DNA of 36,079 nt, taken from NCBI RefSeq assembly GCF_004570875.1, contig NZ_SPQK01000029.1, positions 1 through 36,079 of the forward strand. Direction: 5' to 3'. The stretch comes from Blastococcus sp. CT_GayMR16. GTDB taxonomy: Bacteria > Actinomycetota > Actinomycetes > Mycobacteriales > Geodermatophilaceae. A model generated the notes under the pieces. That model searched no databases. It was not told the DNA's origin and was given only the letters and a program-made list of their open reading frames with translations. Position numbers and translations under genes: made by a program. Shown piece after piece: positions 1 to 36,079 of the stretch; the first letter of the stretch is position 1, and every line of letters begins with the position of its first letter.

Positions 1-2
1 CC

Positions 3-245
3 TTCGTGGCCAACACGTTCGTGCCGCTGGAGACCTTTCCGTCGGTGCTGCGGCACTTCGCGGAATGGAACCCGGTGTCCTCGGTCGTGCAGGCGGCCCG
101 CAACCTGTTCGGCAACTCCTTCGGCGCTCCGGACGTGTGGTCGCTGCAGCACCCGGTGATCTACTCGGCGCTCTGGGGCGTGGCGATCTTGGCGGTCTTC
201 GTCCCGCTGTCGGTGCGCACCTACCGAAATACCGCCAGCCGCTGA
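3..245 (+). CDS. ABC-2 type transporter permease, C-terminal fragment (5' end outside window)
   Basis: The reading frame is open from the first bases of the window and ends at TGA 243-245, so only about the last 80 residues are visible. They contain a phrase typical of DrrB-like ABC-2 permeases (FVPLETFP, then NPVSSVVQAARNLFGN), followed by one hydrophobic segment near the end and a short basic tail. Such proteins form the membrane channel of drug or polysaccharide exporters and pair with an ATPase normally encoded just upstream, here outside the window. The GTG at 6 is internal, because the sequence before it continues the family match. The substrate cannot be told. A second, complete permease of this family lies at 16456-17214. 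Confidence 0.8.
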   Translation, partial: FVANTFVPLETFPSVLRHFAEWNPVSSVVQAARNLFGNSFGAPDVWSLQHPVIYSALWGVAILAVFVPLSVRTYRNTASR

Positions 246-338
246 CCGGCCCGTGCGACCGGCCGCCGACGCGCGGTCGGTCGCGCGTGTCGCTGCTCAC
301 CCGCCGCCCCGCGGCGCAGGAAGGGTCAGGGCTGCCCG

Positions 339-344
339 TAGGGT
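339..344 (+). promoter_or_regulatory. Putative -10 element, leaderless start of the SRPBCC gene
   Basis: TAGGGT fits the actinobacterial TAnnnT -10 consensus and is followed by exactly six bases and then ATG 351. No Shine-Dalgarno sequence precedes the ATG, so transcription probably begins at the start codon. No convincing -35 is visible. Confidence 0.4.
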
Positions 345-350
345 CCGCCC

Positions 351-842
351 ATGGCGAATGATCTTGCACCGGTCGACGTCGGCTTCCTCAACACCGCCCC
401 GAGCCGCACGACCAGGGAGTTCCGGGTCGCCGCCCCGCCGGCCGCGGTCTTCGACGCCCTCGCCCGTGACCCCGCGGGCTGGGGCCACTGGTTTCCGGGC
501 TTCTCCAAGAACGGCCGGTACCTGACGCCGGAGCCGCACGGCGTCGGGGCCCAGCGGGAGATGCACCTCGGCGGGCTTCCGCTGCTGGAGACGGTGATCG
601 CCTGGGACGAGTCGACCCGATGGGCGTTCCGCGTCGACCGCGCCACCATGCCCGGTGTCCGGGCGATGGCGGAGGACTACCGCATCGTTCCCGACGGCGA
701 CGGCAGCCTCGTGACGTGGACCGTGGCACTGGACGCGGCGGCGCCGATGAAGCTCGCCCTGGGGCCGGTCGCCGGAACCATGGTCCAGCGCGCGGGACGG
801 AAGCTGGAGCGCCGGTTGCAGGCGGCGGGCTCCAGCGACTGA
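351..842 (+). CDS. SRPBCC family protein (polyketide cyclase/dehydrase-like)
   Basis: A 163-residue soluble protein with the pattern of the START/Bet v1-like SRPBCC fold: an N-terminal strand plus AVFDALARDPAGWGHWFPG, the usual helix and WxxWxPG turn, then alternating strands ending in a long C-terminal helix (residues about 135-160). Members bind hydrophobic ligands in a deep pocket; some are cyclases, many have no known ligand. Nothing here identifies the ligand, and no biosynthetic genes lie beside it. The start is supported by TAGGGT six bases upstream rather than by a ribosome site. It is transcribed alone, 70 bases before the M3 peptidase gene. Confidence 0.8.
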   Translation: MANDLAPVDVGFLNTAPSRTTREFRVAAPPAAVFDALARDPAGWGHWFPGFSKNGRYLTPEPHGVGAQREMHLGGLPLLETVIAWDESTRWAFRVDRATMPGVRAMAEDYRIVPDGDGSLVTWTVALDAAAPMKLALGPVAGTMVQRAGRKLERRLQAAGSSD

Positions 843-912
843 GCAGTCGGGGGCCGGCCACCGGGGCGGACCGGCCACGGGCGGGCCGTCCGCTGGTGCA
901 GGATGGACGTCG

Positions 913-2976
913 ATGAGCGCCGCCGGTCCCGCCTCCGTGTCCGCTGACAACCCGCTGCGGGATCCCTCTCCGCTGCCGTTCGCGTTGCCGCCCTTCGACG
1001 ACATCAGCCCCGAGCACTGTCGCGAGGCGCTGCTGGCGGGGATGGCCGAGCAGCGGGCCGAGGTCGCTGCGATCGTCGCGTCCGCCGAGCCGCCGACCTT
1101 CGACGACACGGTCGTCGCGCTCGAGCGGTCGGGCCGGTTGCTGTCCCGGGCGGAGGCGGTGTTCGGCAACCTCGCCTCCTCGGTGTCCACGCCGCGGCTG
1201 CGGGAGATCGAGCGGGAGATCGCCCCGCTGGAGGCGGCGCACTCCGATGCGCTGCACCTCGACCCGGCGCTGTTCGCCCGCATCGACGCGCTGCACGCGG
1301 CGCGGCACGACTCCGGTCTGGACGACGAGTCGGTACGCCTGGTCGAGCGCTACCACCTCGATTTCGTCCTGGCCGGGGCGCAGCTCGACGACGCGGGGCG
1401 GGCACGGCTCACCGAGCTCAACCAGGAGCTCTCCACGCTGTCGACCTCGTTCGGGCAGAACCTGCAGCTGGCCAGCGAGGCTGCCGCCGTCCGGGTCACC
1501 GACGCGGCCGAGCTCGACGGGCTGGACGCCGAGGAGATCGCGGGAGCAGCCGCGGCCGCGGCCGACCGCGACCTCGACGGGTACCTGATCGCCCTGCTGC
1601 TGCCCACCGGCCAGCCGGTGCTCGCGAAGCTGCGCAACCGCGAGCTGCGTCGCCGGGTGTTCGAGGCATCGATCGCGCGTGCGTCCTCGGGTGAGCACGA
1701 CAACCGGCCGGTCGCGGTGCGGATCGCCCGGCTCCGGGCCGAGCGGGCCCGGCTGCTGGGCTTCGACACCCACGCCGACCTCGTGCTGGCCGACTCCACT
1801 GCGCGCACCACCGAGGCCGTCGACACGATGCTCGCCTCCATGGTCCCGGCGTCCGTGGCCAACGCCGAGGCCGAGGGCGCCGTGCTCGCCGAGGCGGCAG
1901 ACCGGTACGGCGTCGAGCTGGCCCCCTGGGACTGGGCGTTCTACAGCGAGCAGGTCCGCGCCGAGCGGTACGCCGTCGACACCACGGCGCTGCGGCCGTA
2001 CTTCGAGCTGGACCGGACCCTGGTGGACGGCGTCTTCCACGCGGCCGAACTGCTCTACGGCTACCGCTTCGCTGAGCGGCCCGACCTGCGGGGCTACCAC
2101 CCCGACGTCCGGGTGTGGGAGGTCAGCGACGCCGACGGTGTCGCGGTCGGTCTCTACCTCGGCGACTTCTTCGCCCGGGAGGGCAAGCGCGGCGGGGCGT
2201 GGATGAGCTCCTTCGTGCGGCAGTCGGCCCTGCTCGACGACCGGCCGGTCGTCGTCAACAACCTCAACGTGTCCCGCGCTGCCGACGGCCAGCCGACGCT
2301 GCTGACCCTCGACGAGGTGAACACGCTGTTCCACGAGTTCGGGCACGCCCTGCACGGACTGAGCTCTGCCGTCAGCTATCCGCGGTTCTCCGGCACCAGC
2401 GTGCCGCGCGACTTCGTGGAGTTCCCCAGCCAGGTCAACGAGATGTGGGCGCTGTGGCCGCAGGTGCTGGGCAACTACGCCCGGCACGTCGAGACCGGCG
2501 AGCCGCTGCCGTCGGCGATCGTCGAGGCCATCGACGCCGCGCAGTTGTGGGGCGAGGGCTTCGGCACCCTCGAGTACCTCGCTGCGACGCTGCTCGACCA
2601 GGCCTGGCACCGGATCGCCCCGGAGACCGAGATCGGTGACCCGATCGCGTTCGAGCGGCAGGCGCTCGAGGACGCCGGAGTCGCCTCCGACCTCGTGCCG
2701 CCGCGGTACCGGACCACCTACTTCCAGCACATCTTCGCGGGCGGCTACGCGGCGGGGTACTACTCCTACATCTGGTCGGAGGTTCTCGACGCCGACACCG
2801 TGGAGTGGTTCAAGGAGAACGGCGGGCTGCGTCGCGAGAACGGGGACGTGTTCCGCCGCCGGCTGCTCGCGGTCGGCGGCTCGGTGGACCCGCTGGAGGC
2901 GTTCCGGGCCGTCCGCGGCCGCGATGCCGACCCGGGCCCCCTGCTCCGCCGCCGAGGCCTCGCCCCCGCCGCCTGA
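913..2976 (+). CDS. M3 family metallopeptidase (oligopeptidase A / Dcp type)
   Basis: A 687-residue zinc peptidase, the normal length for the M3A (thimet oligopeptidase/Dcp) family. The catalytic HEFGH motif lies at residues 474-478 (H474, E475, H478), and the third zinc ligand should be the Glu in the downstream FVEFPSQVNE stretch. The N-terminal half is the helical lid typical of these enzymes, and the C-terminal stretch YFQHIFAGGYAAGYYSYIWSE-like (kept short here) carries the family substrate-binding tyrosines. No signal peptide is present, so it is predicted to be cytoplasmic and to degrade short peptides released by other proteases. The ATG at 913 has no clear ribosome site. The gene ends just before palindromic repeat copy 1 and converges with the RNHCP gene. 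Confidence 0.92.
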   Translation: MSAAGPASVSADNPLRDPSPLPFALPPFDDISPEHCREALLAGMAEQRAEVAAIVASAEPPTFDDTVVALERSGRLLSRAEAVFGNLASSVSTPRLREIEREIAPLEAAHSDALHLDPALFARIDALHAARHDSGLDDESVRLVERYHLDFVLAGAQLDDAGRARLTELNQELSTLSTSFGQNLQLASEAAAVRVTDAAELDGLDAEEIAGAAAAAADRDLDGYLIALLLPTGQPVLAKLRNRELRRRVFEASIARASSGEHDNRPVAVRIARLRAERARLLGFDTHADLVLADSTARTTEAVDTMLASMVPASVANAEAEGAVLAEAADRYGVELAPWDWAFYSEQVRAERYAVDTTALRPYFELDRTLVDGVFHAAELLYGYRFAERPDLRGYHPDVRVWEVSDADGVAVGLYLGDFFAREGKRGGAWMSSFVRQSALLDDRPVVVNNLNVSRAADGQPTLLTLDEVNTLFHEFGHALHGLSSAVSYPRFSGTSVPRDFVEFPSQVNEMWALWPQVLGNYARHVETGEPLPSAIVEAIDAAQLWGEGFGTLEYLAATLLDQAWHRIAPETEIGDPIAFERQALEDAGVASDLVPPRYRTTYFQHIFAGGYAAGYYSYIWSEVLDADTVEWFKENGGLRRENGDVFRRRLLAVGGSVDPLEAFRAVRGRDADPGPLLRRRGLAPAA

Positions 2977-2980
2977 CCCC

Positions 2981-3052
2981 GCCTCTTGCGGTCTTCCCTG
3001 CGCTCTTGCGGCGTTGCATCGCCGCAAGAGGGCGGGCAACACCGCAAGCGCC
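2981..3052. repeat. Palindromic intergenic repeat, copy 1
   Basis: A 72-base imperfect palindrome between two convergent genes. Its inner stem is 11 bp (3003-3013 with 3020-3030) around a six-base loop, and an outer imperfect stem pairs 2981-3002 with 3031-3052. The left arm has two CTCTTGCGG words 20 bases apart (2983 and 3003). The same architecture recurs at 18793-18870 and, degraded, at 19881-19943. It may also act as a bidirectional terminator for the flanking genes. Confidence 0.75.
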
Positions 3053-3061
3053 GCAGCGCCG

Positions 3062-3382
3062 TCACAACCAGGGGAGCTGCAGCACCAGGTCGAGGTCGTC
3101 GGGGCTGTCGCCGTCGCGGACCAGGCGGTTGGGCTGCTGGTGCCCGCAGGCGGTGCAGCGGTGCACCACCTGCCAGCCCTTGCCCGACTTCTCGACGAGC
3201 CCGATCGGCTCCATTGGCTGCCGGCACTCGCTCGCCCGGTCGCCCGGCAGGTCGTCGACGTGCAGGGACCACAGGCAGTACGGGCAGTGGTTGCGGTAGT
3301 GCCCGTCGGTGTTGGCCGGCACGGGCGCCGCGCAGTGGACGCAGGCGAAGCCGGTGTTCTCCGCCCGCCGGGAGCGGCTCAC
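3062..3382 (-). CDS. RNHCP domain zinc-ribbon protein
   Basis: A 106-residue protein with the exact RNHCPYC signature and SLHVDD, the hallmark of the RNHCP domain family. Cysteine pairs FACVHC, HCPYC and CTAC suggest one or two zinc ribbons. The family is small, widespread in actinobacteria and firmicutes and has no established function; a nucleic-acid-binding role is only a guess from the fold type. It follows greA with an 8-base gap on the same strand, so the two are probably co-transcribed. Its 3' end abuts palindromic repeat copy 1. Confidence 0.85.
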   Translation of the reverse strand: MSRSRRAENTGFACVHCAAPVPANTDGHYRNHCPYCLWSLHVDDLPGDRASECRQPMEPIGLVEKSGKGWQVVHRCTACGHQQPNRLVRDGDSPDDLDLVLQLPWL

Positions 3383-3390
3383 GCGCGCCG

Positions 3391-3894
3391 TCAGGGGACG
3401 AACGGCTCGATGCCGACGACCTCGACGCTGATGTCGCGGCCGTTGGGGGCCTGGTAGGTCACCGTGGCGCCCGGCTTCGCGCCCATGATGGCCGAGCCCA
3501 GGGCGGACTCCGGTGAGTAGACGGTCAGACCCGTGCTCCCGGCGATCTCCCGGGACCCGAGGAGGAACTTCTCCGTGTCGTCGTCACCGGCGAACTTGAC
3601 GGTGATGACGGTGCCCGTGGCGGCGTTGGTGACCTCGGTGGGCGCCTCGCCGACCGTCGCCTTGCGCAGCAGGTCGATGAGCTGACGGATGCGGGCCTCC
3701 TGCTTGCCCTGCTCGTCCTTCGCCGCGTGGTAGCCGCCGTTCTCCTTGAGGTCGCCCTCCTCGCGGCGGGCGTTGATCTCCGCTGACATCGCCGCGCGGC
3801 CGGCCACCAACTGGTCGAGCTCGGCCTTCAGCCGGTCGTGGGCTTCCTGGGTCAGCCAGATGCCCTGGGACTGCTCGTCAGTGGGGGTGGGCAC
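3391..3894 (-). CDS. greA: Transcription elongation factor GreA
   Basis: A 167-residue GreA/GreB family protein. The N-terminal coiled coil (about residues 13-85) carries the tip sequence DLKENGGYHAAKDEQ, whose acidic residues D48 and E51 correspond to the pair that enters the RNA polymerase secondary channel and positions magnesium for transcript cleavage. The C-terminal FKBP-like domain follows (about 90-167). It rescues backtracked polymerase. The GTG start has an AGGAG site nine bases upstream (3904-3908). Divergent to mca and just upstream of the RNHCP gene; a greA-mca pairing is also found in mycobacteria. A strong palindrome sits in its presumed 5' leader. Confidence 0.95.
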   Translation of the reverse strand: MPTPTDEQSQGIWLTQEAHDRLKAELDQLVAGRAAMSAEINARREEGDLKENGGYHAAKDEQGKQEARIRQLIDLLRKATVGEAPTEVTNAATGTVITVKFAGDDDTEKFLLGSREIAGSTGLTVYSPESALGSAIMGAKPGATVTYQAPNGRDISVEVVGIEPFVP

Positions 3895-3919
3895 GTGGGG
3901 GTACTCCTGAGATTCGGTG

Positions 3920-3945
3920 GGCCCGTCCCCGATCGGGGACGGGCC
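3920..3945. promoter_or_regulatory. Perfect 26-bp palindrome in the greA leader
   Basis: A perfect 26-base inverted repeat centred on GATC, with arms ending in GTCCCC and GGGGAC. It lies 25 bases upstream of the greA start codon and between the ribosome site and a possible -10 (3961-3966). In RNA it would form a very stable hairpin near the 5' end. It could be a protein operator or a leader attenuator; no run of U follows it. Confidence 0.6.
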
Positions 3946-3960
3946 GTGGTCGATCCGGCC

Positions 3961-3966
3961 AAGCTA
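3961..3966 (-). promoter_or_regulatory. Possible -10 element of greA
   Basis: On the minus strand this reads TAGCTT, matching TAnnnT. It would place the transcript start near 3954, giving a leader of about 60 bases that contains the 26-bp palindrome. No good -35 is seen at the right distance, so this is tentative. Confidence 0.3.
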
Positions 3967-4145
3967 ACACCGGGCTCGGCGGCCGTGCACGGACGCAGTG
4001 CACCGGTGCGACGCCCGGGCCCCGGAGATCCGAAACCGTACCGGACCGCCAGTGACCGGAAGCACATTTCCCCCGCCGGGGTCGCTGAACTGGGTGTTCC
4101 TCCGCACTCTGCCGGGGCGTCTGCCGTCGACGGCGCCCGGCGGGG

Positions 4146-4151
4146 GACAAT
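4146..4151 (+). promoter_or_regulatory. Putative -10 element, leaderless start of mca
   Basis: GACAAT is followed by six bases and GTG 4158. No ribosome site is present between them, which favours a leaderless transcript. Confidence 0.4.
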
Positions 4152-4157
4152 GGCCGG

Positions 4158-5045
4158 GTGACCGAACCCGACCAGTTGCGGCTGCTCGCCGTCCACGCAC
4201 ATCCGGACGACGAGTCGAGCAAGGGCGCCGCGACGATGGCGAAGTACGTGGCCGAGGGCGCCCGGGTCCTGGTGGCGACCTGTACCGGCGGCGAACGAGG
4301 CTCGGTGCTCAACCCGGCGCTGGACCGTCCTGAGGTCTGGGAGCGGCTGCCGCAGATCCGGGTCGAGGAGATGAACCGCGCCCGCGAGATCCTCGGCGTC
4401 GAGCAGGAGTTCCTCGGGTTCGTCGACTCCGGGCTCCCCGAGGGCGATCCGCTGCCGCCGCTGCCCGACGGCTGCTTCGCCCTGGTTCCTCTCGAGGAGG
4501 CGGCCGCACCGCTGGTCGCGCTGATCCGGCGGTTCAAGCCGCAGGTGATCACCACCTACGACGAGCGCGGCGGATACCCGCACCCCGACCACATCAAGAC
4601 CCACGAGATCTCGATGTACGCGTTCGAGGCCGCCGGCGATCCCGACCGCTACCCCGACCTCGGTGAGCCGTGGCAGCCGAGCAAGCTCTACTACCACATG
4701 AGCTTCACGCTGCCGCGCACGAAGGCGCTGCACGAGGCCATCCTCGCCACCGGCGCGGAGTCGCCGTACACGGAGTGGCTGGCCAACTGGGACCCCGCGC
4801 ACGACATCTCCCACCGGGTCACCACCCGGGTGCCCTGCGGCGAGTACTTCCCGGTCCGGGACGCCGCCCTGATCGCGCACGCCACCCAGATCGACCCCGA
4901 CGGCCGGTGGTTCGCCTGCCCGATCGACACCCAGAAGCAGGTGTGGCCGACCGAGGACTACGAACTCGTCCGGTCGCTGGTGGACTCGCCCACACCCGAG
5001 GACGATCTGTTCGCAGGCATCCGCAGCGAGGTGAGCGTCCGATGA
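4158..5045 (+). CDS. mca: Mycothiol S-conjugate amidase Mca
   Basis: A 295-residue LmbE-type zinc amidase. The AHPDDE motif (H15, D17, D18) and the second zinc motif HPDH (142-145) are intact. The segments SSKGAATMAKY, TGGERGS and FVDSGLPEGDPLPPLP match Mca rather than the shorter-motif deacetylase MshB. Mca cleaves mycothiol conjugates of electrophiles and antibiotics to give a mercapturic acid, which is exported, plus GlcN-Ins, which is reused for mycothiol synthesis; it acts in the cytoplasm. It marks the host as a mycothiol-producing actinobacterium. The stop overlaps the next gene by ATGA. The GTG start is set by the family N-terminus and the -10 element at 4146. Confidence 0.93.
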   Translation: MTEPDQLRLLAVHAHPDDESSKGAATMAKYVAEGARVLVATCTGGERGSVLNPALDRPEVWERLPQIRVEEMNRAREILGVEQEFLGFVDSGLPEGDPLPPLPDGCFALVPLEEAAAPLVALIRRFKPQVITTYDERGGYPHPDHIKTHEISMYAFEAAGDPDRYPDLGEPWQPSKLYYHMSFTLPRTKALHEAILATGAESPYTEWLANWDPAHDISHRVTTRVPCGEYFPVRDAALIAHATQIDPDGRWFACPIDTQKQVWPTEDYELVRSLVDSPTPEDDLFAGIRSEVSVR

Positions 5046-5380
5046 CCGGTCCGATGTCGTCCGTCGTCGTCCTCGCCGCGGCCGGGGAGCAGCTCCCCGA
5101 GGACGTCGGCAAGTCCGGCCCGCTGGGTCTGCTGCTCACGCTGCTGCTGCTGATCGCGGTGATCTTCCTGGTCCGGTCGATGAGCAAGCACCTCAAGCGG
5201 GTGCCGCCCAGCTTCGAGGCGCCGGACCCGCGGGACGTGGTCCCCGACACCCCGGCCGAGCTGATGGAGCAGGACCCGCCGAAGAGCGACGAGCTGCTCG
5301 ACACCCTCCGGCGTGCACCGCTGGCCATCGAGCCACCCCGCTCCGACGACGACCGGCCGGACCGCCCCTCCCGGGACTGA
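5042..5380 (+). CDS. Small single-pass membrane protein coupled to mca
   Basis: A 112-residue protein whose ATG overlaps the mca stop (ATGA), so translation is probably coupled. A hydrophobic helix at about residues 27-45 (LGLLLTLLLLIAVIFLVRSM) is followed by a basic edge and a proline- and acid-rich cytoplasmic tail. A small membrane protein directly after mca also occurs in mycobacteria (Rv1083, from memory). Its function is unknown, and a role in mycothiol detoxification is suggested only by this conserved position. Confidence 0.75.
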   Translation: MTGPMSSVVVLAAAGEQLPEDVGKSGPLGLLLTLLLLIAVIFLVRSMSKHLKRVPPSFEAPDPRDVVPDTPAELMEQDPPKSDELLDTLRRAPLAIEPPRSDDDRPDRPSRD

Positions 5381-5401
5381 TCCGGCCGGCCGCCGCACGG
5401 G

Positions 5402-5956
5402 TTACCAGCGGTGGGCGACGTCGACGACGACCCGGACGCCGCTCGCCGATCCCGGGATGCCCGTCATCGTGAGCACCCGGAACGGCAGCAGGGCCCGCAC
5501 GCCGAGGCCGACGCTGGTCAGGCCCTCGAACGAGCCGGCCCAGGCCACCTGGCGGAACGTGGTGAAGCCGGAGACGTTCGTCAGCGCGCCCCGGTTCGCC
5601 GGCGTGGAGAACCGGTCGTTCGCGCCGACGACGATCTGCAGGAAGGCGCCGCCGCCGAGCGCGACCGGTTCGCCACTCGGGTCCATGGTCACCTCGTCGA
5701 CGTACTCGACGCGCCAGGAGCTCAGCGCGCTGCGGCCGCGGATGTCGAGGACCAGTCGGTCGTAGCAGGTGTGGCGTCCTGCTCGCACGTTGGTGAGGGC
5801 CGTGCCGGCGGCGGGATCGAGCCGCCCACCCTGCTCGGCGGTCGAACCCCAGGTGATGCCGCAGTACGGGGCGGCAGCCTGGGCGGGGACGGCGAGGGCG
5901 ATCGCGGTGAACGACGCCGCGAGGAGAACGAGAAGGCGGATCGGGGTTCGGGTCAT
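5402..5956 (-). CDS. Secreted AMIN-like domain protein
   Basis: A 184-residue exported protein. The start at 5956 is chosen because AGGAGG lies six bases upstream (5963-5968) and a clean signal peptide begins there (MTRTPIRLLVLLAASFTAIA, cleavage near AQAA). A longer in-frame start at 5998 would bury the signal peptide. The mature part, with YDRLVLDIRG, a YVDEV segment and FRVLTM followed by RVVVDV at the end, resembles the AMIN-like beta domain of actinobacterial secreted proteins, which is thought to bind cell-wall material. Two cysteines (in PYCG and HTCYD) may form a disulfide. It converges with the mca operon, with a 21-base gap. Confidence 0.75.
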   Translation of the reverse strand: MTRTPIRLLVLLAASFTAIALAVPAQAAAPYCGITWGSTAEQGGRLDPAAGTALTNVRAGRHTCYDRLVLDIRGRSALSSWRVEYVDEVTMDPSGEPVALGGGAFLQIVVGANDRFSTPANRGALTNVSGFTTFRQVAWAGSFEGLTSVGLGVRALLPFRVLTMTGIPGSASGVRVVVDVAHRW

Positions 5957-6198
5957 GACGAGCCTCCTGGCAGGTGCGCCACCATCGTTGGTAGGCACTC
6001 GTCAGGGTCCGCCGACACGCGCACTAGCACTATGGGCAGCAAATGACACGTAGGAACGAACATCGGGCGTGCCGCCTGGCGTGACCTGACGAACAATCGG
6101 GTTGCCGGTTGCCGACCGCAACGTCATTCATCGACAGGCATCGCAGCGATCGCGGGGCGTGACGACAGGCGCCCCGAGAGGGAAGCGCGGCGATCGGG

Positions 6199-6204
6199 CA
6201 CGAT
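6199..6204 (+). promoter_or_regulatory. Putative -10 element, leaderless start of psiE
   Basis: CACGAT is followed by six bases and ATG 6211, with no ribosome site between. It deviates from TAnnnT at the first base, but spacing and context match other genes in this window. Confidence 0.3.
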
Positions 6205-6210
6205 CACCCG

Positions 6211-6741
6211 ATGGCCCGGAACCGCACAGCCCCCGAGAAGGACGGTTCCCCGGCCGGGATCGGCCGGGTCGGCACCCGCCTGCTCGAGTGGGCCGAGAAC
6301 GTCGTCTACGCCGGGATCGCGACGTTCCTGGTCGGTACCGCGCTCGTCTGCCTGGTGCTCGCGGGCAAGACCTCGTGGGGGCTCGTCTCGGACTTCAGTG
6401 AACAGCCGATCCTGGATCTCCTCGACATCCTGCTGCTCGTCTTCATCGTCGTCGAGCTGCTGTTCGCCGTCCGGTCGACGGTGGAGAAGCGAGAACTGCT
6501 GGCCGAGCCGTTCCTCCTGGTCGGCATCATCGCCTCGATCAAGGAGATCGTCGTGCTCTCCGTGGAGGCGGCGAAGGAGGTGGGCAACGGTGCCGAATTC
6601 CGCGACCGGATGACCGAGATCGCGGTGCTCGGCGTCCTGGTGCTGCTCCTCGGAGTGACCTCGTTCCTGCTCCGGCGCAAGGAGCGCGAACCCGACGAGG
6701 GGGAGAACTCGCCGCCCGCACCCGAGCGGCAGGTGGACTGA
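6211..6741 (+). CDS. psiE: PsiE family membrane protein
   Basis: A 176-residue protein with four hydrophobic segments (about residues 27-52, 67-87, 92-112 and 130-150). The order and the motifs [10 protein letters not shown] and [17 protein letters not shown] are those of the phosphate-starvation-inducible PsiE family. PsiE is an inner-membrane protein of unknown mechanism; in E. coli it is induced by phosphate starvation, which cannot be assumed here. N- and C-terminal tails are charged and cytoplasmic. It is 17 bases upstream of the DUF255 gene, so the two may be one operon. Confidence 0.8.
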
Positions 6742-6758
6742 CGGGGTACGCAGGAGGC

Positions 6759-8756
6759 GTGCCGAACCGCCTGTCCACTGCCACCAGCCCGTACCTGCTC
6801 CAGCACGCCGACAACCCGGTCGACTGGCGCGAGTGGGGCGCCGACGCGTTCGCCGAGGCGCGCGAACGCGACGTCCCGGTGCTGGTCTCGGTCGGCTACG
6901 CCGCCTGTCACTGGTGCCACGTGATGGCCCACGAGTCCTTCGAGGACGCAGCGACGGCGGCGCAGATGAACGAGAGCTTCGTCTGCGTGAAGGTCGACCG
7001 CGAGGAGCGGCCCGACGTCGACAGCGTCTACATGACCGCGACCCAGGCGATGACGGGGCACGGCGGCTGGCCGATGACGGTCTTCACGACCCCCGACGGC
7101 AGGCCGTTCTACTGCGGGACCTACTTCCCGCCGCGGCCCGCGCACGGCATGCCGGCGTTCCGGCAGGTGCTGGCCGCCGTCGCCGAGGCATGGACCGAGC
7201 GCCGGGACGACCTGGAGGCGGCCGGCACGAAGATCGTCGGCGCGATCTCGGCCCGGCTCGACCTGGGGGAACCCGCCCCGCTGACGGCCGACGTGCTCGA
7301 TGCCGCCGTCGCGAGCGTGGCGACGACCTTCGACGAGGACTCGGCCGGCTTCGGCGGCGCCCCGAAGTTCCCGCCGTCGATGCTGCTGGAGTTCCTGCTG
7401 CGCAACCACGCCCGCACCGGGGACGGCGAGGCGCTGCGCACGGCCCGCGCGACCCTGGAGGCGATGGCACGTGGGGGCATCTACGACCAGCTGGCGGGTG
7501 GCTTCGCCCGGTACTCCGTCGATGCGCAGTGGGTCGTGCCGCACTTCGAGAAGATGCTCTACGACAACGCCTTGTTGCTGCGGGTGTACCTGCACCTGTG
7601 GCGCGCCACGGGCGAGGACTGGGCGCGCAGGGTCGCCGACGAGACCGCCGCCTTCCTGGTCCGCGACCTCGGCACTCCCGAGGGCGGCTTCGCCTCGGCA
7701 CTGGACGCCGACACCGACGGCGTCGAGGGCCTCACCTACGTCTGGACGCCCGACGAGCTGATCGAGGCCCTCGGCCCCGCCGACGGGCGCTGGGCGGCCG
7801 AGCAGTTCGAGGTGACCGACCAGGGCACCTTCGAGCACGGTGCGTCGACGTTGCAGCGACCGTACGAATGCGACGACGTGGCCCGGCTGGACGACGTCCG
7901 GCGGCGGTTGCTGACCGCCCGGGCGCAGCGGCCGCAACCGGGGCGCGACGACAAGGTCGTCACCGCCTGGAACGGCCTCGCGATCGCGGCCCTGGCCGAG
8001 CACGGCGTCCTCACCGGCGACGAGGAGTCGGTGGCGGCCGCCCGGCGGGCTGCCGAGCTCATCGCCTCGACGCACTGGACCGAGGGCCGGCTGCGGCGAG
8101 CCTCCCGGGACGGCGTGGCCGGACGGCATGCGGGTGTCCTCGAGGACTACGGCGATCTGGCGGAGGGACTACTGGCCCTGCACCAGGCCACCGCTGAGGG
8201 GCGGTGGCTGGAGCTCGCCGGCGACCTGCTGGACGTCGTCGCCGAGCAGTTCATCGACGCCGAGGGGTGGCACGACACGGCCGGGGACGCCGAGACGCTG
8301 GTGCACCGCCCCTTCGATCCGGGCGACGGCCCGACACCAGCGGGGGTCGCCGCCGCCGCTGGAGCAGCCGTCACCTACGGCGCCCTGGCCGGGTCGCCGC
8401 GGCATCGAGAACTGGGCGAGGCGGCCCTGGCCTCTCTCGCGCGGCTCGTGACGCAGGCACCCCGGGCGGCCGGCTGGGCAGCGGCCGTGGGGGAGGCGCT
8501 GCTCGCCGGCCCGCTGGAGGTTGCGGTGAGCGGTCCGGCCGGGCCCGAACGGGACGCGCTCGCGGCCGCGGCCCGCAGATCGACGAGCCCCGGCGCCGTC
8601 GTCGTGGTGGGCGAGCCGGACGCGCTCGGGGTGCCCCTCCTGGCCGATCGGCCCCTGCTCGGGAGGCGGCCCGCGGCCTACGTCTGTCGAGGATTCGTGT
8701 GCTCGGCCCCCGTGAGCGACGTGTCCGCTCTGAGCGCAGCGATGAGACCTTCCTGA
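6759..8756 (+). CDS. DUF255 thioredoxin-fold protein (YyaL/SPATA20 family)
   Basis: A 665-residue protein of normal family length. The N-terminal thioredoxin-like domain (residues 1 to about 165) holds the family motif CHWCHVM at 50-56, where the two cysteines flank HW rather than the usual GP. A large six-hairpin-like alpha-barrel domain follows (about 180-520), similar to N-acylglucosamine epimerase folds, then a C-terminal region. The family is widespread, including M. tuberculosis Rv1084, but its reaction is not known. The GTG start encodes MPNRL, the conserved N-terminus. An AGGAGG sits only one base before it, too close for normal initiation, while TACGCA lies six bases upstream. Confidence 0.9.
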
Positions 8757-8771
8757 GCCGACGGATCAGAA

Positions 8772-8790
8772 TTACCGTGTAAGCGTGTAA
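8772..8790. promoter_or_regulatory. Direct/inverted GTAA repeats upstream of the RHH-like gene
   Basis: The heptamer CGTGTAA occurs twice in tandem with an 8-base period (8776-8782, 8784-8790), and TTAC at 8772-8775 makes an inverted repeat with the first GTAA. It is the only AT-richer spot in the gap, 25 bases before ATG 8815. It may be a promoter/operator. Confidence 0.45.
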
Positions 8791-8814
8791 TCAACGCTGA
8801 CCCGGGAGGTCACC

Positions 8815-9408
8815 ATGCACGGACACCGATTTGCCGACACCCCCTTCGGTCCTGGCTTCGGGCGCGGTCGCGGCGGACGCGGCCGAGGCGCCGACTCCGC
8901 ACCCCCCGTGGAGCGCGCCGAGGTCGCCGGCTGGTTCGCCGGCCGGCTCCCCGACGAGTGGTTCACCGGTCCGGTCGAGCTCACCATCGACCGCGACGAG
9001 ATCACCGTCGTGGGGCAGCTCGCCGAGCCCGAGGCGGGGGAGGGCGACCCCGCCGCTGCCCGCGCCGGCCGGATCGCGCGCTTCCGCGAGGAGACGCGCG
9101 GCAAGCGCATGGCGATCGCCGACGCCGCCCAGGAGCGCTACGGCCGCTCGGTCGCCTGGGGCGCCGCCTGCGGCGACACCAGCGAGGTCTTCACCAACGT
9201 CTCCATGCCGGTGATGACGCGGCTGCGGCAGCGCGATCGCCTGGTGCTGGACACCCTGGTCGACGCGGGTGTGGCCCGGTCACGGTCGGAGGCGCTGGTC
9301 TGGGCCGTGCGGCTGGTCGGTCAGCACGCCGACGAGTGGCTCGCCGAGCTCCGCACGGCCATGGAGTCCGTCGAGGAGGTCCGGGGGCGCGGTCCGAACC
9401 TCGGCTGA
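8815..9408 (+). CDS. Uncharacterised protein with C-terminal ribbon-helix-helix-like segment
   Basis: A 197-residue soluble protein that I do not recognise as a named family. It opens with a Gly/Arg-rich, low-complexity segment (residues 1-30). A middle domain (about 32-115) includes a VAGWFAGRLPDEWF stretch and a helix rich in charged residues. From about residue 130, the pattern RLRQRDRLVLDTLVDAGVAR then SRSEALVWAVRLV looks like the strand-helix-helix of ribbon-helix-helix DNA-binding proteins, including the RSRSEAL turn. GGGAGG (8804-8809) precedes the ATG. Tandem repeats upstream could be its own operator. A DNA-binding role is inference. Confidence 0.6.
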   Translation: MHGHRFADTPFGPGFGRGRGGRGRGADSAPPVERAEVAGWFAGRLPDEWFTGPVELTIDRDEITVVGQLAEPEAGEGDPAAARAGRIARFREETRGKRMAIADAAQERYGRSVAWGAACGDTSEVFTNVSMPVMTRLRQRDRLVLDTLVDAGVARSRSEALVWAVRLVGQHADEWLAELRTAMESVEEVRGRGPNLG

Positions 9409-9420
9409 GAAGCTCGGCGC

Positions 9421-10089
9421 ATGTCCGATCCGGTCAGCCTGCTCGGCACCGCCTACGGCGACCTGTCCGCCGTCCTCTCGTCGCTGACGGTGCCGGCGGC
9501 CCTCCTGTAGGGCCCCGCGCCGAGCTTGCGAGGGGTGGGGGGCAGGAGGGTCCTTCAACTGCTGTCGGACGCCCGCCGGGCCCTGGTCGCGCTCAACACC
9601 CCGACCCCGGCCGCACCCGACTCGTCGGCCGTCGACTACTGGCGGGCCTGGCGGCCGCCGGCACCAGGGGACGACGACGAGCTGTGGAGCACCCGGATCG
9701 CGGCGAGCGTGCACGGCGGGCTGACCGGCGTCGCCAGTCGCTATTCGGAGACCTCGGCGGCCGTCGTCGTGGCGGCCGGGCGGGTGTCTCCGACGGACGT
9801 CGTCGCGACCCAGGGCCGGGTGCTGACCGTGGCCGACTTCCTCTCCACGCTCACTGTCGAGGCCGCCGTCCACCATCTGGACCTGGTACTGCGGTTGGAG
9901 AGGCCCGGACCGGCCGCGGCGCCGCTGGCCGAGGTGCGCCGGGTCCTGGCGGGCCTGCTCGGCCGTCCCCTCCCGGCGGAATGGGACGACGCGACGGCCG
10001 CCCGGCGCGGCACCGGCCGGGAGCCGCTGAGCGCCGCCGACCGCGCCGAGTTGGGGGCGGCGGCGGCCGCGTTCCCCCTGTTCGGCTGA
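9421..10089 (+). pseudogene. Broken maleylpyruvate isomerase (mycothiol-dependent family) gene
   Basis: From residue-like LLSDARRALVALNTP (about 9556) to the stop at 10089, the sequence matches actinobacterial proteins with the maleylpyruvate isomerase N-terminal/DinB-like fold: YWRAW, TQGRVLTVADFL, VEAAVHHLDL and ending FPLFG. A proper N-terminus (MSDPVSLLGTAYGDLSAVLS) begins at ATG 9421 in the same frame, but TAG 9508-9510 interrupts it. The family CxGW motif is present only in frame 2 (CEGW, 9527-9538), followed after a G-run by a return to frame 1. This fits one gene with compensating small indels, or sequencing errors in G/C runs. A downstream TTG start (9526) would give a truncated protein. 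Confidence 0.7.
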
Positions 10090-10120
10090 CCAGGCCCGAC
10101 GACCTGGGACACTCGGGAGC

Positions 10121-11371
10121 GTGCCCGCCAGTGCCGTTCCTGTAGCGACCGACGTCCTCGTCGTCGGAGCCGGCCCCGCGGGGTCCGCGGCCGCGGCCTG
10201 GGCGGCGCGCGCCGGGCACGACGTCGTCCTGGCCGACGCGGCCGTCTTCCCCCGCGACAAGACCTGCGGCGACGGGCTGACGCCGCGCGCCATCGCCGAG
10301 CTCGACCTGCTGGGCCTGGGCGATTGGGTGCGCGGCCACGCCCGCAATCGTGGCCTGCGCGCTGCCGGGTTCGGCCGGGAGTGGCAGCTGCCCTGGCCCG
10401 GCGGGAAGTTCCCGGACCACGGCAGCGCGGTTCCGCGCACGGAGCTGGACGCGCGCATCAGGCACGTGGCGGTCGAGTCGGGGGCCACGCCGCTCGACGG
10501 CGCGCGGGCGGTCGACGTCGAACGGGACGGCGACCGGGTCACCGCGGTGGTCTTCGAGGACGCCGACGACGAGCAGTTCCGCGTCACCTGCCGGCGGCTC
10601 GTCGTGGCCGACGGCGTCCGCTCCCCGCTGGGCCGGGTGCTGGGCCGCGAATGGCACCGGGAGACCGCCTACGGGGTCGCGGCCCGCGGCTACGTCACGT
10701 CCGGGCGCAGCGACGACGAGTGGATCTCCTCCCACCTGGAGCTGCGCGGCAGCGAGGGCGAGCTGCTGTCGGGCTACGGCTGGGTGTTCCCGCTCGGCGC
10801 CGCCGCGGGAGAGGTGAACATCGGCGTCGGGACGCTGGCCACCGCCCGCCGTCCCGCCGGGGTGCAGCTGAAGTCGCTGCTGGAGACCTACACCGATGCC
10901 CGCCGCGACGAGTGGCAGATCGACGGGCCGGTCCGGGCCCCCGCGTCCGCGCTGCTGCCCATGGGCGGTGCCGTGTCCGGGGTGGCCGGGCGCAACTGGG
11001 CCCTGATCGGCGACGCGGCCGGGTGCGTTAACCCGCTCAACGGCGAAGGCATCGACTACGGCCTGGAGACCGGGCGCAGCGTCGTCGAGCTCTTCGGCGA
11101 GGACGACTGGTCACTCGCCTGGCCGGCAACCCTCCGCCGGCACTACGGCGAGGCGTTCTCCATCGCCCGCCGGCTCGCCGGGTTGCTCACCCTGCCGCGG
11201 TTCCTGCCTGCCGCCGGGCCCGTCGGCATGCGCTCACACGGGCTGATGACCGTGGCACTGCGGGTGATGGGCAACCTGGTCAGCGAGGCCGACCGCGACG
11301 TCGTCGCACGAGTCTGGCGCACCGCCGGCAAGCTGTCAGTGAAGCTGGACGGGCGCAAGCCGTTCAGCTGA
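10121..11371 (+). CDS. Geranylgeranyl reductase family FAD-dependent oxidoreductase
   Basis: A 416-residue flavoprotein. The N-terminal dinucleotide motif GAGPAG is at residues 16-21, DKTCGDGLTP follows near 47, and the second FAD motif GDAAGCVNPLNGEGI lies near 300. These are features of the geranylgeranyl reductase family, which saturate isoprenoid double bonds. In actinobacteria a related enzyme, MenJ, reduces one double bond of the menaquinone side chain; that is a plausible but unproven role here. The C-terminal 90 residues are the usual helical cap. GTG start with GACACT seven bases upstream and no ribosome site. It does not overlap other genes and converges with the hemolysin III gene. 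Confidence 0.85.
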   Translation: MPASAVPVATDVLVVGAGPAGSAAAAWAARAGHDVVLADAAVFPRDKTCGDGLTPRAIAELDLLGLGDWVRGHARNRGLRAAGFGREWQLPWPGGKFPDHGSAVPRTELDARIRHVAVESGATPLDGARAVDVERDGDRVTAVVFEDADDEQFRVTCRRLVVADGVRSPLGRVLGREWHRETAYGVAARGYVTSGRSDDEWISSHLELRGSEGELLSGYGWVFPLGAAAGEVNIGVGTLATARRPAGVQLKSLLETYTDARRDEWQIDGPVRAPASALLPMGGAVSGVAGRNWALIGDAAGCVNPLNGEGIDYGLETGRSVVELFGEDDWSLAWPATLRRHYGEAFSIARRLAGLLTLPRFLPAAGPVGMRSHGLMTVALRVMGNLVSEADRDVVARVWRTAGKLSVKLDGRKPFS

Positions 11372-11372
11372 G

Positions 11373-11474
11373 CGGGGCCCGGAGGGTCCCCGAAGCTGAA
11401 CTCGACGCAAGCCGAAGGGGGAACTCGCGGCGAATGCCGCGGGTCCGGGGGAGCGGGACCCCGAAGGGGTCCCC
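11373..11474. terminator. Structured convergent intergenic region with terminator hairpins
   Basis: Between convergent genes, three hairpins occur: GGGG...CCCC at about 11374-11391, a 6-bp stem at 11426-11441 (loop GAAT), and a perfect 8-bp stem at 11455-11473 (GGGACCCC, loop GAA). The last is the best candidate for a bidirectional terminator. No U-tract is seen, as is common in GC-rich actinobacteria. Confidence 0.55.
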
Positions 11475-11537
11475 GAGCACGGACGGGAAGGGCTCAACGC
11501 AGGTCGGGACGGCTCCTGGCCGCGGTGTCTGACGGAG

Positions 11538-12350
11538 TCAGACAAAGGGACTGTTGTACATCGCGAAGTAGACCGCGATGTAGTGGCAGATGGCCGCCAC
11601 GATCGTCATGGCGTGGAAGACCTCGTGGTAGCCGAAGGTACCCGGCCAGGGGTTGGGCTTCTTGATCCCGTAGGCGATGCCACCCACCGTGTAGAGCAGG
11701 CCGCCGGCGGCCAGGAGCACCATCGCGGCGACGCCGGCGAAGTGCAGGATGTCGGTGAGCACGAAGACCGCGACCCAGCCCAGCCCGATGTAGAGCGGGA
11801 CGCCCACCCAGCGGGGGGCGGTGGGCCAGGTGAGCTTGAGGATCACTCCACCCAGTGCCGCGGCCCAGACGCCCGCAAGCACCCAGTAGCCGGTGGGCTG
11901 GTCGACGGCCAGTAGAGCGAACGGCGTGTAGGTGCCGGCGATGAACAGGAAGATCATGGAGTGGTCGAGCCGCTTCATGATCTTCCAGCCGCGGGGTGAC
12001 CAGCGCCGCCGGTGGTACAGCGCGCTGATGCCGAAGAGCCCGCAGATGGTCAGGCAGTAGATCGCGACCGAGAACCCGGCGCGGGCGCCGAGGACGGAGG
12101 CCAGGGGGATCAGGACGGCGCCGGCGACGACCGCGCCGAAGAAGGCGAACAGGTGCAGCCAGCCGCGCATCCGGGGACGGGTGTCGGGGTGCTCCCAGTC
12201 CCCGTCCTCGAAGTCCTCGGCCGTCCAGACGTGCTGGGGGCGGTCGCCCTCCTCGAGGACGGCGGTGACCGCCTGGTTCCGCGGAGCCTCGATCTCGGCG
12301 CCGTCGGCCTCCACCCGGACCTGCTCGTCGTCATGGGGAAGGGCACTCAT
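11538..12350 (-). CDS. trhA: Hemolysin III family membrane protein (PAQR/TrhA type)
   Basis: A 270-residue protein. An acidic N-terminal tail of about 55 residues is followed by seven hydrophobic segments. Motifs of the family are present: YHRRRW before RLDHSMIFLFIAGTYTPF, and near the C-terminus YHEVFHAMTIVAAICHY, giving the conserved Ser/His/Asp metal-type cluster of PAQR proteins. Bacterial members such as TrhA influence membrane fluidity; a true hemolytic role is not established. It corresponds in position to M. tuberculosis Rv1085c and is divergent from the isoprenyl transferase gene. The ATG is preceded by TAACCT at six bases and no ribosome site. Confidence 0.88.
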   Translation of the reverse strand: MSALPHDDEQVRVEADGAEIEAPRNQAVTAVLEEGDRPQHVWTAEDFEDGDWEHPDTRPRMRGWLHLFAFFGAVVAGAVLIPLASVLGARAGFSVAIYCLTICGLFGISALYHRRRWSPRGWKIMKRLDHSMIFLFIAGTYTPFALLAVDQPTGYWVLAGVWAAALGGVILKLTWPTAPRWVGVPLYIGLGWVAVFVLTDILHFAGVAAMVLLAAGGLLYTVGGIAYGIKKPNPWPGTFGYHEVFHAMTIVAAICHYIAVYFAMYNSPFV

Positions 12351-12356
12351 GCAACG

Positions 12357-12362
12357 AGGTTA
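12357..12362 (-). promoter_or_regulatory. Putative -10 element, leaderless start of the hemolysin III gene
   Basis: Minus-strand TAACCT, a full TAnnnT match, stands six bases before ATG at 12350. No ribosome site lies between, so the mRNA probably begins at the start codon. Confidence 0.45.
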
Positions 12363-12474
12363 CGGTTCCGTAGGTTGCGGGGCACGTCGAGCGACATGTG
12401 ACTTTGCTGGGAGGAGTCCGGTACCGGTTCCCCGCCGTCCGGAACGGCGTCCGGCCGGGGCTGGTCGGGGGGCC

Positions 12475-12480
12475 TAGGGT
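12475..12480 (+). promoter_or_regulatory. Putative -10 element, leaderless start of the isoprenyl transferase gene
   Basis: TAGGGT is followed by six bases and GTG 12487, the same arrangement and same hexamer as at 339-344. No Shine-Dalgarno sequence is present. Confidence 0.45.
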
Positions 12481-12486
12481 GGCCGC

Positions 12487-13266
12487 GTGGGGGCGCGCCA
12501 GAAGGTCCGCGATGTGCTCACCACTGTCTACGAGCGGCGTCTGGCCCGCGCGCTCGAGGGCGCCGACATCCCCCGCCACGTCGGCGTGATCATGGACGGC
12601 AACCGGCGCTGGGCGCGGGCGATCGGGCTCGAGGACGTCGCCCACGGGCACCGCCGGGGCGCCGACAAGATCGTGGATCTGCTGGGCTGGTGCGACGACG
12701 CCGGCGTCTCCGTCGTCACCCTGTTCATGCTCTCCACCGACAACCTGCGCCGTCCGGAGCCTGAGCTCAGTGCGCTGCTGCAGATCATCGAGGACGTCGC
12801 CGCCGACCTCTCGCGCCCCGGTCGCCGGTGGAAGGTGCGGGCGATGGGCGCGCCCGAGGTGCTGCCGCCGGAGACGGTCGCCGTCCTGAAGCAGGCCGAG
12901 GAGGACACGTGCGACCGGCCGGGGGCCACGGTGAACCTCGCCGTCGGTTACGGGGGCCGCCGGGAGATCGCCGACGCCGTCCGCTCCCTGCTGGCCGAGC
13001 ACGCCGAGCGTGGCACCACGCTGGACGAACTGGTCGACGTGCTCGAGGTCGAGCACATCGCCGAGCACCTCTACACCCGCGGCCAGCCCGATCCCGATCT
13101 CGTCATCCGAACCAGTGGCGAGCAGCGCATGTCGGGGTTCCTGCTCTGGCAGACCGCGAACACCGAGTTCCACTTCACCGACGTCTACTGGCCGGACTTC
13201 CGCCGGGTCGACTTCCTGCGCGCGCTCCGTGACTACTCCGCGCGGCACCGCCGTTTCGGGAGCTGA
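12487..13266 (+). CDS. Short-chain cis-isoprenyl diphosphate synthase (UppS family)
   Basis: A 259-residue cis-prenyltransferase. The catalytic MDGNRRWA motif (D37) and the C-terminal RTSGEQRMSGFLLWQTANTE segment with the family arginines are intact. By position and length it corresponds to the M. tuberculosis Z-farnesyl diphosphate synthase (Rv1086), which condenses IPP with geranyl diphosphate to give E,Z-FPP for decaprenyl phosphate synthesis. A longer-chain UppS function cannot be excluded from sequence alone. It is cytoplasmic or membrane-associated and feeds cell-wall lipid carriers. The next gene starts 13 bases downstream. Confidence 0.87.
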   Translation: MGARQKVRDVLTTVYERRLARALEGADIPRHVGVIMDGNRRWARAIGLEDVAHGHRRGADKIVDLLGWCDDAGVSVVTLFMLSTDNLRRPEPELSALLQIIEDVAADLSRPGRRWKVRAMGAPEVLPPETVAVLKQAEEDTCDRPGATVNLAVGYGGRREIADAVRSLLAEHAERGTTLDELVDVLEVEHIAEHLYTRGQPDPDLVIRTSGEQRMSGFLLWQTANTEFHFTDVYWPDFRRVDFLRALRDYSARHRRFGS

Positions 13267-13279
13267 GAGACTCGGGCCC

Positions 13280-14497
13280 ATGCCGGCCGGAGCCCTCGAC
13301 GTCCCTCTCGAGTACGTGCGGCTGGGGCTGCGCTTCGATCGGCTGGAGTCCGGCTTCGTCGATGCCTACACCGGTGACCCGCGGATCCGCGCCCAGGTGG
13401 CCGACGAGCCCGCACCGACACCGCAGGCGCTGCGCGACCAGGCGCGCGGCCTCCTCGCCGAGCTCGACGCTGCTGCCCTGCCCGCCGACCGCGCCGACTA
13501 CCTCCGCGGGCAGCTGACCGGGCTCGAGTGCACGGCACGGAAGATGAACTCCGAGCCCGTCGGGTTCGTCGACGAGGTGGCCGCCTACTTCCAGGTCGAC
13601 GTCGTCCTGGGTGATCCCGCGGTCTACGCCGCTGCGCACGCCGAGCTGGAGACGCTCCTGCCAGGCTCGGGATCGCTGAGCGAGCGGTACGCGGTGCACC
13701 GCCGTCGCGAGGAGTGCCCGCCCGACCGGCTGGAGACCGCGGTGCACGCGCTGTCCAGCGCGCTGCGCGACCAGGTCCGGGGCCGGTACGGCCTGCCCGA
13801 GGTCGAGACGGTGCACTACGAGGTGGTCACCGACCAGCCGTGGTCGGGGTTCAACTACTACGAGGGCAACTACCGCTCGAAGGTGGCGATCAACGCCGAC
13901 CTGCCGCACCGGCTGAGCCACCTGCCGCACCTGGTCGCCCACGAGGCCTATCCAGGGCACCACACCGAGCACTGTCGCAAGGAGCTCGGGCTGGTCGAAC
14001 GGGCCGCGCGGACCGAGCACACCGTCTTCCTGGTCAACACCCCCGAGTGCCTGATGGCCGAGGGACTGGCCGACCTCGGGGTCCAGGCCTCGATCGGGGA
14101 CGGCTGGGGCCCCTGGGCGGCGGAGATCCTCGGCGACCTCGGCCTGCGCTTCGACGGACACCTCGCCGAGCGCATCTCCGCGGCGGCCGCACCACTGAAC
14201 CGGGTCCGCCAGGACGCCGCGATCCTGCTGCACGACCGGAAGGCCGACCCCGACGAGGTGATCGCCTACCTGCAGCGCTGGTCGCTGGTGAGCTCCGAGC
14301 GGGCCACCCAGCAGCTGCGGTTCCTCACCCATCCGCTCTGGCGGGCCTACATCTCGACCTACGTCGAGGGCTACGACCTGCTCTCCCGGTGGCTCGCCGA
14401 CCGGCCGGCCGACCAGTCCGTCGAGGGCCGTTTCCTCCGGCTGCTCGACGAGCCGCTCACGCCCCGCGCCGTGGCCGCCGAGCTGCTGGCTGCCTGA
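13280..14497 (+). CDS. DUF885 family protein, predicted metallopeptidase
   Basis: A 405-residue protein. The HEAYPGHH motif (221-228) and the following helix with E-x-W-like spacing identify the DUF885 family, a gluzincin-related group in which the His-Glu pair is expected to bind zinc. Typical members are often 550-600 residues; this one is a short form, as commonly seen in actinobacteria. No signal peptide. The open frame extends upstream to 13010, but ATG 13280 fits the family start and lies seven bases after GAGACT, while the upstream part overlaps the isoprenyl transferase. Probable co-transcription with the small membrane protein gene 3 bases downstream. Peptide substrate unknown. Confidence 0.8.
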   Translation: MPAGALDVPLEYVRLGLRFDRLESGFVDAYTGDPRIRAQVADEPAPTPQALRDQARGLLAELDAAALPADRADYLRGQLTGLECTARKMNSEPVGFVDEVAAYFQVDVVLGDPAVYAAAHAELETLLPGSGSLSERYAVHRRREECPPDRLETAVHALSSALRDQVRGRYGLPEVETVHYEVVTDQPWSGFNYYEGNYRSKVAINADLPHRLSHLPHLVAHEAYPGHHTEHCRKELGLVERAARTEHTVFLVNTPECLMAEGLADLGVQASIGDGWGPWAAEILGDLGLRFDGHLAERISAAAAPLNRVRQDAAILLHDRKADPDEVIAYLQRWSLVSSERATQQLRFLTHPLWRAYISTYVEGYDLLSRWLADRPADQSVEGRFLRLLDEPLTPRAVAAELLAA

Positions 14498-14500
14498 GCC

Positions 14501-14758
14501 ATGACGCGCCGCGCACCGCGGGAGGCCCGCCTGCTCGGGCTGTGGACGGCGGGCTGGCTCGCGGTGCTGCTGTTCGCGGGACTGCTCTGGCTCGGGGATC
14601 TCTCGCTGCAGTGGCCGGTGCTGGTGGTCCCGCTGATCTGGGCGCTGGTCGCGGTGCGGCCCCGGCGGGCCCAGTCGCCGTCCGAGGCGCCTCCGCTGGG
14701 TTACCGCAGTGACACCGTGGAGCGTCCTGCGATCAGGCCGCCCGACCCCCGGCACTGA
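14501..14758 (+). CDS. Small two-helix membrane protein
   Basis: An 85-residue protein that starts three bases after the DUF885 stop. Two hydrophobic segments (about residues 10-31 and 37-54) are joined by a short loop, with a basic N-terminus and a polar proline-rich tail. I recognise no family. Codon use matches the neighbours, and the tight spacing supports a real gene. Confidence 0.6.
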   Translation: MTRRAPREARLLGLWTAGWLAVLLFAGLLWLGDLSLQWPVLVVPLIWALVAVRPRRAQSPSEAPPLGYRSDTVERPAIRPPDPRH

Positions 14759-14811
14759 CCGGGACGGGTGAGGCCCCCTGCCTGCCGCTGTTCCCGACCC
14801 AGGTCGCCGTG

Positions 14812-14817
14812 CACAGT
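14812..14817 (+). promoter_or_regulatory. Putative -10 element of the padR gene
   Basis: CACAGT is followed by six bases and ATG 14824. This spacing supports 14824 rather than the in-frame GTG at 14809 as the start of the PadR-like regulator. Confidence 0.35.
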
Positions 14818-14823
14818 GTCGGC

Positions 14824-15444
14824 ATGTCGACCACGCGCCTGCTGCTGCTCGGGGCGGTCCGGATCTTCCAGCCGGTGCACGGGTACCTGCTGCGCCGCGA
14901 GCTGCTGAGCTGGCAGGTCGACGACTGGGCGCACGTCAAGCCCGGATCGATCTACTCGGGGCTGCGCACACTCACCGCGCACGCCCTCCTCGAGGAGGTG
15001 CCCGGTGACCCGGTCTCCTACCGGCTCACCCCGGACGGCGAGGTCGAGTACCAGCGGCTGATCAGGATCGCCCTGCGCCAGCCGGAGCCGGGGGACCCGA
15101 GCCGCCTCATGGCCGGCCTGTGCTTCGTGGCGACGCTGCCCCGCGCGGAGGTCCGGGAGTCGCTGCGGGCGCGGGACCTGGTGCTGGAGGCGATGGTGTC
15201 GGCGTCGGAGTCGGCGCGGCGGTCGGTAGAGACCTCACGCCTGGCGCCGGCGACGACGGCCGAGCTGTTCGCCGTCACCGCGCACTGGATCACCGGCGAG
15301 CGGGCCTGGGTGGCCGACATCTGCGCCCGGATCGACGCCGGCCACTACCGGTTCGAGGGGGAGGAGCCCGGCCCCGACCACCCCGTCGACGGCATCTGGC
15401 CCCCCGCCGTCCTGCCGTCCGGGAAGTCGCTTGACCCCTCCTAG
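14824..15444 (+). CDS. PadR family transcriptional regulator
   Basis: A 206-residue regulator. The N-terminal winged helix has the PadR signature: LLLLGAVRIFQPVHGYLLRREL, then VKPGSIYSGLRTLTAHALLEEV, then YRLTPDGEVEYQRL. The C-terminal half (about 95-200) is the helical effector/dimer domain. It is directly upstream of a DrrA/DrrB-type exporter, the classic arrangement in which PadR represses the pump and is released by a drug-like ligand. An inverted repeat overlapping the -35 of the pump operon (15431-15448) is a candidate operator and lies across the end of this gene. Start chosen at 14824 (see the -10 element). Confidence 0.85.
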   Translation: MSTTRLLLLGAVRIFQPVHGYLLRRELLSWQVDDWAHVKPGSIYSGLRTLTAHALLEEVPGDPVSYRLTPDGEVEYQRLIRIALRQPEPGDPSRLMAGLCFVATLPRAEVRESLRARDLVLEAMVSASESARRSVETSRLAPATTAELFAVTAHWITGERAWVADICARIDAGHYRFEGEEPGPDHPVDGIWPPAVLPSGKSLDPS

Positions 15445-15459
15445 TCAAAGTTGAATACT
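15431..15459 (+). promoter_or_regulatory. Promoter and candidate PadR operator of the ABC exporter operon
   Basis: TTGACC (15431-15436) and AATACT (15454-15459) are separated by 17 bases, a good -35/-10 pair. The start codon GTG 15467 lies seven bases after the -10, so the transcript is probably leaderless. The inverted repeat TTGAC-N8-GTCAA (15431-15448) covers the -35 and part of the spacer, where a repressor would block polymerase. Confidence 0.55.
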
Positions 15460-15466
15460 CCGGGTC

Positions 15467-16456
15467 GTGATCCACGCCCGCGGGCTCGCCCGCACCTTCC
15501 GTAAGCGCAAGACCGAGGTGCACGCCGTCGTCGGCGTCGACCTCGACGTGACCGCCGGGGAGATCGTCGGCTTCCTCGGCCCGAACGGTGCCGGCAAGAC
15601 GACGACCCTGCGGATGCTCACGACGCTGCTCGAGCCCACCGCCGGGACCGCCACGGTCGCCGGTTGCGACCTGATCTCCGACCCGGTCGGCGTCCGCCGC
15701 CGGATCGGCTACGTCTCCCAGAGCGGCTCGACCGCTCCGGAGGCCCGCGCGGGGGAGGAGGTCGTCGACCACGCCCGCCTGTACGGGATGAGCACGGCCG
15801 ATGCCACCGAGCGCGGCAAGCAGCTGTTCCGCGAGCTCGACCTCGACGGGCTCTGGGAGCGTCAGCCCAAGTCGATGTCCGGCGGCCAGCGCCGCCGGCT
15901 CGACATCGCCATGGGGCTGGTCCACGTCCCCGGACTGGTCTTCCTCGACGAGCCCACCACCGGCCTCGACCCCCAGGCGCGGGCGAATCTGTGGACCCAC
16001 ATCCGGGCCCTCCGGGAGGAGCGGGGGACGACGGTCTTCCTCACCACCCACTACCTCGACGAGGCCGACGCCCTCTGCGACCGCATCCTGGTCATCGACC
16101 ACGGCGCGATCGTCGCCAGCGGCACGCCCGACGAGCTGAAGTCGCAGGTCGGCGGCGACGTCCTGACGGTGACGGTCGCGCAGTCCGAACAGATCGCCGA
16201 CGTGCGCCGACTGGTGGGGGCGCTGCCCGGCGCCGAGGAGCCGACCGTGGTCGACGACCGCGTCGTCGGACGGGTGCCGCACGGTGGCACGGCGCTGGTC
16301 GAGCTCGTCCGCGGGCTGGACCGCGAGAACCTCACCATCAGCGGTATCGAGAGCCGCCGGCCGAGCCTGGACGACGTCTTCCTCGGGCTGACCGGACGGT
16401 CCCTGCGCGACGCCGAGACGCCGGCTCCGGCGCCGGCCGAGGAGGTGGCGGTCTGA
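15467..16456 (+). CDS. ABC transporter ATP-binding protein (DrrA type)
   Basis: A 329-residue ATPase. Walker A GPNGAGKTT is at residues 38-46, the signature MSGGQRRRLDIA lies near residue 138, and Walker B LVFLDEPTTGLDP follows, then an H-loop histidine (TTHYLDEADALCD). The C-terminal extension of about 100 residues is typical of DrrA-like subunits of drug and lipid exporters. It powers the permease that overlaps its stop (TGATG). The PadR regulator gene and operator lie upstream. The exported compound cannot be deduced. Confidence 0.92.
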   Translation: MIHARGLARTFRKRKTEVHAVVGVDLDVTAGEIVGFLGPNGAGKTTTLRMLTTLLEPTAGTATVAGCDLISDPVGVRRRIGYVSQSGSTAPEARAGEEVVDHARLYGMSTADATERGKQLFRELDLDGLWERQPKSMSGGQRRRLDIAMGLVHVPGLVFLDEPTTGLDPQARANLWTHIRALREERGTTVFLTTHYLDEADALCDRILVIDHGAIVASGTPDELKSQVGGDVLTVTVAQSEQIADVRRLVGALPGAEEPTVVDDRVVGRVPHGGTALVELVRGLDRENLTISGIESRRPSLDDVFLGLTGRSLRDAETPAPAPAEEVAV

Positions 16457-17214
16457 TGGGCACCCTGATGCGCGACACGGGCACCGTCTTCGCGCGGGCC
16501 ATGCGGATGTCGCTGCGCAACCCGGCCTGGCTGGTCATCAGCCTGATGCAGCCGATCCTCTACATCGTGCTGTTCGGGCCGCTGCTCGAGCCGCTGTCGG
16601 GCCAGCTCGGATCGGCCAACGCCTACCAGATCTTCGTCCCGGGGATCCTGGTGCAGCTGGGCATCTTCGGGGCGCTGTTCGTCGGCTTCGGGCTGATCGC
16701 CGAGTGGCGCGCCGGGGTCATCGAGAGCCAGCGGGTGACTCCGGCCAGCCGGACAGCCCTGCTCCTCGGGCGGGTGCTGCGCGACGTCGTCGTCCTGCTG
16801 GTGCAGGGCACGCTGCTGGTGCTGGTCTCGATCCCGCTGGGCCTGCGCGCCCCGTTCTGGGGCGTCGTGCTCACGCTGGTCGTCATCGCCCTGCTGGGCG
16901 CGGCGTTCGCGTCGGTGTCCTACGCGCTGGCGCTCACGCTCAAGAGCGAGGACGCCTTCGCCCCGCTGCTCAACGCCGTCGTGCTCCCGGTGCTGCTGCT
17001 GTCGGGCATCCTGCTGCCGATGACGCTCGCGCCGGGCTGGCTGCAGGCGATCAGCGACGTCAACCCGCTCAAGCACATCGTCGAGGGCACCCGCGCGTTC
17101 TTCGTCGGCGGCTACGACACCTCGATCGCCTGGTGGGGCGCCGCGCTGACCGTCGTCCTGGCGGTGCTGGGGTGGATGTTCGGCGTCCGCCGGTTCCGGC
17201 GGGAATCGAGCTGA
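16456..17214 (+). CDS. ABC-2 type permease (DrrB type)
   Basis: A 252-residue membrane protein with six hydrophobic segments and the ABC-2 pattern: a basic N-terminus, LRNPAWLVISLMQPILYIVLFG, an internal AEWRAGVIESQRVTPASR coupling helix and LSGILLPMTLAPGWLQAISDVNPLKHIVEG. It forms the channel of the exporter driven by the preceding ATPase. The ATG at 16456 overlaps the ATPase stop by one base. Followed by a 6-bp weak hairpin (17234-17259) that might end the operon. Confidence 0.92.
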   Translation: MGTLMRDTGTVFARAMRMSLRNPAWLVISLMQPILYIVLFGPLLEPLSGQLGSANAYQIFVPGILVQLGIFGALFVGFGLIAEWRAGVIESQRVTPASRTALLLGRVLRDVVVLLVQGTLLVLVSIPLGLRAPFWGVVLTLVVIALLGAAFASVSYALALTLKSEDAFAPLLNAVVLPVLLLSGILLPMTLAPGWLQAISDVNPLKHIVEGTRAFFVGGYDTSIAWWGAALTVVLAVLGWMFGVRRFRRESS

Positions 17215-17321
17215 GCGACCACTGGCCACATGTGGGGTATCTGGGACGACTGGTACCCCTTGTGAGGGACACGCCGGGTCCCGATAGGGGGAGACGACAC
17301 CTTCTTGTCACCTGGCAGGCC

Positions 17322-17327
17322 TAACGT
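17322..17327 (+). promoter_or_regulatory. Putative -10 element of the phoAT-like/phoH2 operon
   Basis: TAACGT is a full TAnnnT match. Its expected transcript start (17333-17335) is two to four bases before ATG 17337 of the short ORF upstream of phoH2, which would make that ORF near-leaderless. Confidence 0.4.
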
Positions 17328-17336
17328 CCCTGGTGG

Positions 17337-17483
17337 ATGACGAGCTGCCCTCGCCGTCCACGGGAGGCCCGGTTGGTGCTGACGAGTTCGTCGACCAGGG
17401 GGGCCGGCATCCGGCCTCTGCGCCGGGGCCCGGCCACCTTCGAGCGGGGGCGCGTCGTGCGCCCCACGGGAGTCGATTCGTGA
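17337..17483 (+). CDS. Short ORF upstream of phoH2, candidate PhoAT-like antitoxin
   Basis: A 48-residue, strongly basic ORF (14 arginines, no lysine) whose TGA overlaps the phoH2 GTG as GTGA, the arrangement of translationally coupled toxin-antitoxin genes. It is preceded by a good -10 (17322-17327). About 41 of 48 codons end in G or C, against about 36 of 49 in the competing frame that would extend PhoH2 upstream. In mycobacteria a short gene, phoAT, lies directly upstream of and overlaps phoH2 and counteracts its growth inhibition. I could not align this peptide to PhoAT from memory, so the identity rests on position. It may instead be a leader peptide or chance. Confidence 0.5.
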
Positions 17484-18775
17484 CCACTCGCCGCACGTTC
17501 GTCCTCGACACCTCTGTTCTGCTCTCCGACCCCGGTGCGCTGCTGCGCTTCGGCGACTCCGACGTGGTGCTCCCGCTCGTCGTGATCGGAGAACTGGAGG
17601 ACAAGCGCGACCACCCCGAACTGGGCTGGTTCGCCCGGCAGTCCCTGCGCATCCTCGACGACCTGCGGGTCACCCACGGGCGGCTGGACGCCCCGGTGCC
17701 CGTGGGTGAGGACGGCGGCACGCTGCACGTCGAGCTCAACCACAGCGACCCGAAGGTGCTGCCGGCCGGCTTCCGCAACGACAGCAACGACAGCCGGATC
17801 ATGGTCGTCGCGCTGAACTTGCGCGCCGAGGGCCGGACCGTCTCCCTCATCACCAAGGACGTGCCGCTGCGCGTCAAGGCCGCTGCCGTGGGCCTGGACA
17901 CCGACGACTACCGCCTGCACGACGCGAAGGACGCCGGCTGGACCGGGATGGCCGAGGTCTCCCTGGACGACGCCGAGCTCAACGAGCTCTACGACGCCGG
18001 CGAGACGTTCGTGCCGGCCGCGGGTGAGCTGCCGCCGCACACCGGCCTGGTGCTGCTGTCCTCCCGGGGCTCGGCGCTGGGTCGGGTGACGGCGGACAAG
18101 CTGGTGCGGCTGGTGCGCGGCGACCGCGAGGCGTTCGGCCTGCACGGCCGCTCCGCTGAGCAGCGGATCGCCCTCGATCTCCTGCTCGACCCCGACATCG
18201 GCATCATCTCGCTCGGCGGCCGCGCCGGAACCGGCAAGTCGGCGCTCGCGCTGTGCGCGGGCCTGGAGTCGGTGATGGAGCGGCGGGCGCACAAGAAGGT
18301 CGTGATCTTCCGTCCGCTCTACGCCGTCGGCGGCCAGGAGCTCGGCTACCTGCCCGGCGGCGAGAACGAGAAGATGTCGCCCTGGGCGCAGGCGGTCTAC
18401 GACACCCTCGGCGCGCTGGTCTCCCCGGCCGTCATCGACGAGATCGACTCCCGCGGGCTCATCGAGGTGCTGCCATTGACCCACATCCGTGGACGGTCGC
18501 TGCACGACTCGTTCGTGATCGTCGACGAGGCGCAGTCCCTCGAGCGCGGCGTGCTGCTGACCGTGCTGTCGCGGCTCGGTTCCGGCTCGCGGGTGGTGCT
18601 CACCCACGACGTCGCCCAGCGGGACAACCTGCGGGTCGGCCGGCACGACGGCATCACGGCGGTGATCGAGGCGCTGAAGGGCCACCCGCTGTTCGCGCAC
18701 GTGACCCTGACCCGCTCCGAGCGCTCGCCGATCGCTGCGCTGGTCACCGAGATGCTGGAGGACCTCCCGCTCTGA
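17480..18775 (+). CDS. phoH2: PhoH2: PIN domain-PhoH ATPase fusion
   Basis: A 431-residue protein with two domains. The N-terminal PIN domain (residues 1 to about 140) begins [13 protein letters not shown] with its catalytic aspartate, and has the later acidic residues NDSRI. The C-terminal PhoH ATPase has Walker A GRAGTGKS at 247-254 and Walker [11 protein letters not shown]. Mycobacterial PhoH2 is a sequence-specific RNA helicase and RNase. GTG 17480 is chosen over an in-frame GTG at 17333: GGGAG (17468-17472) lies seven bases upstream and homologues begin just before the [10 protein letters not shown]-type strand. It overlaps the short ORF upstream by GTGA. Ends 17 bases before palindromic repeat copy 2. 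Confidence 0.93.
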
Positions 18776-18792
18776 CGCTCGTCGCTTTCGGC

Positions 18793-18870
18793 GCCGGCTC
18801 TTGCGGTGTTGTCCCTCCTCTTGCGGCTTTGCAGCGCCGCAAGACCGGATGGAACACCGCAAGAGCCGGC
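18793..18870. repeat. Palindromic intergenic repeat, copy 2
   Basis: A 78-base element with a perfect 18-bp outer stem (18793-18810 with 18853-18870) and a 9-bp inner stem (18819-18827 with 18836-18844). CTCTTGCGG occurs at 18798 and 18818, the same 20-base period as in copy 1. It lies between phoH2 and the convergent AbiEi-like gene, ending one base before that gene's stop codon. It probably serves as a terminator. Confidence 0.8.
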
Positions 18871-18871
18871 T

Positions 18872-19810
18872 CTATGCGTGACTGCCGCGGTCGAATGCCC
18901 GTCGGAGCCGTTGCTCGAGGACGCGCGGCTGGGAGAGCTCGGCCCAGGTCCATCGGACGACCTGCCAGCGGAGGTCCCGCAGTTCGTCCTCACGCCGCTT
19001 CTCCTGGAAGACGACGTCGCCAGGCTCTTGCCCTGGCTTGACGAGGCGGCCGTACTTCACCTTGCCGTCGAATTCGCCCAGCGTCCGGTGAGCGCGCCAG
19101 CCGAAATCACATCGGCCGACGATCGACCCGTCGGCCCGCAGCACATGCACCTGGAGGTCAGGGGTCGGAAGCCGCAGCCGGTGCATGAGCACCCGGCTTC
19201 GGCTTTCTCCGACGCTCTCGCTGAACCGGCTGGCGAAGCGGAGGACACGAGCGGCTCTCCGCGTTCCGGGAACCGGGCCCATCCGTCCGAGGCACTCGAG
19301 CAATGCGCCGAAAGACGTGTGGCCCGAAGCGAGTGCATGGTCCGCGACCACCACGGCGGACTCGAACAACTCGCTCCGGGCCACATCCACCACGGTCCGA
19401 GTGGCGTTGGTCGTGAGGATCCCGTCGACGAGGGTCAACTCGTGCTCGGGTAGCCGGGCGACGTGCAGGTGCACCCGGGCGCTGCCGCTGCCACTCGCAG
19501 GCGGACGGCGGAGGACGTGCACCCTCCCGAGCTCGATGCCCCAGACGGGCAGGCCGTGCATCGCGGCTGCCGACGCGTGGCTGGCGACCGTTTCGGCACG
19601 CAGTCCCCTCATCGTCGCGGCGACCACCAGGCGATGCCGCGCGGCGCCATCGGTGGGGAGCACGGTCGGTGCCTGCGAGTAGGCCCCACGCTGCAGCCGG
19701 ATCAACTCCCGCCGCCGCACCATCCGGGCGAGCTCGGCGTCCGTGAAGCCATCGGTCACGGCGTCGGCGCGGCGCAGGATGTCGGTGGGCGTGATCTCGG
19801 GCTCGGACAC
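18872..19810 (-). CDS. AbiEi-type N-terminal domain and DUF559/Vsr-like nuclease-fold protein
   Basis: A 312-residue protein. The N-terminal winged helix (residues about 8-45, FTDAELARMVRRRELIRLQRGAY) resembles the AbiEi antitoxin DNA-binding domain, followed by a middle domain with VASHASAAAMHGLPVW. The C-terminal part has the Vsr/DUF559 PD-(D/E)xK layout: E202, D235 in VGRCDFGW and E246/D248/K250 in GEFDGKVKY, then RWQVVRWTW. Such orphans are common in actinobacteria; no AbiEii partner toxin lies beside it. Whether it cuts DNA is not known. It is bracketed by palindromic repeat copies 2 and 3. GTG start, weak ribosome site. Confidence 0.75.
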   Translation of the reverse strand: MSEPEITPTDILRRADAVTDGFTDAELARMVRRRELIRLQRGAYSQAPTVLPTDGAARHRLVVAATMRGLRAETVASHASAAAMHGLPVWGIELGRVHVLRRPPASGSGSARVHLHVARLPEHELTLVDGILTTNATRTVVDVARSELFESAVVVADHALASGHTSFGALLECLGRMGPVPGTRRAARVLRFASRFSESVGESRSRVLMHRLRLPTPDLQVHVLRADGSIVGRCDFGWRAHRTLGEFDGKVKYGRLVKPGQEPGDVVFQEKRREDELRDLRWQVVRWTWAELSQPRVLEQRLRRAFDRGSHA

Positions 19811-19860
19811 CCGTCGAGCCTCGCTGCGCGGGGTCGGGGGTGGCGTGATCCAGCAGGACC

Positions 19861-19869
19861 TGTGGATAA
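19861..19869 (-). other. Isolated perfect DnaA-box sequence
   Basis: The minus strand reads TTATCCACA, the classical DnaA box. It lies 51 bases upstream of the AbiEi-like gene and next to palindromic repeat copy 3. A single box is not an origin; it may be chance or a titration/regulatory site. Confidence 0.25.
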
Positions 19870-19880
19870 CACCCTGGTGC

Positions 19881-19943
19881 CTCTTGCGCCGTTGCCCGCA
19901 CTCTCGCGGTGTTGCAACGGCGCTGGAGCACCGGAAAGGGCGC
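19881..19943. repeat. Palindromic intergenic repeat, copy 3 (degenerate)
   Basis: CTCTTGCGC at 19881 and CTCTCGCGG at 19901 keep the 20-base period of copies 1 and 2, and GTTGCAACGG corresponds to the loop region. The outer stem is eroded; a 10-bp stem pairs 19886-19895 with 19914-19923. It lies between the end of the flagellar cluster and the AbiEi-like gene. Confidence 0.55.
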
Positions 19944-19974
19944 TAGAGCGACGGGCTCGGGACGACGTGTCGGG

Positions 19975-20229
19975 TCAGTCGGCTGCGGGCTCGTCGGCCG
20001 CGGCTGCGGACGGGGCCGTGGGGCGTGCGCCCGACCTGGCCGGCTTGACGGGGGTGCGCGGCGTGCTCGCGTACTTCAGCAGCGCGACCGCACCCCAGCC
20101 GGCCGCGAGGCACCAGGGCAGCCGGATCATCATTTCCTCGGTCGTGAGATCTCCACGCAGCCCGAGCGCGAGCACGGGCAGGGCCAGTACGAACCCGACG
20201 AGGAGGACGTCCCAGCGGAAGGGGCTCAT
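19975..20229 (-). CDS. Small membrane protein coupled to the FlhF-like gene
   Basis: An 84-residue protein whose ATG overlaps the FlhF-like stop (ATGA). Two hydrophobic segments (about residues 7-24 and 36-52) are separated by a short polar loop with DLTTEEMM; a Pro/Ala-rich basic tail follows. I know no family for it. It takes the place where flhG usually follows flhF. It is the last gene of the cluster, so its level should follow that of the FlhF-like protein. Confidence 0.7.
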   Translation of the reverse strand: MSPFRWDVLLVGFVLALPVLALGLRGDLTTEEMMIRLPWCLAAGWGAVALLKYASTPRTPVKPARSGARPTAPSAAAADEPAAD

Positions 20230-23200
20230 GTCTGCGGGTTCTCCAGCCGCTCACAGAGGAGCGAGGCCCAGCGGTGCGGCGTCGCGCGGGCGCCGTCGAT
20301 GAGGGCGACGGGGGCATCCACGCGGCGGAGCACGGCGGCCGGGTCGGCGCTGAGGTCGGTGTCCTGGACGATGAGCGCGTCGACCTGCGGCAGCCCGTCG
20401 ATCCACGGCTCGAGGTCCTCGGGCTTGCGGGTGGCCTCGACGACCGCCCAGACCGCGACCGGCGTCCAGATGGCCATCATCTGCGCCGTCCAGTACGCGT
20501 CGGTGCGCATCGGGGCGTCGACGGCGACGATCGTCACGGTGCCGGCGATGTCGGCGTCCTGACGTCGGGTGATCGCGGCACCGACCGTGGTGACGCGGCT
20601 GCTCTCGGGCGCGAGGCCGGCGAGGTCGCCGCGGGTGGCCCACTGCACGCGGTCGGGGTCCAGCCGCAGCGAGGCCGCGAGCGTCTGGGCCGCGCGCAGG
20701 GTCTCGATGCCAGGGCCGACCACGAACAGGACCTCGCCGGCACCGGTGGGCAGCTCCGGGACCGTCGGGAGGTGGAGGGCCAGCGCGCGGGTCAGTGCGG
20801 CGTAGGTGCCCATCTCGGCGACGGCGTCGGCGAAGGTCGCGCCGAGGAGGGCGCGGGGCACGCCGAGCTCGACGAGCCGGTCGGCGACCTCACCCGTGGC
20901 GGGCGCCGCAGGGGTGCCCGGGGCGGAAGCAACCGGCTCGGCGACGGCGACGGTGGCGGTGGCGGTGGCGGTCGTAGTGACCGGCGCCGCGGGCTCGAAG
21001 AGGTGCTCGGGGAACTCGGGGACCTCCGGGCTCGCCATGAGCGGTGCGACCGGCAGCCGGGTCACGGTGGCCAGCAGCCGGCTCGGTGCCGGCTGGGCCG
21101 GCGCGGGAAGGGGTGCCCACACGTCCTCGGCGGCCGGGACGACGGGGGCGTCGGTCTCCGGGGCGGCCGGCTCGACGGCCGGCGCCGTCGGGGCGGGGGG
21201 CGTGGCAGCGAGGGCCTTCGCCGCGGGAGCGGCCGGCGGCGGAACGGCGCGACGGGACGGCGCCGGCGGCACCGGCGGGCGCCCTCGGCCACGGGACCCG
21301 GGGAGCGGCGGAAGCAGCGACAGCGGAGGCATGACGGTCGTGGAGTCGAACGACATCATCGGGGCCGGGTCGCTGGCGGTGCGGGCCAGGAAGGGAGCCA
21401 GCTCCTCGGCGACCGCCTCGGCGAGCTCCTCCTCGATGGGCTCCTCGACCTCGGACTCGGCGACGACCTCGGGCTCCTCCTCGACGACGGCTTCCGGGGC
21501 GTCGGCTTCCGGGGCGTCGGACTCCTCCGCGACCTCGTCCACCGGCTCGTCGAACAGGAACGCCTCGACCGAGGGGGCGCTCGTCTCACCCGACGCCACC
21601 TCGGCCCAGATGGGCGCGGGGATCGTCGCGGCCGGCGCGACGGGCTCGCCCCACAGCGTCGCCGACATCGACGGGGGACCCCACATGTTGGTGGCCGGCG
21701 CAGCCACCCACGCGGGGGAGGGCGGCCGCGCCGCGGGGGCGGACGCGAACATGCCGGACGTCTCGACGGGTGCGGCGGTGCGGGACTCGAACATGGGGAC
21801 CTCGAAGATCGGGGCCTCGTGGACCGGCGCCTCGAACACGGGCACCTCGAACGCGGCGGCGGCGGGCTCCGGCATGACGACCTCCGGGACGACGACCTCG
21901 GGAGCGGGGGACTCGGCGGTGGGCTGCTCGATCGCGGGGGTCTCGACGGCGACGTCCTCGAAGGCGACGTCCTCGACGTACTCGGCAGTCACGGGCTCGA
22001 CAACGACCTCGGGCGCGACGAACTGCGGCACGGCGGCCTCGGGGACGGCCACCTCAGGGACGGCCACCTCAGGGACGGCGAACGTCACGGCCGGGCTCGC
22101 GGGAAGGTCCTGGAGGACGTTGTTCTCGAGCACGACCTGCGGCGTCACCGCCGCGTCGGCGTCCGGAGTGGTGAGCGCCGTCTGCGGCGAGGCGCCGGCG
22201 AGCACCTTGCGGAGGATGCCGGCGAGCGCCTCGTCGGAGTGCCCCTGCGCAAGGGCGGAGCGCAGCACCTCGGCGATCGCCTCCTCGCGCGAGGAGACCG
22301 ACGCCGTCGCGACGTCGGGCTCGGCGGCCCACGTGGGCACCTCCACCGTCTGGGTCATGCTCGAGGAGGGCGCGATGACCTGATCTCCCACCGTTTCCTC
22401 CTCCTGGCGCGTCGCAGGCGACGACACCGATGACTCTGCAGTTCGCCCGGGCCGGGACGGCCGGGGCTCGGCGTCGGCGCCGGGGCGCGCCGTTCCGGGT
22501 CGAACCAGTGCTTCCTCGACCGCCTGCTGCACGTCCCGGTCGCCGGCGACCATCCGCGCGAGCGCGGCGGTGAACGGGGACGGGGCATCCAGGACGTCGG
22601 CGGGGATGACGCGCTTGTCGGCGTCCCGGCCGAAGGGCGTGGCCGGCACGTCGCCGTCGAAGGAGGACGTCGGACCCGTGCGCGGGAAAGAGGCGCGCGG
22701 GAACGTGGAGCGGGCGTAGGCCGGGGTGTCCGCCTCGGCCTGCTTGGCGGTCAGGAGGGCCGCGAGCTCGCTGACGCGGTCGTCCTCGACCGGAGCGGGC
22801 CGCTTGGCCGGCGCCGCAGCGGCCGGAGTGGACTGCCACGCAGGTGCGGACGAGCGCGCGGCCGGTGCAGCGGACCAAGTGGACGAGGACGACGGGGCCG
22901 CAGTCGAGGTGCGGGTCGACGAGGGGGTGTCCGTGGAGCGGACGGCCTCCGCGGCCCACGCGGCGGCTCCGTTGCGGGCGGGAGCCGCGGCGCGGGCGCG
23001 CGCCGGCGCAGCCGAGGCCAACGGCGAGGAGAAGTCCGCGGGGACGTCGTCGGAGAGCGCTTCGGCGGGCGAGCTGACGGCGGGGACGGCGGGCCGGTTG
23101 GTCAGGTCCGGCGCCACCTCGGCCACGTAGCGCTCGGTCGCGAAGAAGCCGAGCACCCCACCGGAACGCACCCGGCGGACGCCGACCACGCGTGCGGACG

Positions 23201-23270
23201 GGCCGAACTGCTCGCGCGCCGCGGCGATCGCGTCGTCGCGCGTGGCGGCCTCAACGGATCGCAACGGCAC
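20226..23270 (-). CDS. Degenerate FlhF-like protein with a very long low-complexity linker
   Basis: A 1014-residue protein directly after flhA, the usual site of flhF. The first 50 residues (AATRDDAIAAAREQFG, then ARVVGVRRVRSGGVLGFF) match the FlhF N-terminus. Residues about 55-790 are Pro/Ala/Glu/Val-rich with VPEVA-type repeats and acidic runs. Residues about 794-1014 follow the SRP-GTPase layout, but every GTP motif is eroded: FVVGPGIETL replaces the P-loop, VAVDAPMRT replaces DTAGR and VQDTDL replaces TKxD. EATRKPEDLEPW and the final PVALIDGARATPHRW still resemble FlhF. Normal FlhF is near 400-500 residues. GTG start with GGGAG nine bases upstream; 20-base overlap with flhA. Confidence 0.7.
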   Translation of the reverse strand: MPLRSVEAATRDDAIAAAREQFGPSARVVGVRRVRSGGVLGFFATERYVAEVAPDLTNRPAVPAVSSPAEALSDDVPADFSSPLASAAPARARAAAPARNGAAAWAAEAVRSTDTPSSTRTSTAAPSSSSTWSAAPAARSSAPAWQSTPAAAAPAKRPAPVEDDRVSELAALLTAKQAEADTPAYARSTFPRASFPRTGPTSSFDGDVPATPFGRDADKRVIPADVLDAPSPFTAALARMVAGDRDVQQAVEEALVRPGTARPGADAEPRPSRPGRTAESSVSSPATRQEEETVGDQVIAPSSSMTQTVEVPTWAAEPDVATASVSSREEAIAEVLRSALAQGHSDEALAGILRKVLAGASPQTALTTPDADAAVTPQVVLENNVLQDLPASPAVTFAVPEVAVPEVAVPEAAVPQFVAPEVVVEPVTAEYVEDVAFEDVAVETPAIEQPTAESPAPEVVVPEVVMPEPAAAAFEVPVFEAPVHEAPIFEVPMFESRTAAPVETSGMFASAPAARPPSPAWVAAPATNMWGPPSMSATLWGEPVAPAATIPAPIWAEVASGETSAPSVEAFLFDEPVDEVAEESDAPEADAPEAVVEEEPEVVAESEVEEPIEEELAEAVAEELAPFLARTASDPAPMMSFDSTTVMPPLSLLPPLPGSRGRGRPPVPPAPSRRAVPPPAAPAAKALAATPPAPTAPAVEPAAPETDAPVVPAAEDVWAPLPAPAQPAPSRLLATVTRLPVAPLMASPEVPEFPEHLFEPAAPVTTTATATATVAVAEPVASAPGTPAAPATGEVADRLVELGVPRALLGATFADAVAEMGTYAALTRALALHLPTVPELPTGAGEVLFVVGPGIETLRAAQTLAASLRLDPDRVQWATRGDLAGLAPESSRVTTVGAAITRRQDADIAGTVTIVAVDAPMRTDAYWTAQMMAIWTPVAVWAVVEATRKPEDLEPWIDGLPQVDALIVQDTDLSADPAAVLRRVDAPVALIDGARATPHRWASLLCERLENPQT
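22042..22080 (-). repeat. 15-bp tandem repeats inside the FlhF-like linker
   Basis: GGGACGGCCACCTCA occurs twice in tandem (22042-22056, 22057-22071) with a partial third copy, encoding repeated VAVPE units. The exact DNA identity shows recent duplication rather than selection for a repeated peptide alone. Confidence 0.7.
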
Positions 23271-25296
23271 CGCTCACAACTCCCAGCGATTCGATCTGTG
23301 CTGTCCGGGAGACCTCGGCATAGGAGATCACCGGAAGCCGGGGAAGAACCTGCCGCATCAGGCGTGCCAGGGCGGCCCGGACCTGGGGCGAGCAGACGAG
23401 CACGGGGGAGAAGCCCGATCGCTCGGCCTCCTCGAGCAGGCCGGAGCAGCCGTGCACCAGGGCGTCGATGGCTCCGGCGTCGAGGGCCAGCACCACACCG
23501 GCGTCGCTCTGCCGGACCGACTCGAGCAGGCGCTGCTCGAAGCCCGGGTCGAGCGTGAAGACGTGGAGGCGCTCGTCGGGCGTCACGTACGGATGGCTGA
23601 TCGCCGAGCCCAGAGCCGCCCGGGCCGCCTCGACGAGACCGTCGAGATCGGTGGACGTCTTTGCACGTACAGAGAGTGCCTCGAAGATGCGCACCAGGTC
23701 CCGGATCGACACACCCTCATCGAGCAACGCGTGCAACACGCGTTGCACCTCTCCCAGGGTGAGCAGAGTGGGGGTCAGTTCCTCGACCACGACGGGGTGC
23801 GTCCGGCGGACCATCTCCACCAGGAGGCGCACGTCCTCGCGCCCGAGGAGGTCGGCGGCGTTCTGGCGGACGACCTCGGCCAGGTGGGTCGTGATGACCG
23901 ACGAGCGGTCGACGACGGTCGCGCCGGCCATCTCCGCCTGCCGCTGCAGCTCCACCGGCACCCACTTCGCGGCCAGGCCGAAGACCGGCTCGCGGGTGGC
24001 CTTGCCGGGCAGGCCGTCGAGGTTGTCGCCGATGGCCAGGACGGTGCCCGCGGGCGAGATGCCCTTGGCCGCCGGAACGCCGTTGAGCCAGATGACGTAC
24101 TGCGAGCCCGGGAGGTCCAGGTTGTCGCGGGTGCGGACAAGCGGGATCACCAGACCGGTCTCCATCGCGACCTTGCGGCGCAGTGCCTTGACCCGGTCGA
24201 GCAGGTCGCCGCCGCGGGTCGGGTCGACGAGCTCCACCAGGTCGAAGGCGACCTCGAGCTCCAGCGGGTCGACCCGCATCTTCTCGGCGATGGCCTCGGG
24301 GGAGTCCGGCTTCGGCTCGTTCTCCAGCGCCAGGGCCTCTGCCTCGGCCTCGTCGTCGACGATCGGCGTCTCCGACATCCGCGAGGCCATGATCAGGAAG
24401 CCGGCACCGATGATGAGGAAGGGCAGCTTCGGCAGGCCGGGGATGAGGCACATGGCGATGGCCGCGCCGCCGGCGATGCGGATGGGCTGCTTGAACCGGC
24501 CGAGCTGGGCGATCAGGTCGGTGCCCATGTCGCCCTCGGTGGCCGACCGGGTGACGATGATGCCGGTCGCGGTCGAGAGCAGCAGGGCGGGGATCTGCGA
24601 GACCAGGCCGTCGCCCACGGTCAGCAGTGAGAACGTCGAGACGGCGTCGGCGGGGGCCATGCCCCGCTGCATGACGCCGATGGCGAAGCCGCCGATCAGG
24701 TTGATCAGCGTGATGATGATGGCCGCGATCGCGTCGCCCTTGACGAACTTCGACGCACCGTCCATCGAGCCGTAGAAGTCGGCCTCGGCGGTGACCTCGT
24801 AGCGGCGCTTGCGCGCCTGGGCCTCGTTGATCAGGCCGGCGTTGAGGTCGGCGTCGATCGCCATCTGCTTGCCGGGCATGGCGTCGAGGGTGAAGCGGGC
24901 GCCGACCTCGGCCACGCGGCCGGCACCGTTGGTGATGACGACGAACTGGATGATCGTCAGGATCACGAAGATCACGAGGCCGACGACCAGAGAGCCGCCG
25001 ATCACGAAGTGGCCGAACGCCTCGATGACCTTGCCCGCGTAGCCGTCGGTGAGCACGAGTCGGGTCGAAGAGACGTTCAGCGACAGCCGGAACAGCGTCG
25101 CGATGAGGATCAGCGACGGGAAGACGGCGAAGTCCAGCGGCCGCCTGATCTGCATCGACACCAGCAGGATCAGCAGCGACGCGGTGATGTTCAGGCCGAG
25201 CAGCAGGTCCAGGACGGCGGCCGGCAGCGGCACCACCAGCATGAGGACGATGGCGACGACCCCGATGGGGACGGCCATCTTGCTCATGCCCTTCAT
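23251..25296 (-). CDS. flhA: Flagellar export gate protein FlhA
   Basis: A 681-residue FHIPEP family protein of normal length. Eight hydrophobic segments occupy the first 330 residues, including the family motif region RFTLDAMPGKQMAIDADLNA (about 134-153) used in proton-coupled export. The cytoplasmic domain (about 360-681) forms the nonameric ring that receives chaperone-substrate complexes. It sits in the membrane inside the basal body. Start at 25296 has GGGGTGG upstream, but that site lies in a perfect palindrome (25304-25315). A 131-base gap separates it from flhB. Its end overlaps the FlhF-like gene. Confidence 0.96.
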   Translation of the reverse strand: MKGMSKMAVPIGVVAIVLMLVVPLPAAVLDLLLGLNITASLLILLVSMQIRRPLDFAVFPSLILIATLFRLSLNVSSTRLVLTDGYAGKVIEAFGHFVIGGSLVVGLVIFVILTIIQFVVITNGAGRVAEVGARFTLDAMPGKQMAIDADLNAGLINEAQARKRRYEVTAEADFYGSMDGASKFVKGDAIAAIIITLINLIGGFAIGVMQRGMAPADAVSTFSLLTVGDGLVSQIPALLLSTATGIIVTRSATEGDMGTDLIAQLGRFKQPIRIAGGAAIAMCLIPGLPKLPFLIIGAGFLIMASRMSETPIVDDEAEAEALALENEPKPDSPEAIAEKMRVDPLELEVAFDLVELVDPTRGGDLLDRVKALRRKVAMETGLVIPLVRTRDNLDLPGSQYVIWLNGVPAAKGISPAGTVLAIGDNLDGLPGKATREPVFGLAAKWVPVELQRQAEMAGATVVDRSSVITTHLAEVVRQNAADLLGREDVRLLVEMVRRTHPVVVEELTPTLLTLGEVQRVLHALLDEGVSIRDLVRIFEALSVRAKTSTDLDGLVEAARAALGSAISHPYVTPDERLHVFTLDPGFEQRLLESVRQSDAGVVLALDAGAIDALVHGCSGLLEEAERSGFSPVLVCSPQVRAALARLMRQVLPRLPVISYAEVSRTAQIESLGVVSGAVAIR

Positions 25297-25303
25297 GCGT
25301 CCA

Positions 25304-25315
25304 CCCCGCGCGGGG
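25304..25315 (-). promoter_or_regulatory. Hairpin over the flhA ribosome binding site
   Basis: CCCCGCGCGGGG is a perfect 12-base palindrome directly before TGGACGC and ATG. The GGGG half is part of the likely ribosome site, so the hairpin could limit flhA translation. A tight turn at the centre weakens this reading. Confidence 0.4.
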
Positions 25316-25427
25316 ACGACGGACGCAGGTTCACATTCTCCTCATCGGCAGCCGGGTGCACCGCCGGTACCAGCGATCAGCTGTGCACAGTCGCCCTAAG
25401 ACGCCCGTCCAGCGGGCACATCTCGCC

Positions 25428-26570
25428 CTATGCGGCCACGCGGCGTCGTCCCGCCTTGGGTAGTCCGTCCAGTGCTGGCGCCTCGAAGCCCGGGCGGTGG
25501 AAGCCGCCCTTCACCCCGCGCGCACCCAGGTGCATGACGAAGGCGAGGATGCGGGCGACGGCCGTGAACAGCTGGGCGGGCACCTCCTGGCCGAGCTCGC
25601 AGGACGCGTGCAGGGCGCGGGCCAGGGGGATGTCCTGGACCATGGGAACGCGGTTCTCCTGGGCGATGGCGCGCAGCTTGGTGGCCACCTCGCCGGCCCC
25701 CTTCGCCACCACCCGGGGTGCGCCCCTCGCCGGGTCGTACTTCAGGGCGACGGCCACATGGGTGGGGTTCACCAGCAGGACGTCGGCCTCGGCGGCGTCG
25801 CTCATCATCCGGTTCCGCGACATCGACAGGGCCACCCCGCGGCGGTGGGCCTTCATGTACGGGTCGCCCTCGGCCTGCTTGTGCTCCTGGGTGATCTCGT
25901 ACTTGCTCATCTTGAGCTTCTTCATCGTCTTCATCCGGACGACGACGTAGTCGGCGATCGCGATGATCAGGCCGGTGACGGCGACGACCCGGAACATCAG
26001 GATGGCGGAGTCGGTGAACGTCGCGGCCACCACCGACAGCGGCAGCGAGCCGGAGGAGGCCACCAGCGACTGGGCGCGGTCGCTGGTCACGATCACGACC
26101 GTCCCGAGCGCCGCCGTCTTGATCAGTGCCTTGGCCGCCTCCCAGATGCCCTGGGTGCCGAACATGCGCTTGATGCCGGGGAAGGGGTTGAGCTTCTTCA
26201 GGGTCGGCTTCATCCCCTTCGTCGCAAGGGTGACGCCGCCCTGGGCGGCGGAGGCGACGGTGCCGACCAGCATCATCCCGACGGCCATCGGCAGGATCGT
26301 GGTCATGAAGGCGGTCAGCGCCTGACCCATGAGCACGGAGAGCGCGGCGGGCTCCGGATCCGAGGCCACGGACCCGATCTGCACGAACATCTTCTGGACG
26401 GCCTCGAACGCGTTGCTCACCAGCATCGGCAGCAGCGCGCTCGCGGCCGCGACACCGAGCCACGTCCCCAGCTCCTGGGTTCGCGGGATCTGCCCTTCCT
26501 TGCGCGCCTTCTTCAGGCGCTGGGGAGTGGGCTTCTCGGTCTTCTCACCGCCCGGTCCGTCCTTAGACAT
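25428..26570 (-). CDS. flhB: Flagellar export switch protein FlhB
   Basis: A 380-residue protein with the FlhB layout: a basic N-terminus (GEKTEKPTPQRLKKARKEGQ), four membrane helices to about residue 215 and a cytoplasmic domain with the autocleavage motif NPTH at 268-271. Self-cleavage between N268 and P269 switches export from rod/hook to filament substrates, in concert with FliK, whose gene is at the far end of this cluster. The C-terminal 30 residues are basic. ATG start with a weak ribosome site; 14-base gap after fliR. Confidence 0.96.
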   Translation of the reverse strand: MSKDGPGGEKTEKPTPQRLKKARKEGQIPRTQELGTWLGVAAASALLPMLVSNAFEAVQKMFVQIGSVASDPEPAALSVLMGQALTAFMTTILPMAVGMMLVGTVASAAQGGVTLATKGMKPTLKKLNPFPGIKRMFGTQGIWEAAKALIKTAALGTVVIVTSDRAQSLVASSGSLPLSVVAATFTDSAILMFRVVAVTGLIIAIADYVVVRMKTMKKLKMSKYEITQEHKQAEGDPYMKAHRRGVALSMSRNRMMSDAAEADVLLVNPTHVAVALKYDPARGAPRVVAKGAGEVATKLRAIAQENRVPMVQDIPLARALHASCELGQEVPAQLFTAVARILAFVMHLGARGVKGGFHRPGFEAPALDGLPKAGRRRVAA

Positions 26571-26584
26571 GGGTCACGGCCATG

Positions 26585-27349
26585 TCAGCCGCCCTTCAGC
26601 GAGACCATGGCGCGGGTCGCCTGTTCCAGCAGCGCGTCGAGCGCCGGCGGGAGGAGCGGGAAGGTCAGGCCGAGCATCGTGAGCGTCAGCATGATCTTGA
26701 CCGGGAATCCGATGGCGAAGATGTTCAGCGCCGGCGCGGCACGGCTCAGCAGGGCCAGCGCGACGTCGGCCAGCAGCAGGACGGCGACCATCGGGCCGGC
26801 GATCTGCAGCGCGGCCAGGAACATCATCGAGAACGCCGTCAACAGCACCGACGCCAGCTGGTCGGTGGGCACGTCCCCGCCGACGGGCAGGCCGACGTAG
26901 GACGTCGCGAAGCCCTTGACGATCAGCAGGTGGCCACCGCTGGTGAACAGCAGGGTGATGGCGAGCAGGTAGTGCAGGCGGCCGATCGTCGCGTTCTGGG
27001 TCATGGCCAGCGGGTCGTAGGCCGGCTGCAGCGAGAAACCACCGGTGACGTCGATCAGGTCGCCGGCCATCTGCACGGCGGTGAACAGCACCTGGACGAC
27101 GAAGCCGAGGGCTGCGCCGATGACGACCTCGGTCACCGCCGTCACCAGCAGGAACCCGGTCGTGATCTCCGGCAGACCGGGTGCGATCTGGTTCGACAGC
27201 AGCACGGTCAGCGCGAGAGCGAAGGCGCCCTTGACCGGCGCCGGGATCGAGCGGGAGTTGAACGGCGGGGCCAGCAGCACGAACCCGGTGGCGCGTGCCA
27301 TCCCGAGCAGGAGCGCCGCCAGCGTGACCGCCGGGACCGAGAGGTCCAT
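26585..27349 (-). CDS. fliR: Flagellar export gate protein FliR
   Basis: A 254-residue membrane protein of normal FliR length with about six hydrophobic segments. FVLLAPPFNSRSIP near residues 23-36 and the later AGDLIDVTGGFSLQPAYDP and PVKIMLTLTMLG segments are typical. With FliP and FliQ it forms the export gate through which flagellar subunits pass. It starts seven bases after fliQ ends, in the conserved order fliP-fliQ-fliR-flhB. Confidence 0.95.
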   Translation of the reverse strand: MDLSVPAVTLAALLLGMARATGFVLLAPPFNSRSIPAPVKGAFALALTVLLSNQIAPGLPEITTGFLLVTAVTEVVIGAALGFVVQVLFTAVQMAGDLIDVTGGFSLQPAYDPLAMTQNATIGRLHYLLAITLLFTSGGHLLIVKGFATSYVGLPVGGDVPTDQLASVLLTAFSMMFLAALQIAGPMVAVLLLADVALALLSRAAPALNIFAIGFPVKIMLTLTMLGLTFPLLPPALDALLEQATRAMVSLKGG

Positions 27350-27356
27350 GGCGGCC

Positions 27357-27632
27357 TCAGGTCCGGTCGAGCAGCCGTGGCAGCTGGTCGAACAGGCTCT
27401 GGGTGAAGCTGACCAGTTCGGAGAGCACCCAGTTGCCCGTGACCAGCAGCGCGATCGCGACGGCGATCATCTTCGGCACGAAGGACAGCGTCGGTTCCTG
27501 GATCTGGGTCGCGGCCTGGAACAGCGAGATCAGGAAGCCGACGAGGAGGGCGGTCAGCAGCACGGGGGCGGCGACCTTCGCGCCCAGCATCATCGTCTGG
27601 GCCGCGATCTGGGTGACGTCTGCATCGCTCAC
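27357..27632 (-). CDS. fliQ: Flagellar export gate protein FliQ
   Basis: A 91-residue protein with two hydrophobic hairpin helices (about residues 17-36 and 50-70) and the family phrase FQAATQIQEPTLSFVPK. The GTG at 27632 is chosen because GAGGAG (27638-27643) lies five bases upstream and the product then has family length. An upstream in-frame GTG at 27719 overlaps the fliP stop and would add 29 charged residues that no FliQ needs, so it is less likely, although it would couple translation to fliP. Confidence 0.93.
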   Translation of the reverse strand: MSDADVTQIAAQTMMLGAKVAAPVLLTALLVGFLISLFQAATQIQEPTLSFVPKMIAVAIALLVTGNWVLSELVSFTQSLFDQLPRLLDRT

Positions 27633-27711
27633 GAGGACTCCTCGCTGGCGCTCGTCGTCCGCGTTCGCGGAGCTGCTGCGTTGTCTCGTGAACTCGCGAA
27701 CTCGTTCATCA

Positions 27712-28575
27712 CTAGCCACTCCCCCCGTAGGAACCCACGAGGGCTGTGGTGATCAGCGCCCAGCCGTCGACGACGACGAAGAGCAGCAGCTTGAAGGGCA
27801 GCGACACGATCGTCGGCGGCACCATCATCATGCCCATCGCCATGAGCGAGGCGCTGACCAGCATGTCCAGCACCAGGAACGGGATGAAGATGACCAGCCC
27901 GATGATGAACGCGCTCTTGAGCTCCGACAGCACGAACGCCGGGATCAGCGTGGTCATGCTGACCTCGGACTCGTCGGCCGGAGCCTCTTCACCGGAGAGC
28001 CCGATCATCAACTTGAGCTCGTCCTCGCGGGTGTTGTCGAGGAGGAACGTCCGCAGCGGGACGACGCCGGAGTCGTAGGCCTGCGAGACCGTCATCGTGC
28101 CGTCCATGTAGGGCTGCACGGCGACGTCGTTGATGTCGGAGAAGACCGGGCCCATGACGAACAGGGTCAGGAAGAGCGCGATGCCGGTCAGCACCTGGTT
28201 GGGCGGCGACGACGGCAGCCCGAGCGCGTTCCGGGTCAGCCCCAAGACGACGATGATCTTGGTGAACGACGTGGCGAGCAGCAGCACCGACGGCGCCACC
28301 GACAGGACCGTGATCGCGAGGATCAGGGTGATCGAGGTGCTCGGCGAGCCGTCGCCGATGGAGATGTCCACGCCCCCGTCGCCGGGGACGACCGGGGCGA
28401 CGGGCGCGACCGGGTCGACCGGAGCGGTCGGGGCGGCGGAGGCCGGGCCGGCCAGCAGGGCGAAGGCGACGGAGCTCAGGAGGGCCAGCAGCAGCACCAG
28501 GGCCGCGCGCCGACGGGTCGACGGGGCCCTGATGCCGCTGCTGGCCGCCACGGGGCGGCGCGCGGGGGCCGTCAT
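27712..28575 (-). CDS. fliP: Flagellar export gate protein FliP
   Basis: A 287-residue protein. A twin-basic signal peptide (RRRAALVLLLALLSSVAFAL, cleavage near ASAAP) and a Pro/Val-rich spacer are followed by the FliP core: TSFTKIIVVLGLTRNALG, PPNQVLTGIALFLTLFVMGP and the C-terminal SLPFKLLLFVVVDGW. The signal peptide is a known trait of FliP. It forms the pentameric core of the export gate. Starts by ATGA overlap with fliO; ends 79 bases before fliQ. Confidence 0.95.
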   Translation of the reverse strand: MTAPARRPVAASSGIRAPSTRRRAALVLLLALLSSVAFALLAGPASAAPTAPVDPVAPVAPVVPGDGGVDISIGDGSPSTSITLILAITVLSVAPSVLLLATSFTKIIVVLGLTRNALGLPSSPPNQVLTGIALFLTLFVMGPVFSDINDVAVQPYMDGTMTVSQAYDSGVVPLRTFLLDNTREDELKLMIGLSGEEAPADESEVSMTTLIPAFVLSELKSAFIIGLVIFIPFLVLDMLVSASLMAMGMMMVPPTIVSLPFKLLLFVVVDGWALITTALVGSYGGSG

Positions 28576-29006
28576 GGCTTGCGAACCGTCCGCTCACGCA
28601 GCTGGTGCACGAAGGTGCCCCAGCCGGCGCGGTCGAAGACCGACCCGGCCAGTGCGCCGCTCGAGGTACGGGCGACGAGTGCCGGGGCGACGCCACCGGG
28701 CAGGGCGGCGGCGGGGGCGGCCCGAGGCGAGGGCACCCGCTGCTCGGCGAGTGCGGCGTCGACCGCCTCGGCGTCGACCTCGGCGAGCAGGGTGACCTGC
28801 TCCTCGGTGGCCCCGATGACGAGGACGACGTCGGCGATGCGGACGACGTTGACCGTGCTGGACCGGCCCAGGCGCTGGCGGGAGACGACCTCGATGAGGC
28901 CGTTGCCCTGGCCGAGGCCCTTCTTCTTCGCCAGGCGCGCGGCGTAGAGCAGCACGACGGCGATGAACCCGAGGGACAGGATCAGCCGGATGATCATCCA
29001 GGTCAT
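28572..29006 (-). CDS. fliO: Flagellar biosynthetic protein FliO
   Basis: A 144-residue protein with an N-terminal membrane helix (about residues 5-24), then the FliO cytoplasmic core IEVVSRQRLGRSSTVNVVRI-like strands with VLVIGATEEQVTLLAEV. The C-terminal third is variable and Ala/Pro-rich. FliO assists assembly of the FliP ring. It overlaps both neighbours by ATGA, so it is coupled to fliN and fliP. Confidence 0.88.
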   Translation of the reverse strand: MTWMIIRLILSLGFIAVVLLYAARLAKKKGLGQGNGLIEVVSRQRLGRSSTVNVVRIADVVLVIGATEEQVTLLAEVDAEAVDAALAEQRVPSPRAAPAAALPGGVAPALVARTSSGALAGSVFDRAGWGTFVHQLRERTVRKP

Positions 29007-29749
29007 GCGGTCTGCGCCCCCAGCTCGGCGGCGGCGTCGGTGACGATCTCGCTGATCCGCAGGCCGAAGTCCTCGTCGACGACGACGACCTCACCGCGGG
29101 CGATGAGCGTGCCGTTGACCAGCAGGTCGGCGGGAGCGCTCGCCGCGCGGTCGAGCTCGACGACCTCGCCGGGGTGCAGCGAGAGCAGCTCCTGCACGGT
29201 CATGCGGGTACGGCCGATCTCGACGGTCACCTCCATCGCGACGTGCCGCAGGAGGTCGAGGCTGCCGCGCTGGCCGCGCGTGTTCGGGAGGGTCACCTGC
29301 AGGGCGAAGGTGGCCTGGTGCTCACCGTCGGCGAGCAGCGGGACGGCGACGAACATCCCCTTGTCGCGCAGCCCGTCCAGGGCGGCGACCGGCTCCTCCA
29401 TGCGCTCGGAGGCGACGCGGACCCGGCCGAGCGTGGCGGCGGCGGCCTCGAGGGCCGGCCGGAGAGCGGAGGCGACGTCCATCTTGCCGACGGGGGAGTT
29501 GTTCAGGGCCTCGACGACGTCGGCGGAGATCACGAGGACCATGTCGCCGCTGACCTCGCCGGAGAGGCCGACGGACACCGCCGAGGAGGCGCCGGGCGGC
29601 AGCGGGACGTTGTCGGGGTCGCTGACCGGCGTGCCGGGGACGAGCTCGACCGTGGCGGGGACCAGGGCGGCCGCGGCGCGGGCGGCGGCCGTGACCACCG
29701 CGGAGACGGTCTGGGAGTCCTGGGACGAGTCGGTGCGGGCGGCAGTCAT
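29003..29749 (-). CDS. fliN: Flagellar motor switch protein FliN, with extended CheC/FliY-like N-terminus
   Basis: A 248-residue protein. The C-terminal SpoA domain (about residues 165-240: EIGRTRMTVQELLSLHPGEV, then LLVNGTLIARGEVVVVDEDF) is canonical FliN, part of the C-ring that docks the export ATPase complex and sets rotation direction. Enterobacterial FliN is about 137 residues; here about 160 precede the SpoA domain and resemble the CheC-like domain of FliY. The CheC phosphatase ExxN pairs are not evident (ALRPALEAAAATLG replaces the usual ExxN helix), so phosphatase activity is doubtful. ATGA overlaps with fliM and fliO. Confidence 0.9.
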   Translation of the reverse strand: MTAARTDSSQDSQTVSAVVTAAARAAAALVPATVELVPGTPVSDPDNVPLPPGASSAVSVGLSGEVSGDMVLVISADVVEALNNSPVGKMDVASALRPALEAAAATLGRVRVASERMEEPVAALDGLRDKGMFVAVPLLADGEHQATFALQVTLPNTRGQRGSLDLLRHVAMEVTVEIGRTRMTVQELLSLHPGEVVELDRAASAPADLLVNGTLIARGEVVVVDEDFGLRISEIVTDAAAELGAQTA

Positions 29750-30837
29750 GCGGTGTCCTTCGCGGCGGCGTACGGAGTCGGGACGATGGCGGCGGCGAGC
29801 CGGCGCCGGTGATTGCTGGCGATCGCGTACGCGAACGTCACGTCGTTGGTGGTGACCTCGAGCGGGGCGTCCGGGGGGTGCCGGAGCAGCAGGACGTCAC
29901 CGACGGCGAGGGAGAGCAGGTCGGCCGAGGACACGGTGAGCGGCGCGAACCGCACGCTCACGTCGACCGGCACCAGGTTGAGGCGCGCGGTGAGCGCCTC
30001 GGTGGCCCGCTTGCGCTTGGCCAGGGCGGTCTCCGAGAGCTGGGGGGAGGCGGCGTTGTTCAGCGCCTGGGCGAACGACGAGAACGGCAGGACGAGCGTG
30101 GCCTCGCCCTCGCGGGTGCCGACCGACATCGTGTACGAGGCGACCATCACGGTGTCCGACCCGGCGGCTGCCTGCGCCAGCTGAGGGTTGTACTCGTGGC
30201 CGAGCAGGGCGGGCTGGATCTCGGTGATCGTCGCGAACGATGCGGCGAACTCGTCGAGCAGCCGGTCCAGCAGGTGGTTGGTGATGGTGGTCTCCATCGC
30301 CGTCATCGGCCGGCTGGGCTGGTCGGCAGCGCCGGAGCCGCCCAGCATGTGGTCGACGATGGCCATGGCGATGTCGAGCGGGTAGGCCAGCATCCCCTTG
30401 CCGGCCGACGGCTCCAGGCTGAACGTGGAGATGAAGACGGGGTTGGGCAGCGTCACGATGTAGTCGTCGTAGGAGAACTGCTCGATCCCGACGAGCTCGA
30501 TCCGGGCCCCGGCGCGGAGGAACGTGGTGAGGATCGTGGTCGCCTGCCGGGCGAAGGCCTCCTGCGCGATCTGCAGGACCCGGACGTGTTCACGGGAGAG
30601 CTTCGTCGGGCGGCGGAAGTCGTAGGTCCGCGGCTCGTTCCGGCGGCTGCGGGCTGCCGACGCCGGCGCGGTGGTGACCGGCCGCTCGGCGGGCGCGGCC
30701 GGTGCCGCAGGCGCGGGTGCTGCGGCGGCCTCGGGCGCGGCTGCGGGCTCGGGGGCGGCAGCGGGCGGGACCAGTGACTCCGACGGCGACTGGGCGTCCG
30801 GCTCACTGGGGGCCGGTCCGGTCTCGGGCGTGGTCAC
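29746..30837 (-). CDS. fliM: Flagellar motor switch protein FliM
   Basis: A 363-residue C-ring protein. The middle domain begins at YDFRRPTKLSREHVRVLQ and contains the conserved MLGGSGA loop; a C-terminal SpoA domain (about 275-345) pairs with FliN. The first 65 residues are a Pro/Ala/Glu linker, and the N-terminal EIDALL-type CheY-binding peptide of most FliM proteins is not present. GTG 30837 is chosen since GAGG lies six bases before it; an in-frame ATG four codons upstream (30849) has no ribosome site. It follows a strong hairpin after fliL and overlaps fliN by ATGA. Confidence 0.93.
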   Translation of the reverse strand: MTTPETGPAPSEPDAQSPSESLVPPAAAPEPAAAPEAAAAPAPAAPAAPAERPVTTAPASAARSRRNEPRTYDFRRPTKLSREHVRVLQIAQEAFARQATTILTTFLRAGARIELVGIEQFSYDDYIVTLPNPVFISTFSLEPSAGKGMLAYPLDIAMAIVDHMLGGSGAADQPSRPMTAMETTITNHLLDRLLDEFAASFATITEIQPALLGHEYNPQLAQAAAGSDTVMVASYTMSVGTREGEATLVLPFSSFAQALNNAASPQLSETALAKRKRATEALTARLNLVPVDVSVRFAPLTVSSADLLSLAVGDVLLLRHPPDAPLEVTTNDVTFAYAIASNHRRRLAAAIVPTPYAAAKDTA

Positions 30838-30870
30838 GTTCCACCTCATCGGCGGAACCGGGACCGACCC

Positions 30871-30900
30871 TGACCGGCGGCGCCGGGGCGCCGCCGGTCA
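30871..30900. terminator. Strong hairpin between fliL and fliM
   Basis: A perfect 14-bp inverted repeat with two central bases (arms begin TGACCGGCGG and end CCGCCGGTCA). It lies in the only wide gap of the fliL-fliP run. It may be a partial terminator or an mRNA-stabilising or cleavage site. No U-tract on either strand. Confidence 0.6.
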
Positions 30901-30934
30901 CTCGGGAGGGGTGTGACGGGTGGTGCGGGGTGTG

Positions 30935-31375
30935 CTACTGCGTGACGTACTCGGTGTAGTAGATGCCCATCACTTCATCGTGGTAGGCCTCGATGATCTT
31001 CTCCTGGAGGGCTTCCTTGAGGGCATCCCGGGCGCCGGTCACGTCGGCCGGCGCCGCCTGCGAGAACGTGGAGATGATCAGGTCGGTCGCCTTGGAGCCG
31101 TTAGGCCCGCCCGCCTCGCCGCCGACGCCTTCGACCAACTGCAGGGCCACCCCGATCTTCAGGTAGCCCCCACCGGCGAGGTTGACCGCCACGGGCTCGA
31201 GGGCGAGGACCTCGCCGGGTACCGGCTCCTCCGCCTCGGCGGATCCCGAGAAGAGGAAGAAGTAGGCCGCACCGGCCGCGGCGAGGATCACCACGAGCAG
31301 GATGAGCAGCAGCTTCTTCTTGCCGCCCTTGGCGGGGGCCTCGTCGGTCTCAGGGGCCTTCTCTTTGGTGCTCAT
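30935..31375 (-). CDS. fliL: Flagellar basal body protein FliL
   Basis: A 146-residue protein: a basic cytoplasmic tail, one membrane helix (about residues 22-44) and a periplasmic-side stomatin-like domain (LEPVAVNLAGGGYLKIGVALQL through IIEAYHDEVMGIYYTEYVTQ). FliL surrounds the stator and supports torque. The ATG at 31375 overlaps the motB stop (ATGA) and has GAGGAG seven bases upstream; the frame is open further upstream but inside motB. Confidence 0.92.
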   Translation of the reverse strand: MSTKEKAPETDEAPAKGGKKKLLLILLVVILAAAGAAYFFLFSGSAEAEEPVPGEVLALEPVAVNLAGGGYLKIGVALQLVEGVGGEAGGPNGSKATDLIISTFSQAAPADVTGARDALKEALQEKIIEAYHDEVMGIYYTEYVTQ

Positions 31376-32277
31376 GGCGTGACTCCTCGATGTGCGGCCT
31401 CGATACCCGGCAGCAGTGCATTGGCCTCTGCCGAGGCGTTGGACAGGACGACGACGTCGACCCGTCGGTTGACGGACAGAGCGTTGGGGTCGGACTCGGG
31501 CACCAGCGGCCGGGTGGACGAGTAGCCGGTCGCCGACATCCGCGGCTCCGGCACGCCGTCGCCGGCCAGCCAGCGGAGCACGGTGCTCGCGCGGTAGCTC
31601 GACAGCTCCCAGTTCGACGGCCACGGCCCATTCGGGTCGACCGGCAGGTGGTTGGCGTGGCCCTCGATGCGCAGCACGTTCGGCAGCGCGATCAGGGTCG
31701 GTGCCATCGCGTCGAGGATCTGGCGGCCCTCCGGCCGCAGCTCCGCCTCCTCGGCGTCGAAGAGGACGGCGTCAGCGACGATGTGGACGACCAGCCCGCG
31801 CTCGTCGATCTCGTAGCGGGCCGCACCGGTGTACCCGGCTGCTGCCAGGGCGGCGTCGATCTTCGACCTGGCCTCGGCCATGTCGTCGTAGGCCCCCTGC
31901 GCCTCGTTCGCCACCCGCTGGGCGCGCTCGAGGGCAGCCTGCGCGGCGGCTGCCTCGACCTGGGTCTCGGTGGTCTTGTCCCCGGCTGCGATGCCCTGGG
32001 CGATGTCGGCCGGTGCCGGCAGCGAGTCCAGCACCGAACCCTCGGGGGTCGTGCCGGGGAGGGCGGTGATGGGCGCTCCGAAGCTCGCCGAGAGGCCGGC
32101 CGAGAGGGCGGCGAACTTGGCCTTGTCGACCTGGCTCATCGCGAAGAGCACGATGAAGAGGCACATGAGCAGGGTGACCATGTCGGCGTAGGAGACCAGC
32201 CACCGCTCGTGGTTCTCGTGCTCCTCCTCCTCGTGCTTCTTCGGGCGCTTGCGACCCGGGTGCGCGGAGCCGCTCAT
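31372..32277 (-). CDS. motB: Flagellar stator protein MotB
   Basis: A 301-residue protein. A His/Glu-rich basic N-terminus leads into the single membrane helix with SYADMVTLLMCLFIVLFAMS; D32 is the proton-carrying aspartate. The C-terminal OmpA-like domain (about 165-285) has the peptidoglycan-binding residues in NWELSSYRASTVLRWL and NRRVDVVV. It anchors the stator to the cell wall and couples ion flow to rotation with MotA. ATGA overlaps with motA and fliL. Confidence 0.95.
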   Translation of the reverse strand: MSGSAHPGRKRPKKHEEEEHENHERWLVSYADMVTLLMCLFIVLFAMSQVDKAKFAALSAGLSASFGAPITALPGTTPEGSVLDSLPAPADIAQGIAAGDKTTETQVEAAAAQAALERAQRVANEAQGAYDDMAEARSKIDAALAAAGYTGAARYEIDERGLVVHIVADAVLFDAEEAELRPEGRQILDAMAPTLIALPNVLRIEGHANHLPVDPNGPWPSNWELSSYRASTVLRWLAGDGVPEPRMSATGYSSTRPLVPESDPNALSVNRRVDVVVLSNASAEANALLPGIEAAHRGVTP

Positions 32278-33044
32278 GCCGCCTCCCGCGCGACCTCACT
32301 CGGTGGCACGAGTGCGGTCAGCTTCTGCCGGACGGCGCGCGGACTGGTGCCGGCCTGGATCTCGGTGATCCCCTCGACGAGGAGCTCCATCTGCGCGGCC
32401 TGCAGCTCGCTGATGCGCGTGATCTTGGCGCCCATGGGCAGCCAGAAGAGGTTGGCGGAGAGGACGCCCCAGAGCGTCGCGACGAAGGCGCTGGCGATCA
32501 GCGGCCCGAGCGACTCGGGGCTGGAGAGGTTCTCCAGCACGTGGATCAGGCCGACGACGGTGCCGATGATGCCGATCGTCGGCGCGTAGCCGCCCATGGC
32601 GACGAAGAACTTGGCGGCGACCTTGTCCTCGGCCTTCTTGGCGGTGATCTCGCCTTCGAGGACCTGGCGCAGTTCCTCGGGGTCGGTGCCGTCGATACCC
32701 ATCTGCAGACCGCGCTTGAGGAACGGGTCGTCGATGTCCTTGACCTGCGCCTCGAGGGCGAGGAGGCCTTCCTTGCGGGCCTTCTCGGCGAGGCTGACGA
32801 GGGTGGCGATGCGGTCGGACACCGGCGGGACCTGCGGGGGAAGGAGGGCCTGCTTGAACCAGCCGCCGATCTTCTTCACGTCGGCCATGGCCGAGCCCGC
32901 GATGGCCGCACCGAAGGTGCCGCCGAAGACGAGGATCAGGGGCGGCACCAGCACGATGGCCATGGGGCTGGAGCCCTCCATGATCATCAGCGCCAGGAGG
33001 GAACCGATCCCCAGCACGATGCCGATCAGAGTCGCCGGATCCAT
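32274..33044 (-). CDS. motA: Flagellar stator protein MotA
   Basis: A 256-residue MotA/TolQ/ExbB family protein with four membrane helices (about 5-25, 30-52, 148-170 and 182-203). The charged cytoplasmic loop contains RKEGLLALEAQVKDIDDPFL, and PTIGIIGTVVGLIHVL holds the conserved prolines next to the MotB aspartate. It overlaps motB by ATGA and begins four bases after flbD. Whether the motor uses protons or sodium cannot be settled here, although the motif set is of the proton type. Confidence 0.95.
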   Translation of the reverse strand: MDPATLIGIVLGIGSLLALMIMEGSSPMAIVLVPPLILVFGGTFGAAIAGSAMADVKKIGGWFKQALLPPQVPPVSDRIATLVSLAEKARKEGLLALEAQVKDIDDPFLKRGLQMGIDGTDPEELRQVLEGEITAKKAEDKVAAKFFVAMGGYAPTIGIIGTVVGLIHVLENLSSPESLGPLIASAFVATLWGVLSANLFWLPMGAKITRISELQAAQMELLVEGITEIQAGTSPRAVRQKLTALVPPSEVAREAA

Positions 33045-33048
33045 GGGA

Positions 33049-33342
33049 TCAGCGCTCCTCTCGGCTCGGGAACGGGACGACGGAGGACACAGCGGCGACG
33101 CCGGTGGGCTCCTCGTCGGGGACGACCGTGCGGTACTCGCCGCGGTCCATCTCGTAGGACGTGGCGAGGATGCCGGCGCGGTACTCGCGGATCTCGTCGA
33201 GCACCTCGTCCACGCTCTCCTTCACCACGTACTTGGTGCCGTCAACGAGGAAGGCGACCGTGTCGGGGTGGCCCTCGACCCGCTCGATCAGGTCGGGGTT
33301 GAGCGCGAACTGCTCTCCGTTCAGGCGCGTCACACGGATCAC
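33049..33342 (-). CDS. flbD: FlbD family protein
   Basis: A 97-residue protein. The first 65 residues (MIRVTRLNGEQFALNPDLIE, then VAFLVDGTKYVVKESVDEV) are the small FlbD domain found between flgE and motA in Gram-positive flagellar clusters. It is unrelated to the Caulobacter regulator of the same name, and its role is unknown. The C-terminal tail is polar. GTG start with AGAGGA seven bases upstream. Confidence 0.9.
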   Translation of the reverse strand: MIRVTRLNGEQFALNPDLIERVEGHPDTVAFLVDGTKYVVKESVDEVLDEIREYRAGILATSYEMDRGEYRTVVPDEEPTGVAAVSSVVPFPSREER

Positions 33343-33393
33343 GGTTCGGTCCTCTTGCTCGGGGGGTGCGAGGGCGGGGGATTCACTGTTCTC

Positions 33394-33465
33394 TTCGGCT
33401 CACCAGGGGCTTTCCTTGAGCCGAACAGCCGCGGCCCGGGCACCCGCAGGGGTAACCGGGCCGCG
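33394..33465. terminator. Two strong hairpins between flgE and flbD
   Basis: One perfect 9-bp stem pairs 33394-33402 with 33417-33425 (14-base loop). A second, 10-bp stem pairs 33430-33439 with 33456-33465 (16-base loop). They lie in the 185-base flgE/flbD gap and no gene is evident there. They may reduce read-through from flgE or protect the hook mRNA 3' end. Confidence 0.6.
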
Positions 33466-33527
33466 ACGGCCGCCCTCCAGGGGCCCGCCACGAGCGAGCG
33501 AGTGGTGGGGAGGAGGGAGGTCCTTAC

Positions 33528-34766
33528 TCAGCGCTTGAGGTTGACCAGGTCCTGGAGGATCTCGTCGGAGCTGGTGATCACGCGGCTGTTCGCCTGGAAG
33601 CCGCGCTGCGCGACGATGAGGCCGGTGAACTCCTCGGCGAGGTCGACGTTCGACATCTCCAGCGCCCCGGACACGAGCTCGCCGCGGCCACCGGAACCGG
33701 CCACGCCGACCATCGCCACGCCCGAGTTGACGCCGACCCGGAACGAGGTGCTCCCCGACTTCTCCAGCCCGCTGGGGTTGTTGAACGAGGCGAGGGCCAG
33801 CTTGCCCAGGGGCTGCATCAGGCCGTTGGAGTAGACGCCGGTGATCGTGCCGTCGTTGCCGAGCTGGAAGGACTGCAGCGAACCCAGCGCGTACCCGTTG
33901 GGCTCCGGCGCGACGAGGTTGGCGGCGCCGCCGAACTGGCTCATGCCGGACAGGTTGATCGTGACCGGCCCGGTCCAGCCCGGGAAGGTCGCGGCCGGCG
34001 GGACGAACGGCGTGAGGTTGCCCGGGGCCGCCGGGGTGGTCATGACGCCGGAGCTGTTGAACACGACGCTGGCACCGGTGACCAGTGCGGTGTTGCCCTT
34101 CTCCGCCTGGATGTCGAGGGTCCAGGTGTCGGCCGCAGCTGCCTTCGTGAAGTTGTAGAACACCTTCTGCGCCACGCCCTGGCTGTCGTACATCACGGCG
34201 TTGGTCTGGAACGTCGTGCCGGTCACTGCGCCGGCGGGCAGGTTGCCCTCGACGCTCCCGGTCGTCGTCTGCTTCGGGCTGACGACCTGGCCGTAGGGCA
34301 CCGAGAGGTCGCCCGCGGGGCCGTTGGTGTTGACCACGCCGTTCGCGTCGGCCATCCAGCCCTGCAGGATCGCGCCGTTCGGCGCGACGAGCTTGCCCTC
34401 GCCGTCGAAGTCGAACGAGCCCGCGCGGGTGTACAGCTCCTCGTTGCCCGCTCGCGTGACGAAGAAGCCGTCACCTTCGATCATGAAGTCCGTCGAGCGG
34501 CCGGTGTTCTGGGTGGCGCCCTGCGTCCAGTTGGTGGTGGTCGCCGCGACCTTGACGCCGAGACCGACCTGCGCCGGGTTCGTGCCGCCGCGGTCCGCGG
34601 CGGGGGTGCCACCGGCCCGGATGATCTGGGACAGGGTGTCCTGGAAGACGGTCTGGCTGCCCTTGAAGCCGACCGTGTTGACGTTGGCGATGTTGTTGCC
34701 GGTGACGTCCATCTTGGTCTGGTGCGCGCGCAGGCCGGAGATGGCCGAGAACATGGAACGAAGCAT
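33528..34766 (-). CDS. flgE: Flagellar hook protein FlgE
   Basis: A 412-residue axial protein. The N-terminal rod/hook motif (GNNIANVNTVGFKGSQ, about 23-38) and the C-terminal heptad helix ending in SSDEILQDLVNLKR are canonical. The middle (about 90-370) carries Gly/Thr/Asn-rich D1-D2 domains exposed on the hook. It polymerises into the hook under the FlgD cap, with length set by FliK. ATG start; AGGAG nine bases upstream (34776-34780). Confidence 0.95.
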   Translation of the reverse strand: MLRSMFSAISGLRAHQTKMDVTGNNIANVNTVGFKGSQTVFQDTLSQIIRAGGTPAADRGGTNPAQVGLGVKVAATTTNWTQGATQNTGRSTDFMIEGDGFFVTRAGNEELYTRAGSFDFDGEGKLVAPNGAILQGWMADANGVVNTNGPAGDLSVPYGQVVSPKQTTTGSVEGNLPAGAVTGTTFQTNAVMYDSQGVAQKVFYNFTKAAAADTWTLDIQAEKGNTALVTGASVVFNSSGVMTTPAAPGNLTPFVPPAATFPGWTGPVTINLSGMSQFGGAANLVAPEPNGYALGSLQSFQLGNDGTITGVYSNGLMQPLGKLALASFNNPSGLEKSGSTSFRVGVNSGVAMVGVAGSGGRGELVSGALEMSNVDLAEEFTGLIVAQRGFQANSRVITSSDEILQDLVNLKR

Positions 34767-34832
34767 GGGGAGGAACTCCTCAGGTGTGGGGTCGCCGGGC
34801 GGCGGGGGAGTGGGGAGGGATGGGGACGTCGG

Positions 34833-35273
34833 TCAGGCGCTCGGCGTCGAGGTGCTGGCGACTTCGGTGATGCGGCCCATCGAGACGGAGACACCACCGA
34901 CCATCGCGGTAGCTTCCTTCGTGTCGGTGCCGAGCCGGACCGAGGTGACCAGTCCGCTCTTCGTCGCGCCGTTCTCGTCGGTGTAGCTGACTGTGCGGCC
35001 CACGAGCGCGCCGGCGCTGCTCGATCGCTGCAGCGCGAGGAGCGAGGCGTTCTGGGCAGCGATCTCCTCCAGCTTCTCCACCTGGGTGAAGGTCGCCGTC
35101 TGCGCCATGAACTCGCTGCTGCTCGCCGGGTTGGCCGGGTCCTGGTACTTCATCTGGGCCACGAGGAGCTTCAGGAACATGTCCTTCTGACTGCCCTGGT
35201 CCTTGCGTTCCACCGTCGTGCTGGCCCCGGGGGTGTAGGTGGTCCCGGTCGTTCCGCTCACTGCGTCCGGCAT
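34833..35273 (-). CDS. flgD: Flagellar hook assembly protein FlgD (short form)
   Basis: A 146-residue protein. The N-terminal hook-capping signature KDMFLKLLVAQMKYQDPANP, then SSSEFMAQTATFTQVEKL, is intact. It lacks the Ig/tudor-like C-terminal part of the 230-residue enteric FlgD, as do other Gram-positive short forms. It forms the cap on which FlgE assembles. AGGAG lies eight bases before the ATG; it follows fliK by 15 bases. Confidence 0.93.
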   Translation of the reverse strand: MPDAVSGTTGTTYTPGASTTVERKDQGSQKDMFLKLLVAQMKYQDPANPASSSEFMAQTATFTQVEKLEEIAAQNASLLALQRSSSAGALVGRTVSYTDENGATKSGLVTSVRLGTDTKEATAMVGGVSVSMGRITEVASTSTPSA

Positions 35274-35288
35274 CGGTCGGTCTCCTTC

Positions 35289-36079
35289 TCAGACGCGGTA
35301 GTCCACGCCGGACGACGTGGATCGGTTGGCGGGCGAGGTGGACCCACTGCCTCCGGTATCGGCAGGGCCGCCCCAGGGTCGTGACCGGCCCTCGGCCCGG
35401 TCCTGCTCGTTGCCGCGGTCGCCGAAGCCCTGCTGCTGGGCCATGGCCTGTTGCTGGGCCTGTTGCTGGGCCTGTTGCTGGGCCTGTTGCTGGGCCTGCT
35501 GCTGGGCGCTGTGCCGGTCCAGCCAGGCGCCGCCGCTGTCGCGGTCGACCTCCAGGCGGGACGTCGTCAGGCCGGCGGCCTCGAGGTCGCGGCGCAGGTC
35601 GGGGAGCGCGTCGAGGAGCGCCGCCCGCCCGTGCTCGTGGGCACCCCGCAGGGTGAGGTCGACGGCGCCCTTCGACAGGGTCACCTGGACCTCCACGGGG
35701 CCGAGCGTGTCGGGAGTCAGGACGAGGGTCATCGTGTGCGCGCCGTCCGGGCCGCCCCGGAGGACGGCGACCTGACGTGCGACCTGCGAGCCGACGGGCT
35801 GGGCGGCCGAGGCGCCGGTGGCGCCCTCGGCGTCACCCACCGGGGCCGCGAGGGAGACGGCCGGCGCCGGCGTGCCCGAGGGGACGATCGGGACGGCGGC
35901 CTGACTGGCGCCGCCGTCCGCCGCGCCCTGCTGGGACGAGCTCCCGGTACCCGAGGACTGCGCCCCTCCGGCCGACGTGGTGGGCACTGCCGATGCGGGA
36001 GACGTCGTCGCGGCGCTGTCGGGCGCCCCGGCATCGCTCGCGGCTGCGGGAGCGGCGGCCACGGCGGCGGCCGGGACCG
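35289..36079 (-). CDS. fliK: Flagellar hook-length control protein FliK, C-terminal part (5' end outside window)
   Basis: The frame is open to the window end; about 263 residues are visible. A Ser/Ala/Gly-rich disordered region is followed by the Flg_hook domain (MTLVLTPDTLGPVEVQVTLS, then LLDALPDLRRDLEAAGL) that contacts FlhB and triggers substrate switching. After it comes a tail with five QQAQ-type repeats and a Gly/Ser-rich end. The GTG at 36062 is internal, since the Ala-rich coding pattern continues upstream. FliK acts as a secreted molecular ruler for the hook. Confidence 0.88.
   Translation of the reverse strand, partial: VPAAAVAAAPAAASDAGAPDSAATTSPASAVPTTSAGGAQSSGTGSSSQQGAADGGASQAAVPIVPSGTPAPAVSLAAPVGDAEGATGASAAQPVGSQVARQVAVLRGGPDGAHTMTLVLTPDTLGPVEVQVTLSKGAVDLTLRGAHEHGRAALLDALPDLRRDLEAAGLTTSRLEVDRDSGGAWLDRHSAQQQAQQQAQQQAQQQAQQQAMAQQQGFGDRGNEQDRAEGRSRPWGGPADTGGSGSTSPANRSTSSGVDYRV
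35447..35506 (-). repeat. 12-bp tandem repeat in fliK
   Basis: Five units of CCTGTTGCTGGG (the last with one change) stand in tandem and encode Gln/Ala repeats in the FliK tail. A 12-base unit keeps frame when copies are gained or lost. Confidence 0.85.

Follow-up and report, generated by a model that had tools for sequence, protein, structure and literature searches.

The window, i.e. the whole stretch of DNA analyzed here (36,079 nucleotides, contig NZ_SPQK01000029.1 of Blastococcus sp. CT_GayMR16), carries flagellar genes which, on the basis of Pfam assignments, are transcribed in the order fliK, flgE, motA, motB, fliL, fliM, fliN, fliO, fliP, fliQ, fliR, flhB and flhA, followed by an FlhF-like gene. 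ORF 20226-23270, on the minus strand, is a genuine gene. Within the operon of flagellar genes it comes immediately after flhA, where flhF stands, and with its listed GTG start it overlaps the 3′ end of flhA by 20 bases. FliG is encoded on contig C18 of the same genome. The 1014-aa product consists of three parts (residues 1-54, a linker of residues 55-789, and residues 790-1014), and Pfam searches matched neither the full-length protein nor its C-domain taken separately. Features of the locus are summarized in Table 1.

Table 1. Coordinates (window positions) of the FlhF-like gene, its upstream neighbour and the distinguished parts of its product.
Feature	Coordinates	Strand	Description
flhA, upstream neighbour	23251..25296	minus	Pfam FHIPEP, E 3.3e-256
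Putative FlhF-derived pseudo-GTPase gene	20226..23270	minus	1014 codons + stop, GTG start, 1014 aa
N-domain, residues 1-54	23109..23270	minus	beta-alpha-beta-beta model; matches the FliG-interacting domain (FID) of FlhF; motif RSGGVLGFF
Linker, residues 55-789 (735)	20904..23108	minus	Ala/Pro/Val/Glu-rich, mean identity 0.32
Conserved linker island, residues 222-259	22494..22607	minus	core SPFTAALARMV; relatives' alignment
Conserved linker island, residues 619-675	21246..21416	minus	relatives' alignment
Predicted pseudo-NG domain, residues 790-1014	20229..20903	minus	N helices + degenerate G domain
P-loop relic VVGPGI, residues 850-855	20706..20723	minus	five columns of GxGKT deleted
G3 relic, residues 918-922	20505..20519	minus	DTAGR replaced by DAPMR
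G4 relic, residues 968-972	20355..20369	minus	TKxD replaced by QDTD, within VQDTD

Directly after the FlhF-like gene, with an overlapping start, lies a reading frame for an 84-aa protein (19975-20229, minus strand), which resembles a two-helix membrane protein and has no Pfam family over the cut-off. ORFs of 90-190 aa that contain two hydrophobic segments follow flhA in 36 of the 88 slots, and they also occur in slots that lack the FlhF relative (L171, L172, L213, L224 and L229). A 312-aa ORF (18872-19810, minus strand) is located downstream of the flagellar genes, and a 150-residue piece of the minus strand (19463-19912) shows a weak AbiEi_4 match (E 0.0037, under the cut-off).

A genome scan retained 80 relatives from Blastococcus, Geodermatophilus, Modestobacter, Klenkia and their kin, Blastococcus being the closest among these 80. 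In one relative (G014), contigs C97 and C112 each carry a C-domain match, with 92 and 93% identity to the window, perhaps reflecting a mixture of strains in a metagenome assembly.

FlhF is a GTPase that uses GTP in deciding where the flagellum is built, and FlhG is its controller. Residues 5-108 of the window protein match the NCBIfam FlhF model TIGR03499 with an E-value of 4e-5, their score of 23.7 bits lying below the curated cut-off of 174.15, and the N-terminal B domain, or FID, of FlhF is present. A sequence search of the PDB with the N-domain alignment gave 7 hits (E 0.39 or worse), with FlhF not among them. Passages of a study of Shewanella FlhF report that FliG is bound by its first 60 residues (PMC11236974), and by analogy the N-domain of the window protein may bind FliG. 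An earlier note on this DNA had suggested a tether to the export gate; since the conserved N-domain corresponds to the FID described in those passages, FliG and the C-ring are a likelier end than the gate.

The fold predicted for the C-domain is that of an SRP-type NG domain, as at the C-terminus of FlhF. Profile-profile comparison with P-loop-bearing proteins of the same slot gave an E-value of 1.6e-7 over 190 columns, versus 0.19 to 0.59 for five reversed-profile controls, while comparison of single sequences did not cleanly separate FlhF from FtsY/Ffh. The Walker A, DTAGR (G3) and TKxD (G4) motifs of FlhF are all missing from the window protein, and no row of alignment A1 (37 rows) or A2 (62 rows), the window being counted in each, contains any of them. 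A2 combined the window with 61 of 80 loci, and A3 with 23 of 56; the 45 rows of profile Dc were 21 taken from the 62 of A2, 23 of the 27 D-type slot proteins, and the window once more.

Some ligand, either another nucleotide or GTP held by altered residues, might still occupy the old nucleotide site, so that a switch remains. An invariant Lys (domain residue 160), aligned with the Lys of the TTK segment in intact FlhF, would suit such a protein, as would the last Asp of the old G4, retained in most Geodermatophilaceae, and the intact predicted fold. We consider this quite unlikely, however, with G3 and G4 replaced throughout the alignments and the P-loop deleted: in the predicted model a single residue separates the strand, which extends to domain residue 63, from the helix beginning at 65.

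The linker is composed mostly of Ala (22%), Pro (15%), Val (11%) and Glu (10%), with 5 Lys and no Cys, and contains short tandem repeats with a period of 6-18 bp. Compared in 18 of 56 Geodermatophilaceae relatives plus the window, its mean identity is far below the values of 0.83 and 0.78 for the conserved ends flanking it (0.78 for the C-domain). Besides the two islands listed in Table 1, residues 157-181 and 727-749 are conserved, and therefore the linker may be more than a spacer. Its length, counted between the N-domain motif and the beginning of the C-domain match, ranges from 390 to 1372 residues (median 674.5) in 56 Geodermatophilaceae proteins (those of the 80 loci where the N-domain motif could be located), and from 76 to 659 residues in 30 members outside this family (of 33 other rows of the window type). 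Great length thus appears to be mainly a Geodermatophilaceae trait, and linkers are longest there.

The anatomy drawn in the earlier note – a position after flhA, an FlhF-like N-terminus, a C-domain following the SRP-GTPase outline without its motifs, and a Pro/Ala/Glu/Val-rich region with repeats – was recovered in all these respects. Structure prediction for residues 790-1014, a check proposed there that would have refuted it had no such domain appeared, gave an NG-type domain. The linker of ~700 residues that it described is typical of Geodermatophilaceae, but not common to all relatives.

Linkers of many relatives outside Geodermatophilaceae (L038, L040, L173, L175, L208, L211, L216, L228 and others) carry the motif STExxxFxxxLxxL, possibly a binding motif. 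A search of 26 linkers shorter than 420 aa, with 4 near-copies dropped, gave it an EM score of 677.7 (6 starts), compared with 408-443 in four shuffles (2 starts each). The window's own linker has no match (p 0.74), and we therefore do not assign the motif to the window protein. Similar FATFLRRQL segments occur in the group with a short C-domain described below.

To survey the slot, the DNA following flhA was read in 95 loci: 51 from other flhA-bearing genomes of a phylum sample (296 genomes), 37 more from a class sample of 325 (40 with flhA, three being common to both samples) and 7 from relatives chosen for having the C-domain. Two further sequences were obtained and left uncounted: G174, which has FlhF without an flhA match, and another contig of G166. 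The N-domain lies directly downstream of flhA in 78 of the 95 loci, and without the 7 chosen relatives in 71 of 88 from the two genome samples, so the protein is not an oddity of one genome. The N-domain model was built with 62 of the 78 positive loci; of the 33 loci outside it, 16 match with an E-value of 2e-10 or better, some of them closely related to rows used in the model. The other 17, three of which (L158, L170 and L171) adjoin a contig end, give no match.

Sorting of 96 rows, including the window, distinguished 13 in which FlhG comes after an intact FlhF, 11 that have a P-loop but lack FlhG, 34 of the window type (window included), 12 with a shorter C-domain, 3 with no recognized C-domain, 6 cut by a contig end and 17 (14 + 3) without the protein. 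L044 was scored manually on the basis of its C-domain in A1, since the 3.3-kb stretch read there stopped within the gene. Walker A occurs in 13/13 intact FlhF proteins accompanied by FlhG and in 11/11 of the P-loop group without it, and in 0/33 window-type slots (the window uncounted), 0/12 with the shorter C-domain and 0/3 without one. The shorter kind is found in one part of the FlhA tree (L178, L181-L184, L186-L192), where the ‘same class’ row L238 also groups. Its profile did not match that of intact FlhF (E 0.33) and matched the window-type profile weakly (E 0.0039, 60 columns); these rows were scored as lacking a P-loop on the tree, their NG ancestry being unsupported by profile comparison. 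In L209 and L210 the slot protein is an FID-like N-domain with a short tail and no recognized C-domain.

Such loci bear on the view that only the FliG-binding N-domain matters, and that the NG relic is drifting under relaxed constraint. L209 and L210, the 12 rows with a shorter C-domain and the 17 loci whose slot protein is missing would all be expected of a domain on its way out. In Geodermatophilaceae, however, the C-domain is conserved: 61 relatives share 52-91% of its residues with the window, its mean identity far exceeds that of the linker, and the median dN/dS of 0.21 (36 of 80 loci plus the window; 52 pairs kept, identity >80%, dS <1.5) indicates purifying selection. A window-type C-domain lacking the P-loop is also present in 34 rows of the tree, the window among them. 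A dying domain therefore seems unlikely.

In all 13 cases where an intact flhF was read, FlhG with a DQAxxLR motif comes next. At E 1e-40, FlhG was found in 14 of the 296 genomes, exactly the 14 with FlhF over the cut-off; a fifteenth FlhF-matching genome (G136) has a sub-threshold FlhF with a P-loop and DTAGR and no FlhG. Among 52 flhA-bearing genomes the co-occurrence counts are 13/0/0/39 (Fisher p 1.6e-12, kinship ignored). The genome of the window has no FlhG match at E 1e-40, a threshold that a strongly diverged FlhG could escape, since the model was made from 13 of the 14 positive genomes. An intact FlhF encoded elsewhere would have spoken against the earlier note, and none exceeded the cut-off in this genome or in the 325 of the class sample. 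Sub-threshold TIGR03499 matches in 41 class genomes are read, from the sizes of the open frames, as FtsY/Ffh paralogues. The other SRP54/FlhF-model matches in the window's genome comprise two intact P-loop genes (398 and 528 aa), interpreted as FtsY and Ffh, plus two matches to short fragments. The FimV C-terminal family TIGR03504 had no match in this genome, and likewise none over the cut-off in 14 control genomes.

A quick IQ-TREE phylogeny of FlhA with 96 rows, drawn with a midpoint root and including 12 rows of odd composition and 4 long branches, places all P-loop-less rows within one group of 67 rows (SH-aLRT 100), which we infer to represent the derived actinobacterial classes. The slot is filled in most flhA loci of this group (49 scored and 5 cut, versus 13 without the descendant). 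The state of the P-loop changes once on the tree (24 rows with, 49 without, 23 unscored), and with the inferred root the natural reading is a loss in the common ancestor. Among the rows that have a P-loop but lack FlhG, the G3 motif is already degrading (DTAGR, DTPGC, DTPGI, DTTSV, DAPAL and others) with the P-loop still in place, and therefore the order of events suggested is loss of FlhG, erosion of G3 and then deletion of the P-loop.

These intermediates also argue against the idea that an unrelated scaffold replaced FlhF in the slot and resembles it by convergence. Identity of the C-domain to the listed SRP GTPase structures is 11-18%, and Pfam is blind to the protein, as such a replacement would predict; the slot and domain order are nevertheless those of FlhF, and the profile matches of both the N- and C-domains are significant, so that this explanation can scarcely be credited.

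Descent from FlhF with a destroyed nucleotide site, as the earlier note had it, is well supported. Since the site was lost and the protein was kept by evolution, it probably works as a GTP-free scaffold; the earlier description of it as GTP-independent and scaffold-like is a prediction from the anatomy and from purifying selection. The computations found a conserved slot, an FlhF-type N-domain, a predicted NG fold, deletion of the P-loop, replacement of G3 and G4, purifying selection, no FlhG at the threshold, no FlhF over the cut-off and a single P-loop change. We give a probability of about two in three to the reading that this gene is the lineage's FlhF turned into an FlhG-less pseudo-GTPase scaffold, with a FliG-docking N-domain and an NG-relic anchor. 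For the wider group we lean slightly towards a P-loop lost once, in the common ancestor from which the derived flagellated actinobacteria radiated, the protein having been kept through that radiation as a nucleotide-free, FlhG-free positioning scaffold that binds FliG.

Passages on Shewanella FlhF describe an NG domain that binds the polar landmark HubP and an FID that binds FliG, by which FliG is allowed to meet FliF, while FlhG stimulates the GTPase (PMC11236974). In the scaffold proposed here the N-domain would dock FliG, as suggested by Shewanella FlhF, the nucleotide-free NG relic would hold the other end on some anchor partner, and the linker would set the reach. The FliG/FliF assembly could then be recruited or chaperoned at the chosen site constitutively, with no on-off cycle of GTP and FlhG. 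If this is true, flagellar placement of the FlhF type can run with neither GTP nor FlhG. Such lineages would constitute a natural experiment that separates the scaffold role of FlhF from its enzyme role, as switch and controller are both apparently gone, with conservation of the FliG-binding-type domain and of the NG fold.

According to excerpts of a 2023 survey of actinobacterial flagella, the derived (non-FlgFG) classes are without FlhF (PMC10746217). From the sequences we read FlhF as present in these classes but unrecognized, which would revise that part of the phylum survey. A review describes flhF and flhG as consistently co-encoded (PMC12826062); in contrast, FlhF relatives without FlhG occur here. 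Passages of a Blastococcus study report flagellar genes with no motility in its strains, cite motile type strains, and leave FlhF unmentioned (PMC9686282). Among the open-licence papers listed in literature searches, short of a full review, none describes FlhF or another SRP-family member as a pseudo-GTPase, and none of those listed from 2023 on combined FlhF and pseudoGTPase.

The known system closest in plan is FlhF itself (TIGR03499; structures 2px0/2px3 and 8r9r; FID 9en1), with which the window protein shares the slot after flhA, an FID-like N-domain, a linker and a C-terminal NG fold. It differs from FlhF in having no P-loop, DTAGR or TKxD, a 735-residue linker and no detected FlhG. Structure 3gku is annotated as a ‘probable RNA-binding protein’, and Pfam recognized no RNA-binding domain in the window protein; we take 3gku to be a Jag protein, and its gene context differs from that of the window gene. 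The FtsY/Ffh (SRP54) proteins have NG domains and, in the passages cited, lack the N-domain of FlhF (PMC11236974). Degenerate septins, as portrayed in excerpts on pseudo-GTPases (PMC10731463), belong to another family, but resemble the window protein in that a GTPase fold is kept for assembly after catalysis has been lost.
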